From assembly GCA_024280485.1 (NCBI GenBank), contig JAJRQB010000030.1:1-64000 (forward strand): a DNA stretch of 64,000 nucleotides, written 5' to 3'. This document shows positions 1-64,000 of this stretch, piece by piece (the stretch's first letter is position 1; the number at the start of each line of letters is the position of its first letter). The DNA comes from Deltaproteobacteria bacterium. Its GTDB lineage: Bacteria > Desulfobacterota > Desulfuromonadia > Desulfuromonadales > Geopsychrobacteraceae. The position numbers and the translations under genes were made by a program. Under the pieces are notes generated by a model. It ran no database searches, was not told the DNA's origin, and worked only from the letters and a program-made list of their open reading frames with translations.

Positions 1-27
1 ATTCGTGAGTGAGCCGATGCCATAGTG

Positions 28-921
28 TCAGATCCTCTCGATGTTCTTGGTGCCAAACAGGCCGTAGGGTTTGATCATGAGGATAATCACCAGGGCGTAA
101 AAAGGGGCGATGTCGTACATGTTGCCCAGGTGTAACCATTGGCTGTCGAAAAATTCAGCCAGATTCTCCAGTACGCCGATGATCAGGCCGCCGACAATTG
201 CGCCGATGATCGAATCGAGGCCGCCGAGGATGACCACCGGAAAGACCTTGATGCCGAAAAATGACAGGGACGAGGAGACACCGTTGACCATGCCGATCAC
301 CACCCCGGCCATGGCCGAAACCACCGCCGAGATCGCCCAGGATGCGGCAAAAACCTTCTTGACCGAAATCCCCAGGCTCTGGGCGACCTGCTGATCAAAA
401 GCGGTCGCGCGCATCGCCAGGCCCATTTTCGAATGTTTGAAGAAGAAGTAGAAACCGAACATGATCACGACCGAAATGACCAGACTCATGACGTAGGCGG
501 TCTGCACCTGTAGCCCGAGGATATTGACCGATTCGGTCTCGAAGATCTGTGGATAGGCCTTGGTGTAGCCGCCGAACATCCAACTCATCAACGCCTGGAA
601 AAACATCGATAAGCCGATGGTGACCATCAGCACCGAGATAATCGGTTCGCCGATCAGCGGCCTTAGCACCACCACTTGAAGCAGGATGCCGAACGCCACC
701 ATGAAGACGAGAGTGAGCGGAAAGCCGACATAGAAGGGTAGCTCGAACTTGACCAGCATGGCCCAGCAGGTCCAGGCGCCGATCAGCAGGAATTCACCCT
801 GGGCGAAGTTGACGACCTGGGTCGACTTGTAGATCAGCACGAAGCACATGGCGACCACCCCGTAGAGGGTGCCGACGATCAGGCCGTTGACGACCAGTTG
901 GGACAGTAGTTCATAATTCAT
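28..921 (-). CDS. livH: branched-chain amino acid-type ABC transporter permease (LivH family)
   Basis: 297 aa, multi-TM, LivH-like sequence (NGLIVGTLYGVVAMCFVLIYKSTQVVNFAQGEF; GGLDSIIGAIVGG). Confidence 0.93.
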   Translation of the reverse strand: MNYELLSQLVVNGLIVGTLYGVVAMCFVLIYKSTQVVNFAQGEFLLIGAWTCWAMLVKFELPFYVGFPLTLVFMVAFGILLQVVVLRPLIGEPIISVLMVTIGLSMFFQALMSWMFGGYTKAYPQIFETESVNILGLQVQTAYVMSLVISVVIMFGFYFFFKHSKMGLAMRATAFDQQVAQSLGISVKKVFAASWAISAVVSAMAGVVIGMVNGVSSSLSFFGIKVFPVVILGGLDSIIGAIVGGLIIGVLENLAEFFDSQWLHLGNMYDIAPFYALVIILMIKPYGLFGTKNIERI

Positions 922-2840
922 ACAACAGCTCCTTTGTCCTGAAGATCAACGATTCGAACATCGGTCTGTACTCTGGATGTGTTGCCATCCTGGAAGGTGA
1001 TGATGGTATCGATGTGCACGCTTTTTTGCTCAGAGTAGATGGTGTCGATGATATCGGCGTACTTCTCTTTGATGACCCCGCGGCGCACCTTGCGCGTTCG
1101 GGTCAATTCGCCATCGTCGGCGTCGAGTTGTTTATAGAGCAGCAGAAATTTACGGATGCGCTGTGCTTCTGGCAGGCTGAGATTGACCTGTTCAATTTCG
1201 GATTGAATAAGCGCGTAAATTTCCGGCTGGGCTGAGAGATTGATGTAGTTGGTAAAGGCAAGACCGCGTTGCTCGGCCCATTTGGCGACGATCTCGTAAC
1301 GGATACAGAGGATCGCCGCCAGGTAGGGACGTTTGTCCCCCTGGATAACCGCTTCGGCGATAAAGGGGGAGAATTTTAGTTTATTCTCGATGAACTGGGG
1401 TGAGAAACGTGAGCCGGTTGAAGTTTCAGACAGATCGGAGATGCGGTCGATAACCACCAGATGACCGTTCTCTTTTTTGAAGTAACCGGCATCACCGGTG
1501 AGCATCCAGCCATCAGTGAGCGCTTCTGCGGTTGCCTGTTCGTTATTGTAATAGCCGAGGAACATTCCTTTTGACTTGGCGACGACTTGACCAACGCCAT
1601 TGTTGTCGGGGTTGTCGATGCGCACTTCGGCGTTGTCGAAGGGAATACCGACGCTGTCGAAATCGACATCGTCGGATTTATGGATGGTGTAGGCCCCACC
1701 CATTTCAGTTTGGCCGTAGAGCTGCCGTAGCGGCACGCCCATAGCGAGGAAAAACTTGAAGGTGTCTGGCCCCAGAGCGGCACCACCGGTTGCGGCTGAG
1801 CGCAGAAAGGTGAAGCCGAGGCGATCCTTGAGCGCCCGAAAAAGCAGCCAAGAGGCTAGTTTCGATTGTCCCTTGTCCTGTATCGCCGCTTTCTCGGCCA
1901 GAGCCATGCCGATCTTGAACATCTTCTGCTTGAAGCGGGTGGCATCCATCATCTTCGCTTTGACATCGGCCGCGACCCCCTCCCAGACTCTTGGTGCCAG
2001 CAGCACGAAGTTGGGACCGATCTCGCGCAGATCTTCCATCATCGTCTCTTGTTCTTCGACAAAATTGACGATTTGACGGCTGATCAAGGCCTGTGATACG
2101 GCGTAAACCTGCTCCATGATCCAGGGCAGCGGCAGTACCGAAACGTAATTATCACTCGGATATTTGGGGTCGGCATGCAGGTAGGCGAGGCTGTGCTCCA
2201 ACATCGGGCCGCATTGCAGCATCGCCAGCTTGGGATTGGAGGTGGTCCCCGAGGTCGGGCAGAGAATGGCGACATCGGCCGCCTCGCCGGCGGCCAGCAA
2301 CTGCGCGTAGAGTTGCGGTTGCTCGGCATCCAGCTCTTCGCCAGATTTCATCAGGTCGAGATGGCTGAGCAGGCGCGGGTCGTCATATTTACGCATGCCA
2401 CGCGGATCACAGTAGATAATATGTTCAACGCAGGGGCACTCTTCGGTGATCTCGAGGACCTTGTCGACCTGCTCTTCATCCTCGGCGATGATGATTTTTG
2501 CTCCGGCGTAGTTGATCAGGTAGGCGACCTCTTCGTTGAGCGAGTCCTGATAGATGCCGAATATCATCGCGCGCAGGGCGTGGGAGGCGATTTCACTGGC
2601 GACCCATTCCGGGCGGTTGTCGCCGATGATCCCGACCGAATCCCCTTTACCGATCCCCAGTTTGTGCATCCCCAGGGCAAACTTTTTAACCATTGACTGA
2701 TAGTCGGCCCAGTTATAGGCGTTCCAGATACCAAATTCTTTTTCGCGCATGGCGACCTCGGTCGGCCAATGTTGCGCATTGTAGGCGAGCAGCTTGGGGA
2801 AGGTATCGTATTGGCTTATGTCGGCGTATTCGGCGTTCAT
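918..2840 (-). CDS. AMP-dependent long-chain acyl-CoA synthetase/ligase
   Basis: 640 aa; PTSGTTSNPK AMP-binding motif, LYGQTEMGG, LTGDAGYF; overlaps livH by 4 nt. Confidence 0.92.
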   Translation of the reverse strand: MNAEYADISQYDTFPKLLAYNAQHWPTEVAMREKEFGIWNAYNWADYQSMVKKFALGMHKLGIGKGDSVGIIGDNRPEWVASEIASHALRAMIFGIYQDSLNEEVAYLINYAGAKIIIAEDEEQVDKVLEITEECPCVEHIIYCDPRGMRKYDDPRLLSHLDLMKSGEELDAEQPQLYAQLLAAGEAADVAILCPTSGTTSNPKLAMLQCGPMLEHSLAYLHADPKYPSDNYVSVLPLPWIMEQVYAVSQALISRQIVNFVEEQETMMEDLREIGPNFVLLAPRVWEGVAADVKAKMMDATRFKQKMFKIGMALAEKAAIQDKGQSKLASWLLFRALKDRLGFTFLRSAATGGAALGPDTFKFFLAMGVPLRQLYGQTEMGGAYTIHKSDDVDFDSVGIPFDNAEVRIDNPDNNGVGQVVAKSKGMFLGYYNNEQATAEALTDGWMLTGDAGYFKKENGHLVVIDRISDLSETSTGSRFSPQFIENKLKFSPFIAEAVIQGDKRPYLAAILCIRYEIVAKWAEQRGLAFTNYINLSAQPEIYALIQSEIEQVNLSLPEAQRIRKFLLLYKQLDADDGELTRTRKVRRGVIKEKYADIIDTIYSEQKSVHIDTIITFQDGNTSRVQTDVRIVDLQDKGAVV

Positions 2841-3676
2841 TGGGCCACCTCCCCGCTGGTTTCCGGCTTAGTGGATGGCTCGTCATCCTCCCCCAGGTAG
2901 GCTTTTCTGACCTGCGGGTTGGCCATCACTTCGTCTGGCAGGCCACTCGCGATCTTCTTGCCAAAATCGAGCACCATCACCCGGTGTGAGATATCCATAA
3001 CCACGCCCATATCATGTTCGATCATCACCACCGTCATGCCCCACTCTTCATTGAGATCGATGATGTAGCGCGCCATATCCTCTTTCTCTTCAAGGTTCAT
3101 CCCTGCCATCGGTTCGTCGAGCAGGATCAGATCGGGGCGTAGCGCCACTGCCCGGGCCAGTTCGACCCGTTTGCGCAAGCCGTAGGAGAGAGTGCCGGCG
3201 ATCGATTTGCGGATATGTGCAATCTCGAGGAAGTCGATGATGTCTTCGACCTCGGCACGATGCACAAGCTCTTCCTTGCGTGCTCCGCCGAGCCAGTAGA
3301 GGGAGCCGTTGAGGAAATTATTTTTCAGGAGATGATGGCGACCGACCATGATGTTGTCGAGCACGGTCATGTGGGCGAACAGGGCAAGGTTCTGGAAGGT
3401 GCGGCCGATACCGAGGGTGCAACGGTCATTGGGGCGCAGGCCGATCATCTCCTTCTGCTTGAAGGTGATTGAACCCTTGCTTGGTTGATAGCGTCCAGAG
3501 ATACAGTTGAGCATTGAGGTCTTGCCGGCACCGTTAGGGCCGATTATTGAAAAAAGTTCTCCCTGTTTGACACTGAAGCTGACGTCGGTCAGGGCGTGGA
3601 CCCCGCCGAAAGAGAGTGAGATGTCATTGATCTGAAGCAGAGGGGGTGTTTCAGCCATATAATGAATCCTCCTCAA
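2837..3676 (-). CDS. livG: branched-chain amino acid-type ABC transporter ATP-binding protein (LivG family)
   Basis: Walker A GPNGAGKTS, LSYGLRKRVELARAVALRPDLILLDEPMAGMN; overlaps the acyl-CoA ligase start. Confidence 0.93.
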   Translation of the reverse strand: MRRIHYMAETPPLLQINDISLSFGGVHALTDVSFSVKQGELFSIIGPNGAGKTSMLNCISGRYQPSKGSITFKQKEMIGLRPNDRCTLGIGRTFQNLALFAHMTVLDNIMVGRHHLLKNNFLNGSLYWLGGARKEELVHRAEVEDIIDFLEIAHIRKSIAGTLSYGLRKRVELARAVALRPDLILLDEPMAGMNLEEKEDMARYIIDLNEEWGMTVVMIEHDMGVVMDISHRVMVLDFGKKIASGLPDEVMANPQVRKAYLGEDDEPSTKPETSGEVAQ

Positions 3677-3745
3677 GCGGATTAGTTGCTTTATCGCGGT
3701 TGGTTAGCCCGGCCGACAACGATTTAAAGATGATACGTTGAGGGT

Positions 3746-3761
3746 TGCAAGCAGGATACCA
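3746..3761 (-). promoter_or_regulatory. putative sigma-54 (-24/-12) promoter of the livG operon
   Basis: minus strand TGGTATCCTGCTTGCA matches TGGYAY-N5-TTGCA with exact GG/GC spacing; about 70 nt before the livG start. Confidence 0.6.
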
Positions 3762-3951
3762 AACGGCGTTTTATAAATTCCTAATATGACGTAGCTTTTT
3801 ATCTTGCTGATTTTAATAGCTTTTATCTCTTATCCCCGGATACTGACGGTCCCAAAAGCCTGAGGTTAAATGTCCTTTTTGTTAACAGTGTTACGCTCCA
3901 TTTACAATCTGAGTTTTTTAGAGTTAGTCATGGTCAGGATCTATCCGGTGA

Positions 3952-5808
3952 TTACTGCAGGTGATATTTGTGTAATTTCTTGTAGAGACCGGGCCGCGAG
4001 ATTCCCAGAACATTCGCCGCATTGAGTTTGTTCCCTCCGACCTGCTCAAGAGAGGTCACGATCAGGAGTCGCTCCAGCTCTTCCATAATCTTTTGCAATG
4101 GTTTCTGCCCGATGCTGGCAAGCAGGCTATCCTGCTGATCTGTAGCTATTGCCAGAGCAGGGGTTGTTACGGTTGCGCGGCGGATGTGCAGGGGGAGATC
4201 CTCGGCCTTTATGGTCGTCCCGACAGCCATATTGAATGCGTTTTCAATGGCGTTACGCAGTTCGCGAATGTTCCCGGGGAAGTCATAGCTCTTCAGCATC
4301 TGCCAGGCTTCTTCATCGAGATCTTGAATGGCCAGGTCGAATCCAGCATTAAAATCGTCGATAAGATGCTTGGTGATGAAGTAGATATCGTCGCGGCGTT
4401 CGCGCAGCGGTGGAATCTCCAGGGCAATGACGTTGAGTCGGTAATAGAGATCGGTACGAAAGTTTCCGTCGCGGACTTTTTCATCGAGATTGACGTTCGT
4501 GGCGGCGACAACCCGCACGTCAATCTGCTTGGTAGCGGCACTGCCGAGCGGGGTAACCTCACGCTCCTGAAGGACACGGAGCAGTTTGGCCTGCATGATC
4601 ATCGGCATATCGCTGATTTCATCGAGGAAGATCGTTCCGCCGTCGGCTTGTTCAAACTTACCGATTTGTCCGCCCTTCTTGGCTCCGGTAAAAGCACCTT
4701 CGACATAGCCGAAGAGTTCAGATTCAAGCAGATGCTCCGGGATGGCCGCACAGTTGACGCGTACAAAGGGGCCGTAGCGCCGCTTGCTGGCGGCATGGAT
4801 GGCATGAGCGAAGAGCTCTTTGCCGGTGCCGCTCTCTCCGAGCAGCAAGATGTTTGATGGGCGTTCGGCGATCCGCAGCAGTTTCTCTTTCAGCGCTTTC
4901 ATCGCTTTGCTGTGACCGATAATGCTATTGCAGTCGTATTTAAACTCATGCACGCGGCCCTGTTTGGCTGTCGCGGGCTTGGGGGTGCTGACGTAGGCTT
5001 GAAATTTTTCAGCGAGCCGGGAAACTTCGCGGATATCGCCAAAGAGGACCTTGCCCCAGGCACCGATCATCTCGCCGTCCTTGAACAGTGGATAGCGGCT
5101 GACCACCGTTTGACGGCCGTTCAGCAGGTGTGGTTCTGCAATCTCGGCCTGGCCGGTATCCATCACTAAGGGTAAGCGTGAAGGGCTGGAGTTGGGGTAG
5201 GCTTTGTGGACATGTTTGCCGATCATTTCGTTGGCACTTATCCCCAGAACATCGGCGAAGGGCTGATTGATCATGGTGATGATGCCATCGGTGTTGATCA
5301 GAATCAGGCTGTCCTGGGTGAGGTCCGAACCCGGACCCATGGAGCAGAGCAGGTCGGGCATTTCAATACAGGGAGTGTCAAGCTGTTCGGTGCGCATCAG
5401 GCTGAAGATCCCGCCAGCAGCCTGGTGACCCTTGTCGAGCGGAGCATAATCGCAGTAATGCTTAATCCCGTCGAGCCAGACCGGCTGAGCCTTGAAGCAG
5501 AACCCCTGGACAATAAACGTGTGCAGAAAGCCGAGCTTGATGACCTGTCCCAGGCGCTGGCCGATGATCTCTTCAGGGCGCTTGCCGATCAGGCAGAAAC
5601 TTTCTTCATTTGAGGTGGCGATCCTTTGTTCGTGATCAAGAACCACCAGCCAGCTTTCCTGCGAGACTTCATAGCCACCGAGGTTAAAGCCTGCATCTTT
5701 GGCTTGTTGAGCAAATCCCATCATTTTCTCCCCGTTACCGGCCCTGCCTGCGCAAGAAAAGACCGTCCGCGAAACAAAAATAATACAGTGTTTTAAAATA
5801 TTATGCAA
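3952..5808 (-). CDS. sigma-54-dependent transcriptional activator with PAS domains and Fis-type HTH
   Basis: 618 aa; GESGTGKELFAHAIH, ESELFGYVEGAFTGAKKGG (GAFTGA), C-terminal NAANVLGISRPGLYKKL. Confidence 0.95.
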   Translation of the reverse strand: MHNILKHCIIFVSRTVFSCAGRAGNGEKMMGFAQQAKDAGFNLGGYEVSQESWLVVLDHEQRIATSNEESFCLIGKRPEEIIGQRLGQVIKLGFLHTFIVQGFCFKAQPVWLDGIKHYCDYAPLDKGHQAAGGIFSLMRTEQLDTPCIEMPDLLCSMGPGSDLTQDSLILINTDGIITMINQPFADVLGISANEMIGKHVHKAYPNSSPSRLPLVMDTGQAEIAEPHLLNGRQTVVSRYPLFKDGEMIGAWGKVLFGDIREVSRLAEKFQAYVSTPKPATAKQGRVHEFKYDCNSIIGHSKAMKALKEKLLRIAERPSNILLLGESGTGKELFAHAIHAASKRRYGPFVRVNCAAIPEHLLESELFGYVEGAFTGAKKGGQIGKFEQADGGTIFLDEISDMPMIMQAKLLRVLQEREVTPLGSAATKQIDVRVVAATNVNLDEKVRDGNFRTDLYYRLNVIALEIPPLRERRDDIYFITKHLIDDFNAGFDLAIQDLDEEAWQMLKSYDFPGNIRELRNAIENAFNMAVGTTIKAEDLPLHIRRATVTTPALAIATDQQDSLLASIGQKPLQKIMEELERLLIVTSLEQVGGNKLNAANVLGISRPGLYKKLHKYHLQ

Positions 5809-6056
5809 AGTCTATTGTTTGATCTGGCAGGACTGCGGTACTTAACGACTGTCACCAATCGCGAATCCGGGTGAGATGGCCTCTGACTGCGCTATAAATA
5901 AGAAATTGCAAATGTTTTTTGTGGCACGACAGAATCAGGTGTAAACAAAGGTAGACATAGTGATGTCAGGGCGACTGGCAGGGCGCCCGGCCTGACTGGC
6001 AGGGAAACCACCGTAAAGTCGGGCTTGTAGCCGCTGGCTGCGACAATTGCAAGCCG

Positions 6057-6072
6057 TGGCATGGGGTTTGCT
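6057..6072 (+). promoter_or_regulatory. putative sigma-54 promoter of the KAS III / icmF unit
   Basis: TGGCATGGGGTTTGCT, matches TGGCAY-N5-TTGCW with exact spacing. Confidence 0.6.
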
Positions 6073-6283
6073 AAAACAACGTTATTGCTATCTGTGCGCC
6101 ATTTGAAGTAGAACCGGACATGAAGAACGGTGCTTTAGAGTTTTCGCACGGTTGCTGTCTGGCGACCAGAGTGCCTAAGTGGCAGAGGGCCACATGGGTA
6201 TTTGATTCTGGTGATAGATATCGTGAACAAAGGTTCGTTCGGCGGGTGTTTTTGGTGTCTGTCGGACAGAAAAGGAATTATAA

Positions 6284-7435
6284 ATGCAAAAGCTTCTGGC
6301 AGAGGTTCCCGTTGTGATCAGCGGAACCGGCCTGTTCACACCCCCCCACAAGATTTCCAACGATGAACTGGTTCAGGCTCATAATGCTTACGCGGATAAA
6401 TTCAACCTCGAAAATGCCGAGGCGATCGAGCGCGGCGAGCAGACCGCGATCCAGCATTCGAGTGCCGAGTTCATTGAGAAGGCGTCCGGGATATCGCAGC
6501 GCTACGCCATGTTCAAGGAAGGTATCCTGGATGTTGAGCGAATGATGCCGGTCGTCCCGCGTCGTGCACCGGAGGAGCTTTCGATCAGTGCAGAAATGGC
6601 CGTTGCGGCAGCGACAGAAGCTTTGGAGCGTGCCGAAAAACAGCCGGGCGAGATCGACCTGGTGATTTGTGGTGCCTCTACATCGGAGCGACCCTGGCCA
6701 GCGGTGGCGATTGAAATTCAGCAGGCTCTCGGTTGTAAGGGCTATGCTTTTGATATGTCGGTTGCCTGCTCTACGGCGACCTTCGCTATCTCGTCCGCAA
6801 TAGATGCTCTCCTGTGTGGTTCGGCGACCTGTGCACTGGTGGTCAGCCCCGAATTTTTCACCCCGCAACTCAATTTTCGTGATCGGGACAGCCATTTTAT
6901 CTTTGGTGATGTTGCGACCGCAGTCGTTCTCGAAAGGGAAGAAACCGCGTCCGGCAAACAACTGTTCCGCGTGCTGGATCGCAAATTGACGACCAGTTTC
7001 TCCAATAATATCCGAACCGACCTCAGTTATCTCACCCGTGCTGAACCTGATCTTAGTCTGGAACGCTTCTTTGAGCCGGATCAATGGTTCGTACAGCAGG
7101 GCCGCAAGGTGTTCAAGGAATTGCTGCCACTGACCATTGACCTGATCAAGCAACAGCTGGAGGATTGTGCCACCGACGCAGCTGATCTCCGGCGGGTCTG
7201 GCTGCATCAGGCCAATATCAACATGAACCAATTTGCTGCCCAGAAACTGCTGGGTCGCGACATTGAAGCAGGGCGTACTCCGAATGTTCTGGGAGAGTAT
7301 GGCAATACCGTATCAGCAGGTGCCATAGTCGCATTTCACAAGTTCCATGAGGATATGTCTGCCGGGGACAAGGGGATCATCTGCTCCTTTGGAGCAGGCT
7401 ACTCGGTCGGCAGTCTCATGTTGGAAAAAGTCTGA
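6284..7435 (+). CDS. beta-ketoacyl-ACP synthase III (FabH-like)
   Basis: 383 aa; VACSTATF catalytic Cys, WLHQANINM His, EYGNTVSAG Asn. Confidence 0.88.
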   Translation: MQKLLAEVPVVISGTGLFTPPHKISNDELVQAHNAYADKFNLENAEAIERGEQTAIQHSSAEFIEKASGISQRYAMFKEGILDVERMMPVVPRRAPEELSISAEMAVAAATEALERAEKQPGEIDLVICGASTSERPWPAVAIEIQQALGCKGYAFDMSVACSTATFAISSAIDALLCGSATCALVVSPEFFTPQLNFRDRDSHFIFGDVATAVVLEREETASGKQLFRVLDRKLTTSFSNNIRTDLSYLTRAEPDLSLERFFEPDQWFVQQGRKVFKELLPLTIDLIKQQLEDCATDAADLRRVWLHQANINMNQFAAQKLLGRDIEAGRTPNVLGEYGNTVSAGAIVAFHKFHEDMSAGDKGIICSFGAGYSVGSLMLEKV

Positions 7436-7558
7436 TCTTCCGCCAAACCCTTCTCCCACAGAGGGAGGAAGTTGTCCCTGTAAATTGCGCAGATGGGTAA
7501 GCAACAGGTTGCTCTTGTCGTTTGCGAAAACCGTACATAACCGTCTTGTCAGAAGGAG

Positions 7559-10500
7559 TTGCTGCGAATGAAAGTTGATGTCTACCAGCCCCAACATCCG
7601 ATCCGTTTTGTGACCGCTACCAGCCTTTATGATGGTCACGATGTTTCGATCAATATTATGCGACGGATTATTCAGGATTCAGGGGCCGAAGTGGTGCACC
7701 TCGGGCATAATCGTTCGGTTCACGAGGTGGTCGCTGCCGCGATTCAGGAGGATGTTCAGGGGATCGCCATCAGCTCCTATCAGGGCGGGCATCTTGAGTA
7801 TTTCAAGTTCATGCATGATCTTCTGCAGGAGCAGGGCGCAGGACACGTGCGGATTTTCGGTGGCGGCGGTGGCGTCATCCTGCCGGATGAAATCAAGGAG
7901 CTTGAGGCCTACGGTATCTGTAAAATATTCTCGCCCGAAGATGGTCGGCGCATGGGACTGCAGGGGATGATTAATTACAAGCTGGAGCAGTGCGACTTTG
8001 AACCGCCACACCAGCTTGCTCGTGATCTGGAGCTGTTGCCGCAGAGCGATCATCAGGCCGTGGCAAGGCTGATCACCGCCGCCGAGCAGTTGGTCAGAGA
8101 GCCGGATGAGCAGCTGCAGGCGACGCAGCAGCAGGTTCGTGAGCTGGGCGATTCAGTGCCGGTGCTCGGTATTACCGGCACCGGCGGCGCTGGCAAGAGT
8201 TCACTGACTGATGAACTGGTACGCCGTTTCCTGCGTGACTTCAAAGAGAAGACGGTGGCGATTCTTTCGGTCGACCCGACCCGCAGGCGCACCGGCGGCG
8301 CGCTGCTTGGTGATCGAATCCGCATGAATTCTATCGATACCCCCAGGGTTTTCATGCGCTCGCTGGCGACCCGCGACTCGCGCAGTGAACTTTCTGCGGC
8401 GATCCGCGAAGCGCTCGATGTTCTCAAGGCGGCTGCTTTTGATCTGATTATCGTTGAAACCAGCGGTATCGGTCAGGGGGATGCCGGCATCGTCGAAGTC
8501 TGCGATCAGTCCCTCTACGTGATGACCAGCGAGTTTGGTGCGCCGACCCAGTTGGAGAAGATCGACATGCTCGACTTCGCCGATCTGATTGCGCTGAACA
8601 AGATCGAGAAGCGCGGTGCCGAAGACGCCCTGCGTAACGTGCGCAAACAGTACCGACGCAACCATAAATTATTTGATGCCGCGGATGAAGACTTGCCGGT
8701 CTACGGGACCATTGCCAGTCAGTTCAATGATGTCGGTGTCAGTCGGCTCTACCGGGCCTTGATCGACAAGCTGAATGCTAAATGCAGCCTCGGCTGGCAA
8801 TCGCAACTGGAAGTCGGTGAAGGGCAGAGCACCGCTCAATTAATTATCCCGCCTGAGCAGATCAGTTATCTGTCGGAAATCGTCCATATCGCTAAAGCGT
8901 ACCGTAAGCAGGTTGCCGAACAGATGCAGATCGGGCGGCAAATCTTTCAACTGAGTGGCGCGCGCGAGCTGTTGGCCGAAAAATGCGGTTGCCAGGTTGC
9001 CGACCTCGATACCCTGCTTGCTCAGGCTGAAGGGAGTCTGAGTGAGGAGAACCGTAAGCTGTTGCAGCAGTGGCCTGAGCTGAAAAAAGCTTATCGTGAA
9101 GAGGTAATGATCACCAAGGTACGGGGTAAAGAGATTCGCACCGAACTGACCACGACAACTCTCTCCGGGACGAGTATCCCCAAGGTTTGTTTACCCGATT
9201 TTGCCGATTACGGTGAGATTATCCGTTGGTGCATGAAAGAGAACGCCCCCGGCTTCTTCCCTTATACCGCCGGTCTCTTCCCCTTCAAGCGGACCGCCGA
9301 AGATCCCAAACGTCAGTTCGCTGGTGAAGGGACCCCGGAGCGCACCAATCGCCGCTTCCATTACCTGACCAAGGATGATGACGCCAAGCGCCTTTCGACC
9401 GCTTTTGATAGTGTCACTCTCTACGGGGAAGATCCCGACGAGCGACCCGATATCTACGGCAAGGTCGGCATGTCCGGGGTTTCGATCTGTACCCAGAACG
9501 ACATGGACAAGTTGTTTGCCGGGTTCGATCTCTGTGATCCGATGACCAGCGTTTCGCTGACGATTAATGGTCCGGCACCGATGCTGCTGGCAATGTTCAT
9601 GAACACCGCGATTCGCCAACAGGTGCAGAAATTTCAGGACGAAAGCGGACGCGAACCCTCCGTTGATGAGCGCGCCGAGATTCAGAGCTGTACCTTGCAG
9701 ACCGTGCGTGGCACAGTCCAGGCCGATATTCTCAAGGAGGATCAGGGCCAGAACACCTGCATCTTTACCACTGAGTTCGCGCTACGCATGATGGGTGATA
9801 TTCAGCAGTATTTCATCGATCAAAAGGTGCGCAACTACTACTCGGTCTCGATCAGCGGCTACCACATTGCCGAGGCGGGTGCCAACCCGATCAGCCAGCT
9901 CGCCTTTACCCTCTCTAACGGCTTCACCTTTGTCGAGTACTACCTGTCACGCGGCATGCATATCGACGATTTTGCCGGCAACCTGTCGTTCTTCTTCAGT
10001 AACGGCCTCGATCCGGAATACACGGTGATCGGGCGGGTGGCGCGGCGGATATGGTCGGTGGTGATGCGCGACAAGTACGGCGCCAACAAGAAGAGCCAGA
10101 TGCTCAAGTATCACATTCAGACCTCGGGTCGTTCGCTGCATGCCCAGGAGATGAACTTCAACGATATCCGTACCACTCTGCAGGCGTTGATGGCGATTTA
10201 TGATAATTGCAATTCGCTGCACACCAACGCCTACGACGAAGCGATTACCACTCCAACCGAGGAATCGGTGCGGCGGGCGATGGCGATCCAGATGATTATT
10301 AACAAGGAGCTGGGACTGGCCAAGAATGAGAATCCGCTACAGGGGTCCTTTATCACCGAAGAGTTGACCGATCTGGTCGAAGAGGCGGTGCTGGAGCAGT
10401 TTGAGCAGATCAGTCAGCGTGGCGGCGTACTCGGCGCGATGGATACTTTGTACCAGCGGACCAAAATTCAGGAAGAGTCGATGCTCTACGAACACCAGAA

Positions 10501-10813
10501 GCATACCGGTGAGCTGCCGATCGTTGGCGTCAACACCTACCTGAACCCGAAAGCCGAGGGGGAAGGGTACGAGATCCCCGGGGAGCTGGCGCGTTCGACC
10601 GAAGAAGAGAAGCTTCATCAGATCACCAACCTGCGCGCTTTTCAGGCGGAGCATGCGGAAGCTAGGCCCGAGGCACTCAGACGGCTACAGCAGGCTGCGG
10701 AGACTGGGGGTAATATTTTTGCTGAGCTGATGGAGGCAGTTAAGGTTGCATCCTTGGGACAGATCAGTGCGGCGTTGTATGAAGTCGGTGGACAATACCG
10801 CCGCAACATGTAA
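7559..10813 (+). CDS. icmF: fused isobutyryl-CoA mutase (B12-binding + MeaB-type G protein + mutase)
   Basis: 1084 aa; N-terminal B12-binding DGHD...[16 protein letters not shown]-loop, [23 protein letters not shown] mutase core. Confidence 0.92.
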
Positions 10814-10815
10814 AA

Positions 10816-10938
10816 AAGGCGAATGAAAAGCACCCCCCTGCGTTGTTACCCTTGGCCGCATCACTGCGACATAGCTTGCGCTATGCCTCGCTCTTTAGCC
10901 TGCAGGCGCCTAGCAGCCGGGCACTTTTGATTCGCCTT
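10816..10938. repeat. MITE/palindromic intergenic repeat-like element with imperfect terminal inverted repeats
   Basis: ends AAGGCGAATgAAAAGcaC / GCACTTTTgATTCGCCTT; internal CATAGCTTGCGCTATG palindrome. Confidence 0.5.
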
Positions 10939-11000
10939 ACGGGAAAGGGACGATTTGCAAGTCACCATGATTTTGAAGGTCTCTTTATCTGACTAAACAA

Positions 11001-11214
11001 CTATGCACTGGAAGTGCATAGGGTTGACCTGGGACTGAAAGTCCCTCAAAGATCACACAATAATTGTGTCCCTTCTCCCTGAGGGAGAAGGTGGCCGCAG
11101 GCCGGATGAGGGGAAGACAACTGCCCCCCCCTCACCCTAGCCCTCTCCTTTAGGCCCTGTGGGTCCTCAGGGAGAGGGAATTGAGTAGCAACTGAAAGTC
11201 TTGGGCTAAAGCCC
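11001..11214. repeat. cluster of short perfect hairpins
   Basis: CTATGCACTggaAGTGCATAG; GGGACTgaaAGTCCC; ACACAATaATTGTGT; CCTTCTCCCTgAGGGAGAAGG; GGGCTaaAGCCC. Confidence 0.55.
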
Positions 11215-11263
11215 ATAGTTTTTACTAGCGTGATGGAACAATAAAAAGGTCAGGAGTATTATT

Positions 11264-12016
11264 ATGTTTGCTGTTGAGCGTAAGAACGACATCGAAATAT
11301 TGCGTATGCAGTATGGGTCAGCCAATGCAATGGATCTGAACTTTTGTGTCGAGTTGACCAAAACAGTGCGTACGTTGACGGAATCTTCTTCCCGCGCGAT
11401 TGTGCTGACCGGGCAGGGGAAGATTTTTTGTGCCGGGGTCGACCTGCCGCAGCTCTTAGAGGGGGGAGTAGAATATGTCCGGCAGTTTCTTCCCGCACTC
11501 GATGAGGTGCTGGAAACCCTCTTCTTCTGTCCTAAGCCGGTCATTGCGGCGGTCAATGGTCACGCGATCGCCGGAGGTTGCCTGCTGGCCTGTTGCGCAG
11601 ACCGGCGCCTGATGGCTGCGGGCAAGGCGCGGATCGGGGTTCCTGAATTACGTGTCGGGGTGCCTTTCCCGACTGTTCCGCTGGAAATCATGCGCGCCAG
11701 AACCGGTTCATCCTTCTTTGAAGAGGTCGCGCTCGGAGGTGCGACCTATGTCGTACCTGAAGCGCTGAACAAAGGTCTGATCGACGGCGTTGTCGAGCCG
11801 GAACAACTGCTGGCCGAGGCGATCATTGTGGCTGAATCCTTAGCCGCGATTCGACCTGAACTATATGCGTTGTCGAAGCAGCAGGCTCGTCGGCCAGTGC
11901 GCGAAGCGATCGATTCTCGTACCAGGCTGGATGAGACCGAAATTGCTGCGCTCTGGGAGTCGGCAGAGACCCATGCTGCGGTTCAAGCGTTTGTGGAGCG
12001 CACACTCAAAAAATAA
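11264..12016 (+). CDS. enoyl-CoA hydratase/isomerase family protein
   Basis: 250 aa crotonase fold; GKIFCAGVDLPQL, AAVNGHAIAGGCLLACCAD. Confidence 0.9.
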   Translation: MFAVERKNDIEILRMQYGSANAMDLNFCVELTKTVRTLTESSSRAIVLTGQGKIFCAGVDLPQLLEGGVEYVRQFLPALDEVLETLFFCPKPVIAAVNGHAIAGGCLLACCADRRLMAAGKARIGVPELRVGVPFPTVPLEIMRARTGSSFFEEVALGGATYVVPEALNKGLIDGVVEPEQLLAEAIIVAESLAAIRPELYALSKQQARRPVREAIDSRTRLDETEIAALWESAETHAAVQAFVERTLKK

Positions 12017-12036
12017 AAGCCCCAGAACACTGACGC

Positions 12037-12819
12037 TTATATCCCTGAGAGGAACTCCATCAGGGCGTCGTTCAACTGCTGCGGTTGATCAACCGGCGAC
12101 AGATGCCTTGAATTGCGGATAATGGCCAGTTTGGCCTTTGGCATTTTTGCGATATAGGCTTCTTTGAAGGAGATTGGCGTGTAGTCCATATCGGCGGCAA
12201 TGACCAGTGTGGGACATTTGATATTGCTGATGCGGTCTGCCACGCTCCATCCGATGATGGCATCAAGGGCCGCAAGGTAGGCCCTTTTGTCGTTTTTTGC
12301 CCAACGTTGTATCAGTGCTCTTTGTAAGGTCTTCTGGTGGGGTTCAGGCAGGAGGATTTTTGCCAGTAACCGGGCCATACGTGCCATGCCCATATAGCGA
12401 ACGATCAACCGTCGTTGAAAAAAGGCCATGCGCTCCGGAAATGTGCGCAACACCAATTCCGGGCCGCTGTTGATAATGGTGATACTTTTTAGCAGTTCCG
12501 GTGCGTCGAGGGCGAGTTGGAAGGCGACCATGCCTCCCATGGAAATCCCTGCAACATGGGCCGGGGGAAGACTCAGGAATTGAAGCAGTTTTGCGGTATC
12601 CGAGGCAAACTGAGAGACAGAGTAGGGGCCGGGCGGTTTGTCTGACTTCCCGTGTCCGCGCATGTCGATACTGATGGTTTGAAACTGTTTTGAGAAAAAG
12701 CCCACCTGCTTTTCCCAGTCCAGGGTGCTCGATCCGAGGCCGTGGAGCAAGACGAGCGGTGCGCCTTCGCCGTGGGTCTCATAATAAAAGTCCAGATTAT
12801 TGGTATGGAAAATCGGCAT
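12037..12819 (-). CDS. alpha/beta hydrolase
   Basis: LVLLHGLGSSTLDW, GISMGGMVAFQLAL nucleophile elbow, C-terminal SRHLSPVDQP. Confidence 0.9.
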   Translation of the reverse strand: MPIFHTNNLDFYYETHGEGAPLVLLHGLGSSTLDWEKQVGFFSKQFQTISIDMRGHGKSDKPPGPYSVSQFASDTAKLLQFLSLPPAHVAGISMGGMVAFQLALDAPELLKSITIINSGPELVLRTFPERMAFFQRRLIVRYMGMARMARLLAKILLPEPHQKTLQRALIQRWAKNDKRAYLAALDAIIGWSVADRISNIKCPTLVIAADMDYTPISFKEAYIAKMPKAKLAIIRNSRHLSPVDQPQQLNDALMEFLSGI

Positions 12820-12983
12820 AAGAGACCCCTTAGAAAAGGTTCAAAGTCAAATGCAGGTGAATTCTATCAGATTCACCACCCAGAACAGTCCTTCCCCTAA
12901 ATAACAATCAAAGTCGATCTGCAGCACCATCAGTCACAATAGTGGACACATTCGGCCTCTGTCTTCAGTTTCCGGCTGGCCTT

Positions 12984-13036
12984 GAACCACAACAGATCCC
13001 CTCCCCGGTCATGAGGAAGGGGATCTGTTGTGGTTC
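12984..13036. terminator. long perfect inverted repeat (19-bp stem), possible terminator
   Basis: GAACCACAACAGATCCCCT...AGGGGATCTGTTGTGGTTC with 15-nt loop, in an intergenic gap. Confidence 0.5.
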
Positions 13037-13058
13037 TCTTTATAATTTCTGGTTGAGC

Positions 13059-14234
13059 TTAAATCCGCTCAAAGATCGCCGCAACGGCTTCGCCACCGCC
13101 GATGCAGAGGGTCGCCAGACCATATTTTCCGTCGGTGTCCTCCAGTCCGTTGATCAAGGTGGCGACCAGACGCCCGCCGCTGGCACCGACCGGATGGCCG
13201 ATCGAGATGGCTCCACCGTTGATGTTGACCTTGCTGCGGTCGAGCTTTAGCTTGTTGATCGACATCAGCGCTACGGCAGAAAAGGCGGTGTTGATTTCAA
13301 ACAGGTCGATCTGCTCAAGCGACAGCCCAGCCTTGGCGCAGACCTTCTCGATGGCGCCGATCGGCGCGACCGGGAACTGGCTCGGATGCAGGCTGTTGGT
13401 CGCATAAGCGATCAGTCTGGCTCTCGGCTTCAGACGGTGTTTTTCGCAGGCAGCCTCACTGGCCAGCAGCGCGAAGGCGGCGCCATCGTTGATGGTCGAG
13501 GCGTTACCGGCCGTTACGGTGCCATCTTTTTTGAAGGCGGGGCGCAAGTCGGTGAACTTGTCGAAATTAACCCGGCTGGGCTCTTCGTCGCTGTCGACGG
13601 TAACCTCTCCCTTGCGGGTCGATTTCACCACCGGGACGATCTCTTTGCTGTGGAAACCGCGCTTGATCGCAGCTTGGGCGCGGTTATAAGAGCAGATCGC
13701 GTATTCATCCTGGGCTTCGCGGCTGATCCCGTGTTCGGCGATTGCGGCTTCTGTAATTTCACCCATATGGCGTCCGCTCTCGGGGTCGAGGAGCGCATCG
13801 TGGAGCATCAGGTCAACCGCCTGGCCGTTCCCCATGCGCATGCCGAAGCGGGCGTTTAAGAGGGCGTAAGGGTAGAGCGACATATTTTCCATGCCGCCGG
13901 CAATAGCCAGATGGTCATCACCGAGGCGAATCGCATCGGCAGCCAGCATCATCGCTTTCAAGCCGCTACCGCAGGCCTTGTTGATGGTCATGGCGGGCAC
14001 CGTATCGGGAATCCCGGCCGCACGCATGGCAATCCGTGCCGGGGCCTGGCCGCAGCCGGTTGAGATAACCTGTCCGGCGATATACTGATCAATCGCCGCA
14101 GGGTCGATGTGGTTTCGTTCGATCAGGGCCTTGGTAACCGTCGCTGCCATTTCAGTGGCTGGGACCTCAGCAAGGACACCGCCGAAGCTGCCGAAGGGGG
14201 TGCGGAGTGCGTCAATAACGTAAACTTTGTTCAT
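13059..14234 (-). CDS. acetyl-CoA C-acetyltransferase (thiolase)
   Basis: 391 aa; NKACGSGLKAM, NGGAISIGHPVGASGGRL, LCIGGGEAVA. Confidence 0.93.
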   Translation of the reverse strand: MNKVYVIDALRTPFGSFGGVLAEVPATEMAATVTKALIERNHIDPAAIDQYIAGQVISTGCGQAPARIAMRAAGIPDTVPAMTINKACGSGLKAMMLAADAIRLGDDHLAIAGGMENMSLYPYALLNARFGMRMGNGQAVDLMLHDALLDPESGRHMGEITEAAIAEHGISREAQDEYAICSYNRAQAAIKRGFHSKEIVPVVKSTRKGEVTVDSDEEPSRVNFDKFTDLRPAFKKDGTVTAGNASTINDGAAFALLASEAACEKHRLKPRARLIAYATNSLHPSQFPVAPIGAIEKVCAKAGLSLEQIDLFEINTAFSAVALMSINKLKLDRSKVNINGGAISIGHPVGASGGRLVATLINGLEDTDGKYGLATLCIGGGEAVAAIFERI

Positions 14235-14444
14235 TGGTGTTTTTACCTCGTCGAAAGACTGTTCCGCCTGGGGATTGGCGTAACCTGACCTCAGGTGAGT
14301 CGGGGTTGCATTGAGCCATCGAGGCGGAGCTCATCTGAAAGATACTGGGGGGACAGGTCTGGGGAGCCTGTGGAGTGTGTGGCCTGCCCGATGGTGCGAA
14401 GCCGAGGAAGGAGAACCTCCCTCGGCAACATTTTGTATGCTTTG

Positions 14445-15203
14445 TTACACTTGCATCCCGCCACCAACCGCGATGGTACGAGTGGTGAAATAATCATTTT
14501 CGATGATGTAGCGGACGCTGTGGGCAATCTCAGCCGGTTCGGCGAGACGGCGCAGTGGGATCAGTGTTTTAAGTTTCTCGAGGACCGGCTCCGGAATCGT
14601 CTTGACCATTTCGGTGTTGACAAAGCCCGGGGCGATGGCACCGACGCGGATGCCATGGCGAGCCAGCTCTTTACCCCAGGTCGCAGTCAACGCGGAAACT
14701 CCGGCCTTGGCTGCTGAATAGTTACTTTGGCCGATATTACCATCTCTGCAAACACTGCTGATGTTGACGATTACGCCAGGCTGACCCGCTTCGAGCATTT
14801 TGGCCGCCGCTTCACGGCCGCAAAGAAAGACTCCGGTCAGATTGACGTCGATGACCTGCTGCCACTGCTCCAGCGTCATCTTGGTCGTTTCACCGTTCTT
14901 GTGTTTGACCAGCAGCCCATCGCGGGTGATGCCGGCGTTGTTGACCAGCCCGTCGATCTGGCCGAAATCCTGCTGAATACTGTCGAACATGGCGACGACA
15001 TCGGCTTCGATGGCGACATTGCAAACGTAGGAACGGATTTCTACGCCATACTCGCCCAGTGCTGCCGCGGCCTGATCTAATCCTTGCGGGTTCATGTCAA
15101 CCAGGGCCAACTTCCCACCAAAGGTAGCGAGATCTTTAGCGATCGCAAACCCCAGACCTTGAGCTGCTCCGGTCACAACAAATACTTTATCCTTAATAAT
15201 CAT
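14445..15203 (-). CDS. SDR-family oxidoreductase (FabG-like)
   Basis: VTGAAQGLGFAIA, NNAGITRDG, YSAAKAG. Confidence 0.88.
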   Translation of the reverse strand: MIIKDKVFVVTGAAQGLGFAIAKDLATFGGKLALVDMNPQGLDQAAAALGEYGVEIRSYVCNVAIEADVVAMFDSIQQDFGQIDGLVNNAGITRDGLLVKHKNGETTKMTLEQWQQVIDVNLTGVFLCGREAAAKMLEAGQPGVIVNISSVCRDGNIGQSNYSAAKAGVSALTATWGKELARHGIRVGAIAPGFVNTEMVKTIPEPVLEKLKTLIPLRRLAEPAEIAHSVRYIIENDYFTTRTIAVGGGMQV

Positions 15204-15258
15204 CGTACCCTCTACTGGCTAGTTAGTTCATATGAACATAATGAATATGAACAAGATG

Positions 15259-16320
15259 TCATATTCTTTGTTTGATCCATTCATCAATTCTGGGGGCCAA
15301 AGTGGCCTGGGTCTTGCCGGAGACAAACATGCCGACATGCCCGACTGGATAGGAAAGTTCTTGCTTGTCCTTGGTGCCGACATAATCTAGCAGTGCTTTT
15401 GACGCTGCCGGCGGGACCAATGTGTCGAACTCGGCGTAGATATTGAGGACCGGCATGCTGATGTTCTTCAGATCGACAAGCTGACCACCGATTTCGAACT
15501 CGCCCTTGACCAGCCTGTTCTCTTGAAACAGGTCCTTGGCATTCTGGCGCAAGACTTCTCCCGGCTGATCGGGGCTGTCGAAGATCCAGCTTTCCATGCG
15601 CAGGAAGTCGGATAGTTTGTCGGCATCGCCCATGATATCGACCATGTTGACATACTTCTGGACCGTCAGTGAAAATGGCGCAAGCATCTGGTAGGACTGG
15701 TTCATCATGTCGCCCGGAATGATGCCGTAGGCATCGATCATCAGGTCGACATCCATATGCTTGGCCCAGGAAAAGAGCAGGCTGTCATTGGTGGAGAAAT
15801 CGATCGGCGCCACCATGGTGATCAGATTCTTGACTTTCTCCGGATGCAGCGCCGCGTAGATCGCCGAGAAGGTGCCCCCTTGACAGACGCCGAGCAGGTT
15901 GATGGCATCAATCTGGTGCTGCTGGCGGATGTAGTCGATGCAGTCATCCATGAAGCCGTTGATCAGATCGTCCATGGTCAGGTGGCGATCCATACGGTCG
16001 GCATAGCCCCAGTCGATCAGGTAGACGTCCTGTCCCTGATCCAGCAGGTTGCGGATCATCGAGCGGTTCGGTTGCAGGTCGAGCATGGTGTAACGATTGA
16101 CCATGGCGTAAGCGATCAGGGTCGGCACCGGACAGACTTTTTTGTTACGGGCCTGGTAGCGATAGAGTTTGCGCTTACCGTCCTCAAAAACCAAATCCTT
16201 GGCGGTTTGGCCGAGTAGAACCTCATCGATCGAGGCCAGGTTTTCAATCCCTTTTTTTAGATTTTCGGCGAAGCCCTTGAACTCTTCCATCGATTCCTGA
16301 AACTGTTGTGTATTATTCAT
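15259..16320 (-). CDS. phaC: class III polyhydroxyalkanoate synthase, PhaC subunit
   Basis: 353 aa; lipase-like GVCQGGTF box, DWGYADRMDR; overlaps phaE. Confidence 0.93.
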   Translation of the reverse strand: MNNTQQFQESMEEFKGFAENLKKGIENLASIDEVLLGQTAKDLVFEDGKRKLYRYQARNKKVCPVPTLIAYAMVNRYTMLDLQPNRSMIRNLLDQGQDVYLIDWGYADRMDRHLTMDDLINGFMDDCIDYIRQQHQIDAINLLGVCQGGTFSAIYAALHPEKVKNLITMVAPIDFSTNDSLLFSWAKHMDVDLMIDAYGIIPGDMMNQSYQMLAPFSLTVQKYVNMVDIMGDADKLSDFLRMESWIFDSPDQPGEVLRQNAKDLFQENRLVKGEFEIGGQLVDLKNISMPVLNIYAEFDTLVPPAASKALLDYVGTKDKQELSYPVGHVGMFVSGKTQATLAPRIDEWIKQRI

Positions 16321-17648
16321 TTCTTCGTCCTCACTGATTCAGCCGAGGTGGCTGCAGGCTTTTTGGCCTTGCTGGTCGTTTTTGGGGTTGTCGAGACGGC
16401 CTTTTTTGGAGCCGGCTTGCTCTTCTCAGCTAAAGTGGACTTGGCTGCCTTCTCGGCAGTTTCAGCCTGTGCCTGGACCTTAACCAGGGCCGCCTCCAGT
16501 TTCTGGAAGCGTTGTTCAACCGCTGCGACGGTTTCGCGTGCGGTTTTGGCTTCACTCGCCAACTCTTGCTGTTGCTTGCGCGATTTGCGCAGGTCACGCT
16601 TAAGCTGGAGAATCTCCCCGGCGGCCAGATCGACATCGCGCTTCAGGGCGATCGGGGTCTGATCCACAACTTTCTCGATCAACCCGTTAATCTGAATTTT
16701 AAGGCGCATGCCGGATGCGGCAAATTCCCCTTGAGTTTTAGAAAATTCCTCGGTACCGAAAACATCCAGAAAGACCGCTTCATTCTCCTTGCTCCAGAGG
16801 TTGCAGAAATCACTGAACTTGATCGGCGGCTCGTTGTTCAGGGAGCGCTCGACCAGTTTGGCCTGGAACCGGTTCCCCGCTTTCCGTGCCGTCTCTTCAA
16901 TCAGCTTACTCATGGTCGCGAAGGATTTCATGAAATCGAAGGAGAGGCTGATCGCCTTGGAGATATCCTGACCTGTCTCACGATCGATGCCGACCTGTGG
17001 CGCGAGCAGATATTGGTCGGTCTGCTCTTTCCAGCTAGTGAAGGTTTCGAGAAGTTTTTCAAAACCCTGGCTGGTGCCAGTGTTGCTGAGCTGGTTGAAC
17101 ATGCTTTGAAAATTGGTGAACAGCTGGCTGTACAGATCGCCACCTGGTAATTTGGAGCCCTGCATCATGCCAAGCATGCCGAACATTTTCTGCAGCTCAT
17201 CCGTCATGTTGCCACTACCGAAGGTAGAAAAAAAAGGATTCTGCTGTTTCATGAAGTCGTTCAGGAAACTGCTGGGGTCGCTCCAGTTCTGTCCACCGGC
17301 AAAAGGATTCTGCATGCCGCCCGGGAACTGAAGGTTGCTCAACCAGCTTTTGTGAAATTCTTGCAAAATATTGAAATTGAACTGCTGTAACATCTCGGAA
17401 GGCAGCTTGCCGCCCAGGACTTGCTGAATGTTCTGCTGCAGGTCAGTGCCGAAGCCGCTGAATTGCTTCACCAGGTCTTGCTGCATTTTCAATAGATCTT
17501 CAAAATTGCCCGGGGCTTGATATTGGGTTGCGCCGGGAACGCCCGATGTCTGTTCTTCGCTCCAGCTTGCGAACTGTTTAGTCAGGTTCTGTTGCTGCTC
17601 TTGCCAGGTATTCAGCCATTCAGTCTGCTGTTTAAAATAGTCTTGCAT
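16317..17648 (-). CDS. phaE: class III PHA synthase, PhaE subunit
   Basis: 443 aa, Gln-rich N-terminus, 4-nt overlap with phaC; Ala/Lys-rich C-terminal tail. Confidence 0.85.
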   Translation of the reverse strand: MQDYFKQQTEWLNTWQEQQQNLTKQFASWSEEQTSGVPGATQYQAPGNFEDLLKMQQDLVKQFSGFGTDLQQNIQQVLGGKLPSEMLQQFNFNILQEFHKSWLSNLQFPGGMQNPFAGGQNWSDPSSFLNDFMKQQNPFFSTFGSGNMTDELQKMFGMLGMMQGSKLPGGDLYSQLFTNFQSMFNQLSNTGTSQGFEKLLETFTSWKEQTDQYLLAPQVGIDRETGQDISKAISLSFDFMKSFATMSKLIEETARKAGNRFQAKLVERSLNNEPPIKFSDFCNLWSKENEAVFLDVFGTEEFSKTQGEFAASGMRLKIQINGLIEKVVDQTPIALKRDVDLAAGEILQLKRDLRKSRKQQQELASEAKTARETVAAVEQRFQKLEAALVKVQAQAETAEKAAKSTLAEKSKPAPKKAVSTTPKTTSKAKKPAATSAESVRTKK

Positions 17649-17983
17649 GTTTTACCCCTTTATAATTTTCAATATGCGGTTGTTGGTAATTCATCGTTTT
17701 CGACAGGCGGTTCAGTTTCTACGGGTCAAAATTTTCATAGTTTAAACAAGAACTAAACATCTTATAAACGAAGATTGATATTTGAACAAGGAGAAATTTA
17801 AATAAAATGCAAAGTGTGGCTTGTGTTCTTCCTGGCGGTAAGGGCAGTACTTCCTGTTCAGGGTTAATTTTTAGAGAGAAATGGCGTTAGATCGGGAGTT
17901 GAAAGTTATTAAGGCTGCTGTAGTGCTGTACCCCTTATGAAAATTATAGGACTCAGCGGAATTCCAGCGTTCCTGAGATTTAC

Positions 17984-18613
17984 TTACGCCTTTGGTCCCT
18001 TTAAGCGTTCCATCAAATGGTTTTCGATCACCTGATAGGCCGCGAGAGGCTCAATGCTCAGAGTTGCCAGCATATCGGCCAGCTTGTTTTCGTCACCCTC
18101 ACTTAGTCTATCCAGCATGGCCAGTTGCTCCAGCAGACTGAGTGGTGCTTCCTCCTTTTGAACGCGATAAAGTCTCATGATGCGCAGGAGATCCTGATAG
18201 TCGTCGCCTCGGGTTTCGTTTGGCGTGTCCTCAGTCTCTTCGTCCTCAGAGAGTGTTTGTTGAACGAAGCTTGTCTCTGTGTTCTCCAGAAAGCCGACCA
18301 TCGCATCGCTCCAGGGGGCCATGGTCGAGCCGAGAAAGCCGCTGGCTGAGACAAAAGTCTTGAGCGATTTCGATCCGGCGAGGCCGAAATCCGCGTTATT
18401 GATCTCGAGGATTTTTAGCAATTTTTCTATTTTAGTCTTTGGTACGCCAGCACGTCCCGACTCAAAGCGTGCGACCACCTGAATGGCACTGTTCCCTTCA
18501 TAGCCCAGGGCTTCGCCCAGCAGCTTGCGGCTCAGGCCCTTCTCAAGTCTGCGTTGTTCGAGGAGTTTGCCGACTTTTTTTCGGAATTGTTCTTTTTGCT
18601 CTCGGGTAATCAT
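17984..18613 (-). CDS. XRE-type helix-turn-helix regulator, candidate PHA regulator
   Basis: 209 aa; N-terminal RLEKGLSRKLLGEALGYEGNSAIQVVARFESG. Confidence 0.75.
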   Translation of the reverse strand: MITREQKEQFRKKVGKLLEQRRLEKGLSRKLLGEALGYEGNSAIQVVARFESGRAGVPKTKIEKLLKILEINNADFGLAGSKSLKTFVSASGFLGSTMAPWSDAMVGFLENTETSFVQQTLSEDEETEDTPNETRGDDYQDLLRIMRLYRVQKEEAPLSLLEQLAMLDRLSEGDENKLADMLATLSIEPLAAYQVIENHLMERLKGPKA

Positions 18614-18749
18614 CTTTAAGTGGCCGTCTTCTGTGGGGGAATAGGTTCGGTTTCAGCCTTGCGCTGACCGTTCAGCAGGCTTAATTATACGAAGACAGAC
18701 CAGCAAAGGCAATATTTAAACAAAAATGTAATTCTCTGTAATTTTTTCT

Positions 18750-18778
18750 TGACAAGTATTTAAAGTTTGTTTAAATTG
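18750..18778 (+). promoter_or_regulatory. sigma-70 promoter of the phasin gene
   Basis: TTGACA-N17-TAAATT upstream of 18814, overlapping a TTGTTTAAA motif. Confidence 0.6.
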
Positions 18779-18813
18779 CGATCCAAGGTTGGCCGGGAGG
18801 CTATCATAAAAAT

Positions 18814-19368
18814 ATGCACATCACCCTAAATAGGAGAACGAAAATGCAAAATCAGAAAATCACCCAGGACATTTTGGATTTCAACAAAAACGCTGTCAAA
18901 TCGAGCTTCGAAGCACTGAACTCTTTCTCTGACCAAACCGCCAAGGCTGCTGATCAGCTCATGGGAACCATTCCTAATGTTCCTGAAGAGGGAAAAAAAG
19001 CTGTTGATTCTTTTTTCAAAGAGAACCAAAAAGGTCTGACCAGCTTGAAGAAGAGTGTAGACGCTGGCCTGGCGATCGATTGGACCACTCAGGGTGCCCC
19101 AGCCAAAGGGATTGAAGCGATGGAGACTTTTTACAACAGCGCTTTTGTAAAAGCTGGTGAAGTGCAGGAACAGGCTAACGGTCTGCTCAAAAAGACGACC
19201 GAGCAGCTTCCTAAAGAAGTCCTGCCAGTGGTTGAGTTTTGGAATCAGGCTCTCAACAGCAACTTCCAGACTTTCCAAGGCATCGTGACCAAAAATTTTG
19301 AACTGGCTAAAAAAGTTCTGAACGACGCATCAGCTGCCGCACCTAAAGCAAAAGCTGCAACCAAGTAA
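18814..19368 (+). CDS. phasin family protein (start probably at 18844)
   Basis: phasin-like helices (DFNKNAVKSSFEALNSFSDQTAKAADQLMG); internal ATG at 18844 after AGGAGAACGAAA. Confidence 0.85.
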   Translation: MHITLNRRTKMQNQKITQDILDFNKNAVKSSFEALNSFSDQTAKAADQLMGTIPNVPEEGKKAVDSFFKENQKGLTSLKKSVDAGLAIDWTTQGAPAKGIEAMETFYNSAFVKAGEVQEQANGLLKKTTEQLPKEVLPVVEFWNQALNSNFQTFQGIVTKNFELAKKVLNDASAAAPKAKAATK

Positions 19369-19411
19369 TTCCGTATAAAATTTGTCCTCAGGACGAGTTG
19401 TTGTTGAAAAT

Positions 19412-19442
19412 CCCCCTGCTGACTTAGCAGGGGGTTTTTTTA
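19412..19442 (+). terminator. Rho-independent terminator
   Basis: CCCCCTGCT-gactt-AGCAGGGGG followed by T7. Confidence 0.9.
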
Positions 19443-19475
19443 TTTTTTCGGACTTAAACAGAGGACCTTAATTTC

Positions 19476-20219
19476 CTACATCAGGTAGAGGCCGCCGTTT
19501 AGATTAAGGCTCTGTCCCGTCATGTACTCGCTTTCGCAGATAAAAATAACTCCTTTTGCAATCTCTTCAGGGGCACCCAGTTTCTTCATTGGGACCTGGG
19601 CAATGATTGCCTCTCGAACGTTCTCCGGCATGGCGTTGACCATCTCCGTGGCAATATAGCCCGGGCAGATACAATTGACGGTGACCCCTCCTCTGGCCGT
19701 TTCCAGCGCCAGCGACTTACTGAAGCCGATCAGCCCCGCTTTTGCCGCGGCATAGTTGGTTTGACCAAAGCCCCCGGCCTGGCCGATCACCGAACTGATA
19801 TTGATAATGCGGCCGTACTTTTGTTCGAGCATGGACGGCAAGGCAATCTTGCAGGTGTTGAAGACCGAAGAGAGGTTGGTATCGATGACTTTATGCCATT
19901 CCTCAAAAGACATTTTCTTGAAGGTCTTGTCGCGGGTGATACCGGCATTGTTGACCAGGACATCGATCCTGCCGAATTGTTCAAGAACCTTTTCGATGAA
20001 AATTTTGGTCGCTTCAGCGTCTGATATATCCGCCTGCAGGGCAATCGCAGAGCTCCCCATATCCTCAACCTCTTTCACAATCGCTTGAGCTTCTGCTTCG
20101 CTGTGGTTGTAATTGATAACCACCGTCGCACCTTCTCGACCAAGACCAGTGGCGATGGCAGCGCCGATCCCTCTTGAGCCACCAGTAACGACTGCAATCT
20201 TCCCCGCTAGTTTTTTCAT
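19476..20219 (-). CDS. phaB: acetoacetyl-CoA reductase (copy 1)
   Basis: 247 aa SDR; VTGGSRGIGAAIA, NNAGITRDKTFKKM, YAAAKAG; PHA cluster context. Confidence 0.9.
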   Translation of the reverse strand: MKKLAGKIAVVTGGSRGIGAAIATGLGREGATVVINYNHSEAEAQAIVKEVEDMGSSAIALQADISDAEATKIFIEKVLEQFGRIDVLVNNAGITRDKTFKKMSFEEWHKVIDTNLSSVFNTCKIALPSMLEQKYGRIINISSVIGQAGGFGQTNYAAAKAGLIGFSKSLALETARGGVTVNCICPGYIATEMVNAMPENVREAIIAQVPMKKLGAPEEIAKGVIFICESEYMTGQSLNLNGGLYLM

Positions 20220-20362
20220 TGTATTATCTCCTCCGCACTTTCAGTGGTTGGTTGATCGTTAAACAGTGAGAGCATTGCGCACCCCCTGCCACGCTGAATA
20301 AGAATCCTGTCAAACAGACGTCAGACTCAAAGAAGTCCGATGCTCTGTCGCCTCAAAGGGAC

Positions 20363-23300
20363 TCAGACCGCCTCCTTGATAACAAACAGCAGATCCCCCT
20401 TGTTGACCGCCTGACCGGCGGTGGGGATGACGCGTACCACTTCATACTTCTTTTCCGGATCGTAGAAATTCCCTCCCGGGTTGCAGTTTTTAAGGGTGAG
20501 GGAGGAGAAGAGCTTCATCGCCTCCAACAGACCGATGGTGTCACCGGCTCCGACCGCCGTGCCGATCGGGGCGAAAGGGGGTTCGCTCGGGGATGAAGCA
20601 TCGTAGAAGACCCCGGTGGAGGGTGAGAGGACCTTCAATTCGCTGCTGCCCTCGATCTCGATAGCCGAGCGGTCAAGATCCACCTGGTCGGAACCGGAAG
20701 CCGCATCACCTTCCGCAATCATCTCCTGAACATCGATCCTCTCGAGCAAGCCGTTAAGGTACTGGGTGTTGTAGTCCCCATTACGGAAGGTCGCGTCTTT
20801 CAGGACCCGCTTGAGCAGTGGAATATTGGTATGGACGCCATTGATGATGGTCTCTTCCAGAACGGTCAGAAGTTTATCGATGGTATCCTTGCGGTTTTTT
20901 CCGGTGACAATGATCTGAGCGATCAGTGAGTCGTAGTAGGGGGTGATCGGTTTCCCGGCCTCGACCATTTTGATGACGGTGATATTGTCGGCGCTGGGGA
21001 TGCTGAATGCGGTGACATCGCCGGGGGTCGGAATAAATTTGATCTCCCCGTCTTCAACAGCGGTCCGCTCTGCGGTGATCCGTGCTTCAATCGCATAGCC
21101 CTGGGGGTTGCTGACCAGATCAGCGATCGATTCGCCACCGGCAATCTTGAACTGGTTGGCAACGATGTCGACGCCGGTCACCTTTTCAGTGACCGGATGT
21201 TCAACCTGTAAGCGGGTATTCATCTCCATGAAATAGACGGAGGTGTTGTCAAGGTCGAAGATAAATTCAACTGTTCCTGCCCCGATATAATCGCACTCGT
21301 TGGAGATGTGTTCGGCGAAGGCATAGACATCCTTCTCGAGTTTTTTCGGCAACAGTGTCGAGCCTGACTCCTCGAAGATTTTCTGGTTGTTACGTTGTAC
21401 CGAGCAATCGCGGAGTCCTAGGATTTTGCAGTTGCCATGGGTGTCGCGCAGGACCTGTACTTCGATATGACGCAGGTTGGTGACGTATTTTTCCAGGTAG
21501 AGATCCCCCGAACCGAACGCCGCTCTGGCCTCTGAAGAAAGGGTGAAGAAGATTTCGCGGAAATCTTCGGGTTTTTCCACCACCTGGATCCCCTTGCCGC
21601 CGCCACCATGGACAGCCTTGAGCAGCACCGGATAACCGATGGTCTCAGCGACCTCCATACCGGTCTCGAAGCTACCGATGATGCCGTGACTGCCGGGGAC
21701 AACAGGTGCTCCCGCTTTGCTGGCGGTGTCGATGGCGTTGGTCTTGTTGCCCATTAATTCCATGCTGGAGTGCCAGGGGCCAACGAAGTTGATCCCGCGG
21801 TTACGACAGAGCCGGGCGAAGTCAGCATTCTCCGAGAGGAAGCCGATCCCGGGGTGGAGTGAATCAACCTTTTCCTGTTCAGCAATACGCAACACCGATT
21901 TGGCGTTGAGGTAGGATTCGTCCGGGGTGTTGCCGCCGATGCAGATCAGGGTGTCCTTTTCGGTGAGTTGACCGGCAACCGCTGAATCCATATCGGCGTC
22001 GGATTGGACCAGAACCACCTCAATCTCCTGCTGCTGGGCGATTTTTATCAACTTGGCGGCCGTGCAGCCCCGGGCGTGGATCAGGCAGCGCTTGACCGGC
22101 TTCAGCAGGGCGCGTTCGTTCACCAGAGTCCGGCCCTGGATGGGCGTGGCGTCAGCGTCGGGTAGATAGAGACCCTTGAACACCCGATGGCAGACATCCA
22201 TCACACTTTCCGCTGGAGCGGCAATCGCGATATCGATGTCGCGCAGCTGTTGGTCGAGGGTCTTATTAAATGGATGCTTGACCAGCCCTTGCATGGCGCC
22301 CGGAGTTGCGACCAGGTAGTTGGAGAGGGTCGCCGTCGAGGGAAGGTAGGAGGGGACCACGATCTGGCCAGCGAAGGGCATGTTGCACCCGGAAAAATAG
22401 TAGGTCTGAACCAGCGGGTGGGTGACGAATGAGGCCTGTGCACCGCCGGTGCAATCGCCGAAACCGAAGCAGATGATCGGCAGTTCGTTGTCGCGCACGA
22501 AACGGGTGATACGGTCATTGACGATCGCCATGGAGAACAGCGATCCGGCACCCTCCTTGGTCTGCATGCCGCCCGATGAAACAAAGGCGACTACAGGAAG
22601 CTTGCGGCGTGCACATTGTAACAGCAGGTTGCAGAATTTTTCTGCTGAGGCCATATCGAAGGCGCCGGCCTGGAAATCAAGATTGGAGATCAGTACGCCG
22701 ACCCGCGTGGCGGGATGGCCCTTCTCTTTTTTGAGTTTCGCCAGACCGGTGATGACGCCGCAGGGTTTGACCCCGTTATCCAGCGCTTTCTCGATGGAGA
22801 TGCGGAACCCGGGAAATTTGACCGGGTCGGCGGTCATCAGGTCGGCATCGAGTTCGTTGAAATCGGTGAAGAATTCGGTGCTGAGCTGCTCAAATCGACA
22901 ATTCTTGGCGCGCTTGTCCTGGGCCAGAACATCCTGGATCAAAAGGTCGTTATAGGCGGTCTCCAGCCGATTCCAGAAATCCTTCATGCCGATATTGCGT
23001 AGTTTGATGCGGCCATCATATTTGCGCTCTTCACGTTCGGCTTCACAGTACTCCGGCAACAACTTTTCGAACAAAAAGTTGACGATCGCGAAAAGCGGCT
23101 CTGAAATACGCGGATACTGGATTTTTTTCCATTCCTGCACGGGACGGATGAACTCTTTCATCTGCGGGTGCTGCAGATAGACATTGATCCAGCCGTAGAA
23201 TTTGTCTTCGAGGAGAGCAGGATCCACTGCGTCTTCGCCAAGCATAGCCTTGAGCTTGGTGACGGCTGCGGAGATCGAAGATTCGAGGAGCGTCTGAAAG

Positions 23301-24934
23301 GACTTTTGCGAGAAGGTATTGGTATTCTTGGCTTCGGCGGCGATTGGGCGCAGATCGGTGATGATCTGATCGTAGACCAGATCGAAGACGATAAAATTCT
23401 TGCACACCCTTTCCATATCCTTATGAAATTCGGGCAGGGTGATGACATCGAGCACCGACATCTCGGCGGGATCGGTGGTCTTGGTATTCGCCGGCGCAGA
23501 GTCAAGATACTTGATCAGCGCGACAAAATTATTCTGGGCCCCGGCCTTCCAGAGGTTGTAAAGATGAAAACCGTAGGCGAGGTAAGTGCTCCGCTTGGCT
23601 TTTTCAAGGTTCTCGGCGGGATCGCCAAGAACCAGTTTAGAGAGCCGCCCCCGCTGGGTGTCGGTACGCTCATTGCGGTCAATATAGGTTTTAAAGCTTT
23701 TGGACAGCAGGTCGTCATAGCGGATGAGCAGAGGGTTTTCCTGCCAGCTGGCAAAAACATTGGCCTGCTCCTCCTGAACACGCTTCGATAAATCCCCTTT
23801 AGGGCGGACCAGATTTGTCGTGCGACTGAAGTTAGCTGAAGAGGTCGATTGGAGGCGTCCACGCAAGCTGAGATAGCGCAGATAGCGGTAGGTGATGCCG
23901 AAGACGCTGAAGTATTCCGTCGGGTTGTGGGTCAATGAAAGCGCCGACATATTGTTGAGTGTTTTGAGCTTTTCCGAGGGTTTGAGATAACGATTCAAGC
24001 TGGCCTGGTAGTGCTCGATAATCCCATCGGTCTCCTGAACAAAGGTCACGGCACGTTTTTCGATGGCGGTTACGGCTGAAACGATCGCCTTGCGCAGATT
24101 CTCGAGTTGGGGACCTTTTTCTCCGGGGACATAGTCGATAATACCGTCGACGAAACCCTGCTGGTAAAGTTCGTAGGCACTGACCCCGACGTATTTGGCA
24201 CACTCCTGCCAGCTGAGATCGAAACTGCGGGCGATGGCGGCCAGTCCCTTGGGTTGAATGGTGTTGAAGACACCATCACGCACCGAGAGAATGATGTTGG
24301 TTGAGGCCAGCGGGATGGCGCCTCCCGAATAGCCGTTACCGAGGATAATCCCCACCGAGGGCACGTTGAGGTTGGCCATTTCGGCGATGAAGTGGGAAAT
24401 CGAATGGGCCTGGTTGTTGGCATTGGCCAGCTCACTCGCATCGGCGCCCGGGGTATCGATAAAGGTGATGACCGGTACCGCATAGCGTTCGTATTTGCGT
24501 ACGACTTCGATAGCCTTGCGGTGGTGCTCGGGGCCCCAGACGCCATTGTTGGTGTTGCGTTCCTGCCCCAACAGGCAGAGTCGGCGTTTGTGGCCGTAGA
24601 AATCAAACTCGGCCTCGACGCAGAGCAGGGGGCCAAGAGCGATTTCATCGACGATTTTAAGTTTCAGTTGTTTGAGGATGGCCTTGAAGCCGGTGCGGTT
24701 TTTTTGCTCGGAAGGTTCGACGGTTTCACGGATATAGCTGTCGACATCCAGCTTCTTGAGGCGCTCGGTGGTCTCCTCGATGGTCCGGTGTGCGACGAGC
24801 CCCTCAAGGGCGACTTCCACTTCTTGCCTCTGGCGGTCGCGGTTTGACCGGCTGACCTCCTTGATCAGGGAGAAGTCAGAGGCGAGGTGTTCGGCAAGCT
24901 CGAAAAAACGATCAATTGTTGGGGCAGCGGACAT
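20363..24934 (-). CDS. single-chain acetyl-CoA carboxylase: carboxyltransferase (two halves) - biotin carboxylase - biotinyl domain
   Basis: 1523 aa; ILGNGYSGGAIPLAST and FGFGDCTGGAQASFV (CT), HPGIGFLSENADFA and KAVHGGGGKGIQVV (BC), LLEAMKLFSSL (biotinyl Lys). Confidence 0.92.
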   Translation of the reverse strand: MSAAPTIDRFFELAEHLASDFSLIKEVSRSNRDRQRQEVEVALEGLVAHRTIEETTERLKKLDVDSYIRETVEPSEQKNRTGFKAILKQLKLKIVDEIALGPLLCVEAEFDFYGHKRRLCLLGQERNTNNGVWGPEHHRKAIEVVRKYERYAVPVITFIDTPGADASELANANNQAHSISHFIAEMANLNVPSVGIILGNGYSGGAIPLASTNIILSVRDGVFNTIQPKGLAAIARSFDLSWQECAKYVGVSAYELYQQGFVDGIIDYVPGEKGPQLENLRKAIVSAVTAIEKRAVTFVQETDGIIEHYQASLNRYLKPSEKLKTLNNMSALSLTHNPTEYFSVFGITYRYLRYLSLRGRLQSTSSANFSRTTNLVRPKGDLSKRVQEEQANVFASWQENPLLIRYDDLLSKSFKTYIDRNERTDTQRGRLSKLVLGDPAENLEKAKRSTYLAYGFHLYNLWKAGAQNNFVALIKYLDSAPANTKTTDPAEMSVLDVITLPEFHKDMERVCKNFIVFDLVYDQIITDLRPIAAEAKNTNTFSQKSFQTLLESSISAAVTKLKAMLGEDAVDPALLEDKFYGWINVYLQHPQMKEFIRPVQEWKKIQYPRISEPLFAIVNFLFEKLLPEYCEAEREERKYDGRIKLRNIGMKDFWNRLETAYNDLLIQDVLAQDKRAKNCRFEQLSTEFFTDFNELDADLMTADPVKFPGFRISIEKALDNGVKPCGVITGLAKLKKEKGHPATRVGVLISNLDFQAGAFDMASAEKFCNLLLQCARRKLPVVAFVSSGGMQTKEGAGSLFSMAIVNDRITRFVRDNELPIICFGFGDCTGGAQASFVTHPLVQTYYFSGCNMPFAGQIVVPSYLPSTATLSNYLVATPGAMQGLVKHPFNKTLDQQLRDIDIAIAAPAESVMDVCHRVFKGLYLPDADATPIQGRTLVNERALLKPVKRCLIHARGCTAAKLIKIAQQQEIEVVLVQSDADMDSAVAGQLTEKDTLICIGGNTPDESYLNAKSVLRIAEQEKVDSLHPGIGFLSENADFARLCRNRGINFVGPWHSSMELMGNKTNAIDTASKAGAPVVPGSHGIIGSFETGMEVAETIGYPVLLKAVHGGGGKGIQVVEKPEDFREIFFTLSSEARAAFGSGDLYLEKYVTNLRHIEVQVLRDTHGNCKILGLRDCSVQRNNQKIFEESGSTLLPKKLEKDVYAFAEHISNECDYIGAGTVEFIFDLDNTSVYFMEMNTRLQVEHPVTEKVTGVDIVANQFKIAGGESIADLVSNPQGYAIEARITAERTAVEDGEIKFIPTPGDVTAFSIPSADNITVIKMVEAGKPITPYYDSLIAQIIVTGKNRKDTIDKLLTVLEETIINGVHTNIPLLKRVLKDATFRNGDYNTQYLNGLLERIDVQEMIAEGDAASGSDQVDLDRSAIEIEGSSELKVLSPSTGVFYDASSPSEPPFAPIGTAVGAGDTIGLLEAMKLFSSLTLKNCNPGGNFYDPEKKYEVVRVIPTAGQAVNKGDLLFVIKEAV

Positions 24935-25126
24935 AATATTTATCTCCCAAAGCTGGGGGGTCGCAAGGGGGGGGAAACCAAAGACCCGGGTTCATCTGTT
25001 GAACGTATCTCTGTTCAATCTATGATGGAAAACATAGCCCGGTGAGCTTCCTGCAAGTTTGCAAGGAGCTCACCGATCCGGCACGAGTTAGAGAGTGGAC
25101 TATCTTATTGTTACTTGAGCGGGAAT

Positions 25127-27064
25127 TCAGCCACCAAACGCATCCTGGACGTCTTCAAGAGACGAATGTGCCGTCGTCGGCGGTAGTCGCATGGCGAGGG
25201 CGGTTTGGTCCTCTGGCGCAATCATCGCCGGGTCCAGCCACATCACCACGTAGCCCCCGACGGCTCCTGCTCCGAAGCCCGGCGCGAAGATCAGGGACCG
25301 TTTGCTGATTGCCCCTTCGAAAATGGAGTCTGCCATCGCGATTGGGATACTTGCCGCGGAGGCATTGCCGACCTCGGCGATGTTGAAGTAGATGTCCTTG
25401 GCATCGATCCCCTGGGGTTCGGCGATTTCTATAATCATGTTCTTGTTGGCTTGATGGGGCACAATCGTATCGATGTCGTTGATAAGCTTTCCGTCCCCTT
25501 TCAAACCCTTGAGCTCGGTGAGCTCGTTAATCATCTGGCTCAGGTAGCGCTTGACCAACGCCTTGACCTCGGGGCCATACACCGTGATGTCGTTATCAAA
25601 GTCATAGTTCGGCCAGATAATGGAGTTCACCTGACTGAAAGGCCCGCTTGCATAGGTCTGGACCACCTCGATATCACGCTTACCCTCTGTGGGCGCGAGC
25701 ACGACAGCAGCAGCTCCGTCGCCAAAGATCATGCGCGATGGTCGCGCATTGCCGATCTTGTCCGAAAACTTCTCGGCCAGCACCAGCAGAACCGGACGTT
25801 CAACCTCCCGCATCAGACGGATCGCTTCGGCAATGCCATAGGGGAAGCCGGCGCAGGCGGCGACGATGTCGGCCGAGCAATGGGTCTGCATGATGCCCAG
25901 TTGGCCCGAGAGCCAGGTGGCGGTCGAGGGGATCAGGCGGTTCGAGGTGCAGGAGCAGAACAGGACCGCGCCGATCTCCTCGGGCCCGCGACCAGCATGC
26001 TTCATTGCAGCTCGTGCCGCCTCGAGGGCGATGTTCTCGAGTGGCTCAGCTGTATAGCGGCGCCGCTCGATGCCGGTTTTGTCCGTGATATCCTGCGCGC
26101 TCATCGGCGACCAGGTTGGTGGTGAATTCCTCACAACATCATCGTTAGTACAGATGATCTCCCCCTTGCGGATTGCCAGCGCCTCAATCTTCGGTTGGAT
26201 CGGTGAGGCATCATCGATCACCACTGGTTGCAGCGGTCTCACCGGTGCGACGGCCGGGGTTGGCGTCGGGGTCAGCGACTTGTGTGTGGTTCCGCTCTTC
26301 ACGCGGTTGATGAAGTCGAGGACGCCGCGGTTTTTCGGATGGAACAGCACGACGACGTCGTCATCCTCCATCTCGGCAAAAGATTTCAATCTGGCCTGGC
26401 TGCGCTCCCAGGGGTGCTGATTGTGAAGCACCATAGCCCACCGCCGCAACGCTTCAAGCTCGGGTTGTCCCTCTGCAACATCAAGAATTTCGTCGATGCT
26501 GTAGTGGCGGTGATCGGGATTGTAATCTGTAAGAACGCTGGTCTTGGCATCTGCGGTGGTGAGCGCTTCCGCTATCGTTGCCTTGATTGGTGGGAGTGAA
26601 GAGGCCTTATAGAGTTTGTTGGAGAAACAATCGAACAGTGTACCGAACAAACTCTCCTCGGCCGCCTGGTCCCACTTGGCCGGCAATTCCCCAAAAGCCT
26701 TGAGAACACTGGCAGATTTTGCCTCGCGATCCTCCCTGGGTTGTAAAAGAGGAACGAAGACATCGTTGCGGGTTCGCGGGACATCCCGCCAGCGCGTTGG
26801 CCGCTTGTCGTACATCGCCAGCGCGAAACGGTTGGCCCAGAACAGGTGCAAGCCTATATCGCGCAACAGGTCATAGCGCGTCTTATAGCTTCCGGCCGCG
26901 GCCCGCGCAGCTATCTCGATGCCGGTTGGAGCTTTGACCTCGAAGTCGCGGCGAATGATGGCCTTCAACTGGTCGAGATCGGAGATAATCGAGAAATCGA
27001 GCTCGACGAAAATGCTCGAGGGAAACACCAGCCTGCCGTGCTTATTCAATCGAAACGGTTTCAT
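25127..27064 (-). CDS. KAS III-like (3-oxoacyl-ACP synthase III) with about 300-aa N-terminal extension
   Basis: C-terminal half has ADIVAACAGFPYG Cys, IVPHQANKNMI His, EVGNASAASIP Asn; N-terminal half unrecognised. Confidence 0.82.
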   Translation of the reverse strand: MKPFRLNKHGRLVFPSSIFVELDFSIISDLDQLKAIIRRDFEVKAPTGIEIAARAAAGSYKTRYDLLRDIGLHLFWANRFALAMYDKRPTRWRDVPRTRNDVFVPLLQPREDREAKSASVLKAFGELPAKWDQAAEESLFGTLFDCFSNKLYKASSLPPIKATIAEALTTADAKTSVLTDYNPDHRHYSIDEILDVAEGQPELEALRRWAMVLHNQHPWERSQARLKSFAEMEDDDVVVLFHPKNRGVLDFINRVKSGTTHKSLTPTPTPAVAPVRPLQPVVIDDASPIQPKIEALAIRKGEIICTNDDVVRNSPPTWSPMSAQDITDKTGIERRRYTAEPLENIALEAARAAMKHAGRGPEEIGAVLFCSCTSNRLIPSTATWLSGQLGIMQTHCSADIVAACAGFPYGIAEAIRLMREVERPVLLVLAEKFSDKIGNARPSRMIFGDGAAAVVLAPTEGKRDIEVVQTYASGPFSQVNSIIWPNYDFDNDITVYGPEVKALVKRYLSQMINELTELKGLKGDGKLINDIDTIVPHQANKNMIIEIAEPQGIDAKDIYFNIAEVGNASAASIPIAMADSIFEGAISKRSLIFAPGFGAGAVGGYVVMWLDPAMIAPEDQTALAMRLPPTTAHSSLEDVQDAFGG

Positions 27065-27627
27065 TAGGGTTCCTCCTTTATTGACGGCGGAGAAGATATG
27101 TTTGCACCTGCGGCGCTTGCATCCACCCTCCCCGCGAATTTTCGCCCGAAATCCAACTTGTCTTCCTGAATGTCAGATTCTTCGACGACTATAATTCCCA
27201 AAGTAATTTCATCGACAGACCTGGCACCCCACTCAGGGGACAGATGTGCTGGCAGGTCTTCTTTCCGCGAAAAAAAAATTGAACGGCGAGGCTCTGGATA
27301 GCTTGATAGCCAGCAGGGGGGGGTAAGTGGGACCCTTTTAACATTGAAATGTGATCGTTTAATCTGGTGAATTAATAAGCCGTCACGATCAGTTTGACCA
27401 GGTTGGGGCATAACTTGACTGGGGCGTATAGTCGCCCCTTTACTAACGAGGTAGCTGCCGTCCTGATGCAAAATAAGGTTCATATGCATCGCTAAATCTA
27501 TACAGGTCTGCTCGGCCTTATCTGATTTGAGTTTGTCGACGACAAGGCGGAGATAAATCTGATTAAAAGAGGGTCTTCCGATCGATCTAATTCCGGCAAA
27601 GCCAACATTGATAGAAAGTTTTTCCAT
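27064..27627 (-). CDS. hypothetical protein, translationally coupled to the KAS III-like gene
   Basis: 187 aa, stop overlaps downstream start at 27064. Confidence 0.6.
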   Translation of the reverse strand: MEKLSINVGFAGIRSIGRPSFNQIYLRLVVDKLKSDKAEQTCIDLAMHMNLILHQDGSYLVSKGATIRPSQVMPQPGQTDRDGLLIHQIKRSHFNVKRVPLTPPCWLSSYPEPRRSIFFSRKEDLPAHLSPEWGARSVDEITLGIIVVEESDIQEDKLDFGRKFAGRVDASAAGANISSPPSIKEEP

Positions 27628-27810
27628 AGACAGTCCCCCCTATACGCTATTTCACGTAAAACTGTATTTTGCTGATTGATAATTTCATTCTAAAATTAAT
27701 AATTACATATCCATTGACGAGTTCCTCCAGTGTCCTGTTTATCCCAATCTAACATTCTAATGAGTTGGTAATTTAAGTATAATAACTGTGTTTAAAAATT
27801 CAACTTTCTG

Positions 27811-27945
27811 TCATGGAAAAATCAAAAATAATAGCTTGGGCTCATCGTAATAGCGGACATTTGGGCGATTCAAATGTTCAGCAATTAAAACAAAGGGGAT
27901 CCCTACTTGCTCTCCTAGACCTGCAATTGCAGCCTGTATAGTCAT
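27811..27945 (-). other. short protein-like ORF, possible relic
   Basis: MTIQAAIAGLGEQVGIPFVLIAEHLNRPNVRYYDEPKLLFLIFP*; no clear RBS. Confidence 0.3.
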
Positions 27946-28171
27946 GAATTGTAGATATAAATCCAGTCTATTCTAAAAAACTTAATCCTCGGCTTATCAC
28001 CTGAATAAAATCATGTTCTACGTCAATTCAACATGAAAGGAACGGCAGGAAATGTCAACAAGAAATTAAATACCAGTGAATTATTTTATTTTCGATAAAA
28101 AATGGGTTAGTTGGAGTGTACAGACCTTGTCGAGGGCAGCTCGCAGGTGAGTCGTACAACTTTAAATAATA

Positions 28172-28370
28172 TCAATAATTGGACCAGGCCTTTTTGTAAA
28201 GGCCAACGACAGCCGTGCCGCAAAGGCCCAGGTTGTGTAGCTGGGTGACCTTGGCCCCTTGTCCCAATCGGCCTGGCCGCTCAACTGCCAGACCAGTTCG
28301 GAGCACTGGGCACCAGCCCGGTGGCATCGATCGGGGGCCTTTGGGGCATCAGTCCGCCCGAGGGGGTATG
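28172..28370 (-). pseudogene. relic of SCP-2-type thiolase C-terminus
   Basis: ...IDATGL... in one frame, then GAKVTQLHNLGLCGTAVVGLYKKAW in another; resembles GHPxGATGL...[22 protein letters not shown]. Confidence 0.55.
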
Positions 28371-28424
28371 TCGGCGCTAATCACCCTGCGGGGATCTTCC
28401 CGTCTGGTTTCGGTAAGGAGGTTT

Positions 28425-28607
28425 TTAGGAGGTAACCAGACTTCCGTAGCGACAGGAGGTGAAGGATTGCCCCTTCCTGAGCCCTTCCACGGTAGCTTCA
28501 ATCATGTCTCCCAGTTCCTCCAGCCACTGGTCATTCGGTACATCCAAGCCAGTATGGCTCTTGTTGTTTTTTTGACAATATCCACAAAAACAACTCTCTG
28601 ATTGCAT
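28425..28607 (-). CDS. small Cys-containing ORF of unknown function
   Basis: ATG at 28607 after AGGGAGAAAAAA; MQSESCFCGYCQKNNKSHTGLDVPNDQWLEELGDMIEATVEGLRKGQSFTSCRYGSLVTS. Confidence 0.4.
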   Translation of the reverse strand: MQSESCFCGYCQKNNKSHTGLDVPNDQWLEELGDMIEATVEGLRKGQSFTSCRYGSLVTS

Positions 28608-28725
28608 TTTTTTCTCCCTGTTTGTGGTCTTCCTTCTCCCGATATGCCGGCTGTTCGTGTCGCGGCCAACCGACCAGCAGGCTGGCATGGTCTCAAGGAG
28701 AGGTCGTTTAATCGGTTTTCTATAC

Positions 28726-29898
28726 TTATGCGCAGCGCTGCAGAATATGGCTGACGACGGTGGCGCCGGTTCCGCCGATATTCTGGACCAGAGCAAACTC
28801 TGGATCCGGCACCTGGTTTTCGCCAGCGGTACCGGTCAGCTGCATATAGGTTTCGACCAGCTGATAGACCCCGGTGGCGCCAACCGGGTGGCCGCGCGAC
28901 TTGAGACCGCCCATGGTTGAGATGGGCAGCTTGCCTCTACGTGAGATCTCCCCTTGCTTGCCGAAATGAACCCCTTTGCCCTTTTCGGCGAAGCCCGCGG
29001 CCTCAAGACTCAGGGTGGTAATAATGGTGTAGGCATCGTGCAGCTCGAAGATATCAACATCTGCGTTCTTAATGCCAGCCTGCTCCAGGGCCCTGCGCGT
29101 GGAAATTGCCACACCATCCAGCTCCAGCATTGCGCGGCGGGAATCCAGCGCGAGCGAGTCGGTACCGATGGCCGACCCGGCCACCTTGATCATGGGCAGA
29201 CCCTTGTGCTGCGCGGCCCGGGCGACCTCCTCCGTCGCTAGGATAACCGCTGCCGCACCATCGCATACGGGAGGTGCATCAAACAGCTTGACCGGATCGG
29301 CCAGCATTCTTGAGTTAAGGTAGGTCTCCATATCGAGCTTCTTATGCAGAAATCCTATGGGATTACTCAGACCGTTGTCATGGGCGGTGATCGCAAAATG
29401 ACCGAAATCCTCAGCAGTCACCCCGTAGGTCTCCATGTAGAGCTTCATGAGTCTTGCATTCAACGAAATGAAGCATTCGCCCTTGACCCCCTCAAGTTCC
29501 CAGTCAGCGGCTGTTGCCAGGGCGGCTGTCGTATCTTCGAGGGTTGAATGGGTCATGCGCTCAATGCCGCTGACAACCACGGCATCGTGATAGCCGCCTC
29601 CCACGCTCATGACCCCCCAGCGTGCCGCTGCCGCACCAGAGGAGCAGGCCGACTCAACCGTCGCAGCTTCAATGCCTCTCAGGCCCGCAACGTCTGCAAT
29701 CAAGGCTCCCAGTTGCTGTTGCTGTGCCAGTCTGCCTGCGGTCATATTGCCGGTAATGAGCATGCCGAGCTGTTTCCGCTCAATTCCCGCGTGATCAATC
29801 GCCTTGCCTATGGCCTCCGCAGCCATATAGCGACCGCGAATGCCGGCGTTTTTGGTGATTTTGGTCTGGCCTATGCCTATCAAATACACGTCTCTCAT
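28726..29898 (-). CDS. thiolase-family acetyl-CoA acetyltransferase
   Basis: 390 aa; VESACSSGAAAARWG, GGLKSRGHPVGATGVYQ, VQNIGGTGATVV. Confidence 0.9.
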   Translation of the reverse strand: MRDVYLIGIGQTKITKNAGIRGRYMAAEAIGKAIDHAGIERKQLGMLITGNMTAGRLAQQQQLGALIADVAGLRGIEAATVESACSSGAAAARWGVMSVGGGYHDAVVVSGIERMTHSTLEDTTAALATAADWELEGVKGECFISLNARLMKLYMETYGVTAEDFGHFAITAHDNGLSNPIGFLHKKLDMETYLNSRMLADPVKLFDAPPVCDGAAAVILATEEVARAAQHKGLPMIKVAGSAIGTDSLALDSRRAMLELDGVAISTRRALEQAGIKNADVDIFELHDAYTIITTLSLEAAGFAEKGKGVHFGKQGEISRRGKLPISTMGGLKSRGHPVGATGVYQLVETYMQLTGTAGENQVPDPEFALVQNIGGTGATVVSHILQRCA

Positions 29899-29939
29899 AC
29901 TTGCTCCTTGTTACCCAAAAAATGAGACAGAGTTATGGC

Positions 29940-30683
29940 TCACAACATGTAAATCCCGCCATTCAGGTTGAGGCATTGACCCGTCATATATTCACTTTCG
30001 CAGATAAAAAGGACCCCTTTGGAGATCTCCTCGGGGGCACCTAGTTTCTTCATGGGAACCTGGGCAATGATTGCTTCTTTAACGTTCTCCGGCATGGCAT
30101 TGACCATCTCCGTGGCAATATAGCCCGGGCAGATACAATTGACGGTGACTCCTCCTCTTGCAGTTTCCAGCGCCAGCGACTTACTGAAGCCGATCAACCC
30201 TGCTTTAGCCGCGGCATAGTTCGCCTGGCCAAACCCGCCTGATTGACCGATAACCGAACTGATATTGATAATTCGGCCGTACTTTTGCTCAAGCATGGAC
30301 GGCAGGGCGATTTTGCAGGTGTTGAAAGCTGAAGACAGGTTGGTGTCGATGACTTTATGCCATTCTTCAAAAGACATTTTCTTAAAAGTTTTGTCTCGGG
30401 TAATTCCGGCATTGTTGACCAGGATATCGATCTTTCCAAAATCACCTAATACCTTCTCGATGAATACTTTGGTCGCTTCGGCTTCAGAGATGTCGGCTTG
30501 CAGTGCAATGGCCGAACCTCCCATGGTCTTGATTTCTTCTACAACTGCTTGCGCTTTTTCATGACTGTGGTTGTAGTTGATAATCACCGTTGCGCCTTCT
30601 CTGCCAAGCCCTTTGGCAATGGCAGCACCGATCCCCCTTGAGCCACCAGTAACGACAGCAATCTTTCCTGTTAAATTAGCCAT
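29940..30683 (-). CDS. phaB: acetoacetyl-CoA reductase (copy 2)
   Basis: 247 aa, near-identical over the C-terminal two thirds to 19476..20219. Confidence 0.9.
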   Translation of the reverse strand: MANLTGKIAVVTGGSRGIGAAIAKGLGREGATVIINYNHSHEKAQAVVEEIKTMGGSAIALQADISEAEATKVFIEKVLGDFGKIDILVNNAGITRDKTFKKMSFEEWHKVIDTNLSSAFNTCKIALPSMLEQKYGRIINISSVIGQSGGFGQANYAAAKAGLIGFSKSLALETARGGVTVNCICPGYIATEMVNAMPENVKEAIIAQVPMKKLGAPEEISKGVLFICESEYMTGQCLNLNGGIYML

Positions 30684-30827
30684 TTTAATTTCCTCCTCCG
30701 GATCTATATTGTTTAGTTGGTCGTTAGTTAGTATTTTTTTTCGCAGCCCATGTCACGCTGAATCAGAAATTTTTCAACATTAGCGTCAGACTCAAGGAAA
30801 CCCTGTCCACTTCGACTTAAAAAGACT

Positions 30828-30865
30828 CAGGCCACCTTGATGACGAAAGGAAGATCTGTATATTT
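30828..30865 (-). pseudogene. relic of the 3' end of an ACC-type biotinyl domain
   Basis: minus strand reads KYTDLPFVIKVA*, compare DLLFVIKEAV* ending the intact ACC. Confidence 0.55.
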
Positions 30866-31239
30866 CGATAAACAAGTATACTGCATACTGTATACAATAT
30901 GCGGCTGAATCTGGCCACTATAGTCTAATTTTCGCCACCATTGAAAGGTAAAAATATCGCTAAATCGTTTTCAGCGTAGTTTTTCATGTCTTGGGAAATG
31001 ATTTTCTGTGGCCCAATACCCACCTTAACTATCTGATTTTATGGGAGGTTATTGCAGGGGTGGTGCAAAAAGGTAAGGCAAAAAGGGAGAAAGACAGGGC
31101 AAGGTGCGTTCGAAAAAATCAGATTAAATACGTAAAGAAATATAGCGCTGGACTCAGCGATTCAAGATCTTTTTGACAGATCACCTCAGGGCGAATGATG
31201 AGAGGTTTTTGGAAAGTTTGAGCTGTAGGATTTCATTGG

Positions 31240-31386
31240 TCGCTGGTGGCGGGACAGGCCAGCGCCATCGAGCTGAAATTTGTCTTTCCTGATCTGGGAC
31301 CGATCGGCATCGAGAATGCCTACGTCGTGACCGAGTCCGGGGGTGAAAAGCTCAGCCCACTGTCGGATGAACTGGTCAGCGTTTAA
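31240..31386 (+). pseudogene. C-terminal relic of an M24 (Xaa-Pro) peptidase
   Basis: QASAIELKFVFPDLGPIGIENAYVVTESGGEKLSPLSDELVSV*; typical M24 tail without the rest of the gene. Confidence 0.55.
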
Positions 31387-31718
31387 CTTAAATTCAGGGC
31401 TATCCGGGAATCAACAATTTAAAGGTCACCACGCAAGCCGCATCACCACCTTTTCGCACACTTCCTACCGACCAAGTCTGATTTCATCAACCCGCCGCTA
31501 GCCTGCCACTTCAGGCACCAATCTGTGAAAACGGTCGATCAGTCCTTCTCGAAAGTGAAACCCAGTTTTTACAAAAATTGGATATTGATCTTCTTAAGGG
31601 GATATAACGGCTTTATGATACACAGCTTAAGGTATTTTTTTACATTCAATGTGGGCTGAAAATTCAAGCAGTTAAGTTTGTTTCGCCTGTCGATTCAGCG
31701 TTTTGCATACGGTTTACG

Positions 31719-31748
31719 GTTGACATGTTTTTAAAACAGAATATTATA
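31719..31748 (+). promoter_or_regulatory. sigma-70-like promoter upstream of the permease
   Basis: TTGACA followed about 17-18 nt later by TTATAT. Confidence 0.4.
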
Positions 31749-31884
31749 TCCCCGATTCGCCGACCATGCAGGGCATTTTTTACCATAAGTTGGCCGAGGC
31801 AGATAGTAAGGCGAATAAAATACCGTTTAGCGATTAGTGAGTTGCCGAGACCGCAGATATAAACCCGTTTAGATTGGAGTTGTC

Positions 31885-33303
31885 ATGCCGTTTGCTTTGT
31901 ACAAAAGAAAAGATGGTGAAGAGCAACCGTTTTGGAAATTTGGTCCATTCAAACTAAGGTTGCCTTTCGTTCACTACAAACTTGAAACAGTCGAAGCTGT
32001 TCAGGCTTTGGTGCTTTTTGTGGTTGGACTCGCCATGATCCCATGGTTGGAAAAACACCTGGGGATTCCTTTTGAAGCTGCGCTTGCTTACACCTTCGTC
32101 TGTAACTTCGCCTGGTTGATTCCAACCTTCCTCGGCGTTCCTTTTGTGCCGGGCTGGATCACCGCCGGAATCCCGATCATCATCATGAACATCAGCCAGT
32201 ACGGTCCGGGCCCTGATGCGATTAAGGCTCTGGTCGCTATTCAAATCATGGTCGCCGCGATTTTCCTGATCCTGGGTATCACCAAGCTGAGTAGTAAAAT
32301 CGTCAATAACATCCCGGGCTCAATTAAGGCCGGAATTCTGATAGGTGCCGGGATGGCCGCCTTTATGGGTGAGATTAAGGTTGGTGGTCGGCTCAGTAAT
32401 GATCCGATCTCCATCGGGATTGCGGCGCTGATCTGTTTCTATATGCTGTTCTCCCTGTCGTTCTTAAGGTTAAAGCAGAAGTATAAAATTGCGGCGACCC
32501 TTTCCAAATACGGGATGGTTCCGGCGATGTTGATCGCTATAGCGATCGGGGTTGCAGTCGGTGAGTTTCCCGCACCGAATATCGAGTTTGGCATTACCCG
32601 ACCTGACTTTCAGCTCATGTGGCAGTACCTGCCCTGGACGATCGGTTTCCCTGGACTTGAGTTTTACATCAATGGTGCCGCAACTGCGGTGGCGGCTTAT
32701 ATTATCGCCTTTGGTGATGTCATCGTCGGATCCGCTCTGGTTGAGAGTGCCAACAAAGAGGACAGAAATGATGAAATCATCGATACCTGCGCCGACCGAA
32801 TTCATATTGCAACCGGGATTCGCAACCTGATCCACGCCTTTTTCGCACCCTATATCGGGCTTGCCGGGCCTATCTATACTGCGGTCACCGCGACAGTTGC
32901 CGACCGCTACCGTAACGGCAGAAAAGCCATGGATTCCATCTATAGTGGCGCGGGCACCTTTTGGCTGGTTGGCCTGTTTGCGATGTTCATGTTGCCCCTG
33001 GTGACATTCTTCAAGCCTTTCCTGCCGATCAGTCTGTCTTTGACGATGTTTGTTACTGGGTACCTCTGTTTGGTCGATGGATTTAAAGAAGCCAGAGATC
33101 CGGTCCAGGCCGGGGTTGCTTGTACCATGGGCGTTGTCTTGGCCACCCATGGCGCCGCTTATGGCATCGGCATCGGGATTCTTTTCCATATCTTACTGGA
33201 AAGAAAGTTTCACGCTCATAATCATCCGGAAGAGGGGATTGTCGCTCCTGAAGTGGAAGTCGGCATTCCCCATAATGCTGAGCCGATGAAAAAAGCAAGT
33301 TAA
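31885..33303 (+). CDS. NCS2/solute carrier 23-like permease
   Basis: 472 aa multi-TM; NIPGSIKAGILIGAGMAAFMG; internal acidic motif. Confidence 0.7.
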   Translation: MPFALYKRKDGEEQPFWKFGPFKLRLPFVHYKLETVEAVQALVLFVVGLAMIPWLEKHLGIPFEAALAYTFVCNFAWLIPTFLGVPFVPGWITAGIPIIIMNISQYGPGPDAIKALVAIQIMVAAIFLILGITKLSSKIVNNIPGSIKAGILIGAGMAAFMGEIKVGGRLSNDPISIGIAALICFYMLFSLSFLRLKQKYKIAATLSKYGMVPAMLIAIAIGVAVGEFPAPNIEFGITRPDFQLMWQYLPWTIGFPGLEFYINGAATAVAAYIIAFGDVIVGSALVESANKEDRNDEIIDTCADRIHIATGIRNLIHAFFAPYIGLAGPIYTAVTATVADRYRNGRKAMDSIYSGAGTFWLVGLFAMFMLPLVTFFKPFLPISLSLTMFVTGYLCLVDGFKEARDPVQAGVACTMGVVLATHGAAYGIGIGILFHILLERKFHAHNHPEEGIVAPEVEVGIPHNAEPMKKAS

Positions 33304-33516
33304 TCAGGGTTGCAAAAAAGGGGACAATCTAATTGCCGCAGGAGAGCCTGTCCTCTGTCCTCGACTCGCACAACAATGCTTAAGTGAGAAGCCGACATCT
33401 TAGCTGGCGAGGTATTTTAAGCGCATATCCTATCAAACATCAGGGCGTGACCTGTCTTCCAGGTTGCGCCCTGAGTTATTTCAGTCTCCCTAGGAGACCA
33501 TCTCATCAACAGACTC

Positions 33517-34098
33517 CTAGCTTTTAATCCCCTGAATCTGCAGACTGATTTCGACTTCATCTCCTACCGTCACACCGCCGGTTTCGAGAAGCTTGTTCCA
33601 AAGCAAACCGAAATCCTTGCGGTTAATTTTACCCTTGGCCGCAAATCCCGCCCGCACATTCCCCCAGGCATCTTTGTTTTCCCCCAGATATGCACCGACC
33701 AGTACGATCCGCTTGGTGATACCACGGATTGTCAGGTCGCCATGAACCTTGATATCTGCGCCACTCTCCTCAATTTTTTTGCTGACAAAAGTCATTTCCG
33801 GATAGTTGGCGGCGTCAAAAAAGTCAGGACTGCGCAAGTGATTATCACGTTTTTCGATGCGGGTATCGATAGAGGTGGTCTGGATTGTGGCCGTTACTGC
33901 GTTGAGGGTTTTTGTCTTTGGATCGGCTTCAATGGTGCCTGCGAAGTCAGTAAAGAACCCACTGACCTTGAAGATCATCAGGTGGTCGACGGGGAAACCT
34001 ACCTCGGAATGGGCCGGATCAATTTTGTAATTGGCCGCGAAGGCGGGTTGAGTAAAAAGGAAAAACAGGGCAAACAAGAAGAGTAATTTATTTAGCAT
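33517..34098 (-). CDS. YceI family periplasmic protein
   Basis: signal peptide, YKIDPAHSEVGFPVDHLM, DLTIRGITKRI. Confidence 0.93.
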   Translation of the reverse strand: MLNKLLFLFALFFLFTQPAFAANYKIDPAHSEVGFPVDHLMIFKVSGFFTDFAGTIEADPKTKTLNAVTATIQTTSIDTRIEKRDNHLRSPDFFDAANYPEMTFVSKKIEESGADIKVHGDLTIRGITKRIVLVGAYLGENKDAWGNVRAGFAAKGKINRKDFGLLWNKLLETGGVTVGDEVEISLQIQGIKS

Positions 34099-34214
34099 GA
34101 TGAGCTCCTTAGTCGGGATGTCGTTATCTTGAGAGACAGTTTAATTGTTGTTAAGATAGAAAAATAATAGTTAATATCGTATAAGAATATAGATATTAAC
34201 TATGGTTTTGTCGT

Positions 34215-35126
34215 TTGGGGAGCCAGGACATGACGCATGATCAATTGAGAATGTTGGTTAAGATTGCGGATACAGGGAGTGTACTTGCGGCTGCAGCTGC
34301 ACTGCACCGGACTCAACCAACATTGAGTGTTGGCATCCGCAAACTGGAAGAGGAATTGGGTGTGAAGCTGCTGGCACGGGATCAATATCGTGCTCGTTTG
34401 ACTGCCGCGGGAGAAAAAATTTGCCAGCAGGCGCGAGAAGTGCTGCGCCAGGGAACTCTTCTCCATCAACTGGCAGATCATCTGGCCCGCGGCAACGAAC
34501 CCAAATTGTGTATTGCCATCGAAGAGAGTTGTCCCGTTCCGCTGGTACTGGAAGTGTTGAAATTTCTCGAAAAGAAATATCCGCAAACAGAATTTGAGTT
34601 AGTCGGTGAAAGGCTCTGGGGCGCTCTGGAGCGATTGGAGAAGTTTGAGGCCGATATTGCGATTACACCCTGGTTTGAAGAGAACGTGCAGTTACAGTCT
34701 TTTAAGTTGAGTCAGGTGCGCATGGTACCGGTTGCCTCGCCCGCTTTTGCCTCACAGTTTTCTGGGCAGTCTTTACTGCTGGATGATCTTAAGGGGATGG
34801 CTCAAGTGGTGGTACGCGATAGTAGCCGGCAGCCTCGCCAAAAGAGTCTGGGGGTTGTAGCCGAAGGGAGGCAATGGCTGGTTAACGATCATCTCACCAA
34901 GAAAGAGATTCTGTTGGCCGGGATGGGGTGGGGGCGGTTACAATCTCACATGGTTAAGAGTGATCTTGACTCTGGTCGATTGGTCGAATTACATATTGAG
35001 GATTTTGGTGCTACAAACCAGATAGAAATAAGGGTTGCTCGGCGCAGAGGAGAGTCGATCGGTCCGGTTGCTGCCGATTTTTGGGAAGCACTCAAAGCTT
35101 TACAACTTGAGGGTTCACTTATTTAA
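34215..35126 (+). CDS. LysR family transcriptional regulator
   Basis: N-terminal HTH: MLVKIADTGSVLAAAAALHRTQPTLSVGIRKLEEELGVKLLAR; likely start at 34230. Confidence 0.92.
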   Translation: MGSQDMTHDQLRMLVKIADTGSVLAAAAALHRTQPTLSVGIRKLEEELGVKLLARDQYRARLTAAGEKICQQAREVLRQGTLLHQLADHLARGNEPKLCIAIEESCPVPLVLEVLKFLEKKYPQTEFELVGERLWGALERLEKFEADIAITPWFEENVQLQSFKLSQVRMVPVASPAFASQFSGQSLLLDDLKGMAQVVVRDSSRQPRQKSLGVVAEGRQWLVNDHLTKKEILLAGMGWGRLQSHMVKSDLDSGRLVELHIEDFGATNQIEIRVARRRGESIGPVAADFWEALKALQLEGSLI

Positions 35127-36066
35127 TCAATTCGGCAAATCCCAGCACTTTGCTTTGTCGACCGTTGATCTCGAGAGTACCTTCAATAACACTCATCGCA
35201 AAGCCGCCGATAACCCAGTTGCTGACATTATTACGGCTGATCTGCTTGAGCTCCAATGCTGCGAAAGGGGGATCGAGACCCTTGCTGGTCGCTGCTCTTT
35301 GGAGATTCATCTGCCAGCCTTTACTCCAGCGATAAAAACCGAGCGCCCAACCTTTTTTGGTGACCTCCAGGTCAGGGCTGAAGATATTCGTCAACTCGCT
35401 ATGGATATCGAGGAAGCCCTTGGAATGAAGGGTTTTCTTTTTCCCCTCAGAGCGCAGATAAAGATCCTGCCAGGCCGAAGGGGAACCCTCCATCACTGCA
35501 AGATAAAATCCCTGGAAATTGTCCCAGGTGCCTGAGTAGGTGCGGCTCAGCCGGTTCCAGTTGTGGTGAGTCAGACCTTCGTAGATAACCCGACCAGGAA
35601 CAATACGCCCCTGCCAGTAGAGAACCGCTGCTGCATTCCCCCATTTCTGCCGGCGCTCGCCACTGTTCTCCTCAAGGCGAGTGGTCAGTGGGTTGATCTC
35701 AAGCCGCAGATCGTTGACACGGCTCAGAATGGTGACCCCGTTTTCAGGGCGGCCAGAGAACTGGAATCCCGTTGAGTCAGGGATTTTGGTGAGGACCCCT
35801 CTGGGGTTGGCGTACTCGCCGGTACCGACCAGATCGATCCAGCCCTGGTTTTGATCATAAAGCACGCCAAAATGTTCAGCTTGAAATTCATCTCCATCAA
35901 CGCCGCGGTTGCTGTCGAGAGCAAAGAGGATATAGCCTTTCTCATCCTGTCCGATAAAGGAGAAATAATCGGAGTAGTAAGCCAGAGAGTCAGCCGCAAG
36001 CGCTGAGCCAGCTAAAAGCAAGAGCAGAAGAGCATTAAGGAGTGAGGCTTTCAACACAAAAGGCAT
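35119..36066 (-). CDS. secreted hypothetical protein
   Basis: 315 aa, signal peptide LLNALLLLLLAGSALAAD. Confidence 0.65.
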   Translation of the reverse strand: MPFVLKASLLNALLLLLLAGSALAADSLAYYSDYFSFIGQDEKGYILFALDSNRGVDGDEFQAEHFGVLYDQNQGWIDLVGTGEYANPRGVLTKIPDSTGFQFSGRPENGVTILSRVNDLRLEINPLTTRLEENSGERRQKWGNAAAVLYWQGRIVPGRVIYEGLTHHNWNRLSRTYSGTWDNFQGFYLAVMEGSPSAWQDLYLRSEGKKKTLHSKGFLDIHSELTNIFSPDLEVTKKGWALGFYRWSKGWQMNLQRAATSKGLDPPFAALELKQISRNNVSNWVIGGFAMSVIEGTLEINGRQSKVLGFAELIK

Positions 36067-36205
36067 GGCGTTTCCTTGAAGAGGAGTCGGCGAACAGCAA
36101 TATTACCGCATTGTTTCCATAATTGCGCGATTTTTCGAGGTGAGGCTATTGAACCACTCGCGGGGTTAGTCTTATTGAAAGTCTTTTACCGATCTTAGCG
36201 TGCGG

Positions 36206-37504
36206 TTACCTGAAGGCTTCGAAGCCAAAGAACTCCGGAAAGACAACCAGAATACCCAGTACGATCACCTGCAGGATAATAAAGGGGATAACTCCGTAGT
36301 AAATATCTGTGGTCTTGATCTCCGGGGGCGCCACCCCCTTGAGGTAGAAGAGGCTGAAGCCGAAGGGGGGCGTCAAAAAGGAGGTCTGTAGATTCATCGC
36401 GACCAGGATGGCATACCAGATTGGATTGATGCCGAGGTTGTCGGCAATCGGCGCCAGAATCGGGACGATGATATAGGAAATTTCGATGAAATCGATGAAA
36501 AAACCAAGGATCATAATCGCCAGCATCGACAGGATCAGAAACCCCCATTTTTCACCCGGCAGAGACATCATGAGGTCTTCCACCAGGTAGTCGCCGCCCG
36601 TATAGGTGAAAACCATCGAAAACGCGGTGGCGCCAACCAGAATAGCAAAGACCATCGAAGTGATCTTGACTGTTTCCAGCGAACTTTCCCAGAGCATTTT
36701 CAGGTTGAGTTGACGATACATGGCCGCCAGAACGATAGCTCCGATACCACCGACTGCTGAAGATTCAGTCGGTGTGGCAACTCCGGTGAGGATCGAACCG
36801 AGCACCAGAATGATCAAAACAAGCGGCGGGATAATCGCCTTGAGGGCGTGGAAGACTTGTTGTCTTTTCGTCCCGTGTGCTTCTTCGAGCCTGATGGGTG
36901 GTGCCAGATCTTTATTGATGAAAGTTATAATGGCAATGTAGATAACGTATAAAAGAACCAAAGACAGGCCGGGCCAGAAAGCGGCCCGGAACAGATCGCC
37001 GACCGGTTGCTGGAAGACATCGCCGAGAATAATCAGGATAATTGATGGCGGGATAATCTGACCCAGGGTGCCTGCAGCGCAGATCACCCCGGTTGCCAAT
37101 CTCTTGTCGTAATTGTACTTGAGCATGACCGGCAGGGAGATGACCCCCATGGCAACCACACTCGCTCCAACGACTCCAGTCGAGGCGGCCAGCAGCGCAC
37201 CGACCAGGACGGTCGAGATTGCAATTCCGCCACGCATTTCACCAAACAGAAAACCCATCGATTCGAGCAGGCGTTCGGCCAGCTTCGATTTTTGTAGCAT
37301 GATGCCCATGAAGATAAACAGCGGGATCGCCATTAAGATGGTGTTAGTCATGATCGACCAGATGCGATGAGGCATCATGGCGAAAATGTTTGGCCCTTCC
37401 GATAACAGGCCAAAGATAACCGCCACACCACCGAAGGTAAAGGCGACGGGAAAGCCCACCAGCAGAAGTGCCAGGGCGGTGATGAACATGAAAACACCAA
37501 TCAT
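36206..37504 (-). CDS. dctM: TRAP transporter large permease (DctM)
   Basis: 432 aa; PLFIFMGIMLQKSKLAERLLE, CAAGTLGQIIPPSIILIILG. Confidence 0.94.
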   Translation of the reverse strand: MIGVFMFITALALLLVGFPVAFTFGGVAVIFGLLSEGPNIFAMMPHRIWSIMTNTILMAIPLFIFMGIMLQKSKLAERLLESMGFLFGEMRGGIAISTVLVGALLAASTGVVGASVVAMGVISLPVMLKYNYDKRLATGVICAAGTLGQIIPPSIILIILGDVFQQPVGDLFRAAFWPGLSLVLLYVIYIAIITFINKDLAPPIRLEEAHGTKRQQVFHALKAIIPPLVLIILVLGSILTGVATPTESSAVGGIGAIVLAAMYRQLNLKMLWESSLETVKITSMVFAILVGATAFSMVFTYTGGDYLVEDLMMSLPGEKWGFLILSMLAIMILGFFIDFIEISYIIVPILAPIADNLGINPIWYAILVAMNLQTSFLTPPFGFSLFYLKGVAPPEIKTTDIYYGVIPFIILQVIVLGILVVFPEFFGFEAFR

Positions 37505-37562
37505 GGGCCGAAAATCCTTCGATAGAGAATGACCCTCAGGTCAGGTGATGCATGGTTGAATA

Positions 37563-38102
37563 TCAGACGACGTTGTCTTCAACAGGGTGTTCCGATGGAG
37601 CGTCCAGCCCGCGATATCTCCTGATGTTGTGTAAGATAAATCCCGCGGCAGAGATGATCAAAAAGACGAACGAAAGTGGAATAATCGCCTTAATCAGGTA
37701 ACGGTGGGTCAAGCCGCCAGGGTCACCACTGATCTCGTTCATGGTGTAGGCTTCATGGACATACCAGATTGAGCCGTTGATGATCAGGGCCGCCAGTGGA
37801 ATGAGAAAAAAACAGGTTCCGGCGATATTGACCAATGCTTTCCATTTTGGGCTGAAGCGATCATAGAGGATATCAACCCGAACGTGCCCATCTTCTTTCA
37901 ACGCATAGGAAATGCCGAAGAGGAATATAACCGAAAAAATGTGCCACTCCATTTCTTGCAGGGCGATGGAGCCGGTACGAAAGAAATAGCGCATGATGGC
38001 GTCATAAAAGACATTGATCAGCAGGGCGAACATCAGTCCTGCAGCGATCCAGCCGGTAAAGTCTGAGATGCGGTCGAAAAAGTGTTCAAGTTTTAACAGC
38101 AT
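37563..38102 (-). CDS. dctQ: TRAP transporter small permease (DctQ)
   Basis: 179 aa, 4 TM, adjacent to dctM. Confidence 0.9.
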   Translation of the reverse strand: MLLKLEHFFDRISDFTGWIAAGLMFALLINVFYDAIMRYFFRTGSIALQEMEWHIFSVIFLFGISYALKEDGHVRVDILYDRFSPKWKALVNIAGTCFFLIPLAALIINGSIWYVHEAYTMNEISGDPGGLTHRYLIKAIIPLSFVFLIISAAGFILHNIRRYRGLDAPSEHPVEDNVV

Positions 38103-38170
38103 GAAAGATCCTGCGCAAAAAGCGAAAGGCTCCCGACCAGAAGCAGTCGGGAGCCGCGAGTCACTGGTGC

Positions 38171-39286
38171 TTAATCGATATTGTCCTTCAGATAAGCATA
38201 ATCAGAGATTTCAGTCCACTTGCGAACCTTCTTCAGGTAGGTTTTTTGGGCCTCGTAGATTTCTTTAAAGGTTGCATCCTTGGCCGATTTTTCGATGAGC
38301 AGTTTCTTATTTTCTTTCTTCATCGCCGCGATAACTTCTTTCGGGAAGGTGCGGATTTTGATGTTTGGATATTCTTTCGAGATCTTTTCCCAGTTGACCG
38401 CGCTGTCGTGGTAAGAGCGGGCATACATGTCGTAGGCGGCATACTTCATCGCCGTTTCAATGATTGCCTGCAAGTGTTTTGGCAGAGCGTTAAACTTCTT
38501 CTGGTTAACCAGGAACTGTAGTTCGGTGGCGGGTTCATGCCAACCGGTGTAATAGAAAGGTGCAATCTTGTGGAAGCCCATGTTCAGGTCAAGTGAGGGG
38601 CCGACCCATTCGAGAGCATCAATGGTGCCACGATCCAGTGCGGTATAAAGTTCACCGGCCGGGATGTTGGTTACCACCACACCGAGTTTGGAGAGGACTT
38701 CACCAGCAAAACCGGGAATCCGCATCTTCAGACCTTTAAGATCGTCGAGCCCCTTGATCTCTTTTTGGAACCAACCACCCATCTGGTTGCCGGTGTTACC
38801 GCCAGGATAGGAATTGACGCCGTGCCTGTCATAGACCTTCTTCATCAGCTCCATGCCGCCACCATAGTAGAACCAGGCGTATTGTTCCGGGGCGATCATG
38901 CCGAAGGGCATGGTGGTGAAGAAGAGGGTGTTGATGTCCTTACCCTTCCAGTAGTAAGACGCAGAATGTCCCATCTCATACTGACCGGCCTTGACCATGT
39001 CGAGAACACCGAAGGGGGCTTTATGCTTATTTTTTGAATCGATGCGGATTTCCATTTCGCCACCCGACATCTCCTTGACCATGGCAGCCATGTTCTTCAC
39101 GGCATCGCCAAAGATTGGGAAATTTGTCGGCCAGGTCATGGCCAGCTTCCAGCTGTACTTAGGAGCTGCCTCTGCACTTTGGAGAGTGCCACCGGCCAAT
39201 AACAAAGAACAGGCGACCATGGTGCAGACGATTAAACGGCTGAATCTTTTGATCATGAGACTTCTCCTCTCAACGGGTAAGGACAA
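38171..39286 (-). CDS. dctP: TRAP transporter substrate-binding protein (DctP)
   Basis: signal peptide; WKLAMTWPTNFPIFGDAVKNMAAMVKEMSGGEMEIRI; operon with dctQM. Confidence 0.93.
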   Translation of the reverse strand: MSLPVERRSLMIKRFSRLIVCTMVACSLLLAGGTLQSAEAAPKYSWKLAMTWPTNFPIFGDAVKNMAAMVKEMSGGEMEIRIDSKNKHKAPFGVLDMVKAGQYEMGHSASYYWKGKDINTLFFTTMPFGMIAPEQYAWFYYGGGMELMKKVYDRHGVNSYPGGNTGNQMGGWFQKEIKGLDDLKGLKMRIPGFAGEVLSKLGVVVTNIPAGELYTALDRGTIDALEWVGPSLDLNMGFHKIAPFYYTGWHEPATELQFLVNQKKFNALPKHLQAIIETAMKYAAYDMYARSYHDSAVNWEKISKEYPNIKIRTFPKEVIAAMKKENKKLLIEKSAKDATFKEIYEAQKTYLKKVRKWTEISDYAYLKDNID

Positions 39287-39446
39287 TGGCTCCGGCGGAG
39301 CGCAGATAGAATCGGTTCAAGCCAATCCTAATGAATCTTGTAATTCTGATACAGATTTCTCTTATGTCAATGAACGAGGTCTATTTAACCGGAAAATTCA
39401 AACCTTCACCATTCGCGAAAATTTCGCAGAGGGCAGAACTCCATAA

Positions 39447-40979
39447 TTATGGCGTCTCACTCAGGCTCTCTTCTTCGACAAAGCGTTCAGGGCCGATGCT
39501 GATTTTGGTTTGGGCCGCCTTGGCGATACCGCGCAACATACCGTCAAAAACAAAGTTGTGAAAAGGGGTGACTCCATACCAGTAGGCGAGCCCGAGCAGG
39601 CCGCGGGGAAGAAAACGAGCAATCTGACGCAATTCAGTGCGACCGTCGTCTAAGGGTTGCAGTTCGAAGAAGAGCACAGCTTGACCGGGAAGTTTCATCT
39701 CGGCATTCAGAAGCAGCCGTTTTGGTGCTTGTACGTCGATCACCCGCCAGAGGTCGAGGGCATCTCCGGGACAAATATTTTGAAGGTCGCGGCGACCACG
39801 GCTGAGGCCAACGCCCCCGATAACCCGGTCCATCATGCCGCGCAGTTTCCAGAGCCAATTGGCATAATACCAACCGACCTCGCCGCCGATCGAGGCAACT
39901 GCTGGCCAGATATCAGCAGGTTTTGCATCAATAATGACCCGTCGTGAATCGGTGAAAATCTTTCCCCCTGCCCAGGCCGGATCGCCGCGGACGCTCCATT
40001 CTGCCGGATTTACCGGACCAGAATCGGTCCAGGAACTTTCCACAAAGTGCTCTTTCATCCGTTCAAGGGCCAGATGAATCGCTTTGCGACAATCGAACAG
40101 GTCTTGCGGTAACAGTTCGGCAATCCGGTTGTCGTGGCAGATGACCGGATTCTTCAAGCCTTCGGTCAAGGGGCGAGCCAGGGCGGCCGGGATTGGTGTC
40201 AGCAGATGAATCCAATAAGAGCTTAAGCGCGGGGTGAGAAAAGGAAGTGGGATGATCCGCCGTTTGGGTAATCCTGCTTCTTCGGCGTAAATCTCCATCA
40301 ACTGGTGATAACTGAGGATTTCCGGCTGGCCAATATCAAAGGTTTGACCGAGAGTTTCCGGACATTCCAGACAGCCGATCAGGTAGTGCAGGACATTTCT
40401 TACGCCGATTGGTTGGCACGGGGTATCGACCCAACGTGGGGTTAGAATTATTGGCAGGCGGTCGACCAGGTAGCGTAAAATTTCGAATGCAGCACTTCCC
40501 GAACCGATAATCATTGCCGCCCTTAAAGTGGTAACAGGGACCGGGCCCAATTCCAGCAAACGGCCGACTTCGCTACGTGACTGTAAGTGAAGGCTCAATC
40601 CGCTCCCTTCTTCACCCAAACCACCCAAATAGATGATCTGTTTGAGCATGGCCGCGGCTGCGCTCTTGGTCATATTCATGGCTGCGACCCGGTCGGTATG
40701 TGAGAAATCATCGACCGAAGGGTTCATGGAATGAACCAGATAAAACGCGGCCCGACAGCCGATAAGGCCTTGTAACAAGCTGGGATAGTCGAGAATGTCG
40801 CCCCGCACAATTTCCAGTTGCGGATGGTTTCCCCAGCGTCGGTTACGTAATTTTTCCGGACTACGCGCCAGTGCGCGGACCCGGTAACCGGCCTCCAACA
40901 GCCGTGGCACCAGCCGACCGCCGATATAACCTCCGGCGCCGGCGACAAAGATCGGTTGTGTATTGTGAGTCTCTGACAT
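39447..40979 (-). CDS. NAD(P)H-binding SDR family protein with DUF2867-type C-terminus
   Basis: VAGAGGYIGGRLVPRLLEAGYRVRALAR; C-terminal DLWRVIDVQAPKRLLLNAEMKLPG. Confidence 0.85.
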   Translation of the reverse strand: MSETHNTQPIFVAGAGGYIGGRLVPRLLEAGYRVRALARSPEKLRNRRWGNHPQLEIVRGDILDYPSLLQGLIGCRAAFYLVHSMNPSVDDFSHTDRVAAMNMTKSAAAAMLKQIIYLGGLGEEGSGLSLHLQSRSEVGRLLELGPVPVTTLRAAMIIGSGSAAFEILRYLVDRLPIILTPRWVDTPCQPIGVRNVLHYLIGCLECPETLGQTFDIGQPEILSYHQLMEIYAEEAGLPKRRIIPLPFLTPRLSSYWIHLLTPIPAALARPLTEGLKNPVICHDNRIAELLPQDLFDCRKAIHLALERMKEHFVESSWTDSGPVNPAEWSVRGDPAWAGGKIFTDSRRVIIDAKPADIWPAVASIGGEVGWYYANWLWKLRGMMDRVIGGVGLSRGRRDLQNICPGDALDLWRVIDVQAPKRLLLNAEMKLPGQAVLFFELQPLDDGRTELRQIARFLPRGLLGLAYWYGVTPFHNFVFDGMLRGIAKAAQTKISIGPERFVEEESLSETP

Positions 40980-41122
40980 TGTTGGAAAGGCCTCTCTTCA
41001 CTGGGGCTATAGGGTTTTTAAGTATAACACTGCCAGTGAAGAGCAGCGATTCAGGTCGAGACAGAATGGAAGTGGACTATAATTCAATACTTGTTTGTGC
41101 AGGGAGGCTGGGGTGAAGAATT

Positions 41123-41167
41123 AAAAAAGAGACACAGCTACCAAGATGGGAGCTGTGTCTCTTTTTT
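41123..41167. terminator. bidirectional Rho-independent terminator
   Basis: 17-bp perfect stem AAAAAAGAGACACAGCT / AGCTGTGTCTCTTTTTT. Confidence 0.9.
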
Positions 41168-41199
41168 ATTGAGCAGGTGGTGTTTTGCTGATCCTGGAG

Positions 41200-41865
41200 T
41201 TAACCGATAATCAGATTGGGTAACTCATCGGTGTCATCTGATTTGACGGGAAAATTGGTTTCGAGAAGTTGGCCACAATTTTCAATCGCATTACAGAGCG
41301 CAGTACAGGTTTCATCGCGATGAATTCCAGAGGTAATCGTGTTGACGATTCCATCCCAGGTGTCAGTCGGGACGACATCGTTAATGCCGCGATCGGCGAG
41401 CACATAAACTCGGCGCTCAAAGAGCGAGAGCAGGATGAGGATGCCGGTTTCGTCGCGGGTGTGATGAAGGCCATTCTCCAAAAAAGCGATGATTGCCTGC
41501 TCTTTAACCTCAGCGCTGATTTCGTCCGGATGTATCAGGCGCCGTTTAAGCGCAGGCAGACTACGGATCAGCAGCTTGAATGGAAAATAACAGAGCGCAA
41601 AAAGCCAGAGGAAGTGCCAGAGCGATTCATCCAGGAAGGCCCAACTGAGGGAGGTTGCTGCGGCTAGCGAAAAAAGGCCAGCGCCGAGGATTTCTGCGCG
41701 CGGATAGTCGTAGGACTCATCGATCACCATCGGCACGATTTCGCCACTGGTCCGGCTTTCGGCGTGCTTGACCGCAGCCTCGATACGTAATTTTTCTTCT
41801 GCGGTAAATAAATTTTTTGCTGTCATGGGCTGACGCCTTTGGCTTGCATTGTTTTTAAGTTTCAT
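41200..41865 (-). CDS. TPM domain membrane protein
   Basis: AVKHAESRTSGEIVPMVIDES, two TM segments, RRVYVLADRGINDVV. Confidence 0.85.
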   Translation of the reverse strand: MKLKNNASQRRQPMTAKNLFTAEEKLRIEAAVKHAESRTSGEIVPMVIDESYDYPRAEILGAGLFSLAAATSLSWAFLDESLWHFLWLFALCYFPFKLLIRSLPALKRRLIHPDEISAEVKEQAIIAFLENGLHHTRDETGILILLSLFERRVYVLADRGINDVVPTDTWDGIVNTITSGIHRDETCTALCNAIENCGQLLETNFPVKSDDTDELPNLIIG

Positions 41866-41893
41866 CGTCCAGGTTTAAGTGGCTAACGGTTGT

Positions 41894-42616
41894 TTACCAA
41901 CCACCGGAAGAGCCGCCGCCGCCGAATCCACCACCGCCGCCGCTAAACCCACCGCCACCACCGCCGAATCCGCCACCCATGCCGCCCATGCCGCCAATCC
42001 AGAGACCACTGCGACGGTGACGTCCACGTCGACCCCCGCCAAATAACATCATTCCAGGTCCGAGAAAGAGCAGAAGAGCCAGTGAGCCCCAGGAGCTGCG
42101 TTTCTTCTTTTTGGCGGTGCGTCCGGTCCCCTGATATTCGCCACGGACCGCTTCAGCCATAGATGAAATCCCGGCAATAACCCCGGCATCATAATCACCA
42201 GTTTTAAAATATGGAGTAATCTCTTTATCTATGATCCGTCCGGCGAGCAGGTCGGTGAGTTTTCCTTCGAGGCCGTAACCGACCTCGATACGAATTTTAC
42301 GTTCCTGTTTTGCGATCAACAGGAGGGCACCGTTATCTTTTCCCTTTTGGCCGACCTTCCAACTTTCGGCAACCCTCAGACTATATTCTTCGAGTGATTC
42401 GCCTTCGAGTGAATCGATAGTCAAAATAACAAGCTGAGTTGAGTCGCTGGCCTCAAATCCTTGCAGGAAATTCTCGATTTTCAGTTCAATCTCTGGCGAA
42501 ATAACGCCCGCAAGGTCATTAACGTAGCCTGTAAGTTTAGGTATCTCGAGCGCCGCAACATTCAGTGGCAGTAGCAGGACAACCAGACTTATCAGGATGA
42601 ATCGACAGATATTCAT
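41894..42616 (-). CDS. TPM domain protein with Gly-rich C-terminus
   Basis: signal peptide, LTGYVNDLAGVISPE, GGGFGGGGGGFSGGGGGFGGGGSSGGW. Confidence 0.9.
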   Translation of the reverse strand: MNICRFILISLVVLLLPLNVAALEIPKLTGYVNDLAGVISPEIELKIENFLQGFEASDSTQLVILTIDSLEGESLEEYSLRVAESWKVGQKGKDNGALLLIAKQERKIRIEVGYGLEGKLTDLLAGRIIDKEITPYFKTGDYDAGVIAGISSMAEAVRGEYQGTGRTAKKKKRSSWGSLALLLFLGPGMMLFGGGRRGRHRRSGLWIGGMGGMGGGFGGGGGGFSGGGGGFGGGGSSGGW

Positions 42617-42619
42617 AGG

Positions 42620-43210
42620 TTAAAATTTTACCTTAGGAGCGGTTTCGGCCCCGGCGTCAGCTTTAAAAGACTCTTTACGCTCAAGGTTGAGCAGGAACTT
42701 GTTCGTCAGGTTGTTCGGGAAGGTACGGATCGAACTGTTGAAGGTCTGCACCGCTTTGTTGAAACGCTGGCGCGCTACATTGATCCGATTTTCGGTCCCT
42801 TCAAGCTGGTGTTGCAGATCGAGAAAGTTCTGATTCGCTTTCAGATCGGGATAACGCTCGGCGACAACCAGCAGTCGGGAGAGTGCACCCGAGAGCGCAC
42901 CCTGGGCCCGCTGATAATTCTGCATCGCGGCCGCATTCCCGAGGTCACCGGTATTGATCTGGGTCTTGCCAATGCTGGCGCGGGCTTCTGTGACAGCCAG
43001 CAGGGTCTCTTTTTCGTGAGAGGCGTAGGCCTTGACTGTTTCGACCAGATTCGGGATCAAATCTGCACGCCGCTGATAGGTCGCTTCGACATCAGCCCAG
43101 GCTGCAAAGACCCCTTCCTCGTTCTTCTGGATCTGGTTATATCCGCAGCCGCTGAGAGCGGGCAGGCAGATGAGGGCGGCAATTAAAAAAAGACAAAGGC
43201 GTTTCAACAT
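42620..43210 (-). CDS. lemA: LemA family protein
   Basis: GYNQIQKNEEGVFAAWADVEATYQRRADLIPNLVETVKAYA. Confidence 0.94.
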   Translation of the reverse strand: MLKRLCLFLIAALICLPALSGCGYNQIQKNEEGVFAAWADVEATYQRRADLIPNLVETVKAYASHEKETLLAVTEARASIGKTQINTGDLGNAAAMQNYQRAQGALSGALSRLLVVAERYPDLKANQNFLDLQHQLEGTENRINVARQRFNKAVQTFNSSIRTFPNNLTNKFLLNLERKESFKADAGAETAPKVKF

Positions 43211-43314
43211 GACGAATGAACCTCTTTTTCATAAAAAAGTGAGCTGATTGAGTAACAAATGAGATCTGATTTCAAGATAGTCTCCCAGATGCGGATTGTA
43301 AAGAGATGATCCCC

Positions 43315-44592
43315 CTATTTCTCCAGTTTGAGGATCAGTAACGGGCCGTCCGGCACAATTGCCCAGCGTGCATCCTGCCCGAATCTTTCCAGTAATTGAT
43401 GGATTGCCAGATTAATGTCAGCTGCAGGTTTGAAATGAAAGCGCTTCAGGGTCGCAGCATCGATTCCTGTGGTGTGCATCCAGATTTCATTCTTCAGCAT
43501 GACCTGATAGGTCTCCTGTGCACACCACTGATCGGGGAGGAAGAACTCTTTTTTCATAAGCTTGTCAATGAAATCTCGAGGTGTGGTGGCATGCTCAAAT
43601 ACAGCACGGTACTCATCACTGCCGAAGCCTTCGAGACACTCACTGGCGATCAGGATCACGCCGCCTTCGCGGATTGCGCTGGCGACGCCTGAAATTCCCT
43701 TGGCTGTTTGATACAGGTTGCAATCGAGCGGTGCTCCGGCGTTGGTAGTGACCACGAAGTCGAGCGGCTCAGCCAGGGAATGGACACAATGTCGGGTTAG
43801 AAAATCAACGCCAGCGAGATGGGCCTTGACCGGATGCCCGGCAAAGACGCCAGTCAATTGTTTGTTGGTGTCAAGGGTGACATTGACAATAAAATCAGCA
43901 CCAGCCTGAGCCATGATCGCCAATCCGGCTTCATGGAAAGGGTTCCCTTCAAGCACACCGTAGCGCGTTTGTGGATGGGCGACCATCTCGGGACCGTGCA
44001 TGAATTCCAGGGTCTTGACCGAAGAGATCCCCGGCAGTATCGACTTACGCCCACCAGAGAAACCGGCCCACATATGGGGTTCAATAAAGCCGGTCAGAAT
44101 CTTCAGGTCGGCGGCCAGATAATGCTTGTTAACCAGGGCCGGTACGCCATCGCCAATCTCTCCAACCAGGATCATATCGTCCTGATTCTTGGAGAAGTGG
44201 TTGATGATCCGGTAAGAAGCAGCAACCTCTTTACCGACCAGCCGCTCCAGTTCGAGTCCTTCGTTGGGGCGATGGATACCGGTGGCGATCAGAATTGTAA
44301 TGTTGTCAGCGGGGATGCCTGCAGCTTCCAGCTGTTGAATGATCAGTGGCAGCAAAAGGGTATTCGGAACTGGTCGGGTGATGTCGCTGATGACAATCAC
44401 TGCATCATTTTTGTTGCGAGCCAGATCTTTAAGTTGTGCACTTGCAATCGGCCGCGCCAGGGCTTGCAGAACCGCCTCAGATGGTTGTGCGATAACCTTA
44501 GCTTCCTGCGGTGAGAGCACGCCGACAAAGTTGGACGTTTGTGGAAACTCTAGATCCAGGCCCTCTTCACCATACTTGAGACGGATGTTCAT
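43315..44592 (-). CDS. larA: LarA-like (nickel-dependent lactate racemase family) protein
   Basis: SDITRPVPNTLLLPLIIQQL, ATGIHRPN, GFSGGRKSILPGISS, FHEAGL. Confidence 0.88.
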   Translation of the reverse strand: MNIRLKYGEEGLDLEFPQTSNFVGVLSPQEAKVIAQPSEAVLQALARPIASAQLKDLARNKNDAVIVISDITRPVPNTLLLPLIIQQLEAAGIPADNITILIATGIHRPNEGLELERLVGKEVAASYRIINHFSKNQDDMILVGEIGDGVPALVNKHYLAADLKILTGFIEPHMWAGFSGGRKSILPGISSVKTLEFMHGPEMVAHPQTRYGVLEGNPFHEAGLAIMAQAGADFIVNVTLDTNKQLTGVFAGHPVKAHLAGVDFLTRHCVHSLAEPLDFVVTTNAGAPLDCNLYQTAKGISGVASAIREGGVILIASECLEGFGSDEYRAVFEHATTPRDFIDKLMKKEFFLPDQWCAQETYQVMLKNEIWMHTTGIDAATLKRFHFKPAADINLAIHQLLERFGQDARWAIVPDGPLLILKLEK

Positions 44593-44619
44593 AAGATCCT
44601 CCTCTTTTGACTTAGACTG

Positions 44620-46725
44620 CTAATTCTCGATCAAGCTGAAATCGATCCGTCTTCGCCAGGGTTCAACTTTCTCAACCTTGACCCTGACCCGCATGCCGAT
44701 TTTGAATTCGGTACGGCGGCGTTCACCAATCAGGGCGACGGCGACGGGGTCGAAATGGTAGAAGTCGTTCTGCAGGCTGCGCACATGGACCAGACCATCG
44801 ACAAAGACTTCGTCCAGCTCGACAAAAAAACCAAACTCAGTCACCGATGAAATTGTGCCATCAAACTCCTCACCCAAGCGCTTTTCCATCACCTGGCAAC
44901 AACGCAGGGCCACCAATTCGCGTTCGGCCTGCATCGCTCGGCGTTCTTTGGCCGAGCAATCAAGGCCAAGCTGAACGAGTTCGTTCTCAGTGGTTGCAGT
45001 CGACTTTGGGTCGCCGGAGATGGCTCGTTTGAGAATACGATGAATGATAAGGTCGGGGTAGCGGCGGATTGGTGAAGTGAAGTGGCAATAGAAGTCAGCC
45101 GCCAGGCCGAAGTGGCCACTGTTCTTCGGCGTATAGCAGGCCTGCTTCAGGCTGCGTAAGAGTTGTTGATTAACTAGTCGTGCTTCCGGCTTGTCGGCGA
45201 TATCGAACAACAGCTTCTGGAGTGCCGGTTGTAACTTCCCACTTAAAACCAGACCCACCCCGCACTCGGATGCAAGTTGCTGTAACTCTTGAAGCTTTAG
45301 CAGATCGGGTTCTTCGTGAATGCGGTAGAGCAGTGGCCAGTTCTTCTTGGTCAGATAACTCGCTACTGCTTCATTGGCGGCCAGCATGAACTCTTCGATC
45401 AGACGATGCGCCTGGTTGCGCTCAATCTTGACCAGATCGAAGGGGGTGCCGCATTCATCGAGCAGAACTTCTACCTCGGGGATTTCCATCTCCAGGCTGC
45501 CGCGTTGCTGTCTCATCTGACCCAGGCTTTTGGCCAGTTCGGCCATTTCTCGCAGTTGCGCAGCTAGGCTGTTATCCAGTTCCGACTGCTCAGAATTATC
45601 CAGGCAGGAAGCGACCTGAGTGTAGGTCAAACGGGCCTGACTGCGCATCACTGCAGGATAAAATTTCGATTCCAAACGTTCACCGCTTGGATCAAAACGC
45701 ATCTCGGCGGCCATCACCAGTCGATCTTCATCTGGATTGAGTGAGCAGATCCCGTTGCTCAGTGCTTCGGGGAGCATCGGCAGGCAATAACCGGGGAAAT
45801 AAACACTGGTTCCGCGCTCGAGTGCATCCTCATCCAGGGCAGACTGTTGTTCGACATAGTAAGAGACATCGGCGATGCAGACCCAGAGGATAAAGGTTCC
45901 GTCAGTATTTTTTTGCAGTGTAACCGCATCGTCAAAATCTCTGGCGGTTTCGCCGTCGATGGTCACCAGCGGTAGTTTGCGCAGATCTATCCGACGGGCA
46001 ATTTCACTCTCATCAATCGTCTCGGCGACAGCTTCGGCTTGGCGCAGAGCTGCTGGAGAAAAACTATTCGGCAGGTTATGGCTGCGGATCACAGTTTCTA
46101 TATCAACCTGCGGGTCATCTGCCGCGCCAAGTATCGCAACGATCCGGCCGCTAGCGTGAAATTCTCCGTGAGCATAGTGTTCGATCTCTACTTCGACTAC
46201 ATCTCCGGGTTTCGCGTCGGCATGCGGCCCGACCTGTATCGGTCCACCCAGTTTCTTCTCCACTGGCCAGACTTGTCGGCCTTTTCCGCGCGGACGATAA
46301 AGGCCGATTAAGCGGCTGTGCGCCCGTTCCAGAATATTAAGCACCTTCGCGTAGGGCCGTCTGTCGCGCGCTGAAATGCCGAGACCGACCCGGACCCGAT
46401 CACCATCCATTGCCGTGTTGACATGTCGTGCCGGGATGAACAGATCTTCCTGCTGTGCATCATCCTGACGCAAAAAACCATAACCTTTCTCGGCAATCGA
46501 AAATATCCCTTCGGCCGTACGTTTCTGCTGTGGGACCAGGCGATATTTCCCTTTACGCCCCTGGATCAAGCTCTTATGTGCCAGCTGGTCAAGGACCTTG
46601 GTCAACAGTTTGCGCTCACCACCACGCAGGTTGAGGCGTTCAGCAATATCTCGGCGGTCCAACGGATGTTTCTGCCCGCGGCCGAGCAGATCTAGAATTT
46701 TTTGTTCGAGTGGTTGCATAGTCAT
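44620..46725 (-). CDS. rnr: ribonuclease R
   Basis: 701 aa; ETARDFDDAVTL, YHFTSPIRRYPDLIIHR, C-terminal S1 domain. Confidence 0.95.
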   Translation of the reverse strand: MTMQPLEQKILDLLGRGQKHPLDRRDIAERLNLRGGERKLLTKVLDQLAHKSLIQGRKGKYRLVPQQKRTAEGIFSIAEKGYGFLRQDDAQQEDLFIPARHVNTAMDGDRVRVGLGISARDRRPYAKVLNILERAHSRLIGLYRPRGKGRQVWPVEKKLGGPIQVGPHADAKPGDVVEVEIEHYAHGEFHASGRIVAILGAADDPQVDIETVIRSHNLPNSFSPAALRQAEAVAETIDESEIARRIDLRKLPLVTIDGETARDFDDAVTLQKNTDGTFILWVCIADVSYYVEQQSALDEDALERGTSVYFPGYCLPMLPEALSNGICSLNPDEDRLVMAAEMRFDPSGERLESKFYPAVMRSQARLTYTQVASCLDNSEQSELDNSLAAQLREMAELAKSLGQMRQQRGSLEMEIPEVEVLLDECGTPFDLVKIERNQAHRLIEEFMLAANEAVASYLTKKNWPLLYRIHEEPDLLKLQELQQLASECGVGLVLSGKLQPALQKLLFDIADKPEARLVNQQLLRSLKQACYTPKNSGHFGLAADFYCHFTSPIRRYPDLIIHRILKRAISGDPKSTATTENELVQLGLDCSAKERRAMQAERELVALRCCQVMEKRLGEEFDGTISSVTEFGFFVELDEVFVDGLVHVRSLQNDFYHFDPVAVALIGERRRTEFKIGMRVRVKVEKVEPWRRRIDFSLIEN

Positions 46726-46917
46726 TTTCTTTAGACAGGGTCAGAAAATTTGCAGCTGAGAGCGACAGATACTCGTTAGCATACTACAAATGGTTTCATT
46801 AGTATTCGGCTGTTTGCTTCAAGGTGCGGCACAGACGGAGGTTAATTCGAGTGACCCGACCTGATAAATATTTCTGATTAGAGTATCCTGTAACGAACCC
46901 AATCAGGAGTTATAATA

Positions 46918-48252
46918 ATGTCCAGTGAAAACCCTACGAACGAACCCAGGCCTCGCGTTCTGATCATCGGCGGCGGCTTCGCTGGGATTGAATGTGCCAG
47001 CAGATTGGCAACGGCATCTGTCGATATTACTCTTGCCGATCGACACAATTACCATCTTTTCCAGCCCCTGCTTTACCAGGTTGCGACTGCGGTTCTCTCC
47101 CCAGCCGATATCGCTGCGCCGATCCGGCGGCTGCTGCGTAATCAACAGAACGTGAGGGTGGTGCTGGCAGAGTTACTCGGAGTTGATCTTCAGAAGCGTC
47201 GGGCCAACCTTCAGCAGGTCAAAGTTCCTTATGACTATCTGGTGCTGGCGACCGGTGCGACCCATTCATATTTCGGGCATGAGGAATGGGCGGCCAGCGC
47301 GCCGGGCTTGAAGACCGTTGAGGATGCCCTGGAAATTCGTCGTCGCGTGCTGCTCGCTTACGAAGCTGCCGAGTGGGAAGCCGATGCCGAAGCGCGTCGC
47401 GCCAAATTGACATTTGTCGTCATCGGTGGCGGTCCGACCGGTGTCGAGCTGGCTGGTGCCCTTAAAGAGATCGCCTCGCAGACCATCCCCAAAGATTTTC
47501 GTCACATCGATACCACCACCGCTCAAGTCATTCTGATCGAAGCAGGGCCTCGACTTCTGGCTGCTATGCCTGAAAAACTCGGGCTTCGCGCGCTACAAGA
47601 TCTTGAACAGATGGGGGTGCAGGTCCGGCTGAACAGTATGGTCACGGAGATCACAGAGGGACTTGTGAGTATCGGGAGTGAAAAGCTTCTCGCCGAAAAT
47701 ATTGTTTGGGCTGCCGGGGTGCGTGGCTCTGAGGTCGCAGTCACTCTGGATTGTGAACTTGATCGTCAAGGGAGGGTCCTGGTCGAGTCAGATCTGTCGC
47801 TTCCCGGACATCCAGAGGTATTTGTTGTGGGTGACCTCGCTAACTTGACCGATTTACACACCGGGCATCCCGTTCCCGGGGTTGCTCCTGCCGCGATTCA
47901 AATGGGTCGTCATGTGGCAAATCTGATCCGTGCCGACCTTGCCAATCTTGTTGATGGCGAACATGCACCACGCAAAGCTTTTCATTATCGTGACAAGGGG
48001 AGCATGTCGACCATCGGGCGTAACCGAGCCGTGGCTTCTCTCGGCGGCCGCCAGTTCGGCGGATTTTTTGCGTGGTTGATCTGGGGGGTGGTACATATCA
48101 TCCCTTTGATCGGTTTCCGCAATAAATTGTCGGTCATTTTTTCCTGGCTCTGGAGCTATTTTTCGTTGAGCAAAAACGCACGGTTGATTACCGGGCGCCC
48201 CAAAATGAAAGTTAAGCGGGTACGCGGAGTTGATGAAAATAATCAGGCTTAG
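46918..48252 (+). CDS. type II NADH dehydrogenase-like FAD oxidoreductase
   Basis: VLIIGGGFAGIECASRL, HNYHLFQPLLYQVATAVLSP, FVVIGGGPTGVELAGAL. Confidence 0.92.
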   Translation: MSSENPTNEPRPRVLIIGGGFAGIECASRLATASVDITLADRHNYHLFQPLLYQVATAVLSPADIAAPIRRLLRNQQNVRVVLAELLGVDLQKRRANLQQVKVPYDYLVLATGATHSYFGHEEWAASAPGLKTVEDALEIRRRVLLAYEAAEWEADAEARRAKLTFVVIGGGPTGVELAGALKEIASQTIPKDFRHIDTTTAQVILIEAGPRLLAAMPEKLGLRALQDLEQMGVQVRLNSMVTEITEGLVSIGSEKLLAENIVWAAGVRGSEVAVTLDCELDRQGRVLVESDLSLPGHPEVFVVGDLANLTDLHTGHPVPGVAPAAIQMGRHVANLIRADLANLVDGEHAPRKAFHYRDKGSMSTIGRNRAVASLGGRQFGGFFAWLIWGVVHIIPLIGFRNKLSVIFSWLWSYFSLSKNARLITGRPKMKVKRVRGVDENNQA

Positions 48253-48314
48253 GAGCAATAGGTTCCTGCCTTATCCAGTGAATAACCTTAAAGTGAATAG
48301 AAACGGAGAATGCG

Positions 48315-49103
48315 ATGCGCTGCCATGAAGTCGATTACACCATAGTTGGTGATGATATGCAGATGGTCCAGGTTGAGTTGGATCCGAGTGAAACGGTGAT
48401 CGCCGAGGCCGGGGCGATGAACTACATGGAAGAGGATATTCAGTTTGAAGCGCGAATGGGTGACGGTTCGCAGGCTGATCAGGGGTTGATGAGCAAACTG
48501 TTCAGCGTCGGTAAGCGCGTGCTGACCGGTGAGTCAATCTTTATGACCCATTTTACCAATCAGGGTCGCGTCAAGCGGCATGTTGCCTTTGCCGCCCCTT
48601 ACCCCGGTAAGATCATTCCGATGGACCTGGGCAAGCTCGGTGGTGAAGTCCTCTGTCAGAAAGATTACTTCCTCTGCGCCGCTCACGGCACCAGTCTCGG
48701 GATTGCCTTCCAGCGTCGTCTCGGTGCCGGTTTTTTTGGTGGCGAAGGGTTCATCCTGCAGCGTCTGCAAGGTGACGGCATGGTCTTCGTTCACGCCGGT
48801 GGCACCATTATCGAACGACATTTGCAGGGTGAAACCCTGCGCGTCGACACCGGCTGTCTGGTCGCCTTTGAGCCGAGTATTGATTACAACATTGAACGGG
48901 CCGGTAATTTGAAGAGCATGTTTTTCGGTGGGGAAGGGATGTTCCTCGCCACCCTGAGTGGCCATGGCAAGGTCTGGTTGCAGAGTCTGCCGTTCAGTCG
49001 CTTGGCCGATCGGATAATTGCTCATGCCCCAAGAGCAGGTGGTTCAGATAAGGGCGAAGGTTCTGTGCTCGGCGGGATTGGCCGAATGCTGGATGGTCGT
49101 TAA
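48315..49103 (+). CDS. TIGR00266/AIM24 family protein
   Basis: 262 aa; [32 protein letters not shown]. Confidence 0.88.
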
Positions 49104-49666
49104 CGGCATTTTTCTAAAAGCAGTCATCTTGGGGATCAACCGGATTCACTGGCTTTCACTAAATCTGTTCGGAGGATATCCACGGTGAAACGTGCTCAAG
49201 ATTGGTCGCCCGAAGAAAAGAGAACCTGTAGCCCAGCGCAGTGTCTTTCGAACTCTCCCGGATTTCTGAAATCGGTCTAATGTTGTGCCTGAAAAGATAA
49301 CAACAGAGGTATGAACAATTCCTGTAATAACTGTATGCATTGCATTCATAACCCGGTTTGGATTGCTGGATTGACGCCAGTCAGGTCCACAAACTGTGGT
49401 AATAACGCAAAAGCGGGACTGTTCAGTTATATGGATCAGTTCCATCGCTTTTAGCACGCTTCATGACCCGCCGTATACGGAACAGTACGCACGGTGGTGT
49501 TTCCCCTCCTGTGTCGGGTCTGTTTCCCAAAATCTTTTCATACCTGTCAAATCTCAGATTTCTTCAGAACATGGAGGTATAACGACAATTGCCCTTGTAG
49601 GCATAAATTACCTTATGAGAGCCATTTCAAAAAATATTTCCATTCTTCTCTGTGGCGTGCTAGATT

Positions 49667-49683
49667 AGTCTAGTTTTTAGACT
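49667..49683 (+). promoter_or_regulatory. inverted repeat, candidate operator of the BrxR/CapW-like regulator
   Basis: AGTCTA-N5-TAGACT about 30 nt upstream of the TTG start, next to a weak TAGATT -10-like hexamer. Confidence 0.45.
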
Positions 49684-49712
49684 GTGAATAATTTTTAGCC
49701 GGTGAGGTTGTT

Positions 49713-50569
49713 TTGGAAAACTCAAGCGAATTGGACATCAAGTGGGGCGTGAGGCAGCGACTTCAATTTCTTGAACGCGAACTGTTCTGGACTGGGATGA
49801 TTTCTCGGCAAAGTCTTATGGGATCGACGGGCATTTCCAGGGCTCAGGCCAGTATAGACATAGCTTCTTACAAAAAACTGGCAGGGGAAAACCTAATCTA
49901 TGACCTCAGCAACAAGACTTACCGAGTGTCCGAAAACTTTAATCCGGTTTTTGTTTCAACTTCTCCACATGCTTTTCTCGATCAGCAGGTTGGGGTCTGT
50001 GCCGAATACACCTCTCTTCCTTTTCGTGAAATTGATCCATCTCACCTTCGGCTCATTCATAAGGCGGTTATTAATAAGTACTGGGTCTCGATTGATTATC
50101 AATCGATGACCTCTAGCGGCTTGTCTTCGCGCACGATCGCACCACACAGTTTTGTCTCCGATGGTGCACGCTGGCACGTCCGAGCTTACGACTTTATAAG
50201 CAATGAGTTTCGGGACTTTGTGCTTGGGAGAATCAAAGAGGCGGTAGAGACCAAACTGGAGGGTCCAAACGAAGAACTCAACTGGGAAACCCAGCACGAC
50301 ATAGCGTGGGAAGACGAGGTCGAACTTGTGCTACCCCCCACCCGGGACTAAAGCCGGAACAGAGGGATGCTATTTGCTCGGACTATCGGATGTCTGAAGG
50401 CCAGACAGTCCTGTCCGTTCGCAAAGCCTGCCTGTTTTATATAGTGTCGAGGTTGCGACTTCTGGATGAGGCTGATGATCCTGCAATTCAGCAGATAGTA
50501 ATGGCAAACAAAGAAGAGATCAAAATCCTCCTGAAGAGTCCACAATCGATGGGGAAAACGCATGGCTAA
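49713..50569 (+). CDS. BrxR/CapW-type wHTH-WYL-WCX regulator, split by a 1-nt frameshift at about 50334-50341
   Basis: 49713..50351 gives RLQFLERELFWTGMISRQSLMGSTGISRAQASIDIASYK plus WYL; the -1 frame continues HPGLKPEQRDAICSDYRMSEGQTVLSVRKACLFYIVSRLRL to 50569. Confidence 0.8.
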
Positions 50570-52085
50570 AAAACAGAACAGCTCCCAAACACTCGATATG
50601 TTCTCTTACGAATTCTACAATGTCGAAGAAGATTATGATTTTGAGGATGTCAATCAAACAGAACAAGATCGGGACATGTTTGATCGGACGAGTGCCTTGC
50701 TGGCTTACTTTCCCCTCGTCAATGCTGGGGTTACTGCTCGTCGTTCGCCGTTTCACCTCCTCGACCAACGTTCCCTGTCTTTATCAGCTCTAAATTTTTC
50801 GATTCGCAGCGTTGGTCTTGGCGATATTTCTGATGGAGGAGTTCAGCGAGAGACTATGGTGGAGGCTCTGGTCGAATTGATCCTGGAACAAATCAAAGTC
50901 CACCCCGATATCTCAGAGTATCCTTCCGACGATCAAACGCAGCAATATGCTGCTGATTTGATCCAGTACCTTATGGAGCCGGTATGTGCCAGCATTTATC
51001 ACCCCCAATCCAAAGAATTTAAAACCGTATCTTTACAAGTTTTGAAGGAAGTGGATGACCCGTACGGGAATTTTTATATTCGCCCCTCTGTTGAAAGCAC
51101 AAACCTGTTCCTCGGGTCTCTGAAAATGTCCCTGACCGATGATCAATTTATGTTGCAGGCCTTACTGGAACACCAGATTGCACAAGGGTTGATAAAAAAT
51201 GCTTTTCAAACGGCTCGAAAACTTCAAAGACGGACCCTTTTCTACAGGGAAGAAATTTTAGACAAGAAACGCAGAATGAGCCTGAACGTTCGCTCTGTAA
51301 ACTGGGGCGAGCATGTTGAGTCGAAAATAAACGAAATCAAAGAGTCACTTCCAGTGCTGCTTGAGACCAACCGAAAGATACTCAGCAGTGTCCAGGGTAA
51401 CTTTGAGCTGCGGCGCAGCGAGCGTGGACATATGGTTGCCGCTTTGATTCGAGAGATAAGGGACTGTATCGATATTCACAAAGGGCTACAAAACGAGCTG
51501 CAGTCACTGGACAGCCACTACCAGAAAGAGCAAAGCCGCCAGGCTTTCTATTCGCGATGGGGTCAAACGCTGCCAAACATGGTTGACGATGTTCTCTACC
51601 CGCTGATGGGGATCAAACCCAAATACTTGGGAAAGGTCAGTGAATCCCTTTTGTCTATCTTTTCTCCCCCTGGTGCAACTCATGTTTATGACCTGAAAAA
51701 CGTCGTCATGTCTGCCTTACGTGAAAAGAGGGTTTTTGAAGACCATTCAACTGACGATGAAGATCTTGATCTTGAAGTTGCCGCTCAAGCGGAAAAACCA
51801 AACTTCTCCAAAGAAGATTCAGGCAAAGCCGTGGATTTTATCACGGCCTCTGTTCAGGAGGGTCCCCTTCCTCTCTCTGAAATCATGGCGAAAGGGATCA
51901 ACTCAAAGCTTAAAAACCCTGTGCTGCACGCGATGGCACTGATGGTTGTTATCTATTGGCCCGAGAATCATTATCACGATCTTTGGACAATAACGAAAAA
52001 AGAGAACAGTTTTACTAACCATATTTGCAGTAGCGATGATTTTCTGATTACTGCTGTCAAGGGATCGCTCAATGGACCTCAATGA
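50562..52085 (+). CDS. jetA: Wadjet-like JetA (kleisin-position subunit)
   Basis: 507 aa, first structural gene of the overlapping JetABCD-type operon; assigned by position and size. Confidence 0.7.
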   Translation: MAKKQNSSQTLDMFSYEFYNVEEDYDFEDVNQTEQDRDMFDRTSALLAYFPLVNAGVTARRSPFHLLDQRSLSLSALNFSIRSVGLGDISDGGVQRETMVEALVELILEQIKVHPDISEYPSDDQTQQYAADLIQYLMEPVCASIYHPQSKEFKTVSLQVLKEVDDPYGNFYIRPSVESTNLFLGSLKMSLTDDQFMLQALLEHQIAQGLIKNAFQTARKLQRRTLFYREEILDKKRRMSLNVRSVNWGEHVESKINEIKESLPVLLETNRKILSSVQGNFELRRSERGHMVAALIREIRDCIDIHKGLQNELQSLDSHYQKEQSRQAFYSRWGQTLPNMVDDVLYPLMGIKPKYLGKVSESLLSIFSPPGATHVYDLKNVVMSALREKRVFEDHSTDDEDLDLEVAAQAEKPNFSKEDSGKAVDFITASVQEGPLPLSEIMAKGINSKLKNPVLHAMALMVVIYWPENHYHDLWTITKKENSFTNHICSSDDFLITAVKGSLNGPQ

Positions 52086-52815
52086 TATAAAAAGCGCCTC
52101 CGAATTGATTGCCCTTGCTCTTCGCAAGCCGCTGGTTAATCCGAACCGAAGTGGCGGTCTTTACAGCGATCTGATTAACACCTATCACGCCAGCGGCGAA
52201 TTTGCTGAGATAGTCCGCTCAATTGCTGAAGGCTTTGGCCTACGGATTCTGGATGTAAACGAAAACGGACTTTTTCTTGCTGCAACAGGCGAAGAATCAC
52301 CCTTTCGAGCGAAGCTTGAAACGATCAACACCAGCTTGCTCACTCCCGAATTACGTCAGATTTTTGGGCTTGCCCTGGCGACCATTGCGGCCATTTATTA
52401 CCAGACAAACACATCTCTCCTTGAGGATATGGCACCAAGTACAACGGTTTATCAGGTTCGGGAAGAATTGATCAATATTGCTCGAACTCGCATTGAAGAT
52501 ATTAACAACGGCGATGAAGACTACTCCGACATAGACGAAGCCTGCAGAGTTATCTTGGAGATCCCGGTAACCAATTCAACCGAAAAAGGTGGCCAGAAAA
52601 AAAACACGTTGACTCGCTGGATTCAAAAGGCTTTCGATTTTTTGAAGGATGAAGGCTTCGTCAAAGACCGCGGCAATGGTGAGTACACAGCATACAGCCG
52701 ATTCCGTGTTCATATGCGGGAGTTTATGGCCATTGAAGCCTATCAGACGGTTGCTGAGATCATGAAGCGCCAGGAGATGGAAATTCTGGAGGAACGGAGC
52801 GAAGACCATGCCTAA
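52072..52815 (+). CDS. jetB: Wadjet-like JetB (wHTH/kite-type subunit)
   Basis: 247 aa between JetA-like and SMC-like genes, overlapping both; C-terminal wHTH-like segment. Confidence 0.68.
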   Translation: MDLNDIKSASELIALALRKPLVNPNRSGGLYSDLINTYHASGEFAEIVRSIAEGFGLRILDVNENGLFLAATGEESPFRAKLETINTSLLTPELRQIFGLALATIAAIYYQTNTSLLEDMAPSTTVYQVREELINIARTRIEDINNGDEDYSDIDEACRVILEIPVTNSTEKGGQKKNTLTRWIQKAFDFLKDEGFVKDRGNGEYTAYSRFRVHMREFMAIEAYQTVAEIMKRQEMEILEERSEDHA

Positions 52816-55800
52816 GATAAAATCTGTCCACCTATCTCGCGTTGGGCATCCTTCTGCTCGCCTGGACGGTGTGACGATCTACTTCACGCACAAAGGGGAC
52901 CCTTATGGAAGGCCCGAAGACACCATCTTGGCTCTTAGAAATGGGGGTGGTAAGACCAGCTTGCTGCAGTTACTCTTTTCGACCTTCGTTCCGGACAAAA
53001 GAGAATTCTCTGGCAGAACAAGCGAAGGGGGTGAACGAACCTTCGAGCAATACTTTCAAGCTAACGATCTTGGCTTGATTGTGACAGAGTGGGATTTGGG
53101 TAAAGACATGCCGAAACGAATTGTCGGCCAGTGTGCTGTTAAAAATTCAGCCTCTGACACAGATCCTGAACGCTGTTTTTTTAGTTTTCTGGATACCGAT
53201 ACAGAAACGGACTTCAAGCTATCAGATCTTCCCATGCGGCAATTCAAGAGTCCGCATAACTCAGGGAATGCCAGCAGCCTTAACGCTTTCAAACAACTTC
53301 TGCGACATGCGTTCGCAACTCGGCCGCACCAGCAACTTCTCATAACCTCAACACAAAGAGAATGGCAGAGGCATCTGCGCTCCTGGGGCTACGAACCCGA
53401 TCTGTTCCGCCTTCTTATTGCACTTAATAAGTCCGAAGGTGGTTCCAAGGAAATGGCAAAAGAAAACTTTGGGACAACGGAGAAAATGATTGGCCTCATC
53501 GCCATGCTTTCAATCTCTGATCATGACAGGAAAGACGGTAAGGGCTCTACCAATGTGAGAGATTTGGTTACCAAATACCGTGAAAACTTGAATCATCTTC
53601 CTGAGAAAGAAGCAGAAAAGAAAATGTGGGAAAGACTGACTCTTGGTCTCACGGAGTTGATTGTCCCTGGCAAAGAGCTTGAAAAAGCTCAAAAGGAATC
53701 CAGCGAAGCTTATTCCAAGCTACTATCTATCGGTCAGCGTGTTCTTGCGACACCAGCTGTTCTGAATAAAAAAATTGCTGATACAGAAGAAGAGGTCAAG
53801 GTCTTTAATAGCCTTATCGGCCAGAAACGCCGACACTTGCAGTCTCTCGACAAACAACAACGTTGGGTTGATAAAGAAATTTTACGCCTTATTCTCGATA
53901 CAGCACAAACCAATCTCGAAGTGGCTAAACAAGCCAAACTTGAGCGTCAGAGACATCTGAACGGCTTACACGCCCACAACCTCCAAATGGAGATAACCGC
54001 TCTCGAAGGCCAGTGCAGCGGCCTGCAGGTTGCCATAAATGAGGCAACAGAACCGACACGCGATATTGAAAACACGCTACATGCCATTGGCTTTCGTCTG
54101 GACACGCTTTTAGGTGGAAAACTAACAGCGGCAAAAGGCAGGTTCAAGGTTGCGGAAGAGAGATCAGGTAAAGCAGAACTTCAATTAAATCAACTTCGCC
54201 AGCAAGAGCGCAAGATAGATATTGAGCTCGGGAAAAACGAGGCAGAAGTGTCCTCTTTGAACTCATGGTTCGCTGAAGCGGGCAATGCTAAACAACGACT
54301 CGTTGATACGAATTACCTGCCCGATCTGGAGTATGTAGCAGCGAGTGCCTTTGAGACAAAAAATTCTCGAAAAGTGGTGCTGGCAGAAAACCTTCAGTTA
54401 CTGGTGAACGAGGGACAAAGGCTTGCGGAGCTCAGAGATGGACTACTCGAAGCAAAAAAGGACTCTGAGTCGGAACTGAAAGCGGCTGAAAGTAAGCAGG
54501 GAAAACATCAAGAGGCGGAAGAAAAGTATCAAAAGGCTCTGGTCGAAATCACTACCGACAAGAATCTTTGTCTCTTGATTGAATCAGAAGAAGTTGACCC
54601 CTATTCCCCGTCGTTACCTACACTTCTTGAGGACAAAGAGAGCCGGCTTTTACACGAAAAGTTCAACCTCGAAGTCGAACAGCGCAGGGTTCGGGAGTCT
54701 CTTAACTTCTTAGAAGGCGATTACAGGCTGATGCCACCCCCGGAAGATGTCTGGTGTATCGCTGAGCTTCTGAAGGATGATGGTATTCCCGCCTACCCGT
54801 ATGTGAAGTATTTAAGTGAGATCAACCTGTCTTCTGAAGCGATTCGTGAGCTTCTGCAAAAAGACCCCGCCCGATACGGTGGGGTATGTATCACTTCCAG
54901 TAATGATTTGGATCGTGCCAGGGATATTGCTGGAGAGGTGTCAACCTTACGAGGTCCGGTACAGATCTATCCTCTGGACAAACATACAGAAGAAATGGTT
55001 TCTGGATCGACCGATGTATCTATCGTCTCCCTGCGAGCATCAGATGCGACATTCGACAGAGTTGAAGCCTCAGCAAAACAGCGTGAACTGGATACAGAAA
55101 TCGAGGGCAGAGAGAAAGCGATTGAAAAAATTGATGTCCGCATTGAAACGATCAAGGAGGCCAGGGACAGTCTCAAGATTTTCCTTGTCAAATATCCAGA
55201 GGACACGGCAAACAATCTGGAATTCGAAAAAGAATCAATCCAGGATGAGATAACCCTTTGCAATGAAAAGTTCAGTGAAGCCGTCGGTGTTTTCGTTGAG
55301 CATGAGGGCTTTATTTCTGAGAACAGTGGCCAGCAAGAAGTTTTAAAAGAACAGATCGGAGGGATTACTCAAGCTTGCCAGGCTCTCGAAGTCTATATTT
55401 CCAGTTATGAATGCCATTGGTTTGAAAAAAACAATCACAAGCACGGTTTGGCGATAGCCCTTGAAGACTTGAAGCAAAAACAAAGCGATATCAATAAAGA
55501 CCGGGTAAAATGGACCTCCGAAAAAAAATCAGCTGATGGAGAGATTTCTGCGGAGAACGCTCTCATGACTGATTTTTCCCAGATGATCAGCGCTCTGTCT
55601 TATAAAGAATCTTCTCGCGGGGAAATTCCGGAAGAGGTGGATCACGACAATGTAGACAGCTTGAAAGCCCTTTATCATTCTAATCGCAAAACCTTTGAAG
55701 AAAAGAATACCAGCATTGAAGGGTTGATTGTCCAGCGTAACAACTTTAAGCAGAGAATTGCTGAAAAAGAGCAGCAAAGAGATGAATTCGCCCTGGATCT

Positions 55801-57256
55801 TTCAATTGACGTGCTGCAATCTATTGCCACTCAGTATGGGGAGAACAAGGTCTCTGGTTCTCTTCTCGACGCAGTGCTTGATGATCTCGAAAAAGCCAAG
55901 GAATGCTTCACGTTGGCAAATAACGCTGTTGGCGTTGCGGTTCAGGACAGGGATAAGTTCCCAGGTGGCCCTTCTGATTATGAGGTGCCTGAAGATGGTG
56001 AAGACCTTAAATCAGAGGACGATTTCAGGACGAAAAAATCTGTTTTGGCAAGTTCTCTCGAAGAGACAAAGACTCTAAAAAGGGAAATTGAACAGCAAGT
56101 GTTGTCTCTTGGTCAAGTTGTCGACTCAATTAATAAAGACTTGTCATATCTGGGGAAACTTATCGCGCCAGTCAAAGAAAAAACTGGGGCTCATAGTGAG
56201 TTTTCTTCTTCGATGGGATTTTTGAGTTTTGAAGAGGCGTCTTCGGAATGGAATGGGGCTGATCTCCACCATGAGAATACAAGAAAAGCGGAACGATCAC
56301 GGTTCGAATTGGTAAATAAAAAGAAAAGCTTAATTACCCAAATTATTAACGATGATAGTTTCAACAATGTCGTGACCATAATAAGACAAAGGATTAATGG
56401 CCAATACGATACTCTGCATCTTGATGCGACCGAATATGCGCAAGAAGCACGGAATGCATATGATTCTGTAAGCTACAGTTTGGCCAAGACGAAAGACCAA
56501 CAGAAAGAAATTGTTGATTATCTGCTTGATGATGTCCGTAGCATCAAATCTAACTTAGAGGCTCTAGACCGTATTTCTAAGATCCCTGAAAGCGATACGA
56601 AGTGGGCAAAATGGGGTGGCCGGAAATTCTTCAAAGTAAAGATTGAAGGTAAGCGGATCGATGATGGTTTTTGCCGGACAAAGATTGAAGATTATGTTCA
56701 AGCCCTTGCCAAGGCTAATGACAAAAGCTTCCCTTCAAGCGCTCAAGCAATCATTGAAGGGGTTGCGAAATACTCACTTAAAGACATTACCAAGATTACG
56801 ACAATGAAACCGGATCACTTTATGAGCACCGACCCAGTAACTCTCGAAGAAGCAGCTAAATGGTCAGGTGGTGAAGGATTTACTTACGCAGCCCTTTCTC
56901 TGATGATTCTCAGTCGGTTGATCTCGCACGTCAATGCTTCAGTAAATGTCGGCGGCGGAATTCTGGTGGTGGATAATCCTATCGGAACTTGCAACCATCT
57001 TGAGTTTATAAAGCTCCAGCAGATTGTCGCTAAAATGTTGGACGTCCAACTGCTCTACCCGACTGCGGTTAAGGACCTTGACGCATTAAGTTTGTTCCCA
57101 AATGTTGTGTCCTTGTCCAATAACCATATCGATGCAAAAACTGGTTTCAAACATGTTCGTGTTGAATCAGGCAAGGACGACTCGCCGGGGTTAAGTACCG
57201 CCCATATGACTTTTTCTTCTGAGGTGGTGAATGTTCAAAACAGCACAGTTCAATGA
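52808..57256 (+). CDS. jetC: Wadjet-like JetC (SMC/MukB-like ATPase)
   Basis: 1482 aa; Walker A LRNGGGKTSLLQLL, long coiled coils, AAKWSGGEGFTYAALSL signature, Walker B GGILVVDNPIG. Confidence 0.85.
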   Translation: MPKIKSVHLSRVGHPSARLDGVTIYFTHKGDPYGRPEDTILALRNGGGKTSLLQLLFSTFVPDKREFSGRTSEGGERTFEQYFQANDLGLIVTEWDLGKDMPKRIVGQCAVKNSASDTDPERCFFSFLDTDTETDFKLSDLPMRQFKSPHNSGNASSLNAFKQLLRHAFATRPHQQLLITSTQREWQRHLRSWGYEPDLFRLLIALNKSEGGSKEMAKENFGTTEKMIGLIAMLSISDHDRKDGKGSTNVRDLVTKYRENLNHLPEKEAEKKMWERLTLGLTELIVPGKELEKAQKESSEAYSKLLSIGQRVLATPAVLNKKIADTEEEVKVFNSLIGQKRRHLQSLDKQQRWVDKEILRLILDTAQTNLEVAKQAKLERQRHLNGLHAHNLQMEITALEGQCSGLQVAINEATEPTRDIENTLHAIGFRLDTLLGGKLTAAKGRFKVAEERSGKAELQLNQLRQQERKIDIELGKNEAEVSSLNSWFAEAGNAKQRLVDTNYLPDLEYVAASAFETKNSRKVVLAENLQLLVNEGQRLAELRDGLLEAKKDSESELKAAESKQGKHQEAEEKYQKALVEITTDKNLCLLIESEEVDPYSPSLPTLLEDKESRLLHEKFNLEVEQRRVRESLNFLEGDYRLMPPPEDVWCIAELLKDDGIPAYPYVKYLSEINLSSEAIRELLQKDPARYGGVCITSSNDLDRARDIAGEVSTLRGPVQIYPLDKHTEEMVSGSTDVSIVSLRASDATFDRVEASAKQRELDTEIEGREKAIEKIDVRIETIKEARDSLKIFLVKYPEDTANNLEFEKESIQDEITLCNEKFSEAVGVFVEHEGFISENSGQQEVLKEQIGGITQACQALEVYISSYECHWFEKNNHKHGLAIALEDLKQKQSDINKDRVKWTSEKKSADGEISAENALMTDFSQMISALSYKESSRGEIPEEVDHDNVDSLKALYHSNRKTFEEKNTSIEGLIVQRNNFKQRIAEKEQQRDEFALDLSIDVLQSIATQYGENKVSGSLLDAVLDDLEKAKECFTLANNAVGVAVQDRDKFPGGPSDYEVPEDGEDLKSEDDFRTKKSVLASSLEETKTLKREIEQQVLSLGQVVDSINKDLSYLGKLIAPVKEKTGAHSEFSSSMGFLSFEEASSEWNGADLHHENTRKAERSRFELVNKKKSLITQIINDDSFNNVVTIIRQRINGQYDTLHLDATEYAQEARNAYDSVSYSLAKTKDQQKEIVDYLLDDVRSIKSNLEALDRISKIPESDTKWAKWGGRKFFKVKIEGKRIDDGFCRTKIEDYVQALAKANDKSFPSSAQAIIEGVAKYSLKDITKITTMKPDHFMSTDPVTLEEAAKWSGGEGFTYAALSLMILSRLISHVNASVNVGGGILVVDNPIGTCNHLEFIKLQQIVAKMLDVQLLYPTAVKDLDALSLFPNVVSLSNNHIDAKTGFKHVRVESGKDDSPGLSTAHMTFSSEVVNVQNSTVQ

Positions 57257-58271
57257 TTTCTTAAAAACCCTTCCGAAAAAAAGGGTTACAATAGATCTGC
57301 AAACGCTCTGGCTCACCTTTGGTCGTTGCTTCCCGGCAGAGGTAGGCTCTGGCCAAAGTCGGGAAATCCTTTCTTCACTGATAGAGGTGATGGTTGAAAA
57401 CGGATATCGGCTACCATCTTCGAACAAAAAGAACTATGACCGATCAGCTTTTCCCCAACTCCCCTTTTGGATTAAACAGCCTGAACAAGAGAAACAACTT
57501 AAATTCAACCCCAAAAATCATCTTTGGGCTCCCGAACTCGCTTTTTTAGCTTCCCGGACAAGACTGGTAAACCACGAACTATGGCTTCGTGTTAATTTCT
57601 GGCTTAAAGACAACCGGAACCGAGATATCCCGTTTATCCCTTTGCGCGAACGTTCTTACCAGATTTTTCGCGACGAAAAGGCATTAGATGCTTTGAGAAA
57701 AACCTCACCGTTTCTCAAAAAAGAAATTACCCTTGAAGAGTTGCGTTGTTTTGTTGTTTACGAACCTCTTCCGACTGAATTGGGACCACCTTCCGCAGTC
57801 GGAAAGTCAGCCCTGATTGTGGAAAACCAGACGACACATTGGAGCATCGCGCACTGGAACAGATCATCTGGCCGGTATGCCTGTGTTGTCTATGGGGGTG
57901 GGAACAAAATTTCAGCAGCCTGGGAATGGCTTGTGTTGAAGCAACAGGAGTTCAAGTATTCGGAGATTAAATATTTCGGGGATATTGATGTCACTGGTTT
58001 TGAAATCCCGCAAAGAGTAAAAAAGCAGATTACAGAGATATCAGAAATTCCCTTTAGCCTTGATGTCGATCTTTACTCATTGCTCATACAAGAAGAGCAA
58101 GGAAAGATTCACCTTCCGTCACAAGGCAAGACGGATGTTTCGTCAGATTTATTGGAGGGATTGCCTAGTCAATTGGCAGGCCAGCTTAGAAAGGTTTTGT
58201 TGGTTGGGAATAGAATTCCTCAGGAGGCAATTACTCAACAAATTCTGTCCCAACAATTTAATAGGCTTTGA
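57231..58271 (+). CDS. jetD: Wadjet-like JetD (Toprim-like nuclease subunit)
   Basis: 346 aa; ALIVENQTT, CVVYGGGNK, KYFGDIDVTGFEI Toprim-like motifs; last gene of the operon. Confidence 0.82.
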   Translation: MFKTAQFNDFLKTLPKKRVTIDLQTLWLTFGRCFPAEVGSGQSREILSSLIEVMVENGYRLPSSNKKNYDRSAFPQLPFWIKQPEQEKQLKFNPKNHLWAPELAFLASRTRLVNHELWLRVNFWLKDNRNRDIPFIPLRERSYQIFRDEKALDALRKTSPFLKKEITLEELRCFVVYEPLPTELGPPSAVGKSALIVENQTTHWSIAHWNRSSGRYACVVYGGGNKISAAWEWLVLKQQEFKYSEIKYFGDIDVTGFEIPQRVKKQITEISEIPFSLDVDLYSLLIQEEQGKIHLPSQGKTDVSSDLLEGLPSQLAGQLRKVLLVGNRIPQEAITQQILSQQFNRL

Positions 58272-58278
58272 TCGGGTC

Positions 58279-58320
58279 TAATCCCCCGCAGCTTGCTGCG
58301 GGGTGATTCATTTCAGCTCC
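58279..58320. repeat. REP-like hairpin with CTTG loop
   Basis: TAATCccCCCGCAG-CTTG-CTGCGGGGTGATTCATTTCAGCTCC; flanks resemble 59186..59230. Confidence 0.5.
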
Positions 58321-58329
58321 GCTTGGAAA

Positions 58330-58476
58330 AATCGGCAATTGTTGAACGCTGGGCACAGCATTGTTGATACTGCACTAGAAACTGGGCTTACTGATCAGGT
58401 GCCTCTGACCCGCTATTTCAAAACTAAATTTGGCATCCATCCAGGTCTTTACTGGCGTCAGATTCTAAATACTTAA
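58330..58476 (+). pseudogene. AraC-type HTH C-terminal relic
   Basis: RQLLNAGHSIVDTALETGLTDQVPLTRYFKTKFGIHPGLYWRQILNT*. Confidence 0.8.
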
Positions 58477-58555
58477 GTAGATCAATTTTGTACAAGAACC
58501 TCCCTTTGCTTCTCTGGTATTGATCAAGCCAGAAGAATGCAGAAAGGGGAAGTTG

Positions 58556-58699
58556 ATGAACAAATGGCTACGAAACCGGCTACGGGTATTTCTGTTATGC
58601 CAACAGCAGAAGCGACAATTACTGGCTATGGATGAATGAATACGTAATGACCTTGCCATTAGCCGGTTCGGATTGCTGAACAACTTGCGGGCAGATTTG
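58556..58699 (+). pseudogene. DUF1127-like small protein interrupted by in-frame TGA
   Basis: MNKWLRNRLRVFLLCQQQKRQLLAMDE*IRNDLAISRFGLLNNLRADL; aligns to LaxLDDRLLxDIGISR with the stop at Arg. Confidence 0.65.
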
Positions 58700-58741
58700 A
58701 GTCCCCAGGATGTCCAAAATTACACAGGGGAGAACGAGAAT

Positions 58742-59101
58742 ATGTCTAAAGAGACAAAGCCGGTCATATCCTATGAAGATTCATTCGAGAAGCTTGACAT
58801 AAGAGTCGGTAGAGTCATTTCCGTTGATCTTGAGACCGAGACCTTTAAGCCGACGTATAAAATGAGCGTAGATTTTGGCAAATTTGGTAAACGAATCAGC
58901 TATGGCAGGTTCACTCAGCACCCTGTGGAAGAGGTCAAAGACAGGTTGGTATTGGGCGTCTTGAACTTTGAACCCCGGCAAATGGGACCAGTGACTTCCG
59001 AGGTCTTGATCTTGGGTGTTCAATATCCAAAAGCTGAGAGCGGTGAGGCGACCTTTGTCTCACCAGCAGTCAATGCAAAGGTTGGCAGTAAATTATTTTA
59101 A
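58742..59101 (+). CDS. csaA: CsaA-like tRNA-binding domain protein
   Basis: MSKETKPVISYEDSFEKLDIRVGRVISV; start chosen from GGGGAGAACGAGAAT-ATG rather than the longer ORF. Confidence 0.88.
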   Translation: MSKETKPVISYEDSFEKLDIRVGRVISVDLETETFKPTYKMSVDFGKFGKRISYGRFTQHPVEEVKDRLVLGVLNFEPRQMGPVTSEVLILGVQYPKAESGEATFVSPAVNAKVGSKLF

Positions 59102-59185
59102 TTGTCATACTTGTTCTGAATATTGAAGACAGAATAAGTCCCGGGTCGTTATAGAAATCGGGGCTTTTCTGAAGTTCTTTTTTTA

Positions 59186-59230
59186 TAATCCCGCACTGTC
59201 TGTCGCCTGTGGGGCGATTTACTTCGCTCC
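59186..59230. repeat. possible diverged second copy of the 58279 REP-like element
   Basis: TAATCCCGCACTG...GTGGGGCGATTTACTTCGCTCC. Confidence 0.35.
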
Positions 59231-59241
59231 TGCTGTTGCTC

Positions 59242-60300
59242 TTAAGGACTATTTCGGGACGATGGGGCTGGTATTGATTTACCGCTCATTTTTTTGCGCA
59301 AAAAACCAAAGATTCGCCCATCGATTGCTGCCAATCCCAGACAGATAAGCCCCATACCAGCGAAATCTTTCAACGCGAGTTGCTCTTCAAGAAAAAACGC
59401 CCCGAGCAAGATCGCGCTGATCGGAATGAGAAATGTGACCAGCAACAGGTTTGTCGCTCCTGCTGTTGCCAGAATGCGGAAATAAATGATATAGGCGAGT
59501 GCGGTTGAAAACAATGCCAGTCCGAACATCGCGGACCAGGTTTCTACTCCGGGCATAGCGAGAGTCCAGGGTTGATCTACGATGACAGCCAGAGGCACCA
59601 ACAGGATGGTTGATGCAGTCACTTGGCCGGTTGCTGTCACCAGTGGCGCTATTCCATAACCTTTGAAGCGCCGGCCGTAAACCCCGGCGAAAGCATAAGA
59701 GAGCGCGGCAGTGAGGACCGCCAATTGAGCCAGAGTATTGGTGCCCAGAGTCCCTATGCTATCCAGACCGATGATCACGGCGGCCCCTGCAAAACCGACG
59801 ATAATGCCGACCAGCCGTCCGCCCGTGAGTTTTTCGTCTTTGGTAAACGCATGGGCAACGATGACGGTGAAAATCGGGGTTGTTGCGTTAAAAATCGATG
59901 CGAGGCCACTGGCGATGTGGGTCTGGCCCCAGACAATCAGACAGAAAGGGATCATGTTGTTGAGTAATCCCATACCAAAGAACGCGCCCCACAGCCGACG
60001 GTCTGTCGGCATCCGTAATCCGGTCGCACGCACCACCAGGTTAAGCGCAATTGCCGCCAGACCGACACGCAGAGCCACGATGGTGAATGGTGGCAGGGCC
60101 TTAACGGCAACCCCGACAAAGAAAAAAGACCCGCCCCAAAGAACAGACAGAATAATAAGCAAAAGCCACTCGGTGGCACCCATCGTATGATTAACAGTTT
60201 TCATGTATGACTCCATGTTGTTTGCGTTTGCGCACAACATAGACTTGTTTTTGGAGGGCGACCACCCGATTCTTGCGCTGCCGTAAAAAATCATTTCCAC
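59242..60300 (-). CDS. EamA/DMT-family transporter (true start probably near 60204)
   Basis: 10-TM EamA repeats; LLIILSVLWGGSFFFVGVAVKALPPFTIVALRVGLAAIAL. Confidence 0.9.
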   Translation of the reverse strand: MEMIFYGSARIGWSPSKNKSMLCANANNMESYMKTVNHTMGATEWLLLIILSVLWGGSFFFVGVAVKALPPFTIVALRVGLAAIALNLVVRATGLRMPTDRRLWGAFFGMGLLNNMIPFCLIVWGQTHIASGLASIFNATTPIFTVIVAHAFTKDEKLTGGRLVGIIVGFAGAAVIIGLDSIGTLGTNTLAQLAVLTAALSYAFAGVYGRRFKGYGIAPLVTATGQVTASTILLVPLAVIVDQPWTLAMPGVETWSAMFGLALFSTALAYIIYFRILATAGATNLLLVTFLIPISAILLGAFFLEEQLALKDFAGMGLICLGLAAIDGRIFGFLRKKMSGKSIPAPSSRNSP

Positions 60301-60467
60301 AGTTAAAAGTAGAATCGTGAGCTGAATTCCGCTCAGTTGCCTGAAGAGGGTGAGCTTTGCTTAAATCAATAAGTCGATGTTACGGATATGAACTATGAAA
60401 ATCTCCAAAATCCACATTTACAAGGCATCATCACGAGGTCCTAAAAAGAATACAGATCCTATCGAAT

Positions 60468-61229
60468 TTAAACGTCGAAAGTTTTAGTTAGTTGCGTGGC
60501 CAGTTGTTGTTCAACGCTGGTGATAAAGGATTCAGAACTCAGCTGAGAGGGGGGAAGGGTTTTTCGAAGAGTTGTGCAGGCTGCAGGGTCGAACTGTTGC
60601 GGGTTGTTGCACAGACTGTAGAGTCGGTTGATCCTGGCAGTTACCTCAGGCAGATCGAGATCGACCAGCAGACACGCGTGCGCAAGGACCGCCGCATGCT
60701 CACGGTTGCCACCTGCCCAGCGTTGAGCCGTCCCGACCAGCTTTTTTCCTTCGATCTGCAGATTGAAGCGGCCATCACAAAATGAACCCGGCACCTCGCC
60801 GGTTTCGGCCTCTATCCCATAGCTGGCCAGTAACTGACCCAGCAGGACGCAGAGCAACAGATAACCATCCTTCAAGGTCCAACCTTTAATCCTGGGATGA
60901 ATCACTGACAGGCTAAGCATTCCCGGCCCCTGTGGTACACAGGACCCACCAGAGCTGCGCACGACCACCGGCCAGCCCTCTGTGGCAAGGGTCGCGCTTG
61001 CCTGCGCGAAATTCTCCATCCGCGCTTCTCGCCGCGTCACCACCAGACAGCGGGGCTCTGTTTTTATGCAGAGGCAGGGACCGCTCTCGCCGCGCCCGAC
61101 CTGTCGTAATAAGTTTTCGTCAAAGCGGATGCTCGTCTCCGGGTCGCTTATCAATTCAGGACGGAGCAGTTGCCAGGGCTGGTCGAACTTCAGGGTGGGG
61201 AAACGGTGGGTGATTGGTGGCAAGGTCAT
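60468..61229 (-). CDS. lipoate-protein ligase A family protein
   Basis: RRSSGGSCVPQGPGMLSLSVI-type motif, GKKLVGTAQRW. Confidence 0.85.
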   Translation of the reverse strand: MTLPPITHRFPTLKFDQPWQLLRPELISDPETSIRFDENLLRQVGRGESGPCLCIKTEPRCLVVTRREARMENFAQASATLATEGWPVVVRSSGGSCVPQGPGMLSLSVIHPRIKGWTLKDGYLLLCVLLGQLLASYGIEAETGEVPGSFCDGRFNLQIEGKKLVGTAQRWAGGNREHAAVLAHACLLVDLDLPEVTARINRLYSLCNNPQQFDPAACTTLRKTLPPSQLSSESFITSVEQQLATQLTKTFDV

Positions 61230-61272
61230 TTCAGAAGTTTACTTGAAAAAGCCCGCGAACTCTATGCTGACT

Positions 61273-61959
61273 TTAAGGTACGTAGACATAAAACCACTTA
61301 GCATTGAGCAATGTTTCCACAAAAGCTGTTGGATCAGACATTCCAATCAGGTGTTGGTATGATTTCACTGCAAATTTTCCCGGCTCAATTGCCATGTAGA
61401 TATCACTGATTGCATCACCTGATTCCCAGGGACCAATATCCATCGCCTTGATGATTGCCTCTCTACGCAATGTCGGTAATGCCGCTAATTGGGTTGAATG
61501 AGCCAGATATTCTTGTGGGCCGGGGCTTATTGGCTTGAATTTCAAATTGTGCTGTACCACGGCATGCGCTACCTCATGCGCGATGGCCCCTCTGTAGTGT
61601 ATTCGGTCAAAAGGTTCGCCGTACATCTGTGGATGTTTTTCTCCTTTTAAGATCGCAGCATAGGACATCAGTTGAATGTGGTCATTGCGGCTGTCGTAAC
61701 TGCCATAGGCATCATAGCCGTGATTGCTGATCTTCTCTTCAACAATGTCAAAGTGGATTTTGCGCTGAAGACTCAAATTGTAACGGGATAGAAAGACGAT
61801 CGCTTGGTTCGCTGCAAGGCAGATTTCTACAATGTTCTCTTTATCCTCTGAAGAGACTTCAACGTTGGGCAGATTGGGACATTCGAGGTCCTGAGAGAAA
61901 CCGAGGGATGGAAGAATCAGGAACCAAAGGACAAGCAGAGTGGTAAGCGCAAGACGCAT
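61273..61959 (-). CDS. secreted protein with HExxH (HEVAH) motif, putative metallopeptidase-like
   Basis: signal peptide; RGAIAHEVAHAVVQHNL. Confidence 0.65.
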   Translation of the reverse strand: MRLALTTLLVLWFLILPSLGFSQDLECPNLPNVEVSSEDKENIVEICLAANQAIVFLSRYNLSLQRKIHFDIVEEKISNHGYDAYGSYDSRNDHIQLMSYAAILKGEKHPQMYGEPFDRIHYRGAIAHEVAHAVVQHNLKFKPISPGPQEYLAHSTQLAALPTLRREAIIKAMDIGPWESGDAISDIYMAIEPGKFAVKSYQHLIGMSDPTAFVETLLNAKWFYVYVP

Positions 61960-62048
61960 ACTGTTCCTCCTTTGTTGAGGTTCTTCAGTTCATCATATAA
62001 GGGTTGGGGTGTCGTTGGGAATAGTGTCGCGGTTTATTTTTGTGGCTC

Positions 62049-62408
62049 TCAACCTTTTAGCCAGTGGTCGAATTCCCGATCCGTCTGTTCAGCATCGCCG
62101 AAATTCAGTTCCAGCAGCCGCCGCAGTTGAATCATGCTGTTGCCATCTTCTTTAGTGAAGCGGAAGCCGTAATCGTCCCCTTTTTGGTGCACCAGTTCCC
62201 CACGGAATTCCAGGGTCTGATCGGATGAGGGAAGGAAGATACTCAGGGCACAGCGGTCACCGGGTTTCAGGGGTAAGCCACCAGGAGCGTGAAAAAGAGC
62301 CCCCTGTAAAGCCAGATCGGACAGATCACAGGTGTGGCCGTGACCTGCGTGGGTTACCAGGGCGACTGTTTCAAATGGGATACGATGAAATTGGCGCTGC
62401 TCGGACAT
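62049..62408 (-). CDS. PilZ domain protein
   Basis: RQFHRIPFETVALVTHAGHGHTCDLSDLALQGALF. Confidence 0.88.
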   Translation of the reverse strand: MSEQRQFHRIPFETVALVTHAGHGHTCDLSDLALQGALFHAPGGLPLKPGDRCALSIFLPSSDQTLEFRGELVHQKGDDYGFRFTKEDGNSMIQLRRLLELNFGDAEQTDREFDHWLKG

Positions 62409-62661
62409 GGTTCGACTCCTTGGCTTGAGATATCGATTCTTCAGTCACGTAGCCGACGGCGGGTCCTGTGAGTATAGCATGTTGAAAGCGACTCATTGAT
62501 ATAGATGGAAGTGGGATTTTTGAGAAAAAGAGGATATAGCACTGATGTGATTTTATTCCATTACAATTTCATGGTAACCGCCAATTATGCTAGAATCTTG
62601 TTCAATAAATAATCAGTACGCAGCAGAATAGCCGCGTGGCCACCAGCTTCAGGAGGAAAAA

Positions 62662-62883
62662 ATGAAGGTCAGTATCGAATATTGTGGACAGTGAAACTAT
62701 CGCGATCGAGCCGCCGGTCTGGCGGCCAAATTTTCAGAAAGTTTTTCAGCAGAGACCAGCTTGATCGAATCTGGTGGCGGTGTTTATGAAGTTGTGGTTG
62801 ACGGTCGATTGATCTATTCAAAAAAAGCGACCGGAGAATTTCCTGATGAAGGGTTGCTGCTGGAGAGCTTGGCAAAACCTTGA
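62662..62883 (+). CDS. SelW/Rdx-family selenoprotein, UGA at 62692..62694 read as Sec
   Basis: AGGAGG RBS; MKVSIEYCGQUNYRDRAAGLAAKFSESFSAETSLIESGGGVYEVVVDGRLIYSKKATGEFPDEGLLLESLAKP*; GCCGCC-GGTCT-GGCGGC hairpin downstream of UGA. Confidence 0.88.
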
Positions 62884-62926
62884 GCTGAACTTTTCTGGTT
62901 TAACATTGACGCAGTTCTGATTGAAC

Positions 62927-62963
62927 TAAGGGCCAAGCTTGCAACTGTGCAAACTTGGCCCTT
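62927..62963 (+). terminator. Rho-independent-type terminator hairpin
   Basis: TAAGGGCCAAGCTTGCA-act-GTGCAAACTTGGCCCTTA, one mismatch, AT-rich tail. Confidence 0.75.
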
Positions 62964-62991
62964 AATTCTTTATTATTCAAATGGCTGCTTT

Positions 62992-63393
62992 TTAAGCCCC
63001 GCCCTTTGTCATCGCAAGCACGCCCTTGAGCCAGGAGATTTCATCCGGGCCGAATTGCTTATCATGCTCGGTGCCAACGTTCATGGCCCAATGAATTTCC
63101 GGGGATGAGATCTCTACGAGTGCAAATCCCGGCATCTGCGCGCAGGGAACATGTTTCTCGGCCCAATCGTTCAGACGCTTCTGTTCATCGAAAAAGACCA
63201 GAAAGTCGTTCCCATCATTTTCGATAATCAGAGGTAGTTCGACCACCTTCTCCCCTTTTTTTTCCTCAGAGCTCATCTTCTTGATCGGGACGAAGAAGAT
63301 TGTATTTAGAAACAGGCTGTAGAAGGTCATTTTGACGTTGGGATCTTCAGGGTTGGCCTTTAAGGCTGCGTGTGCTTTATCGAGCTCAGTCAT
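62992..63393 (-). CDS. SseB-family-like protein
   Basis: 133 aa; DFLVFFDEQKRLNDWAEKH, GFALVEISSPEIHWAMNVGTE. Confidence 0.65.
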   Translation of the reverse strand: MTELDKAHAALKANPEDPNVKMTFYSLFLNTIFFVPIKKMSSEEKKGEKVVELPLIIENDGNDFLVFFDEQKRLNDWAEKHVPCAQMPGFALVEISSPEIHWAMNVGTEHDKQFGPDEISWLKGVLAMTKGGA

Positions 63394-63613
63394 GGAGAAT
63401 TGCCTATACTATTTTGAGTTTTAAGTTCGGATTAAGTTGAAGGTCGCTACCCTAACAGATTGGGCAACGCTTTGTCATGGCGTGTAGAGTGAATCTCTGA
63501 GATGCAACAATTTGTTTGTACCGCTAATCGCGTATAAAAACAGTTTTGTCAGGCGCATTTCGGAGAACAATAACCACCTTGCTGAAATATCAGGTTCTTA
63601 TTTAAATCGACGT

Positions 63614-64000
63614 CTAAACAGTGACTTTGTTTGGAATAGGCAGCAAGACATGAATCTTAGTTCCTTTTTCGGTTCGTCTCTCCAACCAGATTTTTCCTTG
63701 ATGTTCATCGACGATATGCTTGGCGATAGTGAGACCGAGCCCGGTCCCCTTTATGGCTTTGTCGGCAGTATCCCCGCGGTAGAATTTTTCGAAGGCGTGG
63801 TTGGTCTGTTCCGAAGTCATCCCGATGCCTTGATCACAAATGGTCAAACGATAGCCTTCGTTCGTAACCTGACCAGTAATGGTAATCGGGGAGTCCTTTT
63901 CCGAAAACTTAACGGCATTGCTGAGCAAGTTTTCCATGATTTGAGCGATTTTGTCTGAATCGGCCTAGAGCAGGATTTCTGGCTCGGCGAGGTCAACATT
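63614..64000 (-). CDS. sensor histidine kinase, partial at window edge, with in-frame TAG at 63965..63967
   Basis: NLLSNAVKFS, DQGIGM, GTGLGLTIAKHIV; upstream frame reads VDLAEPEILL*ADSDKIAQIMENLLSNAVKFS. Confidence 0.8.

Follow-up and report, generated by a model that had tools for sequence, protein, structure and literature searches.

Gene content of the locus

The window, i.e. the whole stretch of 64,000 nucleotides that was analysed, contains a jetABCD operon headed by a gene of the CapW/BrxR regulator family (Table 1). According to the ORF list, the four jet genes lie on one strand and overlap by 14 nt (jetA/jetB), 8 nt (jetB/jetC) and 26 nt (jetC/jetD). A search with the PADLOC profiles gave matches to JetA3, JetB3, JetC3 and JetD3 in the expected order. 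An earlier note, made from the letters alone, had called the operon a Wadjet system, had left its subtype open, and had assigned JetA and JetB by position. The profiles bear out the Wadjet call and settle the subtype as type III.

Table 1. Positions of the genes and sequence features of the locus, numbered from the first letter of the window.
Feature	Position	Strand	Properties
Insertion (genomic island) carrying the Wadjet operon	49126..60469	.	About 11.3 kb; 167 bp instead in the close relative G069 (L125)
Candidate operator dyad, AGTCTA-GTTTT-TAGACT	49667..49683	.	Perfect 6-bp arms, 5-nt spacer; 29 nt 5' of the regulator start codon; includes the word TAGTTTTT
Candidate box 1, TAGTTTTTAG	49671..49680	+	Copy of TADTTTTTAG
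Candidate box 2, TAATTTTTAG	49689..49698	+	18 bp after box 1; 14 nt 5' of the TTG start
CapW/BrxR-type regulator, 5' part (wHTH + WYL), 212 aa	49713..50351	+	PDB CapW 9c5g, E 3e-31; BrxR 7qfz, E 3e-22; Pfam WYL
CapW/BrxR-type regulator, 3' part (WCX domain), 87 aa, other frame	50306..50569	+	Matches CapW 7tb6 residues 218-289, E 3e-11
Run of six C near the frame loss	50334..50339	+	Read from sequence; CapW/BrxR similarity switches frame here
jetA (type III, putative kleisin), 507 aa	50562..52085	+	PADLOC JetA3, E 3e-40
jetB (type III, KITE subunit), 247 aa	52072..52815	+	PADLOC JetB3, E 6e-8; Pfam DUF6063
jetC (type III SMC ATPase), 1482 aa	52808..57256	+	PADLOC JetC3, E 4e-99; Walker A NGGGKT, signature WSGGE, Walker B VVDNP
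jetD (Toprim nuclease subunit), 346 aa	57231..58271	+	PADLOC JetD3, E 4.5e-66; Pfam JetD_C
GC-rich hairpin, candidate transcription end	58284..58303	+	8-bp stem; just 3' of jetD; read from sequence; weak T run after

The predicted structure of JetB (pLDDT 84) was compared with the PDB, and the top nine matches were all JetB or MukE (probability 0.97-1.00, E 0.003-0.03, TM by query length 0.35-0.41), so that the JetB assignment is now backed by both a profile and a JetB/MukE-like fold. For JetA, the assignment gained a profile match; its structural model was of low confidence (pTM 0.38), with two MukF kleisins as the best PDB matches, followed by unrelated helical proteins. JetC carries the Walker A and signature motifs of SMC-type ATPases, and the JetD Toprim residues E198, D251 and D253 (Glu and DxD) are intact and invariant among 7 relatives. 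A search of all six ORFs against NCBIfam gave zero matches, and JetC and JetD profiles found nothing among PDB sequences.

Since the JetB and JetA models match MukE and MukF too, we considered whether the SMC operon could encode a chromosomal condensin of the MksBEF or MukBEF kind instead of a Wadjet. This is scarcely credible, as all four genes match type III Jet profiles, a Toprim JetD is present, and the jetD product scores far above the JetD1/2 profiles with JetD3. The operon is a type III Wadjet, and all four working genes are apparently intact.

The Walker B motif of JetC (residues 1386-1391 of the window protein, encoded at 52808-57256) reads D-N-P in all 58 members of the surveyed type III loci in which the motif was detected, and the usual catalytic Glu is therefore missing family-wide. 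A review notes that LmuB of Lamassu has a comparable change, from Glu to Gln (PMC10586767).

Genomic setting

The operon is horizontally acquired and lies on a low-GC insertion. Window positions 46978-49125 and 60470-63479 align (93% and 89%) to stretches of G069 that lie 167 bp apart, and GC content is ~45% inside the insertion vs ~53% in the left flank. A search around the insertion found neither a tRNA close by nor an evident direct repeat at its flanks. Scans of viral contigs with JetD and JetC revealed no relatives, so a phage-borne form was not seen.

The insertion also holds a gene with a tRNA_bind domain (58673-59101) and an EamA transporter gene (59242-60300, minus strand), neither with an evident link to defence. 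Positions 58358-58474, 3' of jetD, appear to encode part of an AraC-family DNA-binding domain; the lack of a full ORF suggests gene decay inside the insertion. Beyond its right end, the G069 counterpart of the ORF at 61273-61959 contains several frame-breaking gaps and looks like a pseudogene.

A broken CapW/BrxR-type regulator gene

The earlier note had described five overlapping same-strand ORFs, the first being a single regulator ORF that overlaps jetA. The family of the first gene was correctly named, as both pieces match the sequences of CapW/BrxR structures, and the four Jet ORFs stand with their sizes and overlaps, but the regulator is not a single ORF and the number of ORFs is in fact six. 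The 5' part begins at TTG 49713 and meets an early TAA at 50351, 210 nt short of jetA; the remainder is read in another frame, and the 8-nt overlap with jetA belongs to this 3' piece. With the split at 50334-50351, the wHTH, WYL and WCX domains are not contained within one ORF. Among PDB sequences, the 5' part also matches CapW 7tb5 and 7tb6 and BrxR 7t8k. Mutation of S. maltophilia CapW has shown R32 and S42/Q45/S47 to be needed for DNA binding (PMC9122588). These residues are present in the window protein with identical numbering, and are kept in all CapW-type regulators of Wadjet loci that were aligned. Judged by its sequence, the first gene is a broken member of the CapW/BrxR repressors.

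The closest related operon, L022, comes from the same taxonomic order but another family (JetA 70%, JetB 81%, JetC 54% and JetD 57% identical). Its regulator is intact, in a 281-aa ORF with a TTG start as in the window. A search of the whole genome with the L022 regulator gave the two window pieces as the only BrxR-like matches, with no second intact copy. The regulator is likewise intact in ten loci with a divergent arrangement (see below), and is split in none of the other relatives. Because L022 has an intact regulator, the window repressor has probably been inactivated, or else has been misread at one homopolymer.

In the case of a sequencing or assembly error in the C run, the strain would have an intact CapW-type repressor controlling the operon as in L022. 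The break does lie at a homopolymer in a draft assembly of 178 contigs, and the out-of-frame 3' part is stop-free and as conserved relative to L022 (51% identity) as the in-frame 5' part (52%), although a recent real mutation would look identical. Alignment of ~10 kb of coding sequence with G069 showed no comparable frame break inside intact window genes, the exceptions being one gap at a poorly aligned gene end and several in a gene apparently broken in G069. This argues for a real mutation, which we favour, on the evidence of one homopolymer in one draft assembly; an error has some claim to consideration, but we think it unlikely.

The C run might also act as a switch, with replication or translation slippage toggling a full-length repressor and making the Wadjet phase-variable. 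The position of the break at six C and the continued conservation of both regulator halves would fit such a switch. However, for phase variation a tract of six C is short, L022 has five C at this site, and the other relatives are unsplit, which together make a switch highly improbable. Programmed frameshifting was also put low, since L022 does not keep the run of six C.

Occurrence of the regulator in other type III loci

A genome scan using a JetD alignment yielded 80 type III loci; an earlier scan with a two-row JetC alignment and poor peptide patterns had found nothing. Regulator pairing was counted in the 41 other loci (L022 and L027 included) in which jetA could be recognised and was preceded by about 900 nt or more. 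An intact gene of the BrxR/CapW type lies directly beside jetA in 11 of these 41. It is on the same strand as jetA in L022, and divergent in L042, L043, L044, L069, L070, L071, L075, L077, L097 and L101; as L042-L044 are nearly identical, about nine of the 11 are independent. Elsewhere in the surveyed loci there were two BrxR-like matches, both weak. The other 30 loci have no such gene, and the regulator is therefore not required for type III Wadjet. In six loci from the same taxonomic order, with weaker JetD matches and type I/II size, a BrxR-like gene was absent from the fetched stretch.

A tree of the regulators, in which plasmid homologues from other contexts were included and whose inner forks are weak within the CapW-like part, places a BrxR(Efer)-like group (L042, L069, L097) apart from the CapW-like regulators, with the window and L022 as a pair of their own. 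The L042 regulator matches BrxR 7qfz with E 8e-79. The regulators thus come from two or more well separated lineages, and the tree supports their recruitment to type III Wadjet at least twice, possibly three times. A clade of regulators specific to Wadjet was not supported, as the tree does not unite the window and L022 with the betaproteobacterial CapW-like and the BrxR(Efer)-like regulators in a single clade.

Other genes were seen beside jetA in the survey. L027 is another type III locus from the same class; there, jetA is preceded by a gene (8546-9700, minus strand) for a 385-aa protein in which an HTH is fused to an IrrE/ImmA-like peptidase. This fusion is reminiscent of CapH+CapP, and the slot before jetA may be taken here by another kind of damage-type regulator. 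Seven actinobacterial loci (L045, L047, L048, L054, L063, L085, L092) have an ORF of ~1000 aa immediately 5' of jetA on the same strand; those of the ORFs that were scanned singly are Rad50/SMC-like ATPases. The PADLOC mad3 profile was matched by seven of 42 surveyed jetA neighbours.

Candidate operators upstream of the regulator

The sequence motif TADTTTTTAG occurs in 3 copies in the 64-kb window, vs 0.23 expected, and two of these form the pair of boxes 1 and 2 upstream of the regulator. L022 has just two copies, 17 bp apart, the second ending 13 nt 5' of the TTG start. The paired boxes are thus common to the window and L022 at matching positions, and are predicted to be candidate operators. 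No consensus sigma-70 promoter was found beside the boxes.

Of 7 CapW-type regulators in Wadjet loci, 5 have the word TAGTTTTT in the 120 nt on their 5' side. The word is missing from all 29 type III loci that lack a regulator, although these loci are mostly GC-richer, so that an AT-rich word is less likely there by chance. Sharing of the word as high as that observed was reached in 0 of 500 shuffled sets. In L075 the word is part of a perfect dyad of 13 bp. The box is absent from L070 and L101, and from the BrxR(Efer)-like group.

These arrangements bear on whether the regulator is a mere neighbour, inherited within a defence island and not controlling jetABCD. Genes of the BrxR type are found alongside many defence systems (PMC9122601), and the majority of type III Wadjets do without one. 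Nevertheless, the regulator lies within the apparent jetABCD transcription unit (window and L022) or divergently (ten loci), always at the jetA end, and the shared boxes sit at the presumed regulator promoter. We therefore regard the mere-neighbour explanation as quite improbable. The comparative evidence favours control of Wadjet by a CapW/BrxR-type regulator.

Proposed working of the locus

CapW and BrxR repress adjacent immune operons via palindromes near the promoter (PMC9122588, PMC9122601, PMC9122589), and by homology the intact regulators of L022 and the other loci should repress jetABCD. Repression of the neighbouring operon by CapW is released by single-stranded DNA, as summarised in PMC13373217.

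We think it fairly probable that the window carries an acquired type III Wadjet that was ancestrally CapW/BrxR-repressed as in L022, and that its repressor is now broken, with the operon probably expressed without control. In the ancestral form, a dimeric CapW/BrxR-type repressor would bind the boxes at its own promoter and keep the regulator-jetABCD transcript low until a signal releases its hold; by analogy with CapW, this signal may be single-stranded DNA. Once made, JetABC (SMC, putative kleisin and KITE subunits) would extrude and recognise small circular DNA, which JetD would cut. The window repressor, broken between WYL and WCX and lacking the WCX part, would likely have lost repression. 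We infer box binding, repression, release by single-stranded DNA, and derepression in the window genome from these comparisons.

By a more speculative extension, which we consider doubtful, type III Wadjets under CapW-type control would be inducible by single-stranded DNA: a conjugating plasmid would enter in single-stranded form, bind the regulator and lift repression, so that the anti-plasmid complex is made as the plasmid circularises. The window strain would then be a constitutive variant without the switch.

If the recruitment of ssDNA-sensing CapW/BrxR repressors is indeed repeated, anti-plasmid immunity would be tied to the entry of plasmids or to DNA damage, and the boxes are compact enough for this link to be tested directly. 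Whether an unregulated Wadjet is tolerated would become apparent from a natural operon whose repressor is broken.

Comparison with known systems

The window operon resembles Wadjet type III, as defined by the PADLOC JetA3-D3 profiles, in gene order, gene sizes, all four profiles, the JetD Toprim residues and the JetB KITE fold. Its proteins differ considerably from those of most other surveyed type III operons (JetA and JetB 16-26% identical, JetD ~33%), and together with L022 it forms a separate branch among the surveyed operons.

The regulator resembles CapW of CBASS (PMC9122588; 9c5g, 7tb5, 7tb6) in its wHTH and WYL domains and in R32 and S42/Q45/S47, with the WCX domain in a second frame; a palindrome that may correspond to a CapW operator lies 5' of its start. 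It differs in that the adjacent operon is a Wadjet instead of CBASS, and in its broken frame. BrxR of BREX (PMC9122601, PMC9122589; 7qfz, 7t8k) belongs to the same family and has the same architecture. The close relatives of BrxR(Efer) are the regulators of L042, L069 and L097, whereas the window regulator is nearer to CapW.

In our literature collection, which is incomplete, no paper on the transcriptional control of Wadjet was found. Picton et al. 2022 state, in one aggregate sentence, that BrxR homologues co-localise with many systems including Wadjet (PMC9122601); type III Wadjet operons, operators and a repeated arrangement are not described in the main text of that paper. Because of that statement, the pairing of BrxR with Wadjet is itself already known. 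The recurrence of the pairing in type III loci, its two orientations, the shared boxes and the broken regulator appear to be new detail.
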